Assembly: GCA_027315345.1 (NCBI GenBank)
Contig: DAHUYE010000026.1
Coordinates: 1 to 64,000, forward strand
Reading direction: 5' to 3'
DNA: 64,000 nt
Source: Actinomycetota bacterium
GTDB lineage: Bacteria; Actinomycetota; Acidimicrobiia; Acidimicrobiales; JAJPHE01
Of this stretch, positions 1 through 64,000 are shown one piece after another (position 1 is the first letter of the stretch; every line of letters begins with the position of its first letter). The notes beneath the pieces are model-generated. The model was not told the origin of the DNA. It saw nothing but the letters and a program-made list of their open reading frames with translations, and did not search any database. The position numbers and the translations under genes were made by a program.

Positions 1-92
1 AGCCTCTGGGCCTCGTCATAGCTGGCTCCGTCAACCACCGCCTCCAGGGCTTCCTCAAGAGCCCACGGCTCCCAACGACCAATCCTCGCCAT
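1..92 (-). CDS. N-terminal fragment of an unidentified protein, cut by the window edge
   Basis: The minus strand carries an ATG at 92-90 preceded by a near-perfect Shine-Dalgarno AGGAGGTG about 4-5 nt upstream. It opens a frame that stays open to the window edge. The visible 30 residues begin MARIGRWEPWALEEALEAVV and are rich in Glu, Ala and Trp, with helical character like the first helices of a small DNA-binding or regulatory protein. No family can be named from this little. It is divergent from the glycosidase gene at 175. The strong ribosome binding site is the main reason to call it real. Confidence 0.55.
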   Translation of the reverse strand, partial: MARIGRWEPWALEEALEAVVDGASYDEAQR

Positions 93-174
93 GCGACACC
101 TCCTGGTAGGGAGCTGTCGCGGTCACCGGTTGAGCCCAAGGCTCTAAAGAACGGCCCGAAGCGACCGAAAGAGG

Positions 175-1887
175 ATGACAGCCGTTCCTACACTGGCCCC
201 GACCCGTTCCCGGGCCCGACTTCACGGATCTCCGACGCCCTCTCCCCCCGCTCCCGAACTCAATCCGATCCCGGCGGCCGCCTCGAGGCTGACCCGCGCC
301 CTGGCCCTGAGCATCTCCTTGGTGCTGGGCCTGACCCTGGCCCTGCTGGGCAGCGGCCGGCCGGCCCGGGCCGACGGCACCGGGGGAAAGGTGGCCGGCA
401 TGGTCGTCTCGGCCCTGGGACAGACCGAGGCCCCGGCCACGGCCATGAGCGCGGTGGCGGCCGACGGCATCAACACCGTCTCGCTCTACGTGTGGTGGTG
501 GGCCGCTCAGCCCACCTCCACCTCCCTCAGCCCCTACGACGGCACCCAGACAGATGCCTCCCTGACCAGCCAGATAGCCGCCGCCCACGCCGCCGGCCTC
601 AAGGTCATCCTGACCCCCATCTTCGTGTGCGGAGGATGCCAGGGGGGCTGGCGGGGCGTGATGGAGCCCAGTTCCATCCCCGATTTCTTCGCCTCCTACC
701 GGGCCTTCATGAACCACTACGCCCAGTTGGCTCAGGCCGATGACGTGTGGCTCCTCTTCGTCGGCTCCGAGATGACCAGCCTGGAGGGCCAGACAGCCCA
801 GTGGGAGTCGGTCATCTCCAGCGCCCGGCAGTACTACTCGGGCCAGGTCGGCTACGAGCAGAACTGGGATGTTCTGGGCCAGCCCCAGTTCCTCAGCGAC
901 GTCGACGTGGTCGGGGTGTCGGCCTACTTCCCCCTGGACGACTCGGCCAATCCCTCCGAGTCCCAGCTGCTGGCCGACTGGACCGACAGCCGGAACAACA
1001 ACTACCAGGGCCACAACTGGGTGGACGGTCTCATCCACCTGGCCGATAGCACCAACAAGCCCATCCTTTTCGGTGAGGTTGGCTACATGGCCAGCGACTA
1101 CGCCGCCAGCCAGCCCTTCGATAACAACTATGTCAATGACAACCCCACCCTGCAGGCCAACCTCTACCAGGCGCTGCTGCAGACCTTCTCCGGCTACAGC
1201 TGGTGGATGGGAGTGGCCTGGTGGGAGTGGTCCGACGCCTCCGGTGACGCGGCCCGCACCCCCCGGGGCAAGGCGGCCGAGACCCTGCTGCGCAACTGGT
1301 ACGTGAACGGCTGGCGGCCGGGCGGGGTCGGCACCGGCACCAACCAGACCGATCCGGCCACCACCACGACCACCGCCGCTCCCGGCTCGGGGGTCGTCTC
1401 CGGCGCGCCCGGGAGCGCCTCCGCCGCCGGCCTGGGCGGCGCCGACTCCCCGGGGTCCTCGGCGTCGACGGCGGGCGCGGCCGGCTCCAGCCCCACCGGG
1501 TCGTCCGGGGCCTGGGCCTCGGCTTCCTCCGCCGACCGGGGGCCCGGAGCCGACAACTCCTCCGGGACGGCGGCCCGGACCGCATCGGATCCGGCCACCA
1601 CCTCGCCGACCCGCCAGTCCGGCCGGCCCTATCCGCTTCCGTTGACTTCGCCCGGCACCGGGCCCGGGACCGGCTCGCTCCGGGCCGCCGGGACCCTCGC
1701 CTCCGGGCGCATGGTGCTGAGCGATTCCGGCCGGCCCGGTACCCGGGTCGCAGTCGACGTGGTGGGGGCCCTGGCCCTGCTCGCCCTGGCCGGCATCGCC
1801 ACCTCCCTGCCGGTCATGCTGATCGGCCCGGTGGCGGCCGAACGGCGCCGGCGGCCCCAGTTCCAGGACGAGTTCGACCTGGACTGA
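175..1887 (+). CDS. Secreted GH113-like glycoside hydrolase with membrane-anchored C-terminus
   Basis: A 570-residue protein. A Pro-rich cytoplasmic N-terminus (about 1-38) precedes a signal or membrane helix (about 40-62), then a TIM-barrel resembling the GH113 beta-mannanase group (about 70-380). The expected acid/base Glu lies in VGSEMTS (E199) and the nucleophile Glu in LFGEVGY (E301). A Ser/Thr/Gly/Ala-rich linker of about 140 residues follows, then a hydrophobic helix (about 524-552), RRRR and an acidic tail. The layout suggests a catalytic domain held on a flexible stalk outside the cell. The tail resembles a sorting tripartite but lacks the VPEAP motif of the S53 proteases in this window. 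The ATG at 175 has GAGG directly before it, so the start is weakly supported. Confidence 0.75.
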   Translation: MTAVPTLAPTRSRARLHGSPTPSPPAPELNPIPAAASRLTRALALSISLVLGLTLALLGSGRPARADGTGGKVAGMVVSALGQTEAPATAMSAVAADGINTVSLYVWWWAAQPTSTSLSPYDGTQTDASLTSQIAAAHAAGLKVILTPIFVCGGCQGGWRGVMEPSSIPDFFASYRAFMNHYAQLAQADDVWLLFVGSEMTSLEGQTAQWESVISSARQYYSGQVGYEQNWDVLGQPQFLSDVDVVGVSAYFPLDDSANPSESQLLADWTDSRNNNYQGHNWVDGLIHLADSTNKPILFGEVGYMASDYAASQPFDNNYVNDNPTLQANLYQALLQTFSGYSWWMGVAWWEWSDASGDAARTPRGKAAETLLRNWYVNGWRPGGVGTGTNQTDPATTTTTAAPGSGVVSGAPGSASAAGLGGADSPGSSASTAGAAGSSPTGSSGAWASASSADRGPGADNSSGTAARTASDPATTSPTRQSGRPYPLPLTSPGTGPGTGSLRAAGTLASGRMVLSDSGRPGTRVAVDVVGALALLALAGIATSLPVMLIGPVAAERRRRPQFQDEFDLD

Positions 1888-1895
1888 AGCCGAGC

Positions 1896-1911
1896 GCCGG
1901 CCCGGGCCGGC
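1896..1911. terminator. Perfect GC palindrome between convergent genes
   Basis: The 16-bp palindrome GCCGGCCCGGGCCGGC lies between the convergent stops of the glycosidase (1887) and the quinone oxidoreductase (1916). It could fold on either transcript as a bidirectional hairpin. There is no T-tract, so terminator function is inference from position. Confidence 0.4.
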
Positions 1912-1915
1912 CGGG

Positions 1916-2899
1916 TCAGGGCCGGGCCGTGGTCACCACGGCCTTTCCGATCACCCGGCGGTCGCCCAACTCGTTGAGGGCCGCGGCCGCCTCTTCCAGG
2001 GGGAAGACCGAGGACACGGCCGGGTGCAGCTTGCCCTCGCTCCACAAGCCGGCCAACTCGTCCATGTTGCGGCGGTGGTCCTCAGCCTGCCGGGCGGTGA
2101 AGCTGCCCCAGTAGACCCCCACCAGCTCCGCCCCCTTGAGCAGGGGCAGGTTGAGGGGCAGTCGGGGGATGGGCCCGCCCGCGAAACCCACCACCAGATA
2201 CCGCCCGTTCCAGCCGATGGAGCGGAAGGCCGGCTCGGCCAGATCCCCGCCGACTGGGTCGTAGATGATGTCCGGGCCCTGGCCTCCGGTCAGCTCCTTG
2301 AGGCGGGCCCGCAGATCCTCCTCGGCGTAGTTGATGGTCATGGCCGCGCCGTGGGCGCCGGCGGCGGCCAGCTTGGCCTCCGAGGACGCCGCCGCGATCA
2401 CCACCGCCCCCAGGGCCGCCCCGATGTCCACCGCGGCCAGACCCACCCCGCCCGCCGCCCCCAGGACCAGGAGGACCTCCCCCGCCGCCAACCGGCCCCG
2501 GTCCTTGAGGGCGTGGTACGAGGTCCCATAAGCAGTGAGGAAGCTGGCGGCGGTGGGCATGTCCATGCCGGCCGGAATGGGCAGGAGGGCCCGTTGGGCC
2601 ACGGCCAGCCGTTCGGAAAAGCCTCCCACTCCGCATAAGGCCATCACCTCGGTCCCGATCAGACCGGCGTCGACGCCCTCGCCCACGGCCGAGACGGTGC
2701 CGGCCACCTCTCCCCCCGGGGAGAAGGGCAGGCCCGGCTTGAACTGGTACTCGTCCTTGATCATGAGCAGGTCGGGGAAGTTGACCGAGGACGCCGCCAC
2801 GTCGACCACCACCTGGCCCGCGGCCGGCTCCGGATCGGGGACCTCCTCCAGGCTGAGTGATTCCGGGGGCCCGAACTGCCGGCACATGACCGCTCTCAT
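1916..2899 (-). CDS. NADPH:quinone oxidoreductase, zinc-independent MDR family
   Basis: A 327-residue medium-chain dehydrogenase/reductase of the quinone oxidoreductase type, which would reduce quinones or enones with NADPH. A GroES-like N-terminal half begins MRAVMCRQFGPPESL, typical of the family. The Rossmann half carries LVLGAAGGVGLAAVDIG (about residues 145-160), the nucleotide-binding AAxGGVG motif. The cysteines and histidines of zinc-dependent alcohol dehydrogenases are absent. The open frame extends far upstream to 3226, but the family N-terminus fixes the start at ATG 2899; ATG 2920, seven codons earlier, is the alternative. It converges on the glycosidase and is divergent from the gene at 2957. 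Confidence 0.85.
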   Translation of the reverse strand: MRAVMCRQFGPPESLSLEEVPDPEPAAGQVVVDVAASSVNFPDLLMIKDEYQFKPGLPFSPGGEVAGTVSAVGEGVDAGLIGTEVMALCGVGGFSERLAVAQRALLPIPAGMDMPTAASFLTAYGTSYHALKDRGRLAAGEVLLVLGAAGGVGLAAVDIGAALGAVVIAAASSEAKLAAAGAHGAAMTINYAEEDLRARLKELTGGQGPDIIYDPVGGDLAEPAFRSIGWNGRYLVVGFAGGPIPRLPLNLPLLKGAELVGVYWGSFTARQAEDHRRNMDELAGLWSEGKLHPAVSSVFPLEEAAAALNELGDRRVIGKAVVTTARP

Positions 2900-2956
2900 G
2901 GCCGGGATTGTGCCAGGCATGCGCCATGCCGGCCGGTTGGGGTGGGTACGGTTGTC

Positions 2957-3784
2957 ATGCCGATGACCGTCGATGTCGAGCTGCTCTATCGCCAGCATCT
3001 GAGTGGGAGCGATCGTCGGCTGCTGGCCGAGGCCGCGCCGGGCACCTCCGTGGTCGACGCCCTGGGGGCGGAAGGCACGGAGCGGGCCGTGTTCGGTCCG
3101 GACGAGTGGGGCGGGGCCGGGGGGCCGGCGCCGGTGACGCCGTTCCTCACCTTCGCGGTGGCGGTGCACCGCACCGCCTGGTCGTTGTCCCAGAGCACCC
3201 ACATCGATGAGTGGGCCGGTCCCCATGTACGCCTGCCGGTCTTCGACGTCCCCCGGCTCTCGGAGTTCCTGGCCGATCCGGTACGGCGCTTCTTCATGGT
3301 CGAGCTACTGGCGTCCTACACCCATGTCTCGTCCGGCGTGGCCTGGGAGCGCACGGCCCGGGGCTGGCGCCGCAAGCGCTTCAGCGAGTTGGACCCCCTC
3401 ACCCTGGCCGGCCTGCTGGAGTCGGTGGGCCCGGAGGAGCGTCCCGGCGTCTACCGGCGCCTGGGCGATCTGGCCCTGTTCCTCACCGGCGTCTTCCCCG
3501 ACCACACCGCCCGGGAGCTGCCCACCGGCGCCCGGGCCGCCCGCCTCTTCCGGCTGTCGGGCCTGTCCCCGGCCGAGGTGGAGAGCCTGGAGGGCCTGGC
3601 CCTCTACGAGTGCCTCGGGTCCCGCTGGTACCGCCAGGCCGGCCGCTCGGTGGCCGGAGCGGCCACCGCCTCCCTGGCCGCCGCCGAGGAGTACGGGGAG
3701 CGCTTCAACGACGCCAGGCGCATCCTCAACTCGGTGACCGACCGCTACCTCTTCCCGCTGCGCCAGCAGTGGTTCGGCCGCTGA
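2957..3784 (+). CDS. Conserved-looking hypothetical protein, 275 aa
   Basis: I do not recognise the family. The protein is soluble, about 275 residues, and rich in Arg, Leu and aromatic residues. Visible blocks include FLTFAVAVHRTAWSL, FFMVELLASYTHVSSG and a C-terminal FNDARRILNSVTDRYLFPLR. Codon use matches neighbouring genes, so it is very likely expressed. ATGs at 2957 and 2963 are both possible starts; a TACGGT hexamer at 2947-2952 suggests transcription starts only a few bases upstream. The downstream lipoprotein gene overlaps its end by 16 nt, so the two are probably co-translated. Confidence 0.7.
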   Translation: MPMTVDVELLYRQHLSGSDRRLLAEAAPGTSVVDALGAEGTERAVFGPDEWGGAGGPAPVTPFLTFAVAVHRTAWSLSQSTHIDEWAGPHVRLPVFDVPRLSEFLADPVRRFFMVELLASYTHVSSGVAWERTARGWRRKRFSELDPLTLAGLLESVGPEERPGVYRRLGDLALFLTGVFPDHTARELPTGARAARLFRLSGLSPAEVESLEGLALYECLGSRWYRQAGRSVAGAATASLAAAEEYGERFNDARRILNSVTDRYLFPLRQQWFGR

Positions 3785-4356
3785 GAGTAGGTCGGGCCGT
3801 CCTGGCCGGCCTGGTTCTGGCCGTCCTGGCGGCGGCCTGCGGGGGCGGCGGGAGCGCCGCTTCGGCCCCCGGTCACCGGGCCGGCACCACCACCATCGCC
3901 CCGGCCACGACCACCACCGCCTCCCCGGCCGGACTGGCCTTCCTGGACGCCTGGGGCGCCACCCTGGTCTCGTGGAACGACAACCACACCATCGACCCCG
4001 CCCGCCCCGGCTCCTACTGGCCCCGGCTGCCCGATGACCGGGACACCTACACCCACCTCTCCGATCCGGCCGGCCGGGTGGTGGGCTACGTCCTGGCCCT
4101 GGACCCCTCCGTCAGCGCCGCCGACGCCCTGACCCGCCTGGCCAACGATCTGCCCCTCGACGCCCGGGTGGTGCAGGACCGCACCCTGGCCGGCTGCGCC
4201 CAGGTGGTGGAGACCAGCCCGACCATCGACGCCATCGCCCCGGGCGGGGTCCTGGCCGAGCTCACCAGCTTGAGCGGCTCCTACCAGGCCTCGGCCGTGG
4301 CCACCGTCACGGTCTCACCCCTGAGGGTCGATCAGTCGCCCCCGGGTCACTGCTGA
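3769..4356 (+). CDS. Small lipoprotein of unknown function
   Basis: A 195-residue predicted lipoprotein. The N-terminus MVRPLRVGRAVLAGLVLAVL leads to the lipobox LAAAC followed by Gly/Ser, so the Cys near residue 24 would be lipidated and the rest exported. A Thr/Ala-rich stretch then leads to a globular domain of about 140 residues containing two Cys. There is no ATG or TTG near the signal peptide; GTG at 3769 is the only standard start giving a complete signal and overlaps the upstream gene by 16 nt. A CTG at 3781 overlapping the upstream TGA is the alternative. The mature domain is not recognised. Confidence 0.65.
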   Translation: MVRPLRVGRAVLAGLVLAVLAAACGGGGSAASAPGHRAGTTTIAPATTTTASPAGLAFLDAWGATLVSWNDNHTIDPARPGSYWPRLPDDRDTYTHLSDPAGRVVGYVLALDPSVSAADALTRLANDLPLDARVVQDRTLAGCAQVVETSPTIDAIAPGGVLAELTSLSGSYQASAVATVTVSPLRVDQSPPGHC

Positions 4357-4361
4357 GACGA

Positions 4362-4808
4362 TCAACCCGGACGGTCCGGGTCCTCCAGCTGGGCGGCCAC
4401 CTGGCTGAAGAACCAGCGCCGGTAGGCGGCCACCTCGGGATCGGCGGCCGGGATCAGGAGCGCCCGGTCCCCCACCGAGACGGCGTCGACCTGCTCCAGG
4501 GTCTCGAGCACGGACCGGACCACCCCGCCGGCGTTGTGCTCGATGTCGACCACCACGTCCACCCGGTCCCGGCCCTGGGCCCAGGCCTCCGCCGCCTGGC
4601 GGGAGATGTCCTCCTTGGGGCGGAACACGACGTCGCGAACCGTGCCCATGGTCTGGAGCACCGACTCGGGAAGCCCACTGTCGACCGGCCCGTCCCGGCG
4701 GCCGATCTGAACCAGGGCCAGCTCCCGGATCACGTCGTCCACCTGCTCGATGACGGCCAGGAGCCGGGCCGTGTCCACGTCCTCGATGACCACCCGGCGG
4801 GGGGTCAC
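4362..4808 (-). CDS. Unknown 148-aa protein coupled to an anti-sigma-type ATPase
   Basis: A 148-residue soluble protein. It starts at GTG 4808, which overlaps the stop of the upstream gene (GTGA), so translation is coupled. The sequence has several amphipathic helices with acidic and Val-rich segments (VVIEDVDTARLLAVIEQVDD, VDVVVDIEHNAGGVV) and ends in a Trp-Phe-rich helix. I do not recognise a named family. Because it follows a HATPase of the anti-sigma type, a role in the same regulatory switch is plausible, but this is inference from the overlap only. Confidence 0.6.
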   Translation of the reverse strand: MTPRRVVIEDVDTARLLAVIEQVDDVIRELALVQIGRRDGPVDSGLPESVLQTMGTVRDVVFRPKEDISRQAAEAWAQGRDRVDVVVDIEHNAGGVVRSVLETLEQVDAVSVGDRALLIPAADPEVAAYRRWFFSQVAAQLEDPDRPG

Positions 4809-5200
4809 GCGTCCACCTCGGCCCAGATGGCCTTGCCCGCCTCGGTCTCATCCACGCCCCAGCGGTCAGAGGCGGCCTCGATGAGCATCAACCCCCGGCC
4901 GTAGGTCAGGGGATCGACGGCCAGGGCGGTCTTCTGACGGGGCTTGATGCTGTTCCCATCGTGGACCTCGACCCGCACCGTCCTCTCCCCCGGGCAGGTG
5001 ATGAGGATGGAATAGGCGGTGCGGGCGTGGAGGATGGCATTGACGGCCATCTCCCCGACCACCAGGCAGACGCGGTCCCACAGATCGCCCCGGCCCAGCT
5101 CGGAGAGCGCGGCGCGAGCGAACCCCCGGGCTGCGCCCGCACTCTCCGGAACCGGCTGGAAGCTCTGTTGATAGCTGGCCGGGCCGTCATTTCGACCCAT
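4805..5200 (-). CDS. Anti-sigma-factor-type ATP-binding protein (RsbW/HATPase_c_2 family)
   Basis: A 131-residue single-domain GHKL ATPase of the RsbW/SpoIIAB type, which usually binds a sigma factor or phosphorylates an anti-sigma antagonist. The N-box is EMAVNAILHA (about residues 50-59), and the G-region includes YGRGLMLIEAASDRWG (about 99-114). The length matches stand-alone actinobacterial members. It lacks the sensor domains of histidine kinases. No sigma factor or STAS antagonist is adjacent; the only partner is the overlapping 148-aa protein downstream. ATG 5200 has no Shine-Dalgarno but has a TAGCTT element 6 nt upstream, consistent with a leaderless mRNA. Confidence 0.8.
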   Translation of the reverse strand: MGRNDGPASYQQSFQPVPESAGAARGFARAALSELGRGDLWDRVCLVVGEMAVNAILHARTAYSILITCPGERTVRVEVHDGNSIKPRQKTALAVDPLTYGRGLMLIEAASDRWGVDETEAGKAIWAEVDA

Positions 5201-5206
5201 GGCGCA

Positions 5207-5212
5207 AAGCTA
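5207..5212 (-). promoter_or_regulatory. Putative leaderless -10 element for the HATPase gene
   Basis: TAGCTT on the minus strand, 6 nt before ATG 5200, places the transcription start at or next to the start codon. Confidence 0.5.
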
Positions 5213-5261
5213 ATCACCCGGCCCCCGGCGGTGGGGGTTCCGGGCGCCCGACCGGCGCCGG

Positions 5262-5267
5262 TAGGGT
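5262..5267 (+). promoter_or_regulatory. Putative leaderless -10 element for the MFS gene
   Basis: TAGGGT lies 7 nt before GTG 5275. With the divergent element at 5207-5212 it forms a compact back-to-back promoter region. Confidence 0.5.
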
Positions 5268-5274
5268 CGGCCGG

Positions 5275-6819
5275 GTGGACCGGAAGTGGTGGACGCTGGT
5301 GGCGGTGTCGGTGGGCACCTTCATGCTCCTGCTCGACATCACCATCGTCAACGTGGCCCTGCCCAACATCCAGCACAGCCTGAAGGCCAGCTTCTCCGAC
5401 CTCCAGTGGGTGGTCGACGCCTACGCCCTGTCCCTGGCCTCCCTGCTGCTCACGGCCGGCTCCCTGGCCGACCTGTTCGGGCGCCGCCTGCTCTTCGCCA
5501 TCGGCCTGATCGTCTTCTCGGCCGGTTCTCTCCTCTGCGGGCTGGCCAACAGCTCCCTGTTCCTCATCGCCTCCCGGGCCGGCCAGGGCATCGGAGGGGC
5601 GATCATGTTCGCCACCGCCCTGGCCCTGCTGGCCCAGGCCTTCCAGGGCCGGGAGCGGGGCACCGCCTTCGGGGTCTGGGGGGCGGTCACCGGACTGGCC
5701 GTGGCCGTCGGCCCGGTGCTGGGCGGGATCATCACCACCGAGATCAACTGGCGGTGGATCTTCCTGGTCAACGTTCCCATCGGGGTGGTGGCGGTGATCG
5801 TCACCCTGGCCCGGGTGGAGGAATCCAAGGAGTCCAGGGCCCGGCGCCCGGACTGGGCCGGCTTCGCCCTGTTCACCCTGGCCCTGGTGGCCCTGGTCTA
5901 CGGCCTCATCCGAGCCTCGGAGAAGAGCTGGGGCGACACCGGTGTGGTGGCCTGTTTCGTGGCCGCCGCGGTCCTGCTGGGCGCCTTCCTCCTGGCCGAG
6001 CGCCATGGCCGCCACCCCATGTTCGACCTGGGCCTGTTCCGGGTCCCGACCTTCGCCGGGGGTCTCCTGGCCGCCTTCACCATGGCCGCCTCCATCTTCG
6101 CCCTGCTGCTCTACATCGTCCTCTACCTCCAGAACGACCTCGGGTATTCGGCTCTGGCCACCGGCCTGCGGCTGCTGTTCCTGTCCGGGGCCAGTCTCCT
6201 GACCGCCACCGCCGCCGGGCGCCTGAGCGCCTCCATGCCGGTCAAGTGGCTGATCGGGCCCGGCCTGGCCCTTATCGGCGTCGGCACCCTGCTCATGGCC
6301 GGCCTGCACGCCTCCACCCCCTGGACCCACCTCATACCCGGCCTGATCCTGGCCGGCCTCGGCGTGGGGATGGTCAACCCGCCCCTGGCCTCCACGGCGG
6401 TGGGGGTGGTGCCCCCCGCCGAGGCCGGCATGGCCAGCGGGATCAACAGCACCTTCCGCCAGGTGGGCGTGGCCGCCGGCATCGCCGCCCTGGGTTCCCT
6501 CTTCGCCACCAAGGTCCGCTCCGACGTGGTGGCCGGGCTGAAGCCCCTGCCCGGGATCGGCCCCCACGCCGCCGCGGTGGCGACGGCGCTGGTCCAGGGC
6601 AACTCCGCCATGTCCGCCGCCCGGGGCGCACCGCCGGCGGTGCTGGCTCAGATCGGCCAGGTGGCCCGGGCCAGCTTCACAAGCGGTCTAAACGAGATCC
6701 TGATCATCGGCGGGGTCCTGGTCCTGGCCAGTTCGGTCCTGTGCTTCTTCCTCATCCGCAGCCAGGACTTCACCCACGGCAGCGCCCAGGCCGGAGCCCG
6801 GGCGGCGGCGGCCGCCTAA
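5275..6819 (+). CDS. MFS drug/proton antiporter, DHA2 (EmrB/QacA) family
   Basis: A 514-residue integral membrane protein with about 14 predicted helices, the DHA2 layout. The first helix carries LLDITIVNVALPNIQHSL (motif D1 region) and the loop after helix 2 carries the MFS motif A-like GSLADLFGRRLLF. Helix 5 has the antiporter motif C pattern AVTGLAVAVGPVLGG. The family exports hydrophobic compounds using the proton gradient; the substrate cannot be read from sequence. The GTG start at 5275 is preceded by a TAGGGT box rather than a ribosome binding site. It converges on the acyl-CoA dehydrogenase gene across two hairpins. Confidence 0.88.
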   Translation: MDRKWWTLVAVSVGTFMLLLDITIVNVALPNIQHSLKASFSDLQWVVDAYALSLASLLLTAGSLADLFGRRLLFAIGLIVFSAGSLLCGLANSSLFLIASRAGQGIGGAIMFATALALLAQAFQGRERGTAFGVWGAVTGLAVAVGPVLGGIITTEINWRWIFLVNVPIGVVAVIVTLARVEESKESRARRPDWAGFALFTLALVALVYGLIRASEKSWGDTGVVACFVAAAVLLGAFLLAERHGRHPMFDLGLFRVPTFAGGLLAAFTMAASIFALLLYIVLYLQNDLGYSALATGLRLLFLSGASLLTATAAGRLSASMPVKWLIGPGLALIGVGTLLMAGLHASTPWTHLIPGLILAGLGVGMVNPPLASTAVGVVPPAEAGMASGINSTFRQVGVAAGIAALGSLFATKVRSDVVAGLKPLPGIGPHAAAVATALVQGNSAMSAARGAPPAVLAQIGQVARASFTSGLNEILIIGGVLVLASSVLCFFLIRSQDFTHGSAQAGARAAAAA

Positions 6820-6842
6820 GCCGGCGCCTAGAACGCCGGCTT
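6818..6842. terminator. Bidirectional hairpin after the MFS gene
   Basis: A perfect 9-bp inverted repeat, AAGCCGGCG / CGCCGGCTT with a 7-nt loop, overlaps the MFS stop codon. A short T run at the 3' arm on each strand supports a role as terminator between convergent genes. Confidence 0.65.
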
Positions 6843-6856
6843 GGCCCCGAACCGGC

Positions 6857-6876
6857 CCGGGGAGGCGGCTCCCCGG
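6857..6876. terminator. Hairpin directly after the acyl-CoA dehydrogenase stop
   Basis: CCGGGGAG / CTCCCCGG is a perfect 8-bp stem with a 4-nt loop. It ends one base before the stop codon of the minus-strand gene at 6877, the expected place for its terminator. Confidence 0.55.
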
Positions 6877-8217
6877 TCAGCCGTTGCGGGGAAGTTCGCT
6901 GAAGGCGACGGTGCGGTCGTTGCTCGGCTCCTTGGGCAGGCCGAGGACGCGTTCACCGATGATGTTGCGCTGGATCTGGTCGGTGCCTCCGTAGATGGGG
7001 GGCGCCTGGGCGTAGAGGGCGGAGTTGGTCACCGCCCCCAGGAAGGGGTTCCCGGTGGCCTCGGTGATGGCCTGGTTGTCCTCGGGCTTGTAGGCGTGGA
7101 GCATGCCCTGAGCGCCCACGATGCGAAGGCCCAGGTCCCGCTGCATGCGGACCATGTCACTCATGGCCAGCTTGGAGATGTTGGCCATGCCGGGGACGTC
7201 CTTGCCCTGGGACCGGGCCGCCTTGACCCGCTCGGCATTGAACCGGCCCAGCTCGCCCATGATGTGCAGCCGGGCTATGTCCTGGCGGATGGTTCGGTCC
7301 TTGATCTTTCCGTTGCCCTGGGCCAGGCCGATGAGAAGGGAAGCCGCTCCGGCCCGGGCGCCGCCGCCCCCACCGCCACCGCCCCGGCCGCCGCGGCGGG
7401 GGGCGTCCCCGTCCGGGCTGACGAACTCGGCCACCTTCCGGTCCAGCTGCTTGGCGATGGTGCCCGGAGCGGCACCGAAGCCGCCACCACCACCCCCGCC
7501 GGCGCCCAGCCCGGCCCGCTCGTTGGCCAGGGTGGTGTTGGCCACCGCCCAGCCGTTGTTCCTGCCCCCGATGATGGCGTCGCTGCGGACCCGGGCCTCG
7601 CTCAGGAAGACCTCGTTGAACATGGCGTGGCCGGTCAGCTCCCGCAGGGGCCGGACCTCGACGCCGTCCTGGTGCATGTCGATGGCGAAATAGGTGATGC
7701 CCTGATGCTTGGGCACGTCCCAGTCGGTGCGGGCCAGGAGCATGCCCATGTCGGCCATCTGGCCGGTGGAGGTCCACACCTTCTGGCCGTTGACGACCCA
7801 CTCCTCCCCGTCCTCGATGGCCCGGGTGGTGAGCCCGGCCAGGTCGGAGCCGGCCCCGGGCTCGGAGAAGAGCTGACACCAGGCCTGCTGGCCGGTGACG
7901 ATGTCGCGCACGTAGTGGTCGATCTGCTCTTGGGTCCCGTGGGTGGCGATAGTCGGGGCGGCCAGCAGGAGGCCCAACCCACCCGGGGGGCCCAGGGCGC
8001 CGAAGTTGGCGATCTCCTGGGCGACCCGGACGGCGTCAGCCCGGGACAGGGCCCGGCCGTAGGCGTTGGTGGGCAGGGAGGGGGCCGACCAGCCGGCCGT
8101 TCCCAGCTTCTCCCACCACTCGGCCACGGTCAGGTCGAGGTTCCAGTTCTCCTCCAGCCAGGTCCTCAGCTCATCGACTATCTGGTCCGTGCTCTGGGTC
8201 GGCTCGGTGGTGGTCAA
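6877..8217 (-). CDS. Acyl-CoA dehydrogenase with Gly-rich insertions
   Basis: A 446-residue FAD-dependent acyl-CoA dehydrogenase, beta-oxidation type. CQLFSEPGAGSDLAGL (about residues 114-129) is the flavin/substrate-binding signature and GGTDQIQRNIIGERVLG the C-terminal signature. The position of the MCAD catalytic Glu is Gly here (IYGGTDQ), while a Glu sits in ANERAGLG (E233), where isovaleryl- and long-chain dehydrogenases carry their base; E233 is therefore the likely catalytic residue. Unusually, two poly-Gly runs (about 238-247 and 276-286) bracket the following helix. The start is TTG 8217 with AGGGGAG 7 nt upstream. It lies downstream of an acyl-CoA synthetase on the same strand, so the pair may activate and oxidise the same acid. 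Confidence 0.88.
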   Translation of the reverse strand: MTTTEPTQSTDQIVDELRTWLEENWNLDLTVAEWWEKLGTAGWSAPSLPTNAYGRALSRADAVRVAQEIANFGALGPPGGLGLLLAAPTIATHGTQEQIDHYVRDIVTGQQAWCQLFSEPGAGSDLAGLTTRAIEDGEEWVVNGQKVWTSTGQMADMGMLLARTDWDVPKHQGITYFAIDMHQDGVEVRPLRELTGHAMFNEVFLSEARVRSDAIIGGRNNGWAVANTTLANERAGLGAGGGGGGGFGAAPGTIAKQLDRKVAEFVSPDGDAPRRGGRGGGGGGGGARAGAASLLIGLAQGNGKIKDRTIRQDIARLHIMGELGRFNAERVKAARSQGKDVPGMANISKLAMSDMVRMQRDLGLRIVGAQGMLHAYKPEDNQAITEATGNPFLGAVTNSALYAQAPPIYGGTDQIQRNIIGERVLGLPKEPSNDRTVAFSELPRNG

Positions 8218-8231
8218 GGTTTGCTCCCCTC

Positions 8232-8245
8232 TGGCCCGCGGGCCA
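8232..8245. promoter_or_regulatory. 14-bp palindrome upstream of the acyl-CoA dehydrogenase
   Basis: TGGCCCGCGGGCCA is a perfect palindrome 15 bases before the TTG start, flanked by a run of five A. It could be a dimeric repressor operator or a short hairpin. No binding protein can be assigned. Confidence 0.35.
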
Positions 8246-8296
8246 AAAACCGGCCGGCCGCTCTTCCCCGTTTGCGGCCGAGGGCGGGCAGATTAC

Positions 8297-8312
8297 CTGA
8301 GGGAACCCTCAG
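8297..8312 (-). terminator. Hairpin overlapping the acyl-CoA synthetase stop codon
   Basis: CTGAGGG / CCCTCAG is an inverted repeat across the stop codon at 8309-8311. The loop is too short for all seven pairs, so six would form. It could attenuate transcription between the synthetase and dehydrogenase genes. Confidence 0.35.
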
Positions 8313-10000
8313 CTCCCTAAACCGGGGAAGGCGTCCCGCAGCTCCCGCTTGAGGAACTTGCCGGCCGGGTTCCGGGGCAGAGGCTCGGTCACGATGGCTA
8401 TGCGGGTGGGGATCTTGTAGGAGGCCAGGCGGGCGCCCAGGTGCCGCTGGAGCTCGGCCGGGGTCAGGTTCTGGCCGGCCCGGGGCAGGACCACGGCGGC
8501 CACCTCCTCCCCCAGCCGCTCATGGGGCACGCCGAAGACCGCCGCCTCATGGACAGCCGGGTGCTCATAGATGGCCGCTTCCACCTCGGCGCAGTACACG
8601 TTCTCCCCGGCCCGCAGCACCATGTCCTTGGCCCGGTCCTCGACGTAGACGAAGCCTTCTTCGTCGACCCGGCCGATGTCCCCGCTGCGCAACCAGCCCT
8701 TGACGATGGTCTCGGCGGTGGCCTCCGGCTTGCCCCAGTACCCCCGGATGAGATGGGGGCCCTTGAACCAGATCTCGCCCCGGGCCCCGGGCGGAAGCGG
8801 CTCATCGGTGTCGGGGTCGCGGACCTCGATCTCCAGGATGGGGGTGGCCCGCCCGGTGCTGGTGGGGTGGCTCAGGTAGTCGGGGCCGGTGTTCTGGGGG
8901 CCGTAGGCATTGGTCTCGGTCATGCCGTAGCCGATGGCCGGGCCGCCCTGAGCGAAACTGCTGGCGACCCGGCGCACCAGTTCGGGAGGGGCCGGGGCCC
9001 CGCCCCCACCCACACTGACCAGGCTGGACGTGTCGAAGTCCTTGAAGCGGGGCGACTCCAACAGGTCGAAGGACTGGGTCGGCACCCCGACGAAGTTGGT
9101 GACCTTCTCCCGCTCGATCTGCTCCAGGGCCTTCTCCGGGTCCCACTTGTACATGATCACCAGCTTGAGCTGGCTGATGAAGCAGGACAACATCACCGAG
9201 ACGCACCCGGTGACGTGGAAGAGCGGGACGATCAGAATGAAGGTGGGCGGGTTGGGCGGGGCGTCCCCCGGGGCGGGCGGAGCAGCCGGCCGCCGCCTCA
9301 TCTCCACCGCCGCCCGGCAGCCGAAGCCGTACAGCGACTGGATGACGGCCCGGTGGGTGGAGACGGCGCCTTTGGGATGCCCGGTGGTGCCGGAGGTGTA
9401 GAGGATGGTGGCGTCGTCCTCAGGCCCGATCTCGACCGGAGGCAGAGGAGTGCCCGGGGTCACGACATCGTTCCAGTGGTCGATGTCACCTTCGGGGAGG
9501 TGGGCGGCCCGCACGGCCACGGTCCGGATGCCGAGGCGCCGGGCGCTGGACCGGGACCGTTCCACGCGCTCCTGGTCGGCCACCAGCACGGAGGCGCCGC
9601 AGTCCTCCAGGGCGTAGTCGAGTTCCTCCTCGGTCCACCAGGCGTTGAGAGAGACGGAGATGGCCCCCACCGAGAGGATGCCGGCAAAGGCCATCACCCA
9701 CTCGGGGTAGTTGCGCATTCCGATGGCGACCCGGTCGCCCTTCTTGATGCCATAGCGCGACACCAGGGCCGCCCCGAAGGCGTCGGCCGAGGCCATCACG
9801 TCCCCGAAGCTCCACCGCTCGTCCTCGTAGACCAGGAAAGTACGCTCCACCCCCCGGGCCGGGGCGAACAGATCCTTGAGGCTGGGCGGGGCGTTGAGGA
9901 AGGCCCGGTAGGTAATGCCGTCCACATCCAGCGGCCCCACCTCGAAGCGCTGGCCCGGACCGGTGACGTCGGCCACCGCCTCCTCGTAGGTCATCGTCAT
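8309..10000 (-). CDS. Long-chain-type acyl-CoA synthetase (AMP-forming, FadD-like)
   Basis: A 563-residue ANL-superfamily adenylate-forming ligase that would activate a carboxylic acid to its CoA thioester. The P-loop-like motif YTSGTTGHPKG lies at about residues 204-214, YGMTETN at about 358, the hinge region WLRSGDIGRVDEEGFVYVEDR at about 430-450, and the C-terminal catalytic Lys in NPAGKFLKREL. The substrate is unknown. The frame extends to GTG 10015, but ATG 10000 has GGAGAAG about 4 nt upstream and is preferred. The downstream acyl-CoA dehydrogenase on the same strand, 91 bases away, suggests a fatty- or sterol-side-chain catabolic pair. Confidence 0.88.
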   Translation of the reverse strand: MTMTYEEAVADVTGPGQRFEVGPLDVDGITYRAFLNAPPSLKDLFAPARGVERTFLVYEDERWSFGDVMASADAFGAALVSRYGIKKGDRVAIGMRNYPEWVMAFAGILSVGAISVSLNAWWTEEELDYALEDCGASVLVADQERVERSRSSARRLGIRTVAVRAAHLPEGDIDHWNDVVTPGTPLPPVEIGPEDDATILYTSGTTGHPKGAVSTHRAVIQSLYGFGCRAAVEMRRRPAAPPAPGDAPPNPPTFILIVPLFHVTGCVSVMLSCFISQLKLVIMYKWDPEKALEQIEREKVTNFVGVPTQSFDLLESPRFKDFDTSSLVSVGGGGAPAPPELVRRVASSFAQGGPAIGYGMTETNAYGPQNTGPDYLSHPTSTGRATPILEIEVRDPDTDEPLPPGARGEIWFKGPHLIRGYWGKPEATAETIVKGWLRSGDIGRVDEEGFVYVEDRAKDMVLRAGENVYCAEVEAAIYEHPAVHEAAVFGVPHERLGEEVAAVVLPRAGQNLTPAELQRHLGARLASYKIPTRIAIVTEPLPRNPAGKFLKRELRDAFPGLGS

Positions 10001-10037
10001 GGTTCTCTTCTCCACCCCTCGAACTGGCCAAGTCGCC

Positions 10038-10053
10038 CGGACGCTACCGTCCG
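10038..10053. promoter_or_regulatory. Inverted repeat over the acyl-CoA synthetase promoter
   Basis: CGGACG-CTAC-CGTCCG forms a 6-bp inverted repeat. On the minus strand it contains TAGCGT (10046-10041), a plausible -10 for the synthetase mRNA with a 30-35 nt leader. An operator overlapping the -10 is possible. Confidence 0.35.
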
Positions 10054-10133
10054 CCCGGATGACCGACGCCTGGCCGCCGGAACGCTCCCGCCACGGATAG
10101 CGCGATCCGCTCCGGTCGGGTAAGCATCAAGGC

Positions 10134-10244
10134 ATGGAAGATTGGCTTTTCTTCGAAGGCGCTCCCCGGTACTGGATCCAGGCCGTCCTCGGGGTCATCT
10201 TCCTGGCCTCGGTGGGCGACATCATCTACCACCTGGCCCACTGA
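10134..10244 (+). CDS. Candidate 36-aa single-span membrane protein
   Basis: The ORF encodes MEDWLFFEGAPRYWIQAVLG followed by VIFLASVGDIIYHLAH, a plausible small inner-membrane protein with one helix (about 14-31). TAAGCAT lies just upstream at 10121-10127, so it could be leaderless like many genes here. It stands alone between the divergent synthetase and the aminotransferase. The aromatic- and Ile-rich composition is unlike random translation of this GC-rich DNA, which favours a real gene. Confidence 0.45.
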   Translation: MEDWLFFEGAPRYWIQAVLGVIFLASVGDIIYHLAH

Positions 10245-10408
10245 CCTGGATCGTCGGTGGCCGGCCCGGCGCCGTGTGGGTGTCCGGCGGACGGGAGCCA
10301 CCCGAGACTCCACCGGCATGGGTCAGGGTGGGGCCGGCCGTGTCGGCGGCCCTGATGTCGGATCTCGGGCTCGGAGCGGATATCGGCGACGGCCCCGGAC
10401 GGCGCCGT

Positions 10409-10414
10409 TAGCCT
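10409..10414 (+). promoter_or_regulatory. Putative leaderless -10 element for the aminotransferase
   Basis: TAGCCT is 7 nt before ATG 10422; no Shine-Dalgarno is visible. Confidence 0.5.
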
Positions 10415-10421
10415 TGGGTCC

Positions 10422-11630
10422 ATGGAAGTGGCCCAGGCCCTCAAGCTGCAGAACGTGGCCTACGACGTGCGCGGCCCCGTACTGGACGAGGCCATGCGCC
10501 TCGAGCAGGAGGGGCACCGCATCCTCAAGCTCAACATCGGAAACCCGGCTCCCTTCGGCTTCGAGGCCCCCGAGGAGCTGCTGCGCGACGTCATCCGGAA
10601 CCTGCCCAACGCCCAGGGCTACAGCGACTCCAAGGGCATCTTCCCGGCCCGCAAGGCGGTCGCCCAGTACTACCAGGGCCTGGGACTGGACGGCATCGAC
10701 GTGGACGATGTCTACCTGGGCAACGGGGTGTCCGAACTCATCGGCGTTTCTCTCCAGGCCCTGCTCAACGACGGGGACGAGGTGCTGGTCCCCGCCCCCG
10801 ACTACCCGCTGTGGACGGCCATGGTCACCCTGTGCGGAGGCAAGGCCGTCCACTACCTCTGCGATGAAGCCGCCGACTGGATGCCCGACCTGGAGGACAT
10901 GGCGGCCAAGATCACGCCCCGCACCCGGGCCATGGTGGTCATCAGCCCCAACAACCCGACCGGGGCGGTCTACACCCGGCCCATGCTGGAGGCCATGGCC
11001 GAACTGGCCCGCCAGCACGACCTGATCATCTTCTCCGACGAGATCTACGACAAGGTCCTCTACGAGGACGCCGTGCACACCCCGATGGCCCTGGTTGCGC
11101 CCGATCTGCTCTGCCTGACCTTCAGCGGACTTTCCAAGGCCTACCGGGTGGCCGGGTTCCGCTCCGGCTGGATGGTGGTGTGCGGGCCGACCCAGCACGC
11201 CCAGAGCTACATCGAGGGCCTCAACGTGCTGACCAACATGCGCCTGTGCGCCAACGTGCCGGCCCAGCACGCCGTGCAGACTGCCCTGGGTGGCCATCAG
11301 AGCATCCAGGACCTGGTCCTGCCCGGCGGCCGGTTGCTGGAGCAGCGGGACCTGGCCTGGCGCCTGCTCAACGACATCCCCGGCGTGTCCTGCGTCAAGC
11401 CCATGGGCGCCCTCTACGTCTTTCCCCGCCTGGATCCGGAGGTGTACCCGATCCAGGACGACGAGCGCTTCGTCCTCGACCTGCTACGAGCGGAGAAGAT
11501 GCTCGTGGTGCAGGGCACCGGCTTCAACTGGCCCGATCACGATCACCTCCGCATCGTCACCCTGCCCCCGGCCGAGATGCTGGAGGACGCCATCGGCCGG
11601 CTGGCCCGGTTCCTGGCCGCCTGGAGGTAG
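10422..11630 (+). CDS. Alanine-type aminotransferase (class I PLP enzyme, AlaA-like)
   Basis: A 402-residue fold-type I aminotransferase close in layout to E. coli AlaA (YfbQ), which interconverts pyruvate and glutamate with alanine and 2-oxoglutarate. Visible signatures are the N-terminal LKLNIGNPAPFGF, the substrate loop SPNNPTGAVY (about residues 175-184), DEIYDKVLYED, and the PLP-lysine region SGLSKAYRVAGFRSGW (Lys about 238). Length and motif order are normal. A GGAGG within its last codons serves the next small gene, indicating a two-gene operon. Confidence 0.88.
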   Translation: MEVAQALKLQNVAYDVRGPVLDEAMRLEQEGHRILKLNIGNPAPFGFEAPEELLRDVIRNLPNAQGYSDSKGIFPARKAVAQYYQGLGLDGIDVDDVYLGNGVSELIGVSLQALLNDGDEVLVPAPDYPLWTAMVTLCGGKAVHYLCDEAADWMPDLEDMAAKITPRTRAMVVISPNNPTGAVYTRPMLEAMAELARQHDLIIFSDEIYDKVLYEDAVHTPMALVAPDLLCLTFSGLSKAYRVAGFRSGWMVVCGPTQHAQSYIEGLNVLTNMRLCANVPAQHAVQTALGGHQSIQDLVLPGGRLLEQRDLAWRLLNDIPGVSCVKPMGALYVFPRLDPEVYPIQDDERFVLDLLRAEKMLVVQGTGFNWPDHDHLRIVTLPPAEMLEDAIGRLARFLAAWR

Positions 11631-11633
11631 CCA

Positions 11634-11843
11634 GTGATGCACGGGGCCCAGTGGCTGTGGTTGATCATCCTCATGCCGGCCGGACTGCTCTTCGGCGCCG
11701 GCCTGCGGGCCCTGATGGCCATCGGCTCGCGTTCCGCCGCCCCGGCGGCCCCGGGGCCCCGGACCGGGTGTGCCGGCTGTCCGGTGGGCAACTGCTCCCG
11801 CGCCGCGCCCCAGCTCTGTGAGGAATCCGCCCCCGGGTTCTGA
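11634..11843 (+). CDS. Cys-rich single-span membrane miniprotein
   Basis: A 69-residue ORF starting at GTG 11634 (or ATG 11637), 3 bases after the aminotransferase stop, with GGAGG inside the upstream gene. One membrane helix (about 8-32, LWLIILMPAGLLFGAGLRAL) precedes a Pro/Ala linker and a Cys cluster CAGCPVGNC plus one more Cys. The shape recalls FeoB-associated Cys-rich proteins, but no FeoB is nearby, so a metal or redox role is only a guess. Tight spacing and a strong RBS support translation. Confidence 0.6.
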   Translation: MMHGAQWLWLIILMPAGLLFGAGLRALMAIGSRSAAPAAPGPRTGCAGCPVGNCSRAAPQLCEESAPGF

Positions 11844-11931
11844 ACCGCCGCACAACTGCCGGCTCAAGCGACGCCGAGAGTCAACGTCTGCCACTATCTG
11901 GCCGGGCACCTGCCCAGCGCGGAGGGGACAA

Positions 11932-14211
11932 ATGCCGACAGAACAGCCATATGAGGGCGTGATCGGACGGACACTGGAGGAATCCCGGCCGTGGTGGCCC
12001 CCCGTCCCCACCGCTCCGGAGGGATCGCCCAACATCGTGGTCGTCCTGCTCGATGATGTGGGCTACGCCCAGTTCAGCTGCTACGGCTCCGACATCGCCA
12101 CCCCCACCTTCGACGCTGTGGCCCGCCGCGGCCTGCGCTTCTCCAACTTCCACACCACCGCCCTGTGCTCACCCACCCGGGCCGCCCTGCTGACCGGGCG
12201 CAACCACCACACCAACGGCATGGGCCGGATAGTCGAGTTCAACTCCGGCTTCCCCGGTTACGACGCCTACGTCCCCAAGGACAGCGGGTTCATCTCCGAG
12301 GTCCTGCTGGCCAACCACTACGCCACCATGGCGGTGGGCAAGTGGCACCTGGCCCCGCCGGCGGAGATGACCGCCGGGGCCCCCAAGGACAAGTGGCCGC
12401 TGGGCCGCGGCTTTGAGCACTTCTACGGCTTCATGGGCGGGGAGACCGACCAGTACCACCCCGATCTGGTCCATGACAACCATCAGATCGACCCGCCCCG
12501 GACCCCGGAGGAGGGCTACCACCTGACCGAGGACCTGGTCGACCGGGCCGTGTCCTACATCACCGACCTGCGGGCGGTGTCCCCCTCCAAACCGTTCTTC
12601 CTGTGGTTCGCCCCCGGGGCCTGCCACGCCCCCCACCAGGCCCCGGCCGAGTACATCGAGCGCTACGCCGGTGCCTTCGACCAGGGATGGGACCGCTGGC
12701 GGGAGGAGGTCTTCGCCCGCCAGGTCGAATCCGGCCTGCTGCCTCCCGGCACCAAGCTGTCCGAGCGGCCGCACTGGGTGGCCGCCTGGGACAGCCTCAC
12801 CCCGGACGAGAAGCGGCTCTACGCCCGCATGAAGGAGGTCTACGCCGGCTTCCTCACCCACACCGATGACCAGGTGGGCCGGCTGCTCTCGTTCATCGAC
12901 TCCCTGGGGGAGACGGACAACACCCTGGTCATGATCATGAGCGATAACGGGGCCAGCGCCGAGGGCGGTCCGCGCGGCTCGTTCAACGAGATGTACTTCT
13001 TCAACTTCGAGCCGGAGAGCCTGGAGGAGAACCTGGCCCGGATCGATCTGCTCGGCACCCCCGACGCCCACAACCACTACCCGTGGGGCTGGGCCTGGGC
13101 CGGTAACACCCCCCTCAAGCGCTGGAAGCGCGAGACCCACGAAGGCGGCGTGTGCGACCCGCTCATCCTCAGCTGGCCGGCCCGTCTCGGCACGGCCGGG
13201 GAGACCCGCCACCAGTACGTGCACGCCATCGACGTGATGCCCACCATCCTCGACCTGCTCGGAGTCGAGCCCCCCGAAGTCATCAAGGGGGTCAAGCAGC
13301 GTCCCATCGAGGGGGTGAGCTTCGCCCACCTTCTCTCCGATGGTCAGGCCCCCAGCCGGCACATCACCCAGTACTACGAGATGCTCGGCAGCCGGGCCCT
13401 CTACCACGAGGGTTGGAAGGCGGTCGTCTTCCACGCCATGGCCGGCCTGCCTTATGACGGCAGCGATCCGCGCAAGCCCTTCGAAGAGGACGACTGGGAG
13501 CTGTACCACGTGGCCCAGGACTTCTCCGAGACGGTGGACCTGGCCCAGGCCGAGCCGGAGCGCCTGGCCGCCATGATCGAACTGTGGTGGTCGGAGGCCG
13601 AGCGCTATCAGGTCCTGCCGCTCACCAACCAGCCCATAGCCGGCATGGACAACCGCTGGCGCCGGGAGCGCTTCGAGTTCCGCCCCGGCATGGCCAGCCT
13701 GCCCGAGACGCTGGCGCCCAACCTGCGCAACCGCTCCTGGCGCCTCCTGGCCGAACTGCACGTCCCCGAATCCGGGACGGTTGAGGGGGTCATCGCCACC
13801 CAGGGCTCGAACGCCGGGGGCTGGGCCACCTGGGTCAAGGACGGGCGCCTGCACTACGTCTACAACTTCCTGGGGGCGGCCCTGACCACGGTGTCGGCCG
13901 AGGTGCCGCTTCCCCCCGGGCCGGTCACGGCCCGCATCGAGTTCACCGCCACCGGAGCCTTCCAGGGCGACGTGGACCTCTACTACGGGGACGTCCCCGT
14001 CGGCCAGGGTCACATCCCCCGCACCCACCTCATCACCTTCGGCATGCACGGCTTCACCGTCGGCTACCAGCGGGGCCCGGCCGTGAGCCCCGCCTACGAG
14101 GGTCGGTTCGAGATCACCCCGGGCTCATTGGAGCGGGTGGTGATCGAGGCGGCCGGGCGGCCCTGGCGCGACCCCGAGCGCGAAGACCGCGCCGCCATGT
14201 CGATCCAGTAG
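11932..14211 (+). CDS. Arylsulfatase, formylglycine-dependent type I sulfatase
   Basis: A 759-residue sulfatase of the alkaline-phosphatase superfamily that hydrolyses sulfate esters. NIVVVLLDDVGYAQFSCYG holds the first metal-binding Asp pair (D41, D42). CSPTRAALLTGR (C79) is the C-x-P-x-R signature whose Cys is oxidised to formylglycine. GKWHLAP and IMSDNGASAEGG supply further active-site residues. The long form with a C-terminal beta-rich domain matches the roughly 780-aa actinobacterial arylsulfatases. There is no signal peptide, so it is probably cytoplasmic. ATG 11932 is chosen because GGAGGGG lies 5 nt upstream; the frame is open from 11770. No formylglycine-generating enzyme is in the window. 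Confidence 0.9.
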   Translation: MPTEQPYEGVIGRTLEESRPWWPPVPTAPEGSPNIVVVLLDDVGYAQFSCYGSDIATPTFDAVARRGLRFSNFHTTALCSPTRAALLTGRNHHTNGMGRIVEFNSGFPGYDAYVPKDSGFISEVLLANHYATMAVGKWHLAPPAEMTAGAPKDKWPLGRGFEHFYGFMGGETDQYHPDLVHDNHQIDPPRTPEEGYHLTEDLVDRAVSYITDLRAVSPSKPFFLWFAPGACHAPHQAPAEYIERYAGAFDQGWDRWREEVFARQVESGLLPPGTKLSERPHWVAAWDSLTPDEKRLYARMKEVYAGFLTHTDDQVGRLLSFIDSLGETDNTLVMIMSDNGASAEGGPRGSFNEMYFFNFEPESLEENLARIDLLGTPDAHNHYPWGWAWAGNTPLKRWKRETHEGGVCDPLILSWPARLGTAGETRHQYVHAIDVMPTILDLLGVEPPEVIKGVKQRPIEGVSFAHLLSDGQAPSRHITQYYEMLGSRALYHEGWKAVVFHAMAGLPYDGSDPRKPFEEDDWELYHVAQDFSETVDLAQAEPERLAAMIELWWSEAERYQVLPLTNQPIAGMDNRWRRERFEFRPGMASLPETLAPNLRNRSWRLLAELHVPESGTVEGVIATQGSNAGGWATWVKDGRLHYVYNFLGAALTTVSAEVPLPPGPVTARIEFTATGAFQGDVDLYYGDVPVGQGHIPRTHLITFGMHGFTVGYQRGPAVSPAYEGRFEITPGSLERVVIEAAGRPWRDPEREDRAAMSIQ

Positions 14212-14246
14212 GGCGCCCCCCGCCGGAGCAGCCCCCGGACGCCGGC

Positions 14247-15242
14247 CTACAGGGACGCCAGGAACTCTACCAGCAGCCGGTTGACGTCTTCGGCCCGCTC
14301 CTGCTGGGTCCAGTGCCCGGTCCCGGGCAGGATGTGCGAGCCCCGCAGGCCGGGCAGGGTGCCGGCAAAGGCGTCGATGGAACGCCGCCCCCAGGCGGTG
14401 GGACCGTCGCGCTCCCCGCCGATGAAGATGGACGGCACGGTGATGGGCATGCGCCGCAGGCCGGCCAGGTCGTGCCAATCGCGCTCCACGTTGCGGTAGC
14501 GGTTGAGACCGCCGGTCAGGCCGGTGCGTTCGAACTCCCCGGCGTAGAAATCCAGGTCGGCCTCGCTCAGCCAGGCCGGCATCGACTCGGGGATGATGAA
14601 GCGCTCGCACAGCTTGTGACCGGGAGCCACCGTGGACATACCGCCGGCCTCGGGCGGCGGGGCGTCGCCCGAGGCGGTGAAGTAGAAACCGAGGATCCAC
14701 CGGCGCACGTCCGGTTCGATCTCGGCCTCGGCCCGGCCCGGCACCTGGAAGTACTCGATGTAGAACTCCTCCGTCCCGCCCATGAGTTTGTAGGCGTCCC
14801 GGGGGTTGGTCCCCCCGTAGGGCGAGTACGGCACCGAGAGCAGACCCAGGGCCCGGAACAGGTCCGGGCGCAGCAGCACCGAGCTCCAGGCGATGGGCGA
14901 GCCCCAGTCATGGCCGATGATGACGGCGCTGGTCTCGCCCAGGGCGTGCACCACCCCGACGTTGTCGGCCACGTGGCGGACCATGCGGTACTCCTCCACC
15001 GCCGCCGGCTTGGACGACCGGCCGTAGCCGCGCACGTCGATGGCCACGGCCCGGAAGCCGGCCCCGGCCAGGGCCGGCAGCTGGTGACGCCACGAGTACC
15101 AGGACTCGGGGAAGCCGTGGACCAGGAGGACCAGGGGCCCCTCCCCCATCTCCACGGCGTGGATGCGGGTGCCCTCGGCGTCGAGGAGGAGATGACGGGC
15201 CCCAGGGAGATCGATGGCGCCGGCGCCGGGCGCCGATGTCAC
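14247..15242 (-). CDS. Epoxide hydrolase-like alpha/beta hydrolase
   Basis: A 331-residue alpha/beta hydrolase with the epoxide-hydrolase pattern. The oxyanion motif HGFPESWYSWRHQ is at about residues 42-54, the nucleophile Asp in IGHDWGSP (D112), the acid Asp in IGGERDGP and the His in PGTGHWTQQE. A cap domain fills residues 140-240. The family opens epoxides to diols. GTG 15242 begins one base after the upstream stop (TGAGGTG) and has GGAGG 6 nt upstream; the longer open frame to 15497 is not used. It is the third gene of a ddn-GNAT-hydrolase operon, which suggests a detoxification role. Confidence 0.85.
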   Translation of the reverse strand: MTSAPGAGAIDLPGARHLLLDAEGTRIHAVEMGEGPLVLLVHGFPESWYSWRHQLPALAGAGFRAVAIDVRGYGRSSKPAAVEEYRMVRHVADNVGVVHALGETSAVIIGHDWGSPIAWSSVLLRPDLFRALGLLSVPYSPYGGTNPRDAYKLMGGTEEFYIEYFQVPGRAEAEIEPDVRRWILGFYFTASGDAPPPEAGGMSTVAPGHKLCERFIIPESMPAWLSEADLDFYAGEFERTGLTGGLNRYRNVERDWHDLAGLRRMPITVPSIFIGGERDGPTAWGRRSIDAFAGTLPGLRGSHILPGTGHWTQQERAEDVNRLLVEFLASL

Positions 15243-15243
15243 C

Positions 15244-15894
15244 TCAGTCCTCCGGAGGCCGGGGCTGCCGGCGCATGGTCCACAGCGGCGGGCCGTTCTT
15301 GACCGGATGCAACTCCCGGTCCAGCTCGTAACCGAAGCGGCGGTAGTAGGCCAGGTTGGCCTCCTTCTGGGTCTCCAGGTAGGAGACCAGTCCGTCCCGG
15401 TCGGCCTGAGGGTAGACCTGGCCCTGCAGGGTCCCACCGATCCCGCCCCGCTGCACGGACGGATCCACGGCCAGCAGCTGGAGATACCACATCTCATCCT
15501 TGGGATGGATGCCCTCGATGGCGAAGAGGTAGCGGGCTCCGTCGAGGAGGGCGCGGGGCCGGGGGATCATGGCCACCAGGGCGCTGCGCAGCTGGCGGGC
15601 CTGAGCCCCGACGGAAAGCGGCCAGGCCCCCGGCCGCACGAAGGCGGCCACCCCCACCAGCCGGCCCGAGGCGTCACGGGCGCCGTGGACCACCGCCCCG
15701 GGCTTGCTCTCGCCCACCATGGCCCGGAAGAAGATGCCCAGAGCCCTCCGGCGGATCCGCTCGTTGCCCATGAGGAACACGAAAAAGGGATCATCGGCAA
15801 AGGCCTCGGTGGCCACCACGGCTATCTCGTCCAGGGTGGCCTTGTTCAGATCCAACAACTCGATGGTGACGCCGGCCGGCGTCTTGGCTGCCAT
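15244..15894 (-). CDS. GNAT-family N-acetyltransferase
   Basis: A 216-residue GNAT protein that would transfer an acetyl group from acetyl-CoA to an unknown amine. The core includes WYLQLLAVDPSVQRGGIGGTL (about residues 133-153), the motif A acetyl-CoA loop in the form QRGGIGG. LETQKEANLAYYRRFGYELDRE is the usual C-terminal motif B. Length is normal. It is the middle gene of a three-gene minus-strand operon, 13 bases after the F420-dependent reductase and one base before the hydrolase. Confidence 0.85.
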   Translation of the reverse strand: MAAKTPAGVTIELLDLNKATLDEIAVVATEAFADDPFFVFLMGNERIRRRALGIFFRAMVGESKPGAVVHGARDASGRLVGVAAFVRPGAWPLSVGAQARQLRSALVAMIPRPRALLDGARYLFAIEGIHPKDEMWYLQLLAVDPSVQRGGIGGTLQGQVYPQADRDGLVSYLETQKEANLAYYRRFGYELDRELHPVKNGPPLWTMRRQPRPPED

Positions 15895-15907
15895 GGTGGG
15901 CCCGTCC

Positions 15908-16342
15908 TCAGTTCACCGGCTCCAGGATGACCAGGGGGATGTCCCGGGTCGTCTTCTCCTGATAGCCGGCGTAGTTCTTGTAGCGGGCAGCCAGGCCGGG
16001 CCAGATGCGGGCCTTCTCCTCGGCGGTGGCGATGCGGGCGTGGCGGCGGCCCTTGAAGTCCCGGGTCATCACCTCGACCTCGGGGTGGTCCCGCAGATTG
16101 AGGAACCAGTCCGGGTGCTGGGGCGACCCGCCGTAGGAGGCCACCAGGACCAGGTTGTCCCCGTCCTTGGCCGGGGAGGTCAGCATGGTGGTGCGGGGCC
16201 GGCCGCTCTTGCGCCCGGTGGTGGTGAGTTTCACCACCGGCATCCCCATGAGCTTGCCCGCCACCACGCCGTTGGAGGCGGTGAAGACGTTGCGGTGGAC
16301 GGCGTTGACCACCTTGATGAAGCGGTCCTGGGAGTTGGCCAT
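15908..16342 (-). CDS. Deazaflavin (F420)-dependent nitroreductase, Ddn family
   Basis: A 144-residue split-barrel protein of the Ddn/FDOR-A type, which uses reduced F420 to reduce quinones, enones or nitro compounds. Typical blocks are KLTTTGRKSGRPRTTMLT (about residues 38-55), DNLVLVASYGGSPQHPDWFLNL and the C-terminal YQEKTTRDIPLVILEP. F420 use is characteristic of actinobacteria and helps place the organism. ATG 16342 has TACGGT 7 nt upstream and no Shine-Dalgarno, so the operon probably starts with a leaderless mRNA. Confidence 0.88.
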   Translation of the reverse strand: MANSQDRFIKVVNAVHRNVFTASNGVVAGKLMGMPVVKLTTTGRKSGRPRTTMLTSPAKDGDNLVLVASYGGSPQHPDWFLNLRDHPEVEVMTRDFKGRRHARIATAEEKARIWPGLAARYKNYAGYQEKTTRDIPLVILEPVN

Positions 16343-16349
16343 GGCCGGG

Positions 16350-16355
16350 ACCGTA
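16350..16355 (-). promoter_or_regulatory. Putative leaderless -10 element for the ddn-GNAT-hydrolase operon
   Basis: TACGGT on the minus strand, 7 nt before ATG 16342. Confidence 0.5.
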
Positions 16356-16368
16356 CCCGGTCGGGCCG

Positions 16369-17712
16369 TCAGGCGTACAGGGACCGGACCGCGGCCACGG
16401 CCGCGTCGGCTATCGCCTCGGCCGCCCCCGGGCCGAACTGGGTCATGCCCACCTCGTAACCGGCCTGGGCGTACTCAGCGGCCGGGGGCACATAGCCGAC
16501 CGAGCCGTTGGCGTAGCCGGCGATGAGTGGGAAGCCGAGGCGGCTGCGTTCGGCCACATCCCGGCCCGTGGCCACGAAAAACTCCCCGGGCAGGGACACG
16601 AAGGCGCACTGGTCCGAGACCCGCAGGGCCTGCACCTCCACCGCCTGGGTGCCGGCGCGCAGCTGGGCCAGGCCCCACTGGCGCACCACCCCGAGCTCGT
16701 TGACCCGGGCCTGGAGCCGCCGCCGTTCCTGCCGCGACACGCCGGCGGAGGCCATGGCGGTCCGCAGCTGGTCCAGTTGGGCTTCGGTGTCGGCCACCGG
16801 GGGGCGGACCCGGCGTTCGACGTCGAGCCGCGTCACGGCCGCATCGAGGCCGATACCGCTCAGGAGCATCCCGGAGGCGGGGACCTCCACGTCCTCGGAC
16901 CAGCTCAGGTTGGCCGACCACTGGCCGCCGCCGGCCAGGGGCCGCATCTCCAGAGCCAGGCGGGTGGCGGCCGCGCCCACGATTCCGCCCACCCGTTCCA
17001 CCTCGGTGTGGTCATGGGCCGACCACACCGGGTTGATGTCCCCGGCGGCCCCCTGGAGATAGATGGCTGTGCCGCCCAGGTTGCGCTCCAGGCTGCGGGC
17101 CATGGCCCCGGGCCAGTCGGCCGAGTACTCCAGGTTGTCGTGTTCGCGGACGGTGGAGTGACAGGCGTAGGAGACCAGGGTGAAGACCGGGGGACGGTCC
17201 CGGCCCGGGTCGGCCACCAGGACCCGCAGGGTGTCCTCGATCGGCCCCAGCGGGTCCCGACGGTTGAGGCTGATGGAGCTGAGCTCCACCGAGCCCGCCT
17301 CCAGCCGCACCGGCACAGCCGACCGGCGGGCCATGGTCACCGCCCCGGCCAGCTTGGCGGCGGTGACGGCCACGAACTCGGGGGCGTCGCGGAGCCGCAG
17401 GCCGGCCGGCCCGGCGTGGGTGTGGGTGGCCGCCACCAGCACCCGCTCGGCGGGCAGGCCGGCCCGGGCCTCGACCAGGCGACGGGTCTCGGCCACCAGT
17501 TCCGAACCCACCCCCAGCAGGTCGCACACGATGATGGCGATCTCACCCGCTCCGTCGGACAGGACCGCCACCCGGGCGTGGAGAGGGTCGATGATCCCCC
17601 GCGACGGGTCCGAACGGCCGCCGTAGCCGCCCATGGGCAGGCCCACCGGCGGGGTGATGTCGACGGTGGCCGCACCGGCCAGGACGGAAAGCGCGGCCAT
17701 GGAGTCGGTCAC
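16369..17712 (-). CDS. Neutral/alkaline ceramidase-like protein
   Basis: A 447-residue protein resembling the N-terminal catalytic domain of neutral ceramidases (N-acylsphingosine amidohydrolases). Signatures are AATVDITPPVGLPMGGYGGR (about residues 14-33), the metal-ligand region VAATHTHAGPAG, SYACHSTV and YLQGAAGDINP. It has no signal peptide and lacks the C-terminal domain of the roughly 670-residue enzymes, so the substrate may differ; related short proteins are annotated only by domain. GTG 17712 is chosen because TAGCAT lies 8 nt upstream; ATG 17700 is four codons inside. The longer open frame to 18870 is a shadow of the DegT gene. Confidence 0.75.
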   Translation of the reverse strand: MTDSMAALSVLAGAATVDITPPVGLPMGGYGGRSDPSRGIIDPLHARVAVLSDGAGEIAIIVCDLLGVGSELVAETRRLVEARAGLPAERVLVAATHTHAGPAGLRLRDAPEFVAVTAAKLAGAVTMARRSAVPVRLEAGSVELSSISLNRRDPLGPIEDTLRVLVADPGRDRPPVFTLVSYACHSTVREHDNLEYSADWPGAMARSLERNLGGTAIYLQGAAGDINPVWSAHDHTEVERVGGIVGAAATRLALEMRPLAGGGQWSANLSWSEDVEVPASGMLLSGIGLDAAVTRLDVERRVRPPVADTEAQLDQLRTAMASAGVSRQERRRLQARVNELGVVRQWGLAQLRAGTQAVEVQALRVSDQCAFVSLPGEFFVATGRDVAERSRLGFPLIAGYANGSVGYVPPAAEYAQAGYEVGMTQFGPGAAEAIADAAVAAVRSLYA

Positions 17713-17720
17713 GAGGGGGC

Positions 17721-17726
17721 ATGCTA
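17721..17726 (-). promoter_or_regulatory. Putative leaderless -10 element for the ceramidase-like gene
   Basis: TAGCAT on the minus strand, 8 nt before GTG 17712. Confidence 0.45.
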
Positions 17727-17799
17727 TGAGCAGTGATCCGGCCCGGCCGGACCGGTAGAGGAGGCTCCCATCCCACTGGCCATCGACGGCGGCACTCCG

Positions 17800-19026
17800 G
17801 TGCTGCCCCGTCAGCCCGACACCGGCAAGGGCGTGGCCCTGCTGGGCGATGAGGAGCGCAAGGCCGTCCTGGAGGTGCTGGAGAGCCGCTCCCTGTTCCG
17901 CTATTACGGCCCCGATCTGCGCAACCAGGTGGAGGGCTTCGAGCGAGCCGCCGCCGAGCGCCTCGGCGCCGCCTACTCGGTGGCCACCTCCTCGGGCACG
18001 GCCGCCCTGCGGGTCGCCCTGGCCGCCCTGGGCGTGGGCTGCGGGGACGAGGTGGTGGTGCCGGCCTTCACCTTCATCGCCAGCGTGAATGCGGTGGTGA
18101 GCATGGGGGCGGTTCCGGTCTTCGGGGAGATCGACGACACCCTGGGCCTGGACCCGGCCCGGTTGGGTGACGTCATCAGCGAACGCACCGCCGCCGTCAT
18201 GGCCGTGCATCTCGAGAACGGGCCCTGTGACCTCGACCCCATCCTGTCCGTCACCAAGGAGCGCTCCATACCCCTGCTGGAGGACACCGCCCAGTCCATG
18301 GGGGCCTCCTACCGCGGCCGTCCGCTCGGCTCCTTCGGCGCCCTGGGGGCCTTCTCCCTTCAGTTGGAGAAGAACGTCACCGCCGGAGAGGGCGGTCTGG
18401 TCACGACCGATGATCACACCCTCTGGCTGCGGGCGGCCCGCTACCAGGACCAGGGCGGCCAGTTCGTGACCAGCCACGGGTCCGAGCGCGGCACCGATGA
18501 GGTGCCCGCCTTCGTGGGCGAGAACCTGCGCATGACCGAGATAGCCGGGGCCATCGCCGGCGTGCAGCTGTCCCGCCTGGACGGGCTGCTGGCCGCCCAG
18601 CGGGCCAACTGGAGCCGCATCCGGGCCGGCATCGAGGCCCACCCCGGCCTGGAGTTCCGCCGCCAGCCCGATCCGGACGGCGACGGCGGCTCCTCTCTGC
18701 ACGTCTTCCTGCCCGACCGGGATACGGCCAAGCGCTTCGCCCGGGCCCTCATCGCCGAGAACGTGCCGGCCGGCCAGATGTACCGGGGCCGGCCCGTCTA
18801 CGCCACCGAGTCCATCCTCGCCAAGCGCACCGCCTCGGGCAAGGGCGGTCCCTGGAACTGTGCCGAGCATCCCTGCGCCATCGACTACCGCATGGGGATG
18901 TGCCCCCAGACCGAGGAGCTGGTGGCCCGCTCCGGCATCATCGTGGTGGCCGCCGGCTACAGCCCCCAGACCTGCGACGGCATAGCCGAGGCGGTCAACC
19001 AGGTGGCCGAGGCGGTGCTGGCGTGA
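17800..19026 (+). CDS. DegT/DnrJ/EryC1/StrS-family aminotransferase
   Basis: A PLP-dependent sugar aminotransferase-type protein, 408 residues from GTG 17800. Visible motifs are [15 protein letters not shown] (PLP phosphate loop), [29 protein letters not shown] and [17 protein letters not shown], where the PLP lysine aligns. In relatives the protein begins with a segment like [11 protein letters not shown], which here lies just upstream of 17800 in the same frame. That stretch has no ATG, GTG or TTG but is preceded by AGAGGAGG (17757-17764), pointing to a start at ATC 17770 or CTG 17776. The substrate is unknown; it overlaps nadE by 4 bases. Confidence 0.82.
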
Positions 19027-21080
19027 CCCAGGCCGAGCTGCCCTTCGGCTCCATGTACCGCCACGGCTTCGTGCGCCTGGCCCTCGGCATCCCCACCGTG
19101 CGGGTGGCCGATCCCGCCTTCAACGTGGCCCAGACCCTGGAGCTGGCCCGCCAGGCCTCGGAGGAGCGGGCCGCCCTGTGCATCTTCCCCGAGCTGGGCC
19201 TGTCCGGGTACTCCATTGATGACCTGTTCCACCAGGGGGCGCTGCTCGCGGCGGTGACCTCGGCCCTGGCCGAGGTGGTCGAGGCCAGCACCCACCTGAT
19301 GCCGGTGCTGGCCGTCGGAGCCCCGCTCCGGGTGGGCAGCGCCCTCTACAACTGCGCCGTGATCATCCACCGGGGCCGGGTCCTGGGCGTGGTGCCGAAG
19401 AGCTATCTGCCCACGTACCGCGAGTTCTACGAGAAGCGTCAGTTCGCCGCCGCCCGCGACGCCCTGACCGGACGGGTGCAGGTGGGGGGACAGGACGCCC
19501 CCTTCGGAGCCGATCTCATCTTCGAGTGCGCCGACGTTGACGGCCTGGCCCTTCACTTCGAGGTGTGCGAGGACGTCTGGGTCCCCACCCCGCCCTCGAG
19601 CTGGGGGGCCCTGGCCGGAGCCACCGTGCTGGCCAACCTGTCGGCCTCCAACATCGTGGTGGACAAGGCTTCCTTCCGCCGCCTGCTGTGCCAGTCCCAG
19701 TCGGCCCGCGGCCTGGCCGCCTACATGTACTCCGCCGCCGGCACCGGGGAGTCGACCACCGACCTGGCCTGGGACGGCCATGGGCTCATCTGTGAGAACG
19801 GTGACCTTCTGGCCGAGAGCGTCCGGTTCGCCCCTGGTCCCCAGCTGCTGACCGCCGATGTCGACCTGGGCCGGCTGATGGCCGACCGCATGAGCCTCAC
19901 CAGCTTCACCGACGCCGCCCACGACCAGGCCGAGCGCATCCGGTCCTTCCGGCGCATCCGTTTCGAACTCGACGTGCCCCATGAGGAGGTGAAGCTGCGC
20001 CGCGACATCGCCCGCTTCCCCTATGTGCCCTCGGACCCGGAGGGCCTGGCCGAGCGCTGTTCGGAGGTCTACAACATCCAGGTCCAGGGCCTGGCCGGCC
20101 GGCTGGCCGCCACCGGCATCGAAAAGATGGTCATCGGCGTGAGCGGCGGTCTGGATTCGACCCAGGCCCTCATCGTGGCCGTGAAGGCGTGCGACCGCCT
20201 GGGCCTGCCCCGGGAGAACGTGCTGGCCTACACCCTGCCCGGCTTCGCCACCTCGGCCGAGACCCTGTCCAACTCCCACCGCCTGATGGATGCCCTCCGG
20301 GTCAGCGCCGAGGAGATCGACATCCGGCCCTCCGCCACCCAGATGCTGGCCGACCTGGGCCACCCCGCCGCCGACGGCCAGGCCGTCTACGACCTCACCT
20401 ATGAGAACGTCCAGGCCGGGGAGCGGACCTCCCACCTGTTCCGGCTGGCCAACCTGCACAACGCCCTGGTGGTCGGCACCGGGGACCTGTCCGAGCTGGC
20501 CCTGGGCTGGTGCACCTACGGGGTCGGGGACCAGATGTCCCACTACGACCCCAACGCCTCGGTGCCCAAGACGCTCATCTCCTATCTGATCCGCTGGGTC
20601 CTCGACACCGGTGAGGTCGGGGAGGCGGCCCAGGCGGTCCTCGGGGACATCCTGGCCACCGAGATCTCCCCGGAGCTGGTGCCCGCCGGGGAGGGCGGGG
20701 TCATCCAAAGCTCGGAGGCCAAGATCGGTCCCTACGAACTGCAGGACTTCCACCTCTACTACACCCTCCGGTTCGGCTACCTGCCCAGCCGCACCGCCTA
20801 CCTGGCCCACCACGCCTGGGGTGACCGCAGCACTGGGACCTGGCCCGACCTGCTCCCCGAGGAGCGCCGCCACGAGTACGACCTGGCCACCATCAAGGCC
20901 TGGTTGAGGGTCTTCCTGCACCGCTTCATCCAGACCAGCCAGTTCAAGCGCTCGGCCCTGCCCAACGCCCCCAAGGTCGGCTCGGGCGGCTCCCTCTCCC
21001 CCCGGGGGGACTGGCGGGCGCCCAGCGATGCCAGCTCCCGGGCCTGGCTGGACGAACTGGAGGCCAACGTCCCGGACTGA
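19023..21080 (+). CDS. nadE: Glutamine-dependent NAD+ synthetase
   Basis: A 685-residue two-domain enzyme that makes NAD+ from deamido-NAD+, ATP and glutamine-derived ammonia. The N-terminal nitrilase-type glutaminase has the E-K-C triad in [10 protein letters not shown] (E57), [14 protein letters not shown] (K126) and EVCEDVWVP (C182). The C-terminal synthetase has the PP-loop [12 protein letters not shown] and the activation loop [12 protein letters not shown]. It matches M. tuberculosis NadE in length and block order. GTG 19023 overlaps the upstream stop (GTGA); ATG 19053 is a weaker alternative. Coupling to a DegT aminotransferase is unusual and unexplained. Confidence 0.95.
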
Positions 21081-21090
21081 CAATCCGAAG

Positions 21091-21119
21091 TTAACGTTGA
21101 CGTGAGAGTCCGGTATTCT
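21091..21119 (+). promoter_or_regulatory. MFS-MerR promoter with operator-like direct repeats
   Basis: TATTCT (21114-21119) sits 6 nt before ATG 21126, giving a near-leaderless start. Just upstream, TTAACGTTGACGTGAGAGTC (21091-21110) has AACGT/GACGT repeats resembling MerR-family operators in actinobacteria. A MerR gene is the second gene of the transcript, so autoregulation is likely; the protein-site pairing is inference. Confidence 0.5.
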
Positions 21120-21125
21120 GGCGGG

Positions 21126-22922
21126 ATGCTCGCTACCGCCGATACCGGTCGGCGGGGCATCCCCTACAAGTGGATCGCCCTGTCCAACACGACCCTCGGT
21201 GTCCTCATGGTCACCATCAACCAGTCGATCCTGCTCATCTCGCTGCCCAACATCTTCCGGGGCATCAAGCTCAACCCGCTGACCCCGTCCAACACCTCCT
21301 ACTTCCTGTGGGTGTTCATGGGCTTCATCCTCGTCACCGCCGTGCTGGTGGTGAGCCTGGGTCGGGTGGGCGACATGTACGGGCGAGTGAAGATGTACAA
21401 CCTCGGCTTTGCGGTCTTCACCTTCTTCTCCATCCTTCTGTCCATCACCTGGATCAGCGGGGTGGGCGGGGCGCTGTGGATCATCATCATGCGCGTCTTC
21501 CAGGGCGTCGGCGGGGCCTTCCTCTTCGCCAACTCCACCGCCATCCTCACCGACGCCTTCCCCGAGCACGAGCGGGGCAAGGCCATGGGGATCAATGGCA
21601 TCGCCGCCGTCAGCGGTTCGTTCCTCGGCCTCATCCTCGGCGGGGTGCTGGCCCCGATCGAGTGGCGGCTGGTGTTCCTGGTGTCGGTTCCCTTCGGGCT
21701 GTTCGGCACCCTGTGGGCCTATCTCAAGTTGCGCGACAGCGGCATCCGCCTGCCGGCCAAGATCGACTGGTTGGGCAACGCCACCTTCGCCGTCGGCCTC
21801 GTCTCCCTGCTCACGGGCATCATCTATTCCCTCCTCCCCTACGGCGGGCATCCGACCGGCTGGACCAACCCCAAGGTGCTGGCCGCCATCTTCGGCGGCA
21901 TAGCCGTGCTCGGCCTGTTCGCCTGGATCGAGACCAGGGTGGACGAGCCCATGTTCCGGCTCAACCTGTTCAAGATCCGGGCCTTCACCACCGGCAATAT
22001 CGCCGGCCTCTTGGCCGCCCTGGGCCGGGGCGGGCTGCAGTTCATGCTCATCATCTGGCTACAGGGAATCTGGCTGCCCCAGCACGGTTACAGCTTCGCC
22101 CAGACTCCGTTGTGGGCCGGTATCTACATGATCCCCCTGACCCTGGGCTTCCTCCTGCTGGGCCCGGTGTCGGGCATTTTGTCCGACCGCTTCGGGGCCC
22201 GCGGCCTGGCCACTCTCGGCCTGGTGGTGTCGGCAGCCAGCTTCCTGCTGCTCGAGTTGCTGCCCATGAACTTCAGCTACATCTGGTTCGCCCTGCTCGT
22301 GTTCCTCTTCGCCGTCGGAATGGGCCTGTTCTTCTCCCCCAACCAGGCGGCGGTGATGAACAGCCTCCCGGCCGACCAGCGCGGCGCCGGGGCCGGGATG
22401 CTCAACACCTTCCAGAACTCGGCCCAGGTGCTGTCCATGGGCCTGTTCTTCACCATCGTCACCCTGGGCCTGGCCTCGGCCCTGCCCACCCATCTCTTCG
22501 CCGGCCTGACCGCGGCCGGCGTACCCGCCGCCGCCGCCCGGACGGTGGCCAACGAGCCTCCCATCGGCAGCCTCTTCAGCGCCTTCCTCGGCTACAACCC
22601 GGTCAAGGAACTGCTGGCCCCGACCGGAGCGTTGTCCCATCTGAGCTCGGGCCAGGTGGCCTACATCACCGGTCGGTCCTTCTTCCCCCACCTGATCCAG
22701 GCGCCGTTCGCCAAGGGCCTCCACCTGGCCTTCGACTTCGCCGCCGGCGCCAGCATCATCGCCGCCATCGCCTCGGTCCTGCGGGGCAAGCGCTACATGC
22801 ACACCACCGCCCCGGTCGGTGACGAACTGGCCGAAGGGGCGGCCGAGATGGGTGCCTCTTTCGGCGTGGACGAGGACGGCGCCGAGGCCGACCGGGCCGG
22901 CCTGGCCCCGGCCCGCAGTTGA
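21126..22922 (+). CDS. MFS transporter, DHA2-like
   Basis: A 598-residue membrane protein with about 14 helices. It has FLWVFMGFILVTAVLVVSLGRVGDMYGRVKMY (helix 2 to motif A loop) and the helix 5 region IAAVSGSFLGLILGGVLAP. A periplasmic segment of about 80 residues lies before the last helix, and an acidic cytoplasmic tail ends the protein. The family exports drugs, lipids or metabolites. The ATG at 21126 is favoured over GTG 21102 because the -10 box would lie inside the longer reading frame. The stop overlaps the TTG of the MerR gene (TTGA), so transporter and regulator are co-expressed. Confidence 0.88.
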   Translation: MLATADTGRRGIPYKWIALSNTTLGVLMVTINQSILLISLPNIFRGIKLNPLTPSNTSYFLWVFMGFILVTAVLVVSLGRVGDMYGRVKMYNLGFAVFTFFSILLSITWISGVGGALWIIIMRVFQGVGGAFLFANSTAILTDAFPEHERGKAMGINGIAAVSGSFLGLILGGVLAPIEWRLVFLVSVPFGLFGTLWAYLKLRDSGIRLPAKIDWLGNATFAVGLVSLLTGIIYSLLPYGGHPTGWTNPKVLAAIFGGIAVLGLFAWIETRVDEPMFRLNLFKIRAFTTGNIAGLLAALGRGGLQFMLIIWLQGIWLPQHGYSFAQTPLWAGIYMIPLTLGFLLLGPVSGILSDRFGARGLATLGLVVSAASFLLLELLPMNFSYIWFALLVFLFAVGMGLFFSPNQAAVMNSLPADQRGAGAGMLNTFQNSAQVLSMGLFFTIVTLGLASALPTHLFAGLTAAGVPAAAARTVANEPPIGSLFSAFLGYNPVKELLAPTGALSHLSSGQVAYITGRSFFPHLIQAPFAKGLHLAFDFAAGASIIAAIASVLRGKRYMHTTAPVGDELAEGAAEMGASFGVDEDGAEADRAGLAPARS

Positions 22923-23389
22923 CCCTCACCGCAGCGGCCGAGGTCGGAGCGCCTGGTGCCGGCCCCCTGCTCAGCATCGGGGCCGCCGCCCAGCGGGCCG
23001 GGGTCTCCCAGCGGGCCCTGCGCTACTACCAGGAGCTCGGCCTGGTCACACCGGCCTGCACACCGGGGGGACTCCGCCGGTACTCGGAGGAGAACCTGGC
23101 CCGGGTGGCGCGCATCCGCGAGTTGCAGAACCTGCTCGGCCTCAACCTGGATGAGATAGCCGTGGTCCTGGCCCGCGAGGACCGCATCGGCCAGATCCGC
23201 CAGGCCTACTACGACGCCTCCACCGTGGACTCCGAGCGTCACGGCCTGCTGGTCGAGGGCCTGCGCCTGCAGGAAGAGCTGCGGGCATTGGTCCTGGCCA
23301 AACGGGCGGCCATGGACGACTTCCTGGCCGACCTCGATGCCCGCATCGCCCGGATTCACGCCCTGCTGGAGGAAGAAAGAGGGCAGTGA
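22919..23389 (+). CDS. MerR-family transcriptional regulator
   Basis: A 156-residue MerR regulator. The winged helix-turn-helix runs from LLSIGAAAQRAGVSQRALRYYQELGL to GGLRRYSEENLARVARIREL (about residues 18-70). A C-terminal coiled coil (about 105-150) would form the dimer. No Cys cluster for metal sensing is present, so a small-molecule ligand or a drug of the linked exporter is more likely. It starts at TTG 22919, overlapping the transporter stop by 4 bases. A 12-bp hairpin terminator overlaps its own stop codon. Confidence 0.88.
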   Translation: MTLTAAAEVGAPGAGPLLSIGAAAQRAGVSQRALRYYQELGLVTPACTPGGLRRYSEENLARVARIRELQNLLGLNLDEIAVVLAREDRIGQIRQAYYDASTVDSERHGLLVEGLRLQEELRALVLAKRAAMDDFLADLDARIARIHALLEEERGQ

Positions 23390-23424
23390 GCGACCGCCGC
23401 CCACGGCGGGGTGGCGGTCGCTCA
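23387..23424 (+). terminator. Strong hairpin terminator of the MFS-MerR operon
   Basis: A perfect 12-bp stem (TGAGCGACCGCC / GGCGGTCGCTCA) with a 14-nt loop begins at the first base of the MerR stop codon. There is no U-tract, which is common in high-GC actinobacteria. Confidence 0.7.
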
Positions 23425-23467
23425 GTACCCTCCGCCGGCCGGTGCGGTCAGGGCCGAAACCAGGCCC

Positions 23468-23473
23468 TATCCT
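23468..23473 (+). promoter_or_regulatory. Putative leaderless -10 element for the small membrane protein
   Basis: TATCCT lies 7 nt before GTG 23481, downstream of the operon terminator. Confidence 0.5.
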
Positions 23474-23480
23474 CACCGGC

Positions 23481-23741
23481 GTGTACGACCGCCTGCGCCG
23501 GGCCACCCTGGCCTCCTTCGTCATGCTGACCGTCCAGTTCGGCATCGGCATGGCCGTCAACCTCTACGTGAAGGTGCCCAAGTCTGACCGCGGGGCCGGC
23601 ATCGGTCACGCCCTGACCGCCGGGCCCTACGGCATCACCGTGCACATAGTCGTCGGACTGTTGCTGATCCTCTCAGCCGTGGGCCTGTTCTGTTACGGCC
23701 TGGACCTGTTCGTGTTGGGCTCACCCTCCGGGCCGGCCTGA
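23481..23741 (+). CDS. Small two-span membrane protein of unknown function
   Basis: An 86-residue protein starting at GTG 23481. Two hydrophobic helices (about 8-28 and 53-78) are joined by a loop with KVPKSDRGAGIGHALTAGP. The loop and the GxTVH at the start of helix 2 look conserved-protein-like, but I cannot name the family. It lies between the MerR operon terminator and the thioesterase gene, 26 bases upstream of the latter, so the two may share a transcript. Confidence 0.65.
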   Translation: MYDRLRRATLASFVMLTVQFGIGMAVNLYVKVPKSDRGAGIGHALTAGPYGITVHIVVGLLLILSAVGLFCYGLDLFVLGSPSGPA

Positions 23742-23767
23742 GCCACCCGCCCGGAAGCCCGCCTTTC

Positions 23768-24214
23768 ATGCCCCTCCCCCCGCCTGAGTTCCCCGCCTTC
23801 GACCCGGCCGTGGCCGAGGGAATGGTGGGCGCCGGCGCCGTCATGGCCGGCATCCCGGAGTATCTCGGCATCCGCACCGTGGAGGCCGGGGCCGGGCGGC
23901 TGGTGGCCGAGGTGGCCGTCCGGGACGAGCTGCTCAATCCCTTCGGCGCCCTGCACGGCGCCGTCCTGTCGGCTCTGGCCGACCACGTGCTGGGGGCGGT
24001 CGTCTACACGGTGGTGGAGCGGGGCTACTGGGCCGCCACCACCGAGTTCAAGCTCAACTTCCTGGCCCCGGTTCGGACCGGGACGGTGCGGGCCGAGTCG
24101 TCCATCATCTCCATGAGCCGGCGCACAGCCGTGGTGCGCATCGACATGGAGAACGAGGGCCGGGCCGTGGCCGCCGCCCAGGGCACGGTCACCATCGTTC
24201 CGCCCCGGGCTTAG
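23768..24214 (+). CDS. PaaI-type hotdog thioesterase
   Basis: A 148-residue single-hotdog protein of the PaaI/YbgC superfamily, which hydrolyses acyl-CoA thioesters. The signature NPFGALHGAVLSALADHVLGAVVY (about residues 58-81) is the central helix with the HG active-site turn. TTEFKLNFLAPVRTGTV is the following strand pair. The size is typical. It converges on the S53 protease gene with only three bases between stops. Confidence 0.85.
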   Translation: MPLPPPEFPAFDPAVAEGMVGAGAVMAGIPEYLGIRTVEAGAGRLVAEVAVRDELLNPFGALHGAVLSALADHVLGAVVYTVVERGYWAATTEFKLNFLAPVRTGTVRAESSIISMSRRTAVVRIDMENEGRAVAAAQGTVTIVPPRA

Positions 24215-24217
24215 GGG

Positions 24218-26329
24218 CTACCCCACACCCGCCCGGCGCCGCCGGCGGCGGGCCAGCACCAGGCCTCCCCCCACCGTGGGGCCGACCAAGGGTAAGGCGG
24301 CGGCCGGCCGGCGGCCTCGTTGCCGCCGGCGGTACAGCAGGCCGCCCGTAACGGCCAGACCCAGGACCGGTATCAGGGCTGCCAGAGGGGCTTCGGGTAC
24401 GTCGCCTCCCGTGCCTGAACCGGCGCCGGCCAGGCCGTAGACCTGGATGTCGTTGATGATGCTGGTCACGTTCGGAGTGCCGAAGCCGGTGACGTAGTCC
24501 CAGCCCGGAGTAGCCGGGTAGCCGTTGTCCCCAGCCACGATGTCGTTGAAGTCCGACCCGGCCGAAGGCCCGTCACCGAGGGTGTAGAGAATGGGGGCCG
24601 CAAAGCCGTAACCGGCCGGAGTGGACCCGCTGGACTGGATGCGGGCCCACATGCCCTGCCAGAGCGGGGCCGACAGGCTGGTGCCGGCCCCGGTGCCGTC
24701 CGGGCCGATGTCGTACCCATCGCCCAGGACATCCCCGGATTGGGCGGCCACGTCGGGCAGTCCGCGGCACAGCGCTCCGGTGTTGTTGGTGTTCCCGTTG
24801 ACACCGCTCAGGCAGCGACCGACCACATGACTGTCGGCCGCCTGCCAAGGCGGAGCCGGGATGAAGTTGGACGTCCCGCCGCCGCCGAAGTTCCATCCGT
24901 ATTCGGCCACCCGGCTGGCCGGGCTACCCCCGTCGGTGTAGAGAACCGTCCCACCGACTGCCACCGCGTAGGCGCTGGCGGCCGGATAGTCGACGCTGGG
25001 GGCGCCGTTGTACATGACTCCGTTCCCGGCCGACACGACCGGGAGGATGGCCGCTCCGCAAGTGAAGCCGGTGTCGCCCGTACTGGCGAAGAGGGTTTTG
25101 CCCTGCATGTCGGCCAGCAACAGCTGGCTGTCGATGACCGGCTCCTGATCGTCGCCAAAGGCGAGGCCGGGTACGACGCTCTCGTTGTCGTTGGTGTTGA
25201 GCGGCTCGAGCGGGCCTCGCCAGATGCCGTTGAGGGGGGTCTGCTCGCACACCCCTTCCGAGGCGCTGGCCTGCCGAGGCCCGTTCGGGTCCTGAGCCCA
25301 GGCGATAAAGGCCTTGTCCAGATCGGGGTCGGCCAGATTCTGGGAGAAGTAGAGCTGGAGTGAACTGACCTCGGGGGCCATGCCGGTGCTGGCGGTGAAA
25401 TCGATGTCCCACTCCCCATTACCACTGGTGTCGGTCCCGCAATCTGGCTGCCCGTTGGGACCGGCGTCCACGCAGTGGAGGGTGACCGGGACCCGGGGAA
25501 GGTGGAACTCGGTTTCGAAGTTGGCCAGGTTGTTGAGCGGCTCGGTGGGGTCCCCCTCACCGATGACGGCCAGCTGCTGGCCCTTGCCGGCAATGTCGGC
25601 GGGCTGCTGGTAGATATTCCAGAGGTCCTGGGGTGTGGTCGTCATGGATATCCCGGTCCCAGCCGCTTTGGCCTGCGCCTGCTCGGCTTTGGCGGCCGCC
25701 ACGGCCGCGGCCGAGTGCGACAGGGTCGGCAGCCTCCAGTGCTGGGCCGTGTCCAGACCCACGATGGTGCCTATCTGGTCGCCCGACCACACCGTGGGGC
25801 CTTGTTGGTTGGCCACGAAACTGGACCCGTCACCGGATCGATAGGTCATCTCATCGACACCGAAGGCCTTCCGGATGGCAGCCGGGTCGCCCTGAGCCGA
25901 GACCACATCCCCGGTCACGGCCACGTCGGTCACATTCAGGCCGGCAGCCTTCAGACGGTGCACCACATCGGCGGTGACGGCCGGGGCGGGCCCGAATCGC
26001 CTCCCCTCCTGGGCCGGGGTCAGGAAATGGTGGTAGTCGGCATTGCCCTTGGTCGAGATGGCCTGGAGATAGGCCATTTCGGCGGCCGGGTCGGGGTCCT
26101 GGATGGCCACCACCACCCGCAAGACGGTGCCCGACGGGGCCGGACCGACCACCTGGTCCTGGGCGATCCCCGGTACCCGGTCCCAGGTGAGAGTGACCGG
26201 GTGGCCGGGATTGAAGGGGGATGCCGGAGCGGTGGAGGCGGAGGCAGTGCCGGCCAGCAGTGCCAGCGGGCCGGCCGCCAGCACCCCCACGGCCGCCAGC
26301 CGCCAGGCCTTGATAGGCCGCGCCCTCAT
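24218..26329 (-). CDS. Sedolisin (S53) protease with VPEAP sorting-type C-terminus
   Basis: A 703-residue exported serine-carboxyl protease of the kumamolisin type, normally active at acid pH. A signal peptide (1-31), an S53 activation prodomain (about 45-195, with DYHHFLTPAQ) and the catalytic domain follow in order. Active-site residues are E306 and D310 in GNGEWDIDF, oxyanion Asp D419 in STGDTG and Ser S551 in GTSLSAP; FNDIVAGDNG is the calcium site. The C-terminus has VPEAP (644-648), a membrane helix, RRRQRGRR, and then 29 extra residues ending in six Arg. The ATG follows the upstream protease stop with no gap (TAGATG) and uses GGAG 8 nt upstream, so the two proteases are coupled. A linked exosortase is the likely processing enzyme. 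Confidence 0.9.
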   Translation of the reverse strand: MRARPIKAWRLAAVGVLAAGPLALLAGTASASTAPASPFNPGHPVTLTWDRVPGIAQDQVVGPAPSGTVLRVVVAIQDPDPAAEMAYLQAISTKGNADYHHFLTPAQEGRRFGPAPAVTADVVHRLKAAGLNVTDVAVTGDVVSAQGDPAAIRKAFGVDEMTYRSGDGSSFVANQQGPTVWSGDQIGTIVGLDTAQHWRLPTLSHSAAAVAAAKAEQAQAKAAGTGISMTTTPQDLWNIYQQPADIAGKGQQLAVIGEGDPTEPLNNLANFETEFHLPRVPVTLHCVDAGPNGQPDCGTDTSGNGEWDIDFTASTGMAPEVSSLQLYFSQNLADPDLDKAFIAWAQDPNGPRQASASEGVCEQTPLNGIWRGPLEPLNTNDNESVVPGLAFGDDQEPVIDSQLLLADMQGKTLFASTGDTGFTCGAAILPVVSAGNGVMYNGAPSVDYPAASAYAVAVGGTVLYTDGGSPASRVAEYGWNFGGGGTSNFIPAPPWQAADSHVVGRCLSGVNGNTNNTGALCRGLPDVAAQSGDVLGDGYDIGPDGTGAGTSLSAPLWQGMWARIQSSGSTPAGYGFAAPILYTLGDGPSAGSDFNDIVAGDNGYPATPGWDYVTGFGTPNVTSIINDIQVYGLAGAGSGTGGDVPEAPLAALIPVLGLAVTGGLLYRRRQRGRRPAAALPLVGPTVGGGLVLARRRRRRAGVG

Positions 26330-29050
26330 CTACTTGGCTCCGATGGCGACGGTCCGCCGGCGGCGGCGCCGGATGAGCAGACCGGCCGCCCCCAGGCCGA
26401 TGACCGGGATGGCCGCGGCCACGGGAGCTTCCGGAACCTGACCGCCGCCGGGAGTTCCGCCGCTGGTGCCGGGGTTACCGGTGGCGGCGCAGACCTCCCC
26501 GAGCGTGTAGGGGTAGTTGGCGGCCTGGGTGTCCAGGACCTGAAGGCTGCCGCCCGCCGTCGGGACACCCACCAACTCATCGCTCTCCCCGCCGAGACCG
26601 GTCAGCACGGCGCCGGGTCCCGGATGGCCCACGTCGGACAGCGGAACGGTGACGCTGATCTGGCCATCGGGACCGGTGGTGATACTCCCGGTGGTAAGAC
26701 TGCCCGCGCTCTGGTACTGGTTGGAAGTGCCGACCTTGTTGACCGTCCCGTAGCTGTAGTCGATCGTGCCGGCCACGGTCACCTCAGCGTTGGTGAAGTA
26801 GGTGGTGCCGGCGTAGGTCCAGTACATGTAGTACTCGTTGGCCGTCCCGTACGGCGGGGTGGAGCCGGCGGAGTCCTTCATGTCGTTGACGGTGAGAACG
26901 GTGGTGAGAGAGGTGCTTGTGTTGTGGATGTCGCCCTGCACCAGAGCCATCTGCGGGTAGTCGGTCCCCGTTGGGTCGATGGCCGCGACGGCCTGGGCGT
27001 TGGGGGCGCTCCACAGCGGGACGCAGGCCGCATCGACCGGATTGCCCGACCCGGACCCGCCGCCGCTGGTGGAAAGGAGGGTGCCGTTGGTGCCGTCGTA
27101 GTAGCTGACGGTGTTGGAATTGGGCGAGGGGACGTCGTTGATCGGGGTGGTGCTCCCGTCGAGGGCCTGAGTGAGCGGCGTCACGTTCATGACCCCGAGC
27201 CCGCTGGTGTAGTCCCAGCCCGGACCGGACACGAAGTAGCCGTTGGAGGTCGGGGGGCTGGGCGGGGTGTCGTTCGGGTTCCCGATGTCGTAGAAGGCAC
27301 TCTCATGCTGATAGAGGCTCGGGTCGGCCAGCCCGTTGCCGCAGTACGGGGCGCAGTCGGAGGAAGAGGAGTTCTGGGGCGCGGCGGCCTGGACTCGAGC
27401 CCACATGCCCAGGGACAGCGGGGAGGAGAGACTGGTGCCTCCCTGCTGGGTGGCTGAGCCGTCGTAGTAGATGCCGTAGCCGTTGGTGACGATGTCGCCC
27501 GACTGGGCGGATATATCGGGCACGGCCCGGCAGGGAACGGCGGACGTATTGGGGTTGCCGGCTTCGTCATAGGGGCACTGCATGGTCCCGGGACCCCCGG
27601 AGCCGGTGCCGTTGATCTTCGCCTGCCAGGACGGCTCCGGGTAGATGAGACTGCTCCCACCGCCGGTGTCGTTCCAGGAGTACTCGACCGAGCGCTGGTT
27701 GGGGGTGGCGCCGGTGGTGTAGAGAACCGTGCCGCCGACGCAGGTGACCTCAGGCAGGGCGCAGGGGACGTTGACGTCGGGGAAGGCCTGGTTGGCCACG
27801 CCGTTGGTGTCAACCGGGACCACGGGACAGGACGAGCCGTCGTCACCGGCCGAGGAGAACAGCGTGCGGCCCTCGAGGGTTGCACCCTCGAGGGTCTGCT
27901 GGTAACTGGCTTCGGCTGCCTGGCCCATGGCGAAGTCAGTCCCGGAGGGAAGCTGCTGGGCGGCGGGATCGTACTCGCACTCCCCGTAGGAGGCGCTGGC
28001 CTGCAGGGGTGCAGCGGAGTCCCCGGCCCAGTCATCCACGACACTCAGGACATCGGCGTCGGTCAGGCTGGTGCCGAAGTACAGGTCGAGCTCGGACAGA
28101 TTCGGAACCATGCCGGTGGAGGACTGGGTGTCGATGTCCCACTCCTCGTCCCCGGCGGTGTCGGTGTACTTGGCGGCCGCGCCGTCCACCTCGACCACCC
28201 GGACCGGGACATTGGGCAGGGCGTCGGAGCACTTGATGGCGGCGCCGCAGGTGGAGAGTTGGTCCGGGTTGGCCTCGAAGTCGCGCAAGTCCTGGATCGG
28301 CGGCGTCCATGCCCCCTCGCCGAAGATGGCCACTCTCTGGCCCTGGCCCGTATCGCCGGCGGGCTGGTCGTAGGTTGACCACATGTCCTCCGGCGTGGTG
28401 GCACCCATACAGGGGGCGCCGTTACTGGCCGGGGTCTGGCAGAAGCTCTGCTGGGGCCTGGACCCGGCCTTGAGTGAGTTGGTGTGCATGACCTGCGCCG
28501 TGTTGAGACCGACCACGCCGATGATCCCGATCCCGGCTGGCACCGTCGGGGCGTTGGCGTTGGCATAGAAGTGCAGTCCGTGCCAGACGTAGTTGTCGAT
28601 GGTGACACCGAAGGTGGTCTCGGCCTGCCCCACCGTTCCGGTGAGGACGATGAGATCGCGACTGGTCGAGACCCGGTTGACAGTGAGGCCGTGGGCGGTG
28701 CCGTATGACAGGGCGGCCCGGTAGTAGCCGGCCGGAGCGCCGAATTCGCTGGCGATCTGGGCCGTGGTCAGGAAATGGTGGTAGTCCGGACTCCCCGGCG
28801 TGTACACGGCCTTGAGCTCCGCCGCCTCGGCGGCCGGGTTGGCCCCGGACAGGGCGATATCAACCTCAACGGCGGTGGAAGAAGGCGTGGCTCCGGATGG
28901 TGCCAATGCACTCAGTCCGGGGATGACATCGGCGCCCAACCGGGTCATGGCCGGAGCCGGAGCAGCGGCGGAGGCCGCGCCGGTCATGGCCAGGGAAGTG
29001 GCGCCGGCGACGGCGGTAGCGGCAAGCACGGCAAGGTAGCGGCGCAACAA
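26330..29050 (-). CDS. Large sedolisin (S53) protease with VPEAP sorting-type C-terminus
   Basis: A 906-residue relative of the downstream protease. A signal peptide (1-30) and prodomain (about 60-190, DYHHFLTTAQ) precede the catalytic domain with E303 and D307 in DEEWDIDTQ, D403 in SAGDDG and S540 in GGTSLSSP. An extra beta-rich domain (about 640-850, containing ANEYYMYWTYAGTTYF) resembles accessory sandwich domains of secreted subtilases. The last 35 residues are VPEAP (from 872), a short hydrophobic helix and six Arg. The start is TTG 29050 with AGAGGAA about 5 nt upstream. It lies downstream of the glycosyltransferase and exosortase genes on the same strand. Confidence 0.9.
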   Translation of the reverse strand: MLRRYLAVLAATAVAGATSLAMTGAASAAAPAPAMTRLGADVIPGLSALAPSGATPSSTAVEVDIALSGANPAAEAAELKAVYTPGSPDYHHFLTTAQIASEFGAPAGYYRAALSYGTAHGLTVNRVSTSRDLIVLTGTVGQAETTFGVTIDNYVWHGLHFYANANAPTVPAGIGIIGVVGLNTAQVMHTNSLKAGSRPQQSFCQTPASNGAPCMGATTPEDMWSTYDQPAGDTGQGQRVAIFGEGAWTPPIQDLRDFEANPDQLSTCGAAIKCSDALPNVPVRVVEVDGAAAKYTDTAGDEEWDIDTQSSTGMVPNLSELDLYFGTSLTDADVLSVVDDWAGDSAAPLQASASYGECEYDPAAQQLPSGTDFAMGQAAEASYQQTLEGATLEGRTLFSSAGDDGSSCPVVPVDTNGVANQAFPDVNVPCALPEVTCVGGTVLYTTGATPNQRSVEYSWNDTGGGSSLIYPEPSWQAKINGTGSGGPGTMQCPYDEAGNPNTSAVPCRAVPDISAQSGDIVTNGYGIYYDGSATQQGGTSLSSPLSLGMWARVQAAAPQNSSSSDCAPYCGNGLADPSLYQHESAFYDIGNPNDTPPSPPTSNGYFVSGPGWDYTSGLGVMNVTPLTQALDGSTTPINDVPSPNSNTVSYYDGTNGTLLSTSGGGSGSGNPVDAACVPLWSAPNAQAVAAIDPTGTDYPQMALVQGDIHNTSTSLTTVLTVNDMKDSAGSTPPYGTANEYYMYWTYAGTTYFTNAEVTVAGTIDYSYGTVNKVGTSNQYQSAGSLTTGSITTGPDGQISVTVPLSDVGHPGPGAVLTGLGGESDELVGVPTAGGSLQVLDTQAANYPYTLGEVCAATGNPGTSGGTPGGGQVPEAPVAAAIPVIGLGAAGLLIRRRRRRTVAIGAK

Positions 29051-29161
29051 GAGAGTTCCTCTTCTGTCGAATGGTCGGCGGGGGTCAAGCTCGGAAGGCT
29101 GAACCGAGTGGGAGCGAATGCGGCAAGCCCCAGATAGAGCGCTCCGACTCTGGATGAGAAG

Positions 29162-29196
29162 GTTTCCGGGGCAGGTGGTGATCTCCTCCCGGAAAC
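29162..29196 (-). promoter_or_regulatory. 9-bp hairpin in the leader between glycosyltransferase and protease genes
   Basis: GTTTCCGGG / CCCGGAAAC is a perfect 9-bp stem with a 17-nt loop, placed 13 bases after the glycosyltransferase stop and 112 bases before the protease start. It may be a terminator for the upstream pair or a 5' leader structure of the protease mRNA. The other 120 bases of this gap show only a weak promoter candidate (TTGACC near 29085). Confidence 0.45.
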
Positions 29197-29209
29197 GGAC
29201 AAATTTCTG

Positions 29210-32200
29210 TTAAGGGCCGATGAACGACCCCCTTTGGCTAGAAGTCGCTAACTCTTGCCCGCCAAGAGCCGGTGCGCGCCGCCGGTCCGGGGCCGGTGCC
29301 TCCGATGTCTTGGGAGTCGGGGTCCATCTGGCCTGACGGGCACCGATCAACCAACGCATCAATGCGATGAAAGGCCCGGCGGTCTCGAACAATCCACTGA
29401 TCGGGGTGAGCAGAAGAATGGTCAGGTGCTGGCGCAGACGGTTGAACCGCGACAGCTGTTGATACCGCAGATTGCGGGCCAAGCCGATTTGATAGGAGAC
29501 GACCCATCCCGCTCCGGCCAGCAGTATGAACGCCCGCCACACGCCGAGCGGTGAGCTCAGTGCCGCCTGACGGATGGCCGGATGCAGAAAGAAGAACAGG
29601 CCGGCAAAGCCGATGGGAAAGCCCAGGGCGTAGGTGCCGACCCGGAAGCCGACGGCCAGCCGCAGCCGGCGACGCTGGGGAGCCGGGATGGAACGCAGAT
29701 CGTCGCGCTGTCCCATCGCCCGCCAGCCCTGCAGCGCTCCCAGGACCCAGCGCAGTCTCTGCTGAATGGCCCAGTAGACCGACAGTGGAGGCTGCTCGAG
29801 CATGGTGGCGCCGTGCCAGCCGAATCCTTCGTCACCGAGCATGGAATAGGCCCGCAGGCCGAAGAGCAGATCCTCGGCGATGTAGGGCTGGCCGTCGACG
29901 GTCCCGAAGTCCCATCCGATCTCGTTTTCCACCGCCTCGTCCACGACCAGGTTCGAACCGTGCAGGTGAGGCGGCGGGGGGTTGGACATGACCCGAGCGC
30001 ATTCCGAGCAGCCGAAGGGCCGCAGCGACTCCATGGCCCGGCACATCCAGGGCGCCTTGTCCCACTCCAGCGGGTAGAGGATCGGGCCCTGGCTGACCGG
30101 GGCCGGGTTGTCCGACAGGTAGTCGACCAAAACCAGCAGGTGATCCTCGGTGACCAGTGTCTCCTCATCCAGATGGACGATGAAGCTGCGTCCCTCCACT
30201 GCGTTCCAACCGGCCAGACGACGCTCGACCATGTGGTGCATGGCCCTGGCCTTGAGACCCGTCCCATTCGGCGTGCGGTAGCTGGCCGGCAGGCAGAGGG
30301 CGCGAACAGGGATGTTGGCCGTGGCGAAGTGGAGAGGCAGATGCTCGGCCTCCTGCGCCGATTCGGTGATGACCTCCACCGACATCTTCGGCGCCAGCCA
30401 GGGCTGGGCGGCGGCTATGTCGACGATGCCCTGGACGGTGCGCTCCACGATGGCCGGTGCGCCGCCCCGGGTCGTGACCTGGAACTTGAGGTTAGGAAGA
30501 GCCCGGGTCGCCAGCACGGCCACATCCACCTCCGGCGCCCGGGCGAAGTACCTGCGGCTCGACAGCCAGCACCGGTAGTAATAGACGTAGCGGACGGCAA
30601 TGCCGCTGAGCAGAACAGAGAGGACCACGGCGGTGGCCTTGTAGGCCTGGCCACCGGGCAGGGTGGCCGAACTCGATCCCGGCAGCCATTCGGTGACCAG
30701 GGTCATGAGCACCGAGGTGGCCGTCAGGAGATAGGTGACCAGCAGCAGACCCGCCGCCGCGTAACCGGCGGCCCTCCAGGCCCGGCTGCTCGTGGTCGGT
30801 GATCCGGAAACAACCGGAGACCTCCGGTCACGGCTGTGGAGCCACACCACACCCTGATGGCGGAACAGGCTCTGTCCGGCCACAGCCGCCGCCAGCAGGA
30901 TGGCCACCATCAACAGCACCCAGGGCAGCGGCAGGAGAGGGAGCGGGGAGCGGGGCGACAGGACGGCCTCGAAGCGTGTCCCTGAGCCGTCCCGCGCCGA
31001 TGGGCCCGAGCCGCCGGCGGCGGCTCCCGAGGGGACCCCAGGACCGGTGGCCGCACCGGGGGCGTACGCCTCTGGGCCGGCTGCTCCCGAGGAGCCGGCC
31101 GGGGTCGCGTCCGTGCCGTTGAGAGAGGCGGGCCAGAAGACGGCGCCGGTGGCAGCCGGAGCGGCTCTCGAGACCGAAAGAGCCACCAGCCCAGGGGCGT
31201 TTCCGGCCGGCCCGGCGGGGCCCGAGATCGTCGCGATGCCGGACGGAGCCCCGCCCGCGCCGGACGTCAGTGATCCCCCGCCGCTGTCCACGGTGCCGAC
31301 CGGAACGCTCACCCCGTCGGCCCGGACCAGTTCCAGCTGACCGGCAGCACCTCCGGGAACGGTCAGGGTCACCAGCCGATCACTCCACGTGCCTAGAGCC
31401 GCCACCCCGCCGATCAGTGCCGCACCGGAGGGCCCGAAGCCCGAGCCGGTGACCGTGAGGACCTCTCCGGCATGGACAGGGCCTCCGGGCGAGACCGCGC
31501 CCAGCACGGGGGAAACGTCCAGTGTCCCCGCCGGTATGGAGATGTCGATCGACGGGCTGGTGGAGCCGCCGGCGGTGTCGTAGGGCGCCAGGAACTCAAG
31601 CGTCAGGACGCCGTTGCAGTACGCCACCGGTCCCGGGACCTGCAGCCGGCTGTCGCTGAAAGCGGTGGCCGGCACGGCCGGGCCCCCGCAGTAGGAAGCC
31701 AGCACGGAAGCTCCCGGCAGTTGGGCCAGGCCGAAGCCGTTCCCGCTGACGCTCAACGGTGTCCCTTCGGCCGGGTCGGCCGGAAACAGTCCGTCGGCGA
31801 CCGGGATACCGACAATGTTGAAATTGGAGTTGCTGAGCGAGGTGTCACCCAGGGCATCGGTCACTCGGACCCGGACCGCTCCGCCCGGGGAACCTGAGGG
31901 CATGGCGAAGTGGACCTCGGTGGCCGAGTCGGCCACGGCTGCCACGGTTGACCCCCCCAGCGTCACCGCCACCGTGCAAAGGGGGCCGGAGAGACCCGAA
32001 CCGGTGACGAACACGGTCTGGCCGGAAGAAGCCCAGTGCCGCCCGTCAGCGGTAGCCACACCGGTCACAGCCGGGGAAGGACAGGCGTCCACTCCGGCCA
32101 CCGACGGACCGCCTCCTGCGGCACTCGACCCCGTGCTGGTGGTCAGCCCGGTGACCGAGGTGGGGAGGGAAAGGGCGCCGGCCGGCGCCGCACCGATACC

Positions 32201-32287
32201 CCAGGCGCCGGACAGTCCTGCTCCAACCACCACCACCACCGCCGCCAGCCGGCGCCGGCGGTCCGAGGTGCTCGGCCGCCGGCTCAT
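29210..32287 (-). CDS. Membrane glycosyltransferase (GT2-like) with IPT/TIG-like ectodomains
   Basis: A 1025-residue fusion. A signal or membrane helix (about 12-40) is followed by three IPT/TIG-like segments with GSGLSG, SGNGFG and TGSGFGPSG turns (about 70-340) and a Gly/Ala/Pro linker. Membrane helices near 447-472, 503-532 and 550-572 come next. The catalytic domain has FIVHLDEETLVTED (D707), GSNLVVDEAVE, AEDLLFGLRAY and the processive-type QQRLRW (842-847), then C-terminal helices. The catalytic part recalls Egh-like GT2 beta-mannosyltransferases. ATG 32287 overlaps the exosortase stop (ATGA). A role in building or attaching a surface glycan is inferred. Confidence 0.78.
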   Translation of the reverse strand: MSRRPSTSDRRRRLAAVVVVVGAGLSGAWGIGAAPAGALSLPTSVTGLTTSTGSSAAGGGPSVAGVDACPSPAVTGVATADGRHWASSGQTVFVTGSGLSGPLCTVAVTLGGSTVAAVADSATEVHFAMPSGSPGGAVRVRVTDALGDTSLSNSNFNIVGIPVADGLFPADPAEGTPLSVSGNGFGLAQLPGASVLASYCGGPAVPATAFSDSRLQVPGPVAYCNGVLTLEFLAPYDTAGGSTSPSIDISIPAGTLDVSPVLGAVSPGGPVHAGEVLTVTGSGFGPSGAALIGGVAALGTWSDRLVTLTVPGGAAGQLELVRADGVSVPVGTVDSGGGSLTSGAGGAPSGIATISGPAGPAGNAPGLVALSVSRAAPAATGAVFWPASLNGTDATPAGSSGAAGPEAYAPGAATGPGVPSGAAAGGSGPSARDGSGTRFEAVLSPRSPLPLLPLPWVLLMVAILLAAAVAGQSLFRHQGVVWLHSRDRRSPVVSGSPTTSSRAWRAAGYAAAGLLLVTYLLTATSVLMTLVTEWLPGSSSATLPGGQAYKATAVVLSVLLSGIAVRYVYYYRCWLSSRRYFARAPEVDVAVLATRALPNLKFQVTTRGGAPAIVERTVQGIVDIAAAQPWLAPKMSVEVITESAQEAEHLPLHFATANIPVRALCLPASYRTPNGTGLKARAMHHMVERRLAGWNAVEGRSFIVHLDEETLVTEDHLLVLVDYLSDNPAPVSQGPILYPLEWDKAPWMCRAMESLRPFGCSECARVMSNPPPPHLHGSNLVVDEAVENEIGWDFGTVDGQPYIAEDLLFGLRAYSMLGDEGFGWHGATMLEQPPLSVYWAIQQRLRWVLGALQGWRAMGQRDDLRSIPAPQRRRLRLAVGFRVGTYALGFPIGFAGLFFFLHPAIRQAALSSPLGVWRAFILLAGAGWVVSYQIGLARNLRYQQLSRFNRLRQHLTILLLTPISGLFETAGPFIALMRWLIGARQARWTPTPKTSEAPAPDRRRAPALGGQELATSSQRGSFIGP

Positions 32288-33972
32288 CGGACCGCGCCGC
32301 TCGGGTCGGAGCTGCGGGCGCCGATCACGGCCCGGCCGAAATGGACCAGGAAACTGCGGCTCTGGTTCAGGTTGGCCCCCAGGCTGATGGGCCGGGTAGC
32401 GGCGGAGGCACCGGTGTAGGCGGCCGTGACCACATACTCGGCGTCGACGGGAGCCAGCAGGACTATGCGCTCGTAGCTGGTCCCCAGGGCTGTCTCGACC
32501 GGCCAGATCCAGTACAGGGCGTTCCACCGGCCCACTAGGCCCGGGATCTTGAGGGTCATCACAGTGGCCTGGACGCCGGCCCCCAGACCGACCCGTTGGA
32601 TACCGGACAGGCCGTAGCCGTGGTAGTCGTAGCAGGCCAGCACGTCATAGGTACTGAAGGAGGACAGGTTGGGGGTGTCGATCACATCGGCGAGTACGGT
32701 GGCCGCCCCACCGGCTGTCGGGGCATAGGCGTAACGGGTCCAGACCGCTCCGGAGCCGAAGTACTGCGACGCCCAGTCGTAGCGGTCGATGGGCTGCACC
32801 GACCAGCCCGGGAGCTGGATGGGGGCTTGGGCAAAGGAGACCAGTCGGGGCGTCCCCAGCTGGCCGGCCAGGGGACCGAACCGGCCGAAGTTGCCGTCGG
32901 CCGCACCGACTGCGGCCGCCACAAGCGAAACGACCACGGCGGCTCCGAACAGCCGGCCATGCAGCCTCCACCGGGTCGGAGTGGCGGCGGGCTGGTCGGC
33001 CGGGGGAACCCGCGGCGCAGCCGGTCGGAGGTCGAGACGGAAGCGGCCCAGACTGCTCACCATGAGGGCCACCCCGGCACCGAAGAGCACCAGGCCGAGG
33101 ACGGGATGGAGTCCGTCCAGGGCGACGGTCTGGCCGAACCGGGAGCCGGCCCAGAAGATGAGGATGAGACGGACCAGATTGAGCCCGTAGACCAGCACCA
33201 TGCCGGTACCCAGCCAGAGCCCTTTGGCCAGCTTGCCCCCTTCGACCAGGGTGAGCACCGCCATGCCGACCAGGCCGAAGCCGATGAAGCTGTCAACACC
33301 CGTGCAGGCCGACACCACGCTCAGGGGGAACGTCGCTCCGGCGTGATGGACCATGAAGATGGTGCCGCCGCTGGCCCCTGAGGGCGTGGCCACCGGCAGG
33401 ACCCTGAGTAGAGCCCGCACCGACGCCAGGGTCAGGTTGCTGAACTGCGCCATCCCGTGGTCAAGGGCGAAGTTGTAGGGAACCGGCCAGGCCAGCAGCA
33501 GGAAACCGACCGCCCAGCGCATCCGCCACAACGCCGGAGCGCCGAAAAGCACGGCTACGGCCCCGGCGGCGAAGAGAGGAAGCGAGAGGAGATCAACCCG
33601 GTAGAACCAGAAGAGGATCGACATCCGGTCCGGCAACACCACCGCCATCAGCAGGGCCGTGCCGAGCAGGGGCAGACCGACCAGGTAGTCGATGTAACGG
33701 TCCTGAACCACCGAAGCGGGCTGTTCCGGCCGGCTCAGGAGCACCGCGATACCCAGGGCGATGAAGGGGGCCAGGCCGACATAGGCCAGGGGTGTGTCGC
33801 TGCCCAGCGACCCGAGCAGGCTGCTCAGGGAGTACCGGTACGCCACCACCAGGGCCGCCAGCAGCAGCAGCGCCCGGAACCATGGTCGGGACGAGATCTC
33901 AGTCGAGATCCGTCCACGCCAGTTGCCGCGGGTCGCGCCCCATTGGTTCGAATGGTCAAACTGCGCGGGCAC
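32284..33972 (-). CDS. Exosortase fused to an EpsI-like domain
   Basis: A 562-residue membrane protein. The N-terminal 310 residues have eight or so helices and the exosortase/archaeosortase catalytic triad: Cys in SACTGVDSFIGFG (C223), Arg in GLNLVRLILIFWAG (R268) and His in DGLHPVLG (H289). After a Pro-rich linker and one more helix (about 341-358) comes an extracytoplasmic domain of about 200 residues resembling EpsI/DUF3485 (QLPGWSVQPID, YDVLACYDYHGYG). Exosortases cleave C-terminal sorting signals such as PEP-CTERM. GTG 33972 has GGAGG 4 nt upstream. The two VPEAP proteases downstream on the same strand are the obvious substrates. Confidence 0.85.
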   Translation of the reverse strand: MPAQFDHSNQWGATRGNWRGRISTEISSRPWFRALLLLAALVVAYRYSLSSLLGSLGSDTPLAYVGLAPFIALGIAVLLSRPEQPASVVQDRYIDYLVGLPLLGTALLMAVVLPDRMSILFWFYRVDLLSLPLFAAGAVAVLFGAPALWRMRWAVGFLLLAWPVPYNFALDHGMAQFSNLTLASVRALLRVLPVATPSGASGGTIFMVHHAGATFPLSVVSACTGVDSFIGFGLVGMAVLTLVEGGKLAKGLWLGTGMVLVYGLNLVRLILIFWAGSRFGQTVALDGLHPVLGLVLFGAGVALMVSSLGRFRLDLRPAAPRVPPADQPAATPTRWRLHGRLFGAAVVVSLVAAAVGAADGNFGRFGPLAGQLGTPRLVSFAQAPIQLPGWSVQPIDRYDWASQYFGSGAVWTRYAYAPTAGGAATVLADVIDTPNLSSFSTYDVLACYDYHGYGLSGIQRVGLGAGVQATVMTLKIPGLVGRWNALYWIWPVETALGTSYERIVLLAPVDAEYVVTAAYTGASAATRPISLGANLNQSRSFLVHFGRAVIGARSSDPSGAVR

Positions 33973-34055
33973 TGCACCTCCGGGAAGTATCCCCGAGGTT
34001 TCACCGCCGGACGAACCATGTCCTGCCTAATTCCGGTTTCCGCCCTGTTAAGTGG

Positions 34056-35099
34056 TCAGGCGCCCGTGAGGCCGGCGCGAAAAGCGGCCAAAGTCAGTGG
34101 CGAACTGTCTATCTGCCAGTCCGTTTCCTTAGAAGCATCGAACCAAATGAAGCCTGAAATCGACGGGTCAGATCGCAGGTAGCTGAAGAAGGAATCGATC
34201 CAGGCTGACTTGTCACCGCCGACCGAAGTGCTGGCCACCTCGGTGATGAGCATCGGGCGTCGCGTTATGGCGCGGAGCTGGCTGACCGAGGATCCGAACA
34301 CCTCCGCCGGCGTCTGCCACTGATGACCGTTGGTCGTTCCCCAGTTATAACCGTCCAGTCCAACCCAGCTGACGTAGGCGTCACCGGGATACAGAGACTC
34401 CATCGGCGTGGCGCCCGGGTAGGCAACATTCGGACTCCACACGAAAGCGACGTTGCGGGCCCCGACGCCGGCGAAGACATCGTGAACGTGGCGAAAGGCA
34501 GCCACGTACTCCGCCGCCGTCTGCCCGTTCACACCCGGTGACCATCCGTACCAGTTTCCGTTCATCTCCGGATCGAGACGCAGGAGCACCGGTATGCCCA
34601 GGGATCGCAGACCAAGGGCCCAGGATCGGATGTAGCCGTCGTACCGGCCGGCGGCAATGGCGCGGTCGGTGATGGTGGTGAGACGGGACGGATCGTCCGA
34701 CAGCCAGGTGATGACCGGAGTCGAACCGTTGGCGGCCGCCGCTTCCACATCGGCGGCGTTGAATGCGCTGTAGGGACCGGCCCAGTGCTCGTACCACATG
34801 ACGTAATCGGCCCGCCTACCCACCTCGGCCTGGAGAGACCTGACCGTGGCCATGGTCCCGGGGAAGTCGGGGGCGTACAGGCCCCACTTGCCGCCGTAAC
34901 CGCTCTGGGTGGTGGCCGGCCTCGGGACGGCCACCGTGTGCGAGGCCGGCTTCACCGCGGCCAGGGCCGGACCGGCGCTGACAGCCAGGCCCAGGGCCGG
35001 ACCGGCGCTGACAGCCAGGGCCAGAGCCGCCAGGCCGCCCAGAATCGATGCCCGGCCGCGAGTGGACCGCCGTCCGCTCTCCCCTTCAGAACTCCGCAC
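34056..35099 (-). CDS. Secreted GH26-like glycoside hydrolase
   Basis: A 347-residue exported TIM-barrel enzyme similar to GH26 (mannanases and related endo-glycanases). A basic N-terminus and long signal peptide (about 15-48) contain a duplicated LAVSAGPAL unit. The catalytic acid lies in LRLDPEMNGNWYGW and the nucleophile in PMLITEVASTS. WSPNVAYPG and GFIWFDASKETDW are further GH26-like blocks. It ends without a C-terminal anchor. GTG 35099 has no good ribosome binding site; a GATAGAT sequence just upstream could be a -10. It lies 83 bases before the exosortase gene on the same strand, so the enzyme may trim the glycan made by this locus. Confidence 0.82.
   Translation of the reverse strand: MRSSEGESGRRSTRGRASILGGLAALALAVSAGPALGLAVSAGPALAAVKPASHTVAVPRPATTQSGYGGKWGLYAPDFPGTMATVRSLQAEVGRRADYVMWYEHWAGPYSAFNAADVEAAAANGSTPVITWLSDDPSRLTTITDRAIAAGRYDGYIRSWALGLRSLGIPVLLRLDPEMNGNWYGWSPGVNGQTAAEYVAAFRHVHDVFAGVGARNVAFVWSPNVAYPGATPMESLYPGDAYVSWVGLDGYNWGTTNGHQWQTPAEVFGSSVSQLRAITRRPMLITEVASTSVGGDKSAWIDSFFSYLRSDPSISGFIWFDASKETDWQIDSSPLTLAAFRAGLTGA
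34961..35020. repeat. 30-bp tandem duplication in a signal-peptide region
   Basis: Two adjacent 30-bp copies (34961-34990 and 34991-35020) differ at one base. They encode the repeated LAVSAGPALG/LAVSAGPALA segment of the GH26-like protein and leave the frame intact. Confidence 0.85.
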
Positions 35100-35160
35100 C
35101 CGGTATCTATCGGCATCCCGGGCTCCTACCTGACCCCGATTTGCACCTTTTCGCCCTGAC

Positions 35161-36645
35161 TCAGGAGGCGGCCGCCACCAGGGGCTGGTCGGCCGGCCGG
35201 CTCAACTCCAGCGCCTCGTCCACCAGGTCGCTGCGCTTCATGATCCGGTAGTCCTTGAGGTAGCTCTGGTGCACCTGCCAGGGGTGGCGCGAACCCTGCT
35301 TGGGCATGCGGTCGGCCGAGCGCAGAACGTATCCCGAGGTCAGCCCGAGCAGGGGCTGGGTGGTGATGGACGGATCCCGGTTGACCGGCATGGCCCGGGT
35401 CATCTTCTGCTCCCGCATCCGGTTGAGGAGACGGCACACGTAGTCACAGGTCAGGTCGCACTTGAGCGTCCAGGAGGCGTTGGTGTAGCCGACGGCCATG
35501 GCCAGGTTGGGGACGCCCTCGAGCATCATCCCCTTGTAAGCCAGCTTCTGGGACACGTCCACGGCCTGACCGTCCACGCTAAGGGTCATCCCGCCGATGA
35601 AGAGGAGATCGAGGCCCGTGGCGGCCACCACGACGTCGGCGGCCAACTCCCGGCCGGATTCGAGTCGGATCCCTGACTCGGTGAAGGTCTGGATGCGATC
35701 GGTCACCACATCCACCGAGCCGCTGGAGATGGCCTTGAACAGGTCACCGTCGGGCACGGCGCAGAACCGCTGGTCCCATGGGTTGTAACGGGGATTGAAG
35801 TGGGTGTCGATGTCGTAGCCGGCCGGCAGTTGCCGGGCGAGCATGCGCCGCAGCATGCGCTTGACCATCTCGGGGCGGCGCTGGCTGACCTGGTAGAAGG
35901 CCTGGGTGGTGAGGGCCTTGTACCAGCGGATCACCGGATTCGAGTAACGGGCCGGCAGGATCTTGCGCAGCAGATTGGCCAGCGGATCCTGGGTCGGCAT
36001 GGAGGCGATGTAGGTCGGGGAGCGCTGGAGCATGGTGACGTGGGCGGCCGTCTCGGCCATGGCCGGCACCAGGGTCACAGCCGTGGCCCCGCTGCCGATG
36101 ATGACCACCCGCTTACCGGCGTAGTCGAGATCATCGGGCCAGGCCTGGGGATGGATGACGGGACCCTCGAAGCGGTCCCGGCCCGGGAACTCGGGCAGGT
36201 AGCCGTGGTCGTAGCGGTAGTACCCGGTGCAGGAGTAGAGGAAGCCGCAGGTCAGCTGCTCGGTCCGCCCCGTGCCCACTTCCTCGGCCGTGACCAGCCA
36301 GCGGGATTCGGCGCTGGACCACTCGGCCCTGACCACCTTGCGCCCGAAGCGGATCTTGTCCACCACCCCGGTCTCGGCGGCGGTGTCCCGGATGTACTGC
36401 AGGATGGCCGGCCCGTCGGCGATGGCCTCGGCGTTGGGCCAGGGGCGGAACGAATAGCCGAGGGTGAACATGTCCGAGTCGGAACGGATGCCCGGGTAGC
36501 GGAACAGATCCCAGGTACCGCCCAGGTCCGCTCGCGCCTCGAGCACGGCGTAGGTCGCCCAGGGGCAGTCCCGCTCCAGGTAGGCGCCGGCCCCCACGCC
36601 GGACAGCCCCGCCCCCACCACCAGCACGTCGAGATGCTCCACCAC
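35161..36645 (-). CDS. FAD-dependent Baeyer-Villiger-type monooxygenase
   Basis: A 494-residue class B flavoprotein monooxygenase, similar to EthA-type enzymes, which inserts oxygen next to ketones or oxidises heteroatoms using NADPH. The FAD site is VVGAGLSGVGAG (about residues 8-19), the Baeyer-Villiger fingerprint FEGPVIHPQAWP (about 158-169) and the NADPH site VVIIGSGATAVTL just after. GTG 36645 (GTGGTG pair) with AGGAG about 8 nt upstream is preferred over the open frame to 36693. It opens a same-strand block leading into the GH26/exosortase genes, though a functional link is not evident. A paralogue lies at 45269-46741. Confidence 0.88.
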   Translation of the reverse strand: MVEHLDVLVVGAGLSGVGAGAYLERDCPWATYAVLEARADLGGTWDLFRYPGIRSDSDMFTLGYSFRPWPNAEAIADGPAILQYIRDTAAETGVVDKIRFGRKVVRAEWSSAESRWLVTAEEVGTGRTEQLTCGFLYSCTGYYRYDHGYLPEFPGRDRFEGPVIHPQAWPDDLDYAGKRVVIIGSGATAVTLVPAMAETAAHVTMLQRSPTYIASMPTQDPLANLLRKILPARYSNPVIRWYKALTTQAFYQVSQRRPEMVKRMLRRMLARQLPAGYDIDTHFNPRYNPWDQRFCAVPDGDLFKAISSGSVDVVTDRIQTFTESGIRLESGRELAADVVVAATGLDLLFIGGMTLSVDGQAVDVSQKLAYKGMMLEGVPNLAMAVGYTNASWTLKCDLTCDYVCRLLNRMREQKMTRAMPVNRDPSITTQPLLGLTSGYVLRSADRMPKQGSRHPWQVHQSYLKDYRIMKRSDLVDEALELSRPADQPLVAAAS

Positions 36646-36732
36646 GGCCCCGCTCCTCTGAAGGCTCCGGCCGCCCGGCCGGATAACCACCACTATCTTC
36701 TACGATTCGAAAGAAACGGTCAAGTCGTCAAA

Positions 36733-37905
36733 TTAGGTGCCCGGGGTCTCCAGCACCCCGGCGGCCTGGAGGCGGGCGATCTGCAGCGGGTCGTAGCCGA
36801 TTTCGGCCAGGACGCCCAGGGTGTCCTGGCCGATCAGCGGGGCCGGCCGGGGCGTCTCCTCCTCCAGCCCCTGGAAGCGGGCCGGCCGGGGCGCCACTCG
36901 GTAGGGCCCGGCCACCGGGTGCTCGACCACCTCCAATTCCTCGACCAGGTCCTCGAGGGTCGCCACCGCCGCCGCCGGGATGCCCCGCTCCCGGCACCAG
37001 GCCAGCCACTCGGCGTTGGTACGCCGGGGCGCCACCGCCCCCACGAGCTGGTAGAGGCCGGAGGGGTCGTCCCGGGGGCGGGGGAAGGTGGAAACGTCGA
37101 CCCCGAGGGCGGCGGCCTCGGCCACCAGGGCATCGTGATGGCGGCGGTGATAGGGAAAGATGCAGATCCATCCGTCGGCGCTGCGCTGGGCCTGGCGGGC
37201 CGAGGTGAGGATGCGTTGGTAGCCCACCGGCCCGGAGGCCGGCTCGGACATGGCCGCTCCGCCGTGTTCGACCAGCACGAAGGAGCGCACCGCCTCGGTC
37301 ATGGCCACTTCTATCCGCCGGCCCCGGCCGGTCCGGGCCCGCTCCAGCAGAGCGGCGGAGATGGCGAAGGCCAAGGTCAGGCCGCTGACCTTGTCCGCCA
37401 CCAGGCTGGGGATGAGCTGGGGCACACCGGTGACCCGGTGCAGCACATCGACCAGGCCGGTCTCAGCCTGGATGACATCGTCGTAGGCGGGATCGTCCCG
37501 CCGCTCCGAGTCGGAGGCGAAGCCGGCCGCGGTGGCGTAGACGATGTCAGGTCGCACCGCGGCGATGTCCTCGTAGGTGAGTCCCAGACGCTCCAACGGT
37601 CCCGGCCGCAGATTGCTCACGAACACGTCCGAGGTGCGGGCCAGATCGAGCACGATCTGCCGGCCGGCGGGAGCTTTGATGTCGACAGCGAGGTTGCGCT
37701 TGTTGCGCAACAGGTTGAGGGCCACCCCGGTCAGTTCTGGATGCGGGCCGCCTCCCATTCTCCGGTTGGTGTCCCCGCCCGCCGCCTCGATGGTTATGAC
37801 ATCGGCGCCGTAGTCGGCCATGAGCTGGGTGGCGTAGGGCCCCATCACCACCGAGGACAGATCGAGGACCCTGATCCCCTGGAATGGACCGGCGCCGGAC
37901 GTCAT
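36733..37905 (-). CDS. CaiB/BaiF-family CoA transferase
   Basis: A 390-residue class III CoA transferase that moves CoA between carboxylic acids. RVLDLSSVVMGPYATQLMADYGADVITIE (about residues 12-40) is the family N-terminus. The catalytic Asp is in PAYDDVIQAETG, and NKRNLAVDIK and NLRPGPLERLGLTYE are typical. The protein is slightly short but complete. The start ATG 37905 has TATGGT 6 nt upstream and no Shine-Dalgarno. The gene lies between the monooxygenase and an ArsR regulator; its substrate is unknown. Confidence 0.88.
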   Translation of the reverse strand: MTSGAGPFQGIRVLDLSSVVMGPYATQLMADYGADVITIEAAGGDTNRRMGGGPHPELTGVALNLLRNKRNLAVDIKAPAGRQIVLDLARTSDVFVSNLRPGPLERLGLTYEDIAAVRPDIVYATAAGFASDSERRDDPAYDDVIQAETGLVDVLHRVTGVPQLIPSLVADKVSGLTLAFAISAALLERARTGRGRRIEVAMTEAVRSFVLVEHGGAAMSEPASGPVGYQRILTSARQAQRSADGWICIFPYHRRHHDALVAEAAALGVDVSTFPRPRDDPSGLYQLVGAVAPRRTNAEWLAWCRERGIPAAAVATLEDLVEELEVVEHPVAGPYRVAPRPARFQGLEEETPRPAPLIGQDTLGVLAEIGYDPLQIARLQAAGVLETPGT

Positions 37906-37911
37906 GACCCG

Positions 37912-37917
37912 ACCATA
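37912..37917 (-). promoter_or_regulatory. Putative leaderless -10 element for the CoA transferase
   Basis: TATGGT on the minus strand, 6 nt before ATG 37905. Confidence 0.5.
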
Positions 37918-37946
37918 TCCAGCCCCGAGCGCGCTGGGGCCGGGCG

Positions 37947-38300
37947 CTAACCGGCCGGAGGCGAGTCGAAGGCCAGGGCGGTGCCCAGTTCGGACATGAG
38001 ATCGGCGATGCTCCTCTGGTCGGCCACCAGCTCCCGTCGCCCCCGCCCCGGGGCGTTCGTGACCAGGCCGGCGTCGCGCAGGAGCTTGATGTGGTTGCTC
38101 ATGGTGGGTTGGGCCACACCGAACTGCCGGGCCAGTTCGGTCACCGTGCTCGGGCTGCCGGCCAGCTGGTTCAGGATGGCCAGGCGGGTCGGCTCGGCCA
38201 CCGCCTTGAGGCGGTTGGCCACTGGCTCCAACCCGGCTCGGGGGTCCGCCGGCGCCGCCCGCACGCCGATGAGGAGGAGATCGGGCAGAGCGAAGATCAA
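37947..38300 (-). CDS. ArsR-family transcriptional regulator
   Basis: A small winged-helix repressor, about 117 residues from the tentative TTG 38300. The HTH region is NRLKAVAEPTRLAILNQLAG to VTELARQFGVAQPTMSNHIKLLRDAGLV, followed by a beta-wing with GRGRRELV. There are no paired Cys or His ligands of metal sensors, so a non-metal signal is likely. The frame stays open to 38384, and no start has a clear ribosome binding site, so the N-terminus is uncertain. It could control the CoA transferase downstream or the divergent small gene. Confidence 0.8.
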   Translation of the reverse strand: MIFALPDLLLIGVRAAPADPRAGLEPVANRLKAVAEPTRLAILNQLAGSPSTVTELARQFGVAQPTMSNHIKLLRDAGLVTNAPGRGRRELVADQRSIADLMSELGTALAFDSPPAG

Positions 38301-38413
38301 CCCGAGAGGAGAAGGCCGCCCCGGTGGGCCAGGACCATCAGCTCCATGCACCCGCCGCACGAGATGGCCAGATCGGCCGGCCACAGCGAACGCACCCGCT
38401 CAAGAATTGAGGC

Positions 38414-38677
38414 ATGAGCATCCACCCCTGGCAGACGGAGAGGTTGGCCCAGGCCCACCAGCGCCAGCGGCTGGAGGACGCTGCCGGGCACCGCCTGGTC
38501 CGGGTAGCCCAACCCGGTTGGCGGGACGGCGTCGCCTACCGGTTCGGGACCCAGCACCACGCCACCCCCGACCGCCACCGGCCGGCCTCGGAGGGAGGGA
38601 TCGAGGACCTGTTCCCCCTGCCGGGTCAGGCGGTCGAGTCGAATCCGGCCGCCGGCAGCCGGGTTTGCTCCGGCTAG
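38414..38677 (+). CDS. Hypothetical 87-aa protein
   Basis: A small ORF beginning MSIHPWQTERLAQAHQRQRL. The N-terminal 30 residues form a charged amphipathic helix typical of many small actinobacterial proteins of unknown function; the remainder is Gly/Pro/His-rich and may be disordered. A GAGG lies immediately before ATG 38414. It converges on the DUF6295-like gene, overlapping its end by 4 bases. Coding status is plausible but not certain. Confidence 0.45.
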   Translation: MSIHPWQTERLAQAHQRQRLEDAAGHRLVRVAQPGWRDGVAYRFGTQHHATPDRHRPASEGGIEDLFPLPGQAVESNPAAGSRVCSG

Positions 38678-38940
38678 GCCGACAGTTCGGCGGGGACCGA
38701 GGCCAGGGCCTCCTCGATGGCCGCCACCAGGCGGCGGGCCGAGGCCGGCGTCAGCTCTATCCCTACCCGGGCGGCCGGTCCGCCGGTCGGGTCGGCCAGG
38801 TCGATGTTCAAGGTGTGCTCGGCCATGGCGTGCACGGGATGGTCGAAATAGACCGTGGCCGTGGACAGCCGCATCCAGTGGCCCTCCGGTCCCTTGGCGC
38901 TGCCTTCGACCCTGTTCTGGACGGTGGTGTAGGTGCACAT
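38674..38940 (-). CDS. DUF6295-like small protein
   Basis: An 88-residue protein beginning MCTYTTVQNRVEGSAKGPEG with a core TATVYFDHPVHAMAEHTLNIDL. This matches my recollection of the DUF6295 family of actinobacteria, whose function is unknown. It follows the dienelactone hydrolase gene by three bases on the same strand, and the pairing of these two families is familiar, so it probably acts in the same degradative step. Confidence 0.75.
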   Translation of the reverse strand: MCTYTTVQNRVEGSAKGPEGHWMRLSTATVYFDHPVHAMAEHTLNIDLADPTGGPAARVGIELTPASARRLVAAIEEALASVPAELSA

Positions 38941-38943
38941 CGC

Positions 38944-39684
38944 TCAGGCCCCCAGATACTTGCCGTAGAACTCGCTGATGCGGGCCCAGCCATCGGTGGC
39001 CGCCTCCACGTTGTAGGCGGTCCGGTCCACCGAGAAGAAGGCGTGCCCGGCGCCGTCGTAGCGGTGGAACTCGTACTCCTTACCGTTGTCCTTGAGAATG
39101 GCCTCCAACTCGTCGACCTGCTCGGGGGTGGGGAACTTGTCCTCGTTGCCGAACAGGCCCAGCAGCGGGCAGCGCAGGTTGGGGAGCTGGTCGACCAGGT
39201 TGGTGACCCGCAGCGGAAAACCTTCCGGCACGATGCCGGTGACGAAGGCGCCGTAGCAGTCCACCGCCGCGTCCAGGTCCAGGTTGCAGGCCGCCAGCAC
39301 GCTCTGGCGGCCACCGGAGCAGTAGCCGATCACGCCGACTCTTCCGTTGGAGGAGTCCAGGCCCCGCAGGTGCGACGCCGCTCCCGACACATCCCCGATC
39401 AGACGCTCATCGGGCACCCCGCCCTGGGCCCGGGCCGTGGCGGCGGCGTCGTCCGGAGCCGCCCCGGGTGCCTCCCGCCAGTACAGATTGGGGCAGATGG
39501 CGTCATAACCCATCTCGGCGAATCGCCTCGTTATCTCCTTCGTCCCCCGGTCATAGCCAGGCATGTGATGGATGACCACCACCCCTCCCCGGGAGCCGCC
39601 CCCCAGCGGACGGGCCAGGTAGGCCTCGATCTCGTCGTCCCCGTGTCCCTTGATCCTGATCGTCTGCGCATTGAGTTCGCTCAT
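38944..39684 (-). CDS. Dienelactone hydrolase family protein
   Basis: A 246-residue alpha/beta hydrolase of the dienelactone hydrolase family, which opens lactones in chlorocatechol-type pathways or acts as a general esterase. The nucleophile is Cys in IGYCSGGRQ, the acid Asp in GNEDKFPTP and the His in YDGAGHAFF. There is no signal peptide. The ATG at 39684 overlaps the stop of the upstream SDR gene (ATGA). The three-gene run SDR-hydrolase-DUF6295 is a likely operon for a small catabolic module. Confidence 0.87.
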   Translation of the reverse strand: MSELNAQTIRIKGHGDDEIEAYLARPLGGGSRGGVVVIHHMPGYDRGTKEITRRFAEMGYDAICPNLYWREAPGAAPDDAAATARAQGGVPDERLIGDVSGAASHLRGLDSSNGRVGVIGYCSGGRQSVLAACNLDLDAAVDCYGAFVTGIVPEGFPLRVTNLVDQLPNLRCPLLGLFGNEDKFPTPEQVDELEAILKDNGKEYEFHRYDGAGHAFFSVDRTAYNVEAATDGWARISEFYGKYLGA

Positions 39685-40640
39685 CGGGCGGAATTCCCTC
39701 CGCCCAGCGGGGCGATGCCGACCCCGGCGTGGTCATAGGCCCCTTCCGGGTCGGCCCGCACCTGCTCGTCCAGGAGGCGGGCGTCGTCTCCCACCAGGAT
39801 CCGCCACCGCCCGGCCCGCACCCCTTCCAAAATGATCTTGGCGGCGTCGGCCGCACTCAGGGGCGCCGAGGTGCGGAAGCCCTCCTCCATCATCTTGACG
39901 ATGTCGCGCACCTGATCGGCGGGCAGGTCGCCCGGCATGCCCCGGCCGGCCAGCAGCTGGCGGGTGGCGTCGAGGTCGGTGTCGGTCAGCTCATCCGGCT
40001 CCGGGCGGCCGAAGTAGCGACGGGAGTTGGCCACGATGTCGGTGCCGATGTGGCCGGGCATCACCACCGAGACCCCGACGTGGGGGGCGTTGATGCGCAG
40101 ATCCTCGATCAAGGCCTCGGAAAAGCCCTTCACCGCGAACTTGGCCGTGCTGTAGGCGGTATGGGGCACTCCGGGGCCCAACGAGGCCCAGAAACCGTTG
40201 ACGCTGCTGGTGTTGACCAGGCGGGCCTCCTCGGCGGCGATGAGGAGGGGCAGGAAGGCGCGGGAGCAGTAGTAGACGCCCCACCAGTCGACACCGAAGG
40301 TCCGTTCCCAGTCTTCTCGGCGGTCGGCCAGGAAGCTGCCACCGCCGCCGATGCCGGCGTTGTTGAAGACCAGCTCGAGCACGCCGCCGTGGGCGGCCAC
40401 CACCTCGTCCCGGAAGGCCAGGACGGCCGACTCATCGGACACGTCGCAGATGTGAGTGGTGATCTTCACTCCCTCGGCGGCGCCGGCCTCCGCCCGGGCC
40501 AGCGTCTCGGTCAGCCCGACGGCGCTGACGTCACAGGTCGCCACCGACGCGCCCTCGGCGGCCAGCTGGATGACCAGCTCCCGGCCCATGCCCGATCCCC
40601 CGCCCGTCACCACGGCCCGCTTGCCCGCAAAGGTCCCCAT
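39681..40640 (-). CDS. Short-chain dehydrogenase/reductase
   Basis: A 319-residue classical SDR, somewhat longer than the usual 250. The cofactor motif is TGGGSGMGREL (about residues 12-22), NNAGIGGGG marks strand 4, and the catalytic Ser-Tyr-Lys are in NTSSVNG and HTAYSTAKFAV. The C-terminal extension (about 215-319) is not recognised. The start ATG 40640 is supported by AGGAG 7 nt upstream; the open frame to 40895 is not needed. It is the first gene of an SDR-dienelactone hydrolase-DUF6295 operon. Confidence 0.87.
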   Translation of the reverse strand: MGTFAGKRAVVTGGGSGMGRELVIQLAAEGASVATCDVSAVGLTETLARAEAGAAEGVKITTHICDVSDESAVLAFRDEVVAAHGGVLELVFNNAGIGGGGSFLADRREDWERTFGVDWWGVYYCSRAFLPLLIAAEEARLVNTSSVNGFWASLGPGVPHTAYSTAKFAVKGFSEALIEDLRINAPHVGVSVVMPGHIGTDIVANSRRYFGRPEPDELTDTDLDATRQLLAGRGMPGDLPADQVRDIVKMMEEGFRTSAPLSAADAAKIILEGVRAGRWRILVGDDARLLDEQVRADPEGAYDHAGVGIAPLGGGNSAR

Positions 40641-40751
40641 TGCCTGCTCCTCTCGATCGGCCGCCACCGTAACGCTGACGGGCTTTCCGGGGCGACCTGG
40701 CATAACGTGGTAACCGGCCGGCCGGGGGGGCCGCCGCATGGGGGTGGGGTC

Positions 40752-42545
40752 GTGAATCAGCCAGCGGGCATGGTGGGGCCGGCCGAAGTCGAGGCCATGG
40801 TCAGGCGGTACCTGGCCCGGGTGGCGGTGCGGTCGATCCCGGTGCTGGCCCTGCTGCTGGCCGCCCTCCTGGTCATCATCCTGGTGCCCAGCCACAACAG
40901 CCAGCCGGCGGCCACCTCGCTGGGCAGCGGTTCCGGTTCCTCCGCCGGCGGGTCCGGGACATCGACCGGCGCCCAGTCGAATGCAGCCCAGAGCCCAGCG
41001 GCCGGAAACCAGTCGGGCTCCTCAGCGGGCTCCTCCTCGGGCTCAGTCGGTGCCGGTGGCTCGGTGGGCGCGTCGGGCGCTTCGGGCGCTTCGGGCGCGG
41101 GCCCCGGCGCTACTGGCGCCTCCGGGTCGGCCGCCGGCGCCGGCGACGTGTCCCGGACAGGGGTCAAGTGCGGGCCGGGGGTGCGCCAATTCAGCTACTC
41201 CAAGTACGCCCCGCTGTGCGTGCCCGCCTTCAGCGGCAACAACGGCGGCGCCACCGCCGCCGGGGTGACCGGCAGCACCATCACCATCGTCTACCGCAAC
41301 CGCTCCTCGGGGGAGTCGGCCGCCATCTCGGCTGCGGCCGGAGCCGCGGCCGGCGGGACCGACGCCCAGTACCTCCAGGACATGCAGACCTTCGTCGGGT
41401 ACTTCAACAAGATCTTTGAGCTCTACGGCCGCCATGTGGTCCTCAAGGCCTTCAACAGCCAGGGCGACTACGTCCAGGAGGACCAGGGCCAGGACCTGGC
41501 CGCGGCCGAAGCCGACGCAGTCACCGCCAAGGATATGGGCGCCTTCGCCGATGTCTCCTTCCCTCTGGGATCGAGCACCCAGCCCTACGAGGAGGACCTG
41601 GCCCGCCAGGGCGTGTTGTCCATGGGCGCCACCTACATGCCCCAGTCCTGGTTCCAGCAGTTCGCCCCCTACGAATACTCGGCTGCCTCCCCCACCGGCA
41701 CCCAGGCCGGGGATCACACCATCCATCTGGTGTGCACCCGGATGGCGGGGATGCCGGCCATCTTCGCCGGGGATCCGCTGATGCAAAAAACCAAGCGGGT
41801 CTTCGGACTCATCACCCCGGAGAACCCCATCTATATGCAGACCGGGGACCAAATCCAGGCCGGGCTGTCCGCCTGCGGGGTCAAGCTCGCCCGGCGGGCC
41901 AGCTATGCCGTGGACATCCCCACCTACCAGCAGGAGGCGACCAGCATCGTGGCCGGCATGAAGGCGGCCGGAGTGACCACCATCCTGTGCGGCTGTGACC
42001 CGCTGTTTCCGATCTTCGCCGCCAACGCCGCCGATGCCGAGCACTACTACCCGGAGTGGGCCGGCCTCGGCTTCGGGGATCCGCTGGCCCGTCTGCCCTC
42101 CTCCGACCAGATGAAGGACGCCATAAGCACCGACGGGACCCAGCCGGCCGCCGACGCCACCGAGGCCTACACCGCCTTCCAGAAGGCCGACCCGGGGGGC
42201 AAGCCGGCCGAGATCTACTTCCCGCTGCCCTATGAAATCCTCCTCTACCTCTTCGATGCCCTCCAGGGCGCCGGGCCCGACCTGACCCCGTCGAGCTTCC
42301 AGCGGGCCGTGTTCTCCATGCCGGCCTCCCTGCCCAACGGGGACTTCGGGCCGTGGCAGTCGGGGGTCAACAAGTACGCCCCCTTCACCGCCACCCAGGT
42401 GGGCTGGTGGGACCCCAACGCCATCAGCAAGTACGACAACATGAAGGGAGCGTGGCAGAGCTGCGAGGGCGGCCAATACTTCGCCTTCGACAACCCCGAG
42501 GCCTTCGCCCCGGCCGGGCGCCAGCTGCACTGTTTCAACAAGTAG
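40752..42545 (+). CDS. Membrane-tethered substrate-binding protein, Leu/Ile/Val-type (Peripla_BP_6-like)
   Basis: A 597-residue protein. A short cytoplasmic N-terminus and one membrane helix (about 25-45, VLALLLAALLVIILVP) anchor it. A Ser/Gly/Ala-rich low-complexity stalk of about 90 residues leads to a periplasmic binding-protein fold similar to branched-chain amino acid or urea receptors (GSTITIVYRNRSSGES, YVQEDQGQDLAAAEADAVTAK). There is no lipobox; the helix replaces the usual lipid anchor. No ABC permease or ATPase is adjacent, so it may act as a sensor or with a remote transporter. GTG 40752 follows a G-rich stretch. Confidence 0.75.
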   Translation: MNQPAGMVGPAEVEAMVRRYLARVAVRSIPVLALLLAALLVIILVPSHNSQPAATSLGSGSGSSAGGSGTSTGAQSNAAQSPAAGNQSGSSAGSSSGSVGAGGSVGASGASGASGAGPGATGASGSAAGAGDVSRTGVKCGPGVRQFSYSKYAPLCVPAFSGNNGGATAAGVTGSTITIVYRNRSSGESAAISAAAGAAAGGTDAQYLQDMQTFVGYFNKIFELYGRHVVLKAFNSQGDYVQEDQGQDLAAAEADAVTAKDMGAFADVSFPLGSSTQPYEEDLARQGVLSMGATYMPQSWFQQFAPYEYSAASPTGTQAGDHTIHLVCTRMAGMPAIFAGDPLMQKTKRVFGLITPENPIYMQTGDQIQAGLSACGVKLARRASYAVDIPTYQQEATSIVAGMKAAGVTTILCGCDPLFPIFAANAADAEHYYPEWAGLGFGDPLARLPSSDQMKDAISTDGTQPAADATEAYTAFQKADPGGKPAEIYFPLPYEILLYLFDALQGAGPDLTPSSFQRAVFSMPASLPNGDFGPWQSGVNKYAPFTATQVGWWDPNAISKYDNMKGAWQSCEGGQYFAFDNPEAFAPAGRQLHCFNK

Positions 42546-42581
42546 GCAGGAGCCGGGCGGCCCGGTGATGAACATCTAACG

Positions 42582-44357
42582 ATGGCCGACTCATTTCGCC
42601 GTCCAAGAAGGTTCCGTCCAAACCGGTCGAATTTGACCCGGATCGCCTTGGTGGCGGCAGGGTCGAGCCTGGCTCCGCTGGCCGTTTCGGCCCTACCGGC
42701 TCAGGCTTCTGCTCCGGCCCAGGTCGCCTGGGCGGCCACGGCCACCCGGGCCGCCGACACCGGCCGAGCCGTGGCGCTGGGCAGCCTGAGCCCGAGCCGC
42801 TCCGTCAGCCTGGTGGTGACCCTCAAGGCGCCCCACCCCGCCGCCGAGGCGGCCGCCCTGCGAGCCATGTACACCCCGGGCAGTTCGACCTTCCACCACT
42901 TCCTGACCCCGGCCCAGTTCACGGCCCGGTGGGCCCCCAGCCCGGCAGCGGTGAGTTCGGTGGCGGGCTACCTGGCCGGCCACGGCTTCAGCCACATCCA
43001 GGTGCTCTCCAACCGGATGGCGATTACCGCCGCTGGTACCGCCGCCGCGGCCGCCTTCGCCTTCCACACCCGGCTGGAGTCCTTCCGGGCCGGCCGCCTG
43101 CGCTTCTTCGCCAACACCGCCCCGGCCCTGGTCCCGGCGGCGCTGTCGTCCTCGGTCCAGGCCGTGCTGGGCCTCAACGACCTGCCCCTCCCGCTCCTGC
43201 ACCCGATCCGGGCCAGGACCCAGGCCGGTTCACCCAGCTTCGCCGGGCTGAACCCGGCCCAGTTCCAGGTCACCTATGACGCGGCCGGGACCCCGAGCGG
43301 ATCGGGCACCTCCATCGCTCTCCTCACCGAGGGCAGCCAGACCCAGGTGCTCAAGGATCTGCGCCAGGCCGAGACGGTCAACCACCTGCCCAAGGTGGCC
43401 GTCACCGAGATTCCGGTCGGGGCCCAGAGCACCGACACCACCGGCGTCGACGAGTTCGACCTCGACACCCAGTCCTCCACGGGCATGGCCCCTTCCGTCA
43501 AGAACCTGTACCTGTACAACATCGGGTCGCTGGTGGACTCCGAGATCGACCTGGACTTCACGACCTTCGTCGCCCAGGACAAGGCGGTGGCCATGTCAGC
43601 CAGCATCGGGGGCTGTGACTTCTCGCCTTACCTGGACGGCTCCATGGTCAGCACCGACTCCGTGCTGCAGGAAGGGGCCCTGCAGGGCCAGACCCTGTTC
43701 GCCTCCACCGGTGACAGTGGCTCGACCTGTGGGGCGCCGGTGAACGTCGGGGCGCCCAGCGGCATCCCCGAAACCAACTGGCCCGCCTCCGGGGAGTTCA
43801 CCACCGCCGTGGGCGGGACCTCACTCATCACCGACTCGAACGGCAACCGCATCAGCGAACTGGGCTGGTTGGGCTCGGGCGGAGGCATCAGCTACCTGGA
43901 GAACCCGGGCTGGTGGACGGCCGATTCCGACCTCGGCTACGACGCCCAGTACGCCACCGGCGGCCGGGCCATTCCCGACGTCGCCCTGGACGCCGACCCC
44001 AACGTGGCCACGCCGGCGCTCATCTACGTGGACGGCCAGGTCTCCTACGTGGGCGGCACCAGCCTTTCCTCCCCCCTGATGCTGGGGGCCTGGGCCCGGC
44101 TGGAGTCGGCGCACAAGAACGGGCTCGGGCTGGCCTCCATCGACCTCTACGCCGTCTATGACAAGGTCAACCCCGGTACCACCCTGCTCAGCTCTCCCAT
44201 CGATCAGGTGGCGCCCGCCGCCGATCCCTCGCCCGTCCCGGGACTCACCGACATCACCCTGGGCACCAACGGGACCTACGTCGCCCGCCCCGGCTATGAC
44301 GAGGTGACCGGCCTGGGCGCCCCGGACATAGCGGCTCTCAACAAGGTCATCCCCTAG
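42582..44357 (+). CDS. Sedolisin (S53) protease without C-terminal anchor
   Basis: A 591-residue exported serine-carboxyl protease. A basic N-terminus and signal helix (about 20-43) precede an S53 prodomain (about 75-200, with STFHHFLTPAQF) and the catalytic domain with E291 and D295 in VDEFDLDTQ, D378 in STGDSG and S494 in GGTSLSSP. The calcium-site region is LTDITLGTNGTY. It ends right after the catalytic domain (GAPDIAALNKVIP) with no VPEAP motif, helix or Arg cluster, so it would be released. It follows the substrate-binding protein by 36 bases. It is a paralogue of the two proteases at 24218-29050. Confidence 0.88.
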   Translation: MADSFRRPRRFRPNRSNLTRIALVAAGSSLAPLAVSALPAQASAPAQVAWAATATRAADTGRAVALGSLSPSRSVSLVVTLKAPHPAAEAAALRAMYTPGSSTFHHFLTPAQFTARWAPSPAAVSSVAGYLAGHGFSHIQVLSNRMAITAAGTAAAAAFAFHTRLESFRAGRLRFFANTAPALVPAALSSSVQAVLGLNDLPLPLLHPIRARTQAGSPSFAGLNPAQFQVTYDAAGTPSGSGTSIALLTEGSQTQVLKDLRQAETVNHLPKVAVTEIPVGAQSTDTTGVDEFDLDTQSSTGMAPSVKNLYLYNIGSLVDSEIDLDFTTFVAQDKAVAMSASIGGCDFSPYLDGSMVSTDSVLQEGALQGQTLFASTGDSGSTCGAPVNVGAPSGIPETNWPASGEFTTAVGGTSLITDSNGNRISELGWLGSGGGISYLENPGWWTADSDLGYDAQYATGGRAIPDVALDADPNVATPALIYVDGQVSYVGGTSLSSPLMLGAWARLESAHKNGLGLASIDLYAVYDKVNPGTTLLSSPIDQVAPAADPSPVPGLTDITLGTNGTYVARPGYDEVTGLGAPDIAALNKVIP

Positions 44358-44369
44358 CCGCCGGCCGGT

Positions 44370-45233
44370 TCAGGTGAGCTCCAGCTCCTGGCCGGCCGCC
44401 AGCCGACCCTCCCCCACCACCTCGGCGTAGGCGCCGGCGCAGGCCCACAGACCCAGGCCGGGCACTTCGATGCGGTTGTGAGTCGCCACCGTGCGCAGGG
44501 TGTCACGGTCCGCCGCCAGCTCCGGCTGGGCCAGGGTGGTCATGACGCAGCGCATGGCCGGGATGGTGACCTTCATGCCGATGCCACCGGTACCCATGAG
44601 GCGCTGGCCGGCCCAGTCGTTCTCCAGGAAGGCCGCCGGCCCGTCCGTCTCGATCAGGAAGTTGGGCCGATAGCGGCGCACATCGAAAGCGGAGGCGGGG
44701 TTGAGCTCGGACAACCGGGCCAGGGTGGAGGTCGTGATGAGGTGCAGAGGGAAGGCGTCGACGAAGGTCCCGCCGGATGCGGCCATGGACACGCCGAACT
44801 GGCTGATCCGCTCCCCGGAATCCTCCGTGCCGATGCTGGTGGCGGTGATGACGTCCTCCGGGGCCAGCCCTTCGATATCCGGCCAGACCTCCTCGAAGAC
44901 GCTGCCGGCCGGGGGCTCCGAAGTCAGATGCGCGGCCCGGCCCACGGCGGCCGAAAGGGCCTGGTCCACATCCGGGGCGTCGGAGCGCACGCTCCGACCA
45001 CCGGGCAGGGTGATCTCCACCAGCCCGGGTTCCAGCGTCCGGGCCCGGAAGTTCAACAGCGAGCCCCACTTGCGGGGGTGCTTGGCGGTGGCGACCTTTC
45101 CATCCTCGGCGTCGATGAGGGCGAAGGCCCGATCCCCTTCGAGCCCGCCGGGACCGAGGACGGCTTCGTCCAACACCTCGCCCTGCATCGACTTGACCGG
45201 ATAACGCCGGATGGCACCGAGGCGGTAGGCCAT
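44370..45233 (-). CDS. MOSC-domain protein (mARC/YcbX-like)
   Basis: A 287-residue protein with an N-terminal MOSC_N beta-barrel (MAYRLGAIRRYPVKSMQGEV) and a C-terminal MOSC domain. The domain carries RPNFLIET and the cofactor-contacting Cys in IPAMRCVMTTLAQPEL. Such proteins bind sulfurated molybdenum cofactor and reduce N-hydroxylated compounds or transfer sulfur. A molybdenum-dependent formate dehydrogenase locus lies 11 kb away. ATG 45233 has TAGTTT 6 nt upstream. It is divergent from the second monooxygenase gene with only 35 bases between starts. Confidence 0.85.
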   Translation of the reverse strand: MAYRLGAIRRYPVKSMQGEVLDEAVLGPGGLEGDRAFALIDAEDGKVATAKHPRKWGSLLNFRARTLEPGLVEITLPGGRSVRSDAPDVDQALSAAVGRAAHLTSEPPAGSVFEEVWPDIEGLAPEDVITATSIGTEDSGERISQFGVSMAASGGTFVDAFPLHLITTSTLARLSELNPASAFDVRRYRPNFLIETDGPAAFLENDWAGQRLMGTGGIGMKVTIPAMRCVMTTLAQPELAADRDTLRTVATHNRIEVPGLGLWACAGAYAEVVGEGRLAAGQELELT

Positions 45234-45239
45234 GAAGGA

Positions 45240-45245
45240 AAACTA
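45240..45245 (-). promoter_or_regulatory. Putative leaderless -10 element for the MOSC gene
   Basis: TAGTTT on the minus strand, 6 nt before ATG 45233 and 10 bases from the opposing element at 45256-45261. Confidence 0.5.
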
Positions 45246-45255
45246 CCGCGGCCCT

Positions 45256-45261
45256 TAAGCT
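45256..45261 (+). promoter_or_regulatory. Putative leaderless -10 element for the second monooxygenase
   Basis: TAAGCT lies 7 nt before ATG 45269. Confidence 0.5.
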
Positions 45262-45268
45262 GGCGCCC

Positions 45269-46741
45269 ATGAGCGAGTCGCCCGAGCACTTCGACGTGCT
45301 CATAGTCGGAGCCGGGATATCGGGGCTGGGAGCGGCCTACCACCTCGGTCAGCAGTGCCCGGACAAAAGCTTCGTCATCCTGGAGGCCCTGGACGGCTTC
45401 GGGGGCACCTGGTGGACGCACCGCTATCCGGGGGTCCGCTCCGACAGCGACCTGTTCACCTTCGGCTACCGGTTCAAGCCCTGGCGGGGCGCGCCCCTGG
45501 CCACCTCGGAGGAGATCCTCAAGTACCTGGGCGAGGTCATCGAGGAGAACGACCTCGACCGCCACATCCGTTACCGCCATCGGATCACCAGCGCCGAGTG
45601 GTCCAGCGACCACCGGCGCTGGACGATCTCGGCCGCCCGCCTCGACACCGAGGAGGTGGTCAGCTTCACGGCCGGGTTCCTGTGGATGTGCCAGGGCTAT
45701 TACCGCCACAGCCAGGGCTACACCCCGGAATGGGAGGGCCTGGAGGACTTCGGGGGCCAGGTCGTCCACCCCCAGACCTGGCCGGCCGACATCGACTACG
45801 CCGGTAAGAAGGTGGTCGTGATCGGGTCGGGAGCCACCGCCGCCACCCTCATCCCGGCCATCGCCGACCAGGCCGGGCATGTGACCATGCTGCAGCGGTC
45901 CCCCACCTTCTTCTTCGTGCGGCCCAACACCAACGAGCTGGCCGACACCCTGCGGGAGTTGGACATCCCCGAGGAGTGGACCCATGAGATCGTGCGCCGC
46001 AAGATCGTCCACGACCAGGACGCCATCACCAAGCTGTCCTTCGACGCTCCCGAGATGCTGCGCCAGTTCCTGATCGACACCATCAAGCCCCTCCTGCCCG
46101 AGGGCTTCGACGTCGACCGCCACTTCAATCCCGCCTACCGGCCCTGGCAGCAGCGCATAGCCGTGCTGCCGGACGGGGACCTGTTCAAGGCCATGAAGGC
46201 CGGGCAGGCCTCGGTGGTGACCGACCAGATCGTGAGGTTCAACCCGACCGGGATCGAGCTGGCCTCGGGGGAGGCGCTGGACGCCGACATCGTCATCACC
46301 GCCACCGGGTTCGACCTGAGCGTGCTGGGCGACATCGAGTTCTGCATCGATGACGAGCCGCTCGACTTCGCCGGGACGGTCACCTACCGGGGGATGATGT
46401 TCACCGGAGTGCCCAACCTGGCCTACGTGTTCGGCTACTTCCGGGCCAGCTGGACGCTGCGGGCCGAGCTCATCAGCGACTTCGTGTGCCGGCTGCTCAA
46501 CGAGATGGACCAGAAGGGCTCCACCATGGTCGTCCCGGCTCTGCGGGAGGAGGAGGCCGAAATGGCCCTCGGCCCCTGGGTCGACCCGGACAACTTCAAC
46601 CCCGGCTACCTGACCCGGTCCCTGCACCTCATGCCCAAGCAGGGCGACCGGGACCCTTGGCGGCTGCTGCACGAGTACTCGGTGGAAAAGGAGCTCCTGC
46701 CCAAGGCGGACCTGGACGACGGGACCCTTCTCTTCAAGTAG
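45269..46741 (+). CDS. FAD-dependent Baeyer-Villiger-type monooxygenase (second copy)
   Basis: A 490-residue paralogue of the enzyme at 35161-36645. The FAD motif is IVGAGISGLGAA (about residues 12-23), the fingerprint FGGQVVHPQTWP (about 161-172) and the NADPH motif VVVIGSGATAATL right after. The two proteins align end to end, including HFNPxYxPWxQR and PNLAxxxGY blocks, but differ enough to have different substrates. The 45-base spacing to an SRPBCC gene downstream suggests co-transcription. Confidence 0.88.
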   Translation: MSESPEHFDVLIVGAGISGLGAAYHLGQQCPDKSFVILEALDGFGGTWWTHRYPGVRSDSDLFTFGYRFKPWRGAPLATSEEILKYLGEVIEENDLDRHIRYRHRITSAEWSSDHRRWTISAARLDTEEVVSFTAGFLWMCQGYYRHSQGYTPEWEGLEDFGGQVVHPQTWPADIDYAGKKVVVIGSGATAATLIPAIADQAGHVTMLQRSPTFFFVRPNTNELADTLRELDIPEEWTHEIVRRKIVHDQDAITKLSFDAPEMLRQFLIDTIKPLLPEGFDVDRHFNPAYRPWQQRIAVLPDGDLFKAMKAGQASVVTDQIVRFNPTGIELASGEALDADIVITATGFDLSVLGDIEFCIDDEPLDFAGTVTYRGMMFTGVPNLAYVFGYFRASWTLRAELISDFVCRLLNEMDQKGSTMVVPALREEEAEMALGPWVDPDNFNPGYLTRSLHLMPKQGDRDPWRLLHEYSVEKELLPKADLDDGTLLFK

Positions 46742-46785
46742 CCCCTATGGTGATGGGCCAGCCGAGCGCGGAGGACGGAGAAGAC

Positions 46786-47196
46786 ATGGCCGAGGTCAGG
46801 GAGGAAGCCGAGTTCCCCACCGGGATCGATGAGGTGTGGAAGCTCGTAGGCGACTTCGGCGGGTTCATCGAGGCCATGGGCCTGCCGGTGAAGCTGGAGG
46901 GCGAGGGGATCGGCCAGACCCGCACCATCGAGATGGGACACGCCCCCATGGTCGAGCGGCTGGAGGAGCGGGACGAGACCGCCAAGCGGCTGGTGTACAG
47001 CATCGTGTCCGGGCCGCTGCCCATCGAGAACTACCGCTCCACCATGCAGCTGACCGAGGCGGGGGGATCGACCCGCCTGGCCTGGTCGGGGACCTTCGAG
47101 CCCGCCGCCGGCGCCAGCGAGGAGGACGCCGCCAACATCGTGCGCTCCGTCTACCAGGGCGGCATCGGCGGCCTGAAGGGCCGCTTCGGGGGCTGA
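46786..47196 (+). CDS. SRPBCC (START-like) ligand-binding protein
   Basis: A 136-residue protein with the polyketide cyclase/START-like fold signatures: an N-terminal FPTGIDEVWKLVGDFGGFIEAMG, the beta-sheet core RLEERDETAKRLVYSIVSGPLPIENYRSTMQL and a C-terminal helix ending GGLKGRFG. Members bind hydrophobic ligands in a cavity; some act in plant-like or polyketide pathways. ATG 46786 has GGAG 5 nt upstream; ATGs at 46747 and 46753 are alternatives adding about 12 residues. It lies just downstream of the monooxygenase. Confidence 0.78.
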   Translation: MAEVREEAEFPTGIDEVWKLVGDFGGFIEAMGLPVKLEGEGIGQTRTIEMGHAPMVERLEERDETAKRLVYSIVSGPLPIENYRSTMQLTEAGGSTRLAWSGTFEPAAGASEEDAANIVRSVYQGGIGGLKGRFGG

Positions 47197-47203
47197 GGAC
47201 TCC

Positions 47204-48547
47204 TCACCCCAGCAAGTCGCGGCACACATCCACCCACAGCCGGGTGGTCAGTCCCAGGGACTCGGTGTCGATACGCTCATCGTTGCCGTGGAAGCGGGCG
47301 CCGTACTCACCTGCATCCAGCGAGGGGCTGAACAGACCGGCGCCGTAGGCGACCGCTCCCATGGCCCGGTAGATGCGGGCGTCGGTGAAACCGACCAGGA
47401 GCTGGGGCCGGAGGCTGGCGCCGGGGAAGGGCTTACCCACGGCCCGCTGCAGGCTGTCCCACAGCGGGGTGTCGATCCGGCTGGTGCTGGCGGCGGAGAC
47501 GATGATGTCCTCGATCTGCACCGCCCCGGCCAGGTCACCGAGGGCGGCGTGAAGGTGGGCCACCACGTCATCGGACGTCTCCCCCGGCAGGGTGCGCACA
47601 TCCACCTCCACCTCGACCGCCCCGGGGATGACGTTGGTCTTCATGGGACCGCGCACGGCGTTGGGGGAGAAGGTGGTGTGGGTGCAGGCATGGAAGTAGG
47701 AGGCGGCCGAGGCGTCGGGCATGGCGGCCAGGACGTCATCGATGCGGTCCTCGTCCAGGAGGGCCGCCTTCTGCTCATCACTGATCGGGAGGCGGTCGAC
47801 CTGGTCCCGCCACAGCTCATGGAACCGGGGCCGGGGCCGGTATTGGTTGAGGCGTGAGACCACCGCCGCCGCCTTGACCAGGGCGTTGTCGGAACGCCAG
47901 GGTCGGGAGCCGTGGCCAGGGGTGCCCGACACCCGCAGCCGGCGCCACGACATGCCCTTCTCGGCCACATTCACCCCGACCACGGGAGCCTCCGGGGTGC
48001 CGGAGTGCAGGCCACCGTTCTCGGTCAGGACGTAGTCGGCCCGGATGGCGTCGGGATGGTGGTCGGCCATCCACTGGGCCCCGTAGGCGCTGCCGGATTC
48101 CTCGTCGGCCACGGCCAGGAAGATCAGGTCCCCGCTGGGCCGGAAGCCGGAGTCGGCCAGGTGACGGAAGGCCACCGCCATGGAGGCGGTGAGGTTGAGC
48201 ATGTCGATGGCGCCCCGTCCCCACACTTCGCCGTCGATCAATTCTCCCCCGAATGGGTCATGGGTCCAACCGGGATCCTCGGCCGGGACCACATCGGTGT
48301 GGCCCATGAGGCACAGCGACGGCGCCCCCGGCACCCGGCCCTCCATGCGGGCCACCAGGGTGGTGCGCCCGGGGGCAGCCTCGTAGCGGGCCAGGTCCAG
48401 GCCGCCACCCTCGAGGAAGGAAGCCAGATCAGCGGCGTTGCGGTGCTCCTGGCCGGATGAGGCCGTGCCGTCGTTGACACAGGCGTTGCGGATGAGGGCC
48501 TGGAGCAGTTCGACGCTGGCCCCGGTCAGCTCCTCAGCCACGGGCAT
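47204..48547 (-). CDS. M20-family metallopeptidase (ArgE/DapE/ACY1-like)
   Basis: A 447-residue zinc aminoacylase/peptidase. The metal and catalytic motifs are MGHTDVVPAED (His and Asp), WGRGAIDMLN, the general-base pair in VADEESGSAYG, and a His near the C-terminus in RFHGNDERI. An M20 dimerisation domain lies at about residues 200-330 (GTPGHGSRP). The substrate could be an N-acyl amino acid or dipeptide. There is no signal peptide. It converges on the SRPBCC gene, 7 bases apart. Confidence 0.87.
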   Translation of the reverse strand: MPVAEELTGASVELLQALIRNACVNDGTASSGQEHRNAADLASFLEGGGLDLARYEAAPGRTTLVARMEGRVPGAPSLCLMGHTDVVPAEDPGWTHDPFGGELIDGEVWGRGAIDMLNLTASMAVAFRHLADSGFRPSGDLIFLAVADEESGSAYGAQWMADHHPDAIRADYVLTENGGLHSGTPEAPVVGVNVAEKGMSWRRLRVSGTPGHGSRPWRSDNALVKAAAVVSRLNQYRPRPRFHELWRDQVDRLPISDEQKAALLDEDRIDDVLAAMPDASAASYFHACTHTTFSPNAVRGPMKTNVIPGAVEVEVDVRTLPGETSDDVVAHLHAALGDLAGAVQIEDIIVSAASTSRIDTPLWDSLQRAVGKPFPGASLRPQLLVGFTDARIYRAMGAVAYGAGLFSPSLDAGEYGARFHGNDERIDTESLGLTTRLWVDVCRDLLG

Positions 48548-48576
48548 CCGATCGGGCCGCCGCCCCCGGGTTCAAC

Positions 48577-49152
48577 TCAGTTGAGGGGATAGGCCGACAC
48601 CGGGACCACCACCGAGTTGGAGGCCTTATCGAACCAGGTCTGCTTCTCCCTGTCCCAGAGCATCCAGAAGTAGCCGAGGAAGATGACCCAGGCCGAGGGG
48701 ATGCTCACCAGCCAGCGCAGGAAGGCCCGGCCGTATCCGATCGCACCGGTGCCGTCCATGGAGATGACCCGGATGCCGGTGGCCATGTATCCGGGGGACT
48801 GGCCGCGCGGAGAGCCGAAGAAATAGACGATGTAACCGGCGTCGATCAGCACGCTGAGCAGCGACCCGGCGTTCCGCAGCAGCAGGTCCAGCACCAGGGA
48901 GATGACGAAGAGGATGACCCCGTCGATAATCCAGGCCCCCAGCCGGCTGCCGAAACTGGCCCGGGGTCCGGACGGACCCGCCCCCGGATACTGGCCGGGG
49001 TACTGACCACCGACGTAGGGGGCACCCGGATGTGGCGGGGGCCCGGCGTAGGGGCCCGGGTCCGGATACCGGCCCGGGCTCGGATAGGCGGGAGGCGGCT
49101 GACCCGACCAGGTCGGCTCCTGTCCACCCCCACCAGGCTGAAAGTCCGACAT
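48577..49152 (-). CDS. RDD-family membrane protein
   Basis: A 191-residue protein with a Pro/Gly/Tyr-rich disordered N-terminus (about 1-65) and an RDD domain starting RASFGSRLGAWIIDGVILFVIS. Three membrane helices follow, with GYMATGIRVISMDGTGAIGYGRAFLRWLV between helices 2 and 3. Function of the family is unclear; some are linked to ion transport. The ATG has GGGAG about 6 nt upstream. It is upstream of the M20 gene on the same strand. Confidence 0.8.
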   Translation of the reverse strand: MSDFQPGGGGQEPTWSGQPPPAYPSPGRYPDPGPYAGPPPHPGAPYVGGQYPGQYPGAGPSGPRASFGSRLGAWIIDGVILFVISLVLDLLLRNAGSLLSVLIDAGYIVYFFGSPRGQSPGYMATGIRVISMDGTGAIGYGRAFLRWLVSIPSAWVIFLGYFWMLWDREKQTWFDKASNSVVVPVSAYPLN

Positions 49153-49221
49153 GTCCGGCTCCCGTCCTCGCTGGCGGTGAGCCTACCCAGCCGACTCCCA
49201 GAAATCGAGCATCCGAGCCGG

Positions 49222-50247
49222 CTAGGCCGGGGGAGCTTCGGTGGTGCCGGCCACGATCCGGTTCCGGCCCCCGTCCTTGGCGGCGTAGAGGCTGACATCG
49301 GCCCGCCTCATCAACGCCTCCGGGGCCTCCTTACCGTCCCAGAGGGCGATGCCCACCGAGATGGTCACGTCCGGACGGATGGACTGGAGGCGACTCATGA
49401 CCGTGACGGCGTTCTCGTCATTGCAACCGGTGAGCAGGACGGCGAACTCATCGCCCCCGAAGCGGGCCAGCATCGACGCTCCGTCGGGCTGGTCGAAACG
49501 GGCCAGGTAGTCCGTCTCCCGTAGCTGGTGCACCCACGCCGCCGACATCTCCCGCAGCAGCAGGTCGCCCTGGCCGTGACCGTGACGGTCGTTGATCAAC
49601 TTGAAGTCATCGATGTCGATGAGGGCCACGGTCAGGTGCCGCTCGGGATGGCGACGGGTACGGGCCATTTCCCCGACCAGGGCCTCCTCGAAGCACTGGC
49701 GGTTGGCCAGGCCGGTCAACCCGTCGGAGCGGGCGGCGTGGCGCAGATCGGAGATCAAGTAGCTGACCACCCCGGCGGCCACCGCCAGGGCGGCGGTCAT
49801 GGTCAACCAGCCGCCCAGGCCGAGCCAGGTGTGGCGCCCGATCAGGTCGACCGCCCCGAGGGTGGCCACAGCGAAGATCAACTGCCCCAGGGCCCACGGC
49901 CGTGGATAGAAGTAGTAGGCGTAGACGACCACCCATATGTAGAGGCAGGCGTAGATACTGACGCTTCCGGCCGAACCGCCGTAGTAGGCGACGGCGGCTA
50001 TGACGACCGATCCGGCGGCGGTGACAGGGTTGTAGCCGAGCGGGGGGATGCGGCCCTCGGTCAGCCTCAGGCCCAGGGCGGTGACCAGGGCCAGCACGGC
50101 CAGGCCGAGGAGGACGCCGCTGTGGCGGTGGGGCCAGGCCGGCAGGGCCAGGGTGACCAGGACGATGAGCCCGCCCGCCGAGAACATGACCGCCCCGGCC
50201 CGTCCCATTTGACGGCGCAAAAGCGCCGAATCAGTACTCCCCCGCAC
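49222..50247 (-). CDS. Membrane diguanylate cyclase (GGDEF) with an insertion at the inhibitory site
   Basis: A 341-residue protein. Six predicted membrane helices (about 15-170) form a MASE-like sensor, followed by a GGDEF domain with SDGLTGLANRQCFEEAL, LIDIDDFKLINDRHGHGQGD and the intact active site ARFGGDEFAVLL. It would make cyclic di-GMP from GTP. A 12-residue insertion (FDQPDGASMLAR) separates RETDYLAR from FGGDEF; without it the normal RxxD inhibitory site would be in place. GTG 50247 is chosen from the TATGTT element 6 nt upstream; the open frame to 50343 runs into tRNA-Sec. Confidence 0.85.
   Translation of the reverse strand: MRGSTDSALLRRQMGRAGAVMFSAGGLIVLVTLALPAWPHRHSGVLLGLAVLALVTALGLRLTEGRIPPLGYNPVTAAGSVVIAAVAYYGGSAGSVSIYACLYIWVVVYAYYFYPRPWALGQLIFAVATLGAVDLIGRHTWLGLGGWLTMTAALAVAAGVVSYLISDLRHAARSDGLTGLANRQCFEEALVGEMARTRRHPERHLTVALIDIDDFKLINDRHGHGQGDLLLREMSAAWVHQLRETDYLARFDQPDGASMLARFGGDEFAVLLTGCNDENAVTVMSRLQSIRPDVTISVGIALWDGKEAPEALMRRADVSLYAAKDGGRNRIVAGTTEAPPA
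49458..49506. repeat. 13-bp direct repeats flanking a 36-bp in-frame insertion
   Basis: CGAAGCGGGCCAG (49458-49470) and CGAAACGGGCCAG (49494-49506) match at 12 of 13 bases and are offset by 36. They bracket the extra 12 codons in the GGDEF domain. Confidence 0.75.
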
Positions 50248-50253
50248 TAAATA

Positions 50254-50259
50254 AACATA
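50254..50259 (-). promoter_or_regulatory. Putative leaderless -10 element for the diguanylate cyclase
   Basis: TATGTT on the minus strand, 6 nt before GTG 50247, in a locally AT-rich patch. Confidence 0.5.
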
Positions 50260-50292
50260 ACTGATCTGGTCAGGATTCGGCCATCGAGCCTC

Positions 50293-50389
50293 AGCGGAGG
50301 TGGACGAGAATCGAACTCGCCGGACGGGGTTCACCCGTCCCACCCGCTTTGAAGGCGGGGGAGCCCACCAGGCGCTCGGACACCTCCGC
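50293..50389 (-). tRNA. selC: tRNA-Sec (anticodon UCA)
   Basis: The minus strand folds as a selenocysteine tRNA of about 97 nt. It has an 8-bp acceptor stem (GCGGAGGT / ACCTCCGC), an anticodon stem-loop CCCGC-CTTCAAA-GCGGG with anticodon UCA, a long variable arm (GGACGGG / CCCGTCC) and a T arm with GTTCGATT. The 3' CCA is not encoded. It is immediately upstream of selD and in the same locus as selA, selB and a UGA-containing fdhA, which confirms the identity. Confidence 0.95.
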
Positions 50390-50429
50390 CTCGGACATTA
50401 CCGGCCGGTGTGACCTGCCCCGCCGGCGC

Positions 50430-51458
<1,029 letters not shown>

Positions 51459-51465
51459 GGCGGTG

Positions 51466-51471
51466 AGGCTA
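51466..51471 (-). promoter_or_regulatory. Putative leaderless -10 element for selD
   Basis: TAGCCT on the minus strand, 7 nt before ATG 51458. For divergent selA, CACAAT at 51504-51509 is the best -10 candidate. Confidence 0.45.
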
Positions 51472-51520
51472 ACCAGCCCGATCGGCAGCCCATCCACGGT
51501 TGGCACAATGGGCGCCGCCC

Positions 51521-52798
51521 ATGGCCGAGCCCCCCTCCCCTCGCCCCCCGTCCATCGACCAGATGGTGCGCGGCCTGGCTCCGACCGGCCTGCCCCATCC
51601 CCTGCTGGTCGACCTGGCCCGGGAGGCGGTGGCGGCCGGTGACCCGGCTTCGGCCGAGGAGCGCGCCGTCCGCCTGCGCCGTTCGCTGCTGGGCCGGGTC
51701 ATCAACGCCACCGGCGTGCTGATCCACACCAATCTGGGCCGTTCCCCGCTGCCGTTCACCAGTACCGGCTCCTACACCAACCTGGAGCTGGATCTCGAGA
51801 CCGGGCGGCGGGGATCCCGCCAAGCCAACGTCTCCGGCCTGGTGGCCCGCCTGGCCGGCGCCGAGGCCGCCCTGGTGGTGAACAACGGAGCCGCCGCCCT
51901 GCTGCTGGTGCTGAGCTCACTGGCGGCCGGCCGCCGGGTGGTGGTCAGCCGGGGGGAGCTGGTGGAGATCGGCGGCGGCTTCCGGGTCCCCGAGGTGATG
52001 GCGGCGTCGGGGGCCACGCTCGTGGAGGTGGGCACCACCAACAAGACCCGTCTGGACGACTATGCCGGAGCCGGATCCGACCAGGACACCGCTCTGATCC
52101 TCAAGGTCCACCAGTCCAACTACCGGGTGGTCGGCTTCACCTCCGAGGTGGGGGTCGAGGCGCTGAGCCGCCTGGGCCCACCGGTGGTCTACGACATCGG
52201 CTCGGGCCTGCTGGACTCGGACACACCCTGGCTGGCGGGGCCGCCCCCGCCGTGGTTGGCGGGGGAACCCGGCGCCCGCCAGGCCCTGCAGAACGGGGCC
52301 GCCCTGGTCACCTTCTCCGGGGACAAGCTCATGGGCGGGCCCCAGGCCGGGATCATCGCCGGCCGCGCCGAGCTGGTCGAGGCCTGTGCCCGCCAGCCGC
52401 TGGCCCGGGCCCTCCGCCCCGGCGGTCTCATCCTGGAGGCCCTCCAGGAGGTGTGTCTGTCCTATCTGCGCCGCCACTGCGTGCCCTTCTGGCGGATGGC
52501 CACCCTCCCGGTGGACGAACTGAGCCGGCGGGCTGACTGCCTGGCCAAGAGCCCCGACGCCAAGGATTGGTCCGTCACCGCCTGCCGCTCGGTCCCGGGC
52601 GGGGGCTCGCTGCCCGGAGTGCAGATCGACTCGGCCGGCCTGTGCACTCCCGGGGACCGGCGGGCCGCCCTGCTGGCCGCCGCCGTCCCGGTGCTGGCCC
52701 GGGTCCAGGACGGACACACCTTCATCGATCTGCGCACGGTGGATCCGGCCGAGGAACCCGACCTCCTGGCCGCCCTGGGCGGCGCCGCCCGCCCGTGA
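51521..52798 (+). CDS. selA: L-seryl-tRNA(Sec) selenium transferase
   Basis: A 425-residue PLP enzyme that converts Ser-tRNA-Sec to Sec-tRNA-Sec with selenophosphate. The PLP lysine lies in VTFSGDKLMGGPQAG (K269 from this start). INATGVLIHTNLGRSPL and TNLELDLETGRRGSR are family blocks. The length fits the bacterial family, though the N-terminal domain is slightly short. ATG 51521 is chosen; TTG 51500 would add seven residues. The stop overlaps selB (GTGA), so the two are translationally coupled. Confidence 0.95.
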   Translation: MAEPPSPRPPSIDQMVRGLAPTGLPHPLLVDLAREAVAAGDPASAEERAVRLRRSLLGRVINATGVLIHTNLGRSPLPFTSTGSYTNLELDLETGRRGSRQANVSGLVARLAGAEAALVVNNGAAALLLVLSSLAAGRRVVVSRGELVEIGGGFRVPEVMAASGATLVEVGTTNKTRLDDYAGAGSDQDTALILKVHQSNYRVVGFTSEVGVEALSRLGPPVVYDIGSGLLDSDTPWLAGPPPPWLAGEPGARQALQNGAALVTFSGDKLMGGPQAGIIAGRAELVEACARQPLARALRPGGLILEALQEVCLSYLRRHCVPFWRMATLPVDELSRRADCLAKSPDAKDWSVTACRSVPGGGSLPGVQIDSAGLCTPGDRRAALLAAAVPVLARVQDGHTFIDLRTVDPAEEPDLLAALGGAARP

Positions 52799-54555
52799 GC
52801 ACCACCGCCGCCCGGCCACCGGCCCTCCGCCCGGGCCTGGTCCTGGGCACGGCCGGCCACGTCGATCACGGTAAGTCCACCCTCATCCAGGCCCTGACCG
52901 GCACCGACCCCGACCGCCTGGCCGAGGAGAAGGCGAGGGGCCTGACCATCGACCTCGGCTTCGCCGCCATGAAGCTGGCCTCGGGGCGCACGGTGTCCTT
53001 CGTGGACGTCCCCGGTCACGTCCGCTTCATCAAGAACATGCTGGCCGGGGCGGGAGCGGTGGACGCCTGTCTGTTCGTGGTGTCGGCCGTGGAGGGCTGG
53101 AAGCCCCAGTCGGAGGAGCACCTCCGCATCCTGGAGTTGCTGGGGCTGGAGACCGGGGTGGTGGCTCTGACCATGGCCGACCGGGTGAGCCGGGAAGAAC
53201 AAGCCGCGGCGACGGCCGCGGTGCAGGATCGGCTGCGGACCTCGTTCCTCGCCATGGCCCCGGTGGTCCCGGTCGGCTCCGTCACCGGCCAGGGCCTGGA
53301 TCGCCTGGGCGACGTGCTGGACAAACTGGTGACTCGCCTGCCCGCGGCTCGGGACCGGGGCCGGCCCCGGCTGTGGATCGACCGGGCCTTCCCCGTGGCC
53401 GGCGCCGGCGCCGTGGTCACCGGGACCCTGGTGGACGGCTCGCTGCACGTCGGCCAGAACCTCGACGTCGTTCCGGGAGGGCGGACGGTCCGAGTCAGAG
53501 GTCTGCAATCCCACGGGGCCGCCTATGGCAGCGCCGGGCCGGGCAACCGGGTGGCCGTCAACCTGAGCGGGGCCGGCCACGCCGAGTTGGCCCGGGGCCA
53601 GGCCCTGGTGGTACAGGACCAGTGGTGGCCCGCCTCCAGCTTCGATGTCCGCCTCCGGGTCCTGGACGGCCTGGGCCACGGCGTGGGCCGCCGGGGCGCC
53701 TACCGCCTCCACGTCGGCTCCGCCGACCTGCCCATCCGCCTCCGACTGCTGGGGGCGACCGAACTGGCCCCGGGCCAGGAGGGCCCGGCCCGGCTGTTCC
53801 TCGACACCGAGGTGGCCCTGCTGCCCGGTGACCGCTTCGTGCTGCGTGAGTCGGGCCGGGCCGAGACCGTCGGGGGCGGGACCGTCCTCACCGTGGCCCC
53901 GGTCCGCCCCGCCGCCCGGGCCCGCCCGGACGGGACCCCGGCCCAGGTGGTGGAGGAGCGGGGCTGGGTCGACACAACCACCCTGGAACGCCTGACCGGA
54001 GTGCGAGCCGAGCCGGTGGTGGGCCCCTGGGTCGTATCGGCGTCCGAACTGTCCCGCGCCACCAGCCAGCTGACCGAGATGCTGACCACCGCCGGCGAAG
54101 CCGGCCTCGACACCGCCACCCTCACCGACCACCAACGGGCTCTGGTGCCCTTACTGGCCGAAGTCGAGGTGGTGGGCGGCATCCTGCGGCGGGCCGGAGC
54201 CCGCCCGGCTCAGGAGGAACACCCCTGGTTGGAGGAGTTGCGGCGCCACCCCTTCGACCCACCGGCCCCCCACGGCATCGACCGGCTCCGTCTCCGCCAG
54301 TGGGTCCAGGAGGGGAGGGTGGTCGAGTGTGAGGGGGTCTACTTCGCCGGGGCGGCGGTGGAGGCGGCCACCCGCACCTTGGCCCGGCTCCTGGCCAACT
54401 CGCCCGGCGGGGTCACCGCCTCCGAGGTGCGCTCCGCCCTGGGGACGAGCCGGAAGTTCGTGCTGGCTCTACTCGCCCACCTGGACCGCACCGGCGTGAC
54501 CCGGCGCCGCGGCGACGTGCGGGTGGCCGGCCCCCGCCTGCCCACCCCCGGCTGA
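52795..54555 (+). CDS. selB: Selenocysteine-specific elongation factor
   Basis: A 586-residue translational GTPase that brings Sec-tRNA to UGA codons with a SECIS element. The G1 motif is GTAGHVDHGKST, G3 is FVDVPGH and G4 reads LTMADRV, close to the TKAD of E. coli SelB. EF-Tu-like domains 2 and 3 follow, and the C-terminal winged helices that bind SECIS RNA occupy about 380-580 (VTASEVRSALGTSRKFVLALLAHLDRTGVTRR). GTG 52795 overlaps the selA stop. Its 3' end overlaps the convergent nrfD-type gene by 87 bases. Confidence 0.95.
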   Translation: MSTTAARPPALRPGLVLGTAGHVDHGKSTLIQALTGTDPDRLAEEKARGLTIDLGFAAMKLASGRTVSFVDVPGHVRFIKNMLAGAGAVDACLFVVSAVEGWKPQSEEHLRILELLGLETGVVALTMADRVSREEQAAATAAVQDRLRTSFLAMAPVVPVGSVTGQGLDRLGDVLDKLVTRLPAARDRGRPRLWIDRAFPVAGAGAVVTGTLVDGSLHVGQNLDVVPGGRTVRVRGLQSHGAAYGSAGPGNRVAVNLSGAGHAELARGQALVVQDQWWPASSFDVRLRVLDGLGHGVGRRGAYRLHVGSADLPIRLRLLGATELAPGQEGPARLFLDTEVALLPGDRFVLRESGRAETVGGGTVLTVAPVRPAARARPDGTPAQVVEERGWVDTTTLERLTGVRAEPVVGPWVVSASELSRATSQLTEMLTTAGEAGLDTATLTDHQRALVPLLAEVEVVGGILRRAGARPAQEEHPWLEELRRHPFDPPAPHGIDRLRLRQWVQEGRVVECEGVYFAGAAVEAATRTLARLLANSPGGVTASEVRSALGTSRKFVLALLAHLDRTGVTRRRGDVRVAGPRLPTPG

Positions 54556-55509
54556 CCCCGAGTCCAGCCGGGCCCGTTGGGGGACCACGGTGTACTGCGG
54601 GTCCCGGGCCGAGGCCATGCCCCCCCGGAAGACCCCGAAGCGGGTGCAGGCCGAGGCCAGGATCAGGGCGGCTCCCGAGGCGCGGGACAGCGCGCCGATC
54701 GAACGTCGCCGGAAGGGCCGGGCCCGTCCTCCGGAGCCCAGCAGCCGGGCGGCCAGCGCGCCGCCGGCCCCGGCCGCGGTCAGCACCCGGCCGGCCCGCA
54801 GCAGCCGGGCGGCTTCGGGAGCGGAGTAGGCCTGGCCGGCCAGGCCGGTGGCCGACTCCAGCCGCGCCGAAGCGGTCAGCTCCACGGCGGCGCCGATGAC
54901 CGCCATGCCCACGGCCGGACCGGACTGACCGGCGGGGGCGGCGGCCAGCCCCACCCCGGCGGCGGCGGCCAGCGAGGAGCCGGCGAAGAGCGGAGGCAGC
55001 TCCCGCCATCCCTCCCGCCAGGCCGGCACGGCCGTGTCGGCCAGCAGCACGGCGGTGTAGGTCGACACGGCCGGACCCAGGACGGCCGCCCCCAGGGTGG
55101 CGGCGGTGCCGGTCCGGGGGAAGCGCCCGGTCAGGTCGGTGCCGGCGGCTATGAAGGCGGCGGGGGCAAACCCGGCCAGGATCCACGAACCCACGCTCAT
55201 GGGCGAGGTCGGCTTGAAGGTGCGCAGCATGTTGTAGAAGCGCGAAGGTTTGCCCAGGTCCTTGACCAGGGCGCCCATGGAGCCGGTCATGGCCAGGGCG
55301 GAGGCCAACTTTGCCGCCCGGGCCAGACCGGGCCGCCCGGTCAGGGCGGCTCCGGCGGCCATGGCGCTGGATGCTCCGGCCAGGCCGCCCAGAAAGATGT
55401 AACCGGCTATCTCGCGTTCCTCCCACACCGGAGGGTTGATGACGGGCAGGCCGTAGTAGGAGCGGAACTCGGCGTCGGGGACCATGGGGGTCTCCCGGCG
55501 GGGACTCAT
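54469..55509 (-). CDS. NrfD-type membrane subunit of the formate dehydrogenase
   Basis: A 346-residue polytopic membrane protein of the NrfD/PsrC family, the probable quinone-reactive anchor of the FdhA-FdhB complex. An N-terminal SYYGLPVINPPVWEEREIAGYIFLGGLAG is typical, followed by about eight helices and RDPQYTVVPQRARL near the end. After that signature the frame continues about 30 residues into DNA antisense to selB. ATG 55509 overlaps the fdhB stop (ATGA), so fdhA-fdhB-nrfD is one translationally coupled operon. Confidence 0.85.
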   Translation of the reverse strand: MSPRRETPMVPDAEFRSYYGLPVINPPVWEEREIAGYIFLGGLAGASSAMAAGAALTGRPGLARAAKLASALAMTGSMGALVKDLGKPSRFYNMLRTFKPTSPMSVGSWILAGFAPAAFIAAGTDLTGRFPRTGTAATLGAAVLGPAVSTYTAVLLADTAVPAWREGWRELPPLFAGSSLAAAAGVGLAAAPAGQSGPAVGMAVIGAAVELTASARLESATGLAGQAYSAPEAARLLRAGRVLTAAGAGGALAARLLGSGGRARPFRRRSIGALSRASGAALILASACTRFGVFRGGMASARDPQYTVVPQRARLDSGSAGGGQAGAGHPHVAAAPGHAGAVQVGE

Positions 55510-56318
55510 CTCCGGGTCCCCAGGAACGCCACCGCCACCGCTCCGGCCAGGCCCAGGGCGGAGACGGCGGCCCGGCGCCACATGTCGGGCAGCTGGCGGG
55601 TGGAGACCACCGGGTCGGGGGGCAGTCCGTATACCTCGGGCTCGTCCAGAAGGAGGAACATGGCTCCGGCCCCGCCCACGCCGTCGTCGGGATCGTGACC
55701 GTAGAGGCGGGCTTCGCTCACGCCGCGCTGGTGGAGCTCCTCGACCCGGCCGGCGGCACGTGTCCGCAACTCTTCCAGTGGGCCGAACTGGATCGACTTG
55801 GTCGGACAGGCCTTGGCGCAGGCCGGCTCCATGTCGGCCTTGAGGCGGTCGTAACACAACGTGCACTTCCAGGCCCGGCCGTCGCCCTTGCGCTGGTCGA
55901 TAACGCCGAAGGGACAGGCCGGGATGCAGTACCCGCAGCCGTTACAGACATCCTCCTGCACCACCACCGTGCCGAACTCGGTCCGGAACAGGGCCCCGGT
56001 GGGACAGACATCGAGACAACCGGCCTGGGTGCAGTGCTTGCACACGTCCGAGGACATGAGCCAGCGGAACTGACCGTCACCCTCATGATGCAGGTCGACC
56101 TGCTGGGCGCCCAGCCGTCGTGGCTGTTCGATGAAGGCCACGTGCCTCCACGTGTCGGCCCCCAGGCCCTGGGTGTTGTCATAGGACATGCCGGTGAAGT
56201 TGAGGCCGTCCTCGGGGACCTGGTTCCACTCCTTGCAGGCCACCTCACACGCCTTGCACCCGATGCAGATGGACGTATCGGTGAAGAAACCCATCCGCGG
56301 CCTACTCGTGACGCTCAC
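55506..56318 (-). CDS. fdhB: Formate dehydrogenase iron-sulfur subunit
   Basis: A 270-residue ferredoxin-like electron-transfer subunit. Four 4Fe-4S sites are visible: CIGCKACEVAC (from C18), CKHCTQAGCLDVCP, CNGCGYCIPACP, and CTLCYDR with CAKACP. A C-terminal hydrophobic segment (AAVSALGLAGAVAVAFLG) would anchor it to the membrane next to the NrfD-type subunit. GTG 56318 overlaps the fdhA stop (GTGA). It passes electrons from the molybdenum site to the membrane subunit. Confidence 0.92.
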   Translation of the reverse strand: MSVTSRPRMGFFTDTSICIGCKACEVACKEWNQVPEDGLNFTGMSYDNTQGLGADTWRHVAFIEQPRRLGAQQVDLHHEGDGQFRWLMSSDVCKHCTQAGCLDVCPTGALFRTEFGTVVVQEDVCNGCGYCIPACPFGVIDQRKGDGRAWKCTLCYDRLKADMEPACAKACPTKSIQFGPLEELRTRAAGRVEELHQRGVSEARLYGHDPDDGVGGAGAMFLLLDEPEVYGLPPDPVVSTRQLPDMWRRAAVSALGLAGAVAVAFLGTRR

Positions 56319-59300
56319 GACCGGCCCTTACCTGTCTCCAGGGTTATGCCGGCCCGTTCCTGGTACTGGCGCAGCAGGTCCAGGCGGGCCGCCCCGTCGG
56401 GCCGGCGGCCGGGGCGGATGTCCACCGTGAAGGCCTTGACCTCCTGGATGTGGACGTTGGGATCCAGGGCCAGATGGGCCAGCTCGTTGGCGCCGTCCCC
56501 GGTCGAATACCCGTTGGCGCCCCAGTGGTAGGGCAGGCCGATCTGGTGCACGGTCCTTCCGCCCACCGCCAGGGGCGCCATCCGGTCGGTGACCATGACC
56601 CGGGCCTCGATGGCCTGGCGGGCGCTGATGATGGTGGCCCAGCCCCCGTGTTCCAGGCCGGCCTCCCGGGCCAACTCCGGGGATACCTCGCAGAACATCT
56701 CCGGCTGCAGTTCGGACAGGTACGGCAGCCAGCGGCTCATGCCCCCGGCGGTGTGGTGCTCGGTGAGCCTGTAGGTGGTGGCCACGTAGGGGAAGACCTC
56801 GGCCCCGGCCTCCCCGGCCGAGGGGTGGTACAGGTTCTCCCGGCGGGACGGCATGATCTGGCGAGCCGGGTTGCGCTGCTGGGGATACAGCGGATTGGAC
56901 ACCGGTGAGTCCTGGGGCTCGTAGTGGGTGGGCAGGGGCCCGTCGGCCAGGCCGGAGGGGGCGAAGAGCCAACCCTTACCGTCGCCCTGCATGATGAACG
57001 GGTCGTCCCCTTCGATGGCGTCGGGGCCGCGCGCCTCCTCCGGGGACCGGTACCAGGGCGGCTTGTCCTCCTGGAAGTCAGGGACGTCGTGACCGGTCCA
57101 TCGGCCGGCCCCTTCGTCCCACCACACGTAGGCCTTGCGCTCGCTCCAGGGCTTGCCCTCGGGGTCGGCCGAAGCCCGGTTGTAGAGGATGCGGCGGTTG
57201 GCCGGCCAGGCCCAGCCCCACTCCGGGGCCACCCAGCTCTGATCCTGGCCGGGCTTGCGCCGGGCGGCCTGGTTCTCGCCCTCGGCATAGACGCCGCAGT
57301 AGATCCAGCAGCCGCAGGCGGTGGAGCCGTCGTCCTTGAGCTCGGTGTAGGCGCTCAGGGGCTCGCCCTGGGCGTCGTGGCCGTTGATCTCGGCCAGGAC
57401 GGCCTCGGCGCTGGGCTCGGCCAGCGCCCCCGAGGTCGGGTAGTCCCAGACCAGATCCCGCAGCGGGGCGTCCATGGGATCGGTGGAGCCGGCCAGCTTC
57501 TGCCGGATGATGCGGCCCAGGTGGAAGTAGAACCACAGTTCACTGCGGACGGCGCCGGTGGGCTCGACGGCCTGGTGGTGCCACTGCAGCATGCGCTGGG
57601 TGTTGGTGAAGCTGCCGCTCTTCTCGGTGTGGGCGGCGGCAGGGAAGAAGAACACCTCGGTGGCGATGTCCTCGGTGCGCAACTCGCCACTGGCGATCTC
57701 CGGTCCGTCCTTCCACCAGGTGGCCGACTCGATGGGGAAGAAGTCCCGCACCACCAGCCAGTCCAGGTTGGCCATACCCAGCCTTTGCATACGGGCGTTG
57801 GCCGAGCCCACCGCCGGGTTCTCCCCCACGATGAAGTAGCCCTTGCACGTCCCGTCCAGCTGGGCGTAGACGGTCTCATAGGTGCTGTGACTGCCGGTGA
57901 GACGAGGCAGGTAGTCGAAGCAGTAGTCGTTGTCGGCGGTGGCGGCTTCACCCCACCAGGCTCGAGCCAGGCTGGTGAAGTAGGCGGCCATGTTGGCCCA
58001 GTAGCCCTGAGCGGCCGCCTCGCCCTCGATGTAGGTATCGAGGTCGGTGTCGACCCCGGCGTGGGGCATAGGCAGGTAACCGGGGAGGATGTTGAACAGG
58101 GTCGGGATGTCGGTGGAGCCCTGGATGCTGGCGTGGCCCCGTAGGGCCATGATGCCCCCACCGGGCCGGCCGATGTTGCCCAGCAGGAGTTGGAGGATGG
58201 AGGCGGTGCGGATGTACTGGACGCCCACGCTGTGCTGGGTCCAGCCCACCGCGTAACAGAAGGCGGTGGTGCGCTCCCGGCCCGAGTTGGCGGTGAGCGT
58301 CTCGCACACCCGCAAAAAGGCGTCCTGGGGGACGCCGCAGACCCGCTCCACCATCTCCGGCGTGTAGCGGGCGAAGTGGCGCTTGAGCACCTGGAAGACA
58401 CAGAGGGGGTGCTGGAGGGAGTCGTCCCGCTCCGGCCGGTGGGTGCGCAGGCTGGGCCCGCCCGAGCCGTGGGACTGGGAACGGGCGGCTCCCTCCGGGC
58501 CGCCGGCTCGGCTGCCCGCTCCCCCACTGTCACCGTTCTCCTGTTCGTTCTCCTGTTCGTTCTCGGCACCCTTCTTGCGCTGGCCGGCCGCCGATTGCGT
58601 CTCGGTGCCCTCGTACTGCCACTTCTCCTGGTCGTAGCTACGGGACTCTTCGTCCCAACCGGAGAAGAGACCGTCCAGGTCCTCGGTGTCGCGGTACTCC
58701 TCGTTCAGGATGAACGACGCGTTGGTGTAAGCCAGCACGTAGTCCCGGAACCACTTCTCGTTCTCGATGACGTAGTTGATGATCCCGCCCAGGAAGGCGA
58801 TGTCACTACCCGCCCGCAGTGGGACGTGGATGTCGGCCACGGCGCTGGTCCGGGTGAAGCGGGGGTCCACGTGGATGATGGTGGCGCCCCGTTGCTTGGC
58901 CTCCATCACCCACTGGAACCCGACCGGATGGCACTCGGCCATGTTCGAGCCCTCGATGACTATGCAGTCGGCGTTGGCCAGATCCTGCTGGAAGGTGGTG
59001 GCCCCGCCTCTACCGAAGGATGCCCCCAGACCGGGGACGGTGGAGGAGTGTCAGATCCGGGCCTGATTTTCGATCTGCACCGCCCCCAGGGCGGTGTACA
59101 GCTTCTTCATCAGGTAGTTCTCTTCGTTATCGAGAGTGGCGCCGCCCAGGCTGGCGATGCCGAGCGTGCGCCGCACCCGGTGCCCATCCTCGGTGTCCCA
59201 CTGCCAGGTCTCCCGGCGGGTGCGGATGACCCGGTCGGCCACCATGTCCATGGCCCGGTCGAGGTCGATCTCCTCCCAGTCGGCGGCCCCGGGCCGGCGG

Positions 59301-59620
59301 TACAGGACCTTCTGGGCCCGGGTCGGAAGGGTGGTCAGCTGCAGGCTGGCCGAGCCCTTGGGGCAGAGCCGGCCCCGGCTCACCGGGGAGTCGGGATCGC
59401 CTTCGATCTGGATGACCCGGCCGTCCTTGACGTAGACGTTCTGCCCGCAGCCCACCGCGCAATACGGACAGACCGACTTCACCACCTTGTCCGCCTCGAC
59501 CACCCGGGCCTGGAGCTCCTGGGTCCGGCGGGAGCGGGCTGCCGCTCCCCGCCCGCTGCGGTCGGGCCCGAGCAGTTGGCGCAGGACCGGCCAGACCGGA
59601 ACCGCCTTGGCCTCCCTCAC
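56315..59620 (-). CDS. fdhA: Selenocysteine-containing formate dehydrogenase, catalytic subunit
   Basis: One 1101-residue gene read through an in-frame UGA at 59053-59051. The upstream part ends QIENQARI and the downstream part continues HSSTVPGLGASFGRGGATTF, exactly where Sec190 ligates molybdenum in this family. A 4Fe-4S motif CPYCAVGCGQNVYVKDGR and RGRLCPKG precede it. Formate is oxidised to CO2 at a bis-MGD cofactor. No twin-arginine signal is seen, so it is probably cytoplasmic. An insertion of about 70 residues after the Sec domain (around residue 340-400) is rich in Glu, Gln, Asn and Gly. The start is GTG 59620, overlapping the stop of a short upstream ORF. Confidence 0.95.
58535..58564. 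repeat. 12-bp tandem repeat in fdhA
   Basis: GTTCTCCTGTTC is repeated two and a half times, coding for the ENEQENEQEN stretch of the FdhA insertion. The unit length keeps the frame. Confidence 0.8.
59024..59050 (-). promoter_or_regulatory. SECIS element of fdhA
   Basis: Directly after the UGA, the mRNA forms CCCC-GGUCU-GGGG (59036-59024). The GGUCU loop and its 18-nt distance from UGA are the same as in E. coli fdhF, the SelB recognition hairpin. Confidence 0.85.
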
Positions 59621-59649
59621 CGGCCAGTGCCCGTTCGTGCCGCCTCCAC
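59617..59649 (-). CDS. Putative 10-codon leader ORF coupled to fdhA
   Basis: GTG 59649 begins a short frame (MEAARTGTGR) ending in TGA at 59619-59617, which overlaps the fdhA GTG (GTGA). A TAGGGT box lies 7 nt before GTG 59649. Because fdhA itself has no ribosome binding site, coupling through this leader is a plausible way to start its translation. This is inference from spacing. Confidence 0.4.
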   Translation of the reverse strand: MEAARTGTGR

Positions 59650-59656
59650 GCTGTCG

Positions 59657-59662
59657 ACCCTA
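59657..59662 (-). promoter_or_regulatory. Putative -10 element of the fdhA operon
   Basis: TAGGGT on the minus strand, 7 nt before the leader GTG 59649. An identical box faces the other way at 59686-59691. Confidence 0.5.
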
Positions 59663-59685
59663 ACGCGTCCCGAGGGCCGGGCCGG

Positions 59686-59691
59686 TAGGGT
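59686..59691 (+). promoter_or_regulatory. Putative leaderless -10 element for mobA
   Basis: TAGGGT lies 8 nt before TTG 59700, 23 bases from the opposing fdhA element. Confidence 0.5.
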
Positions 59692-59699
59692 CGGCTGAC

Positions 59700-60284
59700 T
59701 TGGCCGGAACGCGACTGACGGGGATTCTCCTGACCGGCGGACTGAGCCGGCGCATGGGGAAGGACAAGGCCACCCTGGTGGTCGGCGGCATGACCTTGGC
59801 CCGTCGCTCGGCCCGGCTCCTGGCCGGCGCGGCCGACCGGGTCATCGAGGTCGGGCCCGGTCACTCCGGCCTGTCCTTCCTGGTCGAGGAGCCACCTGGC
59901 CAGGGTCCTTTGGTGGCGATCGCCGGCGCCCGACGTCACCTCCGCCAGGAGGGCTGGACCGGGCCGGCCCTGGTGCTGGCCTGTGACCTGCCCCGCCTCG
60001 AGGCGCAGGTGCTGGAGGTACTGGCCCACTGGCCGGGCTCCGGAACGATCCTGCCCACCCTGGGCGGACGGGACCAGCCCCTGTGCGCCCGCTGGTCGGC
60101 CGAGGACCTGGACCGAGCCGTCGCCCGGGCCGAAGCCGGGGAGCGTTCGCTGCGCTGGCTGTCGGACTCGAACCCGATCCGCCTGGCCGAGACGGACTGG
60201 CCCGAACCGGCGCTGGCCGCCTCGCTGGCCGACGCCGATACGCCAGAGGACCTCGAGAAGCTCAGCCCGCCCCGGCCGGAATGA
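59700..60284 (+). CDS. mobA: Molybdenum cofactor guanylyltransferase
   Basis: A 194-residue nucleotidyltransferase that adds GMP to molybdopterin to give the guanine dinucleotide cofactor needed by FdhA. The nucleotide-binding motif LLTGGLSRRMGKDKATL is at residues 10-26, and ACDLPRLEAQV holds the Mg-binding Asp. DQPLCARW is a family block. The start is TTG 59700. It is divergent from fdhA and overlaps fdhD by 23 bases at its 3' end. Confidence 0.9.
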   Translation: MAGTRLTGILLTGGLSRRMGKDKATLVVGGMTLARRSARLLAGAADRVIEVGPGHSGLSFLVEEPPGQGPLVAIAGARRHLRQEGWTGPALVLACDLPRLEAQVLEVLAHWPGSGTILPTLGGRDQPLCARWSAEDLDRAVARAEAGERSLRWLSDSNPIRLAETDWPEPALAASLADADTPEDLEKLSPPRPE

Positions 60285-61128
60285 CCCGGTGCCGGCCCGA
60301 GTAGACGTTGGCCCGGCCTTGGCGCACGAAACCGGCCAGGGTCATGCCCGTCTCCAGGGCCAGCTGCACGGCGATGGATGACGGAGCCGACACCGAGACG
60401 AGGACGGTGAAGCCGGCCACGGCCGCCTTCTGCACGATCTCGAAGCCGGCCCGGCCCGACACCACCAGAACGAGCTCGTGGGCCGGGAGCTCTCCTCGGC
60501 GGGCCAGATGGCCCACCACCTTGTCCACGGCATTGTGGCGGCCGATGTCCTCCCGCACGCAGACGGGCTCGCCCCGGGCGGTGAAGGCCCCGGCGGCGTG
60601 CAGGCCGCCCGTGCTGTCGAAGATCCCCTGACCGGCCCGGAGCCGCTCGGGCAGGCCGACCACGACATCGACAGGCAGTACCGGGCCCAGCCCGGACAGG
60701 TCGCTCACCGCCCGCCGGATGGCGTCCACGCTGTCCTTGCCACACAGCCCGCAGGCCGAGCTCACCAGCCAGGGCCGGGCTCCCTCCACCGGGGTCGTCT
60801 CGTAGCCGTCCCGAAGGCGCAGCTCGACGGCGTTGTCATCGGCCGGGGCACCCCAGTGAACCGACTGGATGGCCCCGGGATCGTCCACCAGCTGCTCGGT
60901 GATAGCGAGGCCCCAGGCCAGGTCGAAGTCGTCCCCCGGCGTGCGCATCACCACCGCCGCCGGCGTCCCGGGCTCCTCGGCGGTACCGCCCAGCCGGATC
61001 TCGAGAGGCTCCTCGGCGGCCAGATGGTCCTCCTCGGTGGCGCCGGCCCCGCTGGCGCCGAGCCGCCAGACCTCGGTGACCAACTCCGCCCGCCCCCGGG
61101 CCCGGTCCAGACTCACAAACGGAGTCAT
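60262..61128 (-). CDS. fdhD: Formate dehydrogenase accessory sulfurtransferase
   Basis: A 288-residue FdhD, which carries sulfur from a cysteine desulfurase to the molybdenum cofactor of formate dehydrogenase. The conserved Cys pair is in SACGLCGKDSVD. MRTPGDDFDLAWGLAITEQ, FDSTGGLHAAG and CVREDIGRHNAVDKVVG are typical blocks. ATG 61128 is chosen from the family length; the frame is open to 61320. It converges on mobA with a short overlap. Confidence 0.92.
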   Translation of the reverse strand: MTPFVSLDRARGRAELVTEVWRLGASGAGATEEDHLAAEEPLEIRLGGTAEEPGTPAAVVMRTPGDDFDLAWGLAITEQLVDDPGAIQSVHWGAPADDNAVELRLRDGYETTPVEGARPWLVSSACGLCGKDSVDAIRRAVSDLSGLGPVLPVDVVVGLPERLRAGQGIFDSTGGLHAAGAFTARGEPVCVREDIGRHNAVDKVVGHLARRGELPAHELVLVVSGRAGFEIVQKAAVAGFTVLVSVSAPSSIAVQLALETGMTLAGFVRQGRANVYSGRHRVIPAGAG

Positions 61129-61184
61129 ACCACCGGCAAGGTCATGGATAGCTTGGACCGGGAGCCTCGGAAGCGAGAGACCCC

Positions 61185-61430
61185 ATGCCGTTCTGTCCCC
61201 AATGCGGATATCAACACGGTGACCTGGACGAGCTCTGTCCGAGCTGCGGCAGAGGCCTGGCTCCTCCTCGGCGCCCGGTAACCACGCCAGGCGCGGCGGC
61301 CAGCCCCCCGCCCGGACCAATGGGCACCGGGCGGGGCGGGACCTTCAACCGTCGCAGGCGATGCGGGCGCCCACATCACCCGGCACCGGTGACCCGTCTC
61401 GCAGCCGGGCGGGGCGAAGCAGCTCTCTGA
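61185..61430 (+). CDS. Zinc-ribbon ORF, possibly degenerate
   Basis: An 81-residue ORF. The first 30 residues, [20 protein letters not shown] followed by CG, form a convincing CxxC-x11-CxxC zinc ribbon. The rest is Pro/Gly/Arg-rich and resembles out-of-frame translation, so the gene may have suffered a frameshift or be a short zinc-ribbon protein with a disordered tail. It is divergent from fdhD. No good ribosome binding site is visible. Confidence 0.45.
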
Positions 61431-61478
61431 TCGCCCTCCCAGACCGGCCAAGGAGGTTGGATCCGGTCGGGCTGAGGG

Positions 61479-61484
61479 TAGGTT
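61479..61484 (+). promoter_or_regulatory. Putative leaderless -10 element for the aldo/keto reductase
   Basis: TAGGTT lies 7 nt before ATG 61492. Confidence 0.5.
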
Positions 61485-61491
61485 CGATGCC

Positions 61492-62463
61492 ATGGACCAA
61501 CGACGTTTAGGACCGCTCACGGTTTCCGCCCTCGGGCTCGGGTGCATGGGGATGTCCGAGTTCTACGGCCAGGGTGATGACGAGGAGTCGGTCAGGGTCA
61601 TCCGGCGGGCCCTGGACCTCGGGTGCAACTTCCTGGACACCGCCGACATGTACGGCCCGTTCACCAATGAGGCCCTGGTGGGCCGGGCCATCAAGGACCG
61701 CCGGGAGGAGGTGGTGCTGGCCACCAAGTTCGGTAACGAGCGGCGCCAGGACGGCACCTGGATCGGCGTAAACGGCAGCCCGGAGTACGTCCGGGCCGCC
61801 TGTGACGCCTCTCTGGGACGCCTCGGAGTGGACCACATCGACCTCTACTACCAGCACCGGGTCGACACCTCGGTACCCATCGAAGACACGGTTGGAGCCA
61901 TGGCCGAGTTGGTGGAGGCCGGCAAGATCCGCCACCTTGGCCTGTCCGAGGCCGGGCCCCAGACGATCCGACGGGCGGCGGCGGTTCATCCCATCGCCGC
62001 GCTGCAGACCGAGTACAGCCTCTGGAGCCGTGACCCAGAGGACGACATTCTTCCCACCGTCCGGGAGTTGGGCATCGGCTTCGTGGCCTACAGCCCGCTC
62101 GGTCGGGGGTTCCTCACCGGCCGCTACCGCTCGGCTTCCGATCTGCCCGAGGGCGACAGCCGAGCCCAGCGCTTTCCGCGCTTCAATGAGGAGAACATGG
62201 CCCACAACCTGGCGCTGGTGGAACGGGTCGAGGAGCTGGCGGGCCGGAAGGGCTGCACAGCCGGCCAGGTGGCTCTGGCCTGGGTGCTGGCCCAGGGCGA
62301 GGACATCGTGCCCATTCCGGGGACCAAGCGGCTCAAGTACCTCGAGGAGAACCTGGCCGCCGCCGATGTCGAGCTATCCGAGGAGGATGTGCGGTGGTTG
62401 TCGGACAATGTCGGTGCCCCCCAGGGCGACCGGTACGCCGACATGGGAACCGTCAACCGCTGA
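61492..62463 (+). CDS. Aldo/keto reductase
   Basis: A 323-residue NADPH-dependent aldo/keto reductase of the AKR13/YakC-like group. The catalytic tetrad is visible: Asp and Tyr in [15 protein letters not shown], Lys in VLATKFGNE and His in DLYYQHRVD. The cofactor loop includes [18 protein letters not shown]. Length and order are normal. It would reduce aldehydes or ketones; the substrate is unknown. It stands alone and converges on the winged-helix gene at 62537. Confidence 0.9.
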
Positions 62464-62536
62464 GGCACTCGCTACGGAATTCGGGCCCATCCCAGAGCTT
62501 CACCCAGCCGGCCACGAGTGGTGGAGGTGGCAGCGT

Positions 62537-63166
62537 TCAGGCGTCGGCAGCGGTCCGCTCCACGCCCAGGGTCAGAATCAGATCCTGATGAAGTTCCATC
62601 CAAATGTCGTGATACGAATCGCTCAAGGGGGCTGTGAACCGGTCGAGCTGGCCACCGGCGACGGCCCTGGCGGCCGCACTCAGACGAGGGCGGTAACCCG
62701 ACAGCCGTTCTAATGCCTGCCCGAGTTGTCCCAACAGCGGCTCATTGTCCCGATCGAAGGCCACCAGCCGATCTATGACGGCGCGGTCGTACTCAGTGTC
62801 TTCATGGTCATTGGGGATCAGGCCGTCGCCAGTTCCGGTCCGGAGCTGCCAGTCGGTACAGAGTTGCTTGAACTCCGAGTTGCGCACCACGAACTCGGAG
62901 TAGACGGGATGGAGGAGCTCGACACAGTTGGTCCTCTGACGATCCCGCTGCAATTCACTGAGGTGCATATCGCGACCGGCCGGGGTCAAGGTCCAGCCGC
63001 TGATATGGCCCTGGCGGTGATAAGCCAGACCCTCCTCGCCCAAACGCTCCAGGGTCCGGACGCATACATCGGATTCGCTCGTCAGGGCTGAGGTGAGGGC
63101 ATCGACCGAGACGAAGCCCCGGATGCGAAGAGTATGAAGAACAAGAAAGGTCGGGTCAGCAGACAT
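62537..63166 (-). CDS. Winged-helix protein next to a PEP-utilising enzyme
   Basis: A 209-residue protein. Residues 1-75 look like a winged helix (FLVLHTLRIRGFVSVDALTS, VCVRTLERLGEEGLAYHRQGHISGWTLTPAGRDMH). The rest is helical with many Asp and Arg and no named domain. It starts 8 bases after the stop of the PEP-utilising enzyme gene, so they are co-transcribed. It may be the operon regulator or a partner protein; I cannot decide from sequence. Confidence 0.7.
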   Translation of the reverse strand: MSADPTFLVLHTLRIRGFVSVDALTSALTSESDVCVRTLERLGEEGLAYHRQGHISGWTLTPAGRDMHLSELQRDRQRTNCVELLHPVYSEFVVRNSEFKQLCTDWQLRTGTGDGLIPNDHEDTEYDRAVIDRLVAFDRDNEPLLGQLGQALERLSGYRPRLSAAARAVAGGQLDRFTAPLSDSYHDIWMELHQDLILTLGVERTAADA

Positions 63167-63174
63167 CGGGTTGT

Positions 63175-64000
63175 TCAGCGCTCGGGAAGTTCCAGGATCG
63201 TCACCGTGCCCGCCGTGCCGTCGACCTCGATGAGAGAACCCTCGGGGATCCGGCGGGTGGCGTCAGTGACGGACACTGCACACGGAATCCCCAATTCGCG
63301 CGACACGATGATGGCGTGGCTGATTTGAGCGCCGACGTTCACGACCACAGCGGCCGAGGGCACGAACAGGGGCGTCCAGGAAGGATCGGTGATGGGGGCG
63401 ACCAAGACCTCGCCGGGCTCGAGCATGCCCCCGTCCGAGGGATCGAGAATGACCCGAGCCCGTCCGGAAGCCTTCCCGGGACAGCCGGGGATACCGCTGA
63501 GCACGGTCCCCCTGGCCACCTCTTCCACCAGACCACCGCCCACGGCTGGCCACTGCTCGGGGGCCACCAGGCCCTCGTGGATGACGAAGGGAGGGATCTT
63601 CTGGGCCAACTCCGCCCAGCGCTTTTCCCGCTGGCGGATGGTTTCCTTGAACGACTCTGGCTCTTCCAGGAACGCATCGACCTCGTCGGCCATGAGCATG
63701 CCGAAGTTCTCCACTGCATCGAAATGGCCGGCCGCCACCATCCGACGGCCGAACTCGTGCATCATCACCCGACACTCGTTGACCAGACGCACGATGTTGG
63801 TCTTGGAGCGCTCCCGGGCCGGCAAGAAGACGGCCGCCGAGCGCATAGCGGCCAGAAATTGGCCCTGCGTGTCGGGGTCACCAGCGAGCATCTCTGCCAC
63901 CTTGGCCGTGAGTTCCTCCCGGTCTTGGACCAGGGCGTCTTGGTGGCCCTGGGGCGCGGCGTCCGGCGGGGACAGCCGCATCCGGTCGATGGCGGTAAGC
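63175..64000 (-). CDS. C-terminal part of a PEP/pyruvate-utilising enzyme, cut by the window edge
   Basis: The frame is open to the last base of the window, so this is a partial gene; the Met at 63981 is internal. The visible 275 residues contain a helical linker and the swivelling phosphohistidine domain: GIPGCPGKASGRARVIL, VLVAPITDPSWTPLFVPSAAVVVNVGAQISHAIIVSRELGIPCAV. The His in QISHAII is the phosphorylated residue of PEP synthase, PPDK and rifampin phosphotransferase relatives. The missing N-terminus would show which of these it is. Confidence 0.8.
   Translation of the reverse strand, partial: LTAIDRMRLSPPDAAPQGHQDALVQDREELTAKVAEMLAGDPDTQGQFLAAMRSAAVFLPARERSKTNIVRLVNECRVMMHEFGRRMVAAGHFDAVENFGMLMADEVDAFLEEPESFKETIRQREKRWAELAQKIPPFVIHEGLVAPEQWPAVGGGLVEEVARGTVLSGIPGCPGKASGRARVILDPSDGGMLEPGEVLVAPITDPSWTPLFVPSAAVVVNVGAQISHAIIVSRELGIPCAVSVTDATRRIPEGSLIEVDGTAGTVTILELPER

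Follow-up and report, generated by a model that had tools for sequence, protein, structure and literature searches.

Does the exosortase encoded in an actinobacterial gene cluster act on the C-terminal VPEAP tails of the two proteases encoded beside it? The question is raised by a window of 64,000 nucleotides (the whole stretch of DNA that we analyzed, positions 1 to 64,000 of contig DAHUYE010000026.1), in which a preliminary description had noted an exosortase gene together with genes for a glycosyltransferase and two S53 proteases whose products end in the same motif. Judging from the sequences and from their distribution among genomes, we consider it highly probable that the window exosortase processes both tails as an enzyme–substrate pair.

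The exosortase locus and its tailed proteases

The four genes lie on the minus strand where they had first been placed, and their coordinates and Pfam matches agree. In the order of transcription, the locus consists of a GH26-like gene, the exosortase gene, a gene for a TIG-domain GT2 glycosyltransferase, the S53 protease gene at 26330..29050, and the S53 protease gene at 24218..26329. The first two of these genes are 83 nt apart, the exosortase and GT2 genes overlap by 4 nt (ATGA), and the two remaining junctions measure 159 and 0 nt. The GH26-like gene (34056..35099, minus strand) encodes a secreted glycoside hydrolase (PF02156, E = 6.1e-13) and, lying directly upstream of the exosortase gene, possibly shares an operon with it.

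The exosortase (32284..33972, minus strand) is a 562-aa protein with a membrane exosortase domain and a C-terminal soluble-type domain. It belongs to the exosortase/archaeosortase superfamily, with matches above the cut-offs to PF09721 (Exosortase_EpsH, E = 1.8e-14) and TIGR04178 (44.1 bits, cut-off 23) and with conserved Cys, Arg, and His residues. The catalytic triad (33106..33306, minus strand) is formed by Cys223 (33304–33306), Arg268 (33169–33171), and His289 (33106–33108), all of which are invariant across 32 aligned family members, as is Asn265. The protein falls far below the cut-off of every named NCBIfam exosortase class (XrtA to XrtX and others), as with XrtA (34.1 bits, cut-off 208), XrtV (29.3, cut-off 313), XrtW (20.9, cut-off 425), and XrtS (12.2, cut-off 145), and it forms its own long branch in the family tree. 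Its AlphaFold2 model has a mean pLDDT of 77.8 and a pTM of 0.64. The C-terminal domain (residues ~390–508; 32449..32805, minus strand) is predicted to be beta-rich and has invariant Cys447, Tyr448, and His451 in the alignment; this region matched no NCBIfam or Pfam model, whether EpsI, DUF3485, or any other, and no solved PDB fold at E ≤ 0.001. Weak fold matches of this domain were MOG1/PsbP/LpqN-like and serve as a lead only.

The glycosyltransferase (29210..32287, minus strand) is a membrane GT2 with two N-terminal TIG domains (Pfam) and a processive-type Q..RW motif. Read from the sequence of the ATGA junction, its start is very probably the ATG at 32287, which overlaps the exosortase stop codon, rather than the GTG of the long open reading frame.

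Both window proteases have a signal peptide, which was assigned by eye here and in the other cargo proteins, followed by a Pro-kumamolisin activation domain (PF09286, Pfam) and the catalytic Glu, Asp, and Ser with the oxyanion Asp by which S53 (kumamolisin/sedolisin) proteases are recognized. In the 906-aa protease (26330..29050, minus strand), which matches kumamolisin (PDB 1t1e) with E = 3.9e-18, these residues are Glu303, Asp307, Asp403, and Ser540. In the 703-aa protease (24218..26329, minus strand), which begins directly at the stop codon of the preceding gene, they are Glu306, Asp310, Asp419, and Ser551. The tails begin at residue 872 of the larger protein (VPEAPVAAAIPVIGLGAAGLLIRRRRRRTVAIGAK; 26333..26437, minus strand) and at residue 644 of the smaller one (VPEAPLAALIPVLGLAVTGGLLYRRRQRGRR; 24308..24400, minus strand), exactly as the preliminary description had it. 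Against the tail profile described below, they give E = 6.6e-13 and E = 1.5e-14 per genome, respectively, both tails being members of its training set. The 703-aa protease carries, in addition, a degenerate second copy of the helix and Arg cluster that lacks VPEAP (residues ~675–703; 24221..24307, minus strand); its alignment with the first tail scores 57, a value reached by 0 of 5000 shuffles, and its profile match is weak (E = 0.78).

The focal genome (3.84 Mb, 97.7% complete) was searched whole and contains a single exosortase gene. The DNA pattern encoding VPEAP has 25 matches genome-wide as compared with 27 for the reversed pattern, so the codon pattern alone is uninformative. Among these 25 matches, only the two locus proteases have C-terminal tags with a helix and an Arg cluster, and when a further convincing tail was sought in the focal genome with the tail profile, only the two S53 proteases were found. 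The search of the complete genome for proteins ending in VPEAP, a helix, and Arg residues, which had been proposed as a check, therefore returns just two proteins, both in the locus.

Co-occurrence of the tail and the exosortase

We surveyed 298 genomes of the same order, 12 of which have an orthologue of the window exosortase (29–41% identity in the family alignment), using a profile built from 11 tails found beside exosortases and a threshold of E ≤ 1e-5. The tail is present in 11 of the 12 exosortase genomes and in 2 of the 286 others (Fisher p = 2.7e-17, genome kinship being ignored). This is the co-distribution of enzyme and C-terminal tripartite signal that characterizes the exosortase superfamily, and it differs from the equal abundance in genomes lacking an exosortase that the preliminary description had named as the result that would speak against its reading. 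To allow for the training of the profile on tails that lie beside exosortases, we repeated the count on the four exosortase genomes from which no training tail had been taken; the profile also detects tails there, in 3 of the 4 genomes as compared with 2 of the 286 others (p = 1e-5, kinship again ignored). The central proposal that the exosortase and the tails are linked is thus supported by their co-occurrence in genomes, with the cutting itself still a predicted step.

The two exceptions, G252 (three tails) and G244, are fragmented assemblies of 88–89% completeness with genuine-looking tails and no exosortase found, and it is possible that the exosortase was missed in these assemblies. In G161, which is exosortase-negative, a convincing tail is found on a 54-aa open reading frame. 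A search for any exosortase (PF09721) adds seven genomes, whose matches are divergent or weak, and the tail at E ≤ 1e-5 is present in 0 of the 7. One distant exosortase genome, G177, had no strong tail-profile match. Around exosortase genes, 41 open reading frame C-termini reach at least 25 bits (some records being counted twice), as compared with 0 of 4045 reversed C-termini and 0 internal segments.

Over 75 distinct tails, the consensus is [VT]PE[VAS]P-x-A-x-L-L-P, in which the PE and the last P are partly imposed by the pattern used for selection. At positions outside that pattern, Pro occupies the fifth position in 64 of the 75 tails and Leu the ninth in 51. The layout of PEP-CTERM-like proteins, which runs from a signal peptide to a C-terminal Pro-Glu motif, a helix, and a basic cluster, is found in the window proteases and with the 75 tails. 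The reading of VPEAP as an actinobacterial form of the PEP-CTERM signal stands, refined to [VT]PE[AVS]P-xAxLLP.

The tail is independent of protease ancestry, as S53 relatives in genomes without an exosortase lack it. In another exosortase genome, G299, an S53 protease that is 39% identical to the 906-aa protease over 650 aa ends in VPEVP, a helix, and Arg residues (VPEVPFVAAVPVVGLVAAGALSAVRRRRRRR), so tailed S53 proteases are known in at least two exosortase genomes. The tail is absent from all 17 further S53 relatives that were read to the C-terminus, among them the third S53 protease of the focal genome and those from two further genomes with an exosortase. One of these 17, an S53 protease of G055, a genome without an exosortase, has 38% identity over 845 aa and a sortase-type end of LPPTG, a helix, and Arg residues. 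It has previously been described that homologous cargo proteins can exchange their C-terminal sorting tails, in the case of GlyGly-CTERM, LPXTG, and PEP-CTERM (PMC3237569). An S53 tree built without the tails was largely unresolved and grouped the tailed proteases in 0% of bootstraps; it carries no weight in the argument because its G091 row is probably the wrong open reading frame.

Searching with the family alignment, we obtained 34 loci from named genome records. Most of these are metagenome-assembled genomes (MAGs) of Acidimicrobiales or other Actinomycetota; some others are labelled Chloroflexi, and one record, that of the isolate Actinobacteria bacterium IMCC26207, is not a MAG and combines the exosortase with a GT2 and tails. 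The labels Bifidobacterium breve, Mycobacterium, and Melainabacteria on a few loci look unreliable. Two related MAGs labelled Frankiales/Frankiaceae have 18 and 19 tails at E ≤ 0.05. In the Chloroflexi-labelled clade, only weak tail-like sequences adjoin the exosortase (e.g., RVPEAPASALLLLGALP), and a genome-wide search with the tail profile gave no match. The tagged proteins of the relatives include S15/CocE hydrolases (G310/G311), PHB-depolymerase-type and other esterases, a tannase-like family, phosphoesterase, melibiase, ceramidase, and neocarzinostatin-like domains, NHL, BNR, and PD40 propellers, and the S53 protease of G299. The enzyme–tag pair recurs across mostly uncultured actinobacteria with other cargo. 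Since the relatives' tails sit on such varied proteins, protease-only cargo is a trait of the focal genome and not of the family. The earlier view of proteases as the dedicated cargo of the exosortase stands for the focal genome, where they are the sole detectable cargo, and S53 (G299) and S15/CocE enzymes recur among relatives; as a definition of the family it was rejected, since cargo family-wide is broad (hydrolases, esterases, beta-propellers).

The predicted sorting pathway and its alternatives

Sortases and exosortases act on proteins that are exported by Sec and retained in the membrane by a helix and an Arg cluster; a Cys residue attacks the protein, which is then transferred or released. 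By analogy, we infer the following route for both proteases, from export through cleavage and its position to the acceptor and the final location. An N-terminal signal peptide would direct each S53 protease to Sec for export, and the C-terminal helix and Arg cluster would then keep it in the membrane. At the outer face of the membrane, the exosortase with its Cys-Arg-His triad would recognize VPEAP-xAAxIP and cut there, its Cys attacking near the PE-x-P motif, and would pass the protease on to an acceptor at the surface. The most plausible acceptor is a glycan, linked to a lipid or a polymer, that the neighboring membrane GT2 would help to make. The cell would then carry both proteases on its surface. 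For attachment to a GT2-dependent glycan in particular, we put the chances at roughly even.

The tails could instead be sortase signals processed by a cell-wall sortase. The tripartite architecture is common to both systems, the S53 relative in G055 has a sortase tail, and sortase genes lie close by in part of the family: the gene directly 3′ of the exosortase encodes a sortase in 6 of the 34 named loci, all six forming one clade (support 100/99 in the family tree), and a sortase gene adjoins the tail gene in several other relatives' loci. However, sortases are present in 37 of the 37 genomes checked, with or without the tail, and so they do not explain the distribution of the tail, which tracks the exosortase; on this ground a sortase was rejected as the main explanation for tail processing. 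Both sortases of the focal genome are on other contigs, and VPEAP lacks the Thr-Gly of LPXTG-like motifs, all of which makes a sortase a very improbable enzyme for these tails. It is no less improbable that the tail is an unprocessed C-terminal membrane anchor resembling PEP-CTERM by convergence on a helix and positive charges. Helix-plus-Arg anchors are common, and the weak profile matches in genomes without an exosortase are of this kind, but an anchor would not account for a PE.P motif and an LLP proline that are conserved on unrelated proteins and confined, apart from the two or three assemblies noted above, to exosortase genomes.

If the exosortase does cut the tails, the proteases might still go into the medium with no surface acceptor involved. 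Exosortase substrates have been described as surface-attached or released (PMC12188702), and the acceptor here is a proposed one. The TIG-GT2 of the window is not the usual partner: it is a divergent form, and orthology with the usual linked GT2 finds no support, its GT2 part having a match at E ≤ 1e-6 in only one other of the 298 genomes. Against release, linkage to a GT2 is conserved, with a GT2 gene directly 3′ of the exosortase in 22 of the 34 loci and often overlapping or abutting it; plain secretion would work without a tail, which most S53 relatives lack; and the sortase tail of the G055 protease suggests that proteases of this family benefit from being kept at the surface. We regard release into the medium as unlikely. 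Returning to processing by the exosortase, we tentatively propose that this enzyme represents a distinct class, mostly of the Acidimicrobiia type, that may serve as an alternative to sortases for displaying hydrolases, via the glycan of the co-encoded GT2 or, in one clade, via an adjacent sortase in a two-enzyme surface assembly, and that a cargo family may switch between sortase and exosortase tags. The difference between VPEAP and LPPTG inside one protease family suggests that the jobs of sortase and exosortase can be interchangeable.

Relation to known sorting systems

The locus is a variant of exosortase sorting and not a new kind of system. PEP-CTERM/exosortase was first defined for outer-membrane bacteria and reported absent from Actinomycetes (PMC1569441), and exosortases have been connected with exopolysaccharide and surface attachment (PMC12188702, PMC1569441). 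Among the papers searched, none mentions exosortase together with Acidimicrobiia. The Gram-negative PEP-CTERM/EpsH (XrtA) system likewise has a Cys/Arg/His exosortase domain, a link to polysaccharide glycosyltransferases, and many substrates per enzyme, which have a signal peptide and end in a Pro-Glu motif, a helix, and a basic cluster. In contrast to that system, the hosts here are mostly actinobacterial, the cargo proteins are often recognizable hydrolases, and the tail has PE-x-P followed by the LLP proline within the helix. It also falls below the PEP-CTERM cut-off of TIGR02595 (16 bits), against which one window protease scores 11.2 bits and the other gives no match; none of the other scanned cargo proteins matched this model.

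XrtG and its associated glycosyltransferase (TIGR03110/TIGR03111) share with the present loci the linkage of exosortase and GT2 in a Gram-positive-type lineage, but the GT2 of a relative scores only 27.9 bits on TIGR03111 (cut-off 364), and even at E ≤ 0.01 the XrtG model is matched by only 2 of the 12 exosortases. The LPXTG/sortase system has an analogous motif-helix-basic tail, and meets the present one in the clade with adjoining sortase genes and in the S53 relative with LPPTG; it differs in its non-homologous enzyme, in the Thr-Gly that the present tail lacks, and in that the present tail is distributed with the exosortase.

We thus describe a coherent enzyme–signal pair that NCBIfam does not name; it is carried by mostly actinobacterial genomes, and its substrates include recognizable secreted hydrolases. 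Models of the tail and the exosortase would let annotation pipelines detect such substrates. With one exosortase, one linked GT2, and two tagged proteases, the focal locus is a small system, and its cargo enzymes are of a kind with assayable activity. Both window proteases keep the prodomain and the Glu/Asp/Asp/Ser motifs of kumamolisin and sedolisin and differ from them in the exosortase-type tail, which, among the S53 relatives read to the C-terminus, is otherwise found only on the protease of G299.

The exosortase C-terminal domain and neighboring sortase genes

In the C-terminal domain of the exosortase, Cys447-Tyr448-x-x-His451 (32620-32634) is invariant and could be a second functional site of the enzyme; no known-family match to this domain was found among Pfam and NCBIfam models. 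In one clade (L102, L103, L107, L108, L110, and L114), the exosortase gene is directly followed downstream by a sortase gene (PF04203), which occupies the position of the glycosyltransferase gene GT2 in other loci. AFTG-type tails are encoded close to the exosortase-sortase pair in some of these loci, and these are probably sortase signals.

C-termini of S53 proteases and other tail proteins

After the VPEAP tail of one window S53 protease lies a degenerate second helix-plus-Arg copy (24221-24307), which looks like a duplicate of the tail that has lost its motif. The third S53 protease of the window's genome (L177:3232-6222, contig C86) has a long Gly-rich (GGNGG-type) C-terminal region in place of the VPEAP tail. 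A close relative of the window S53 protease in genome G055 (L178:4795-7743), which is without a window-type exosortase, ends in LPPTG-helix-Arg, a sortase-type tail.

Two tail proteins (L120:3089-3916 and, in Actinobacteria bacterium IMCC26207, L121:4196-4780) are encoded by genes adjoining sortase genes, and both weakly resemble enediyne chromoprotein/neocarzinostatin (Ig-like) domains, under model cut-offs.

Labels of public MAGs

The public MAGs of L106, L110, L129, and L130, labeled Candidatus Melainabacteria, Mycobacterium, and Bifidobacterium breve, carry exosortases close to Acidimicrobiales-type sequences, at odds with those labels; they are probably mislabeled or mixed bins.
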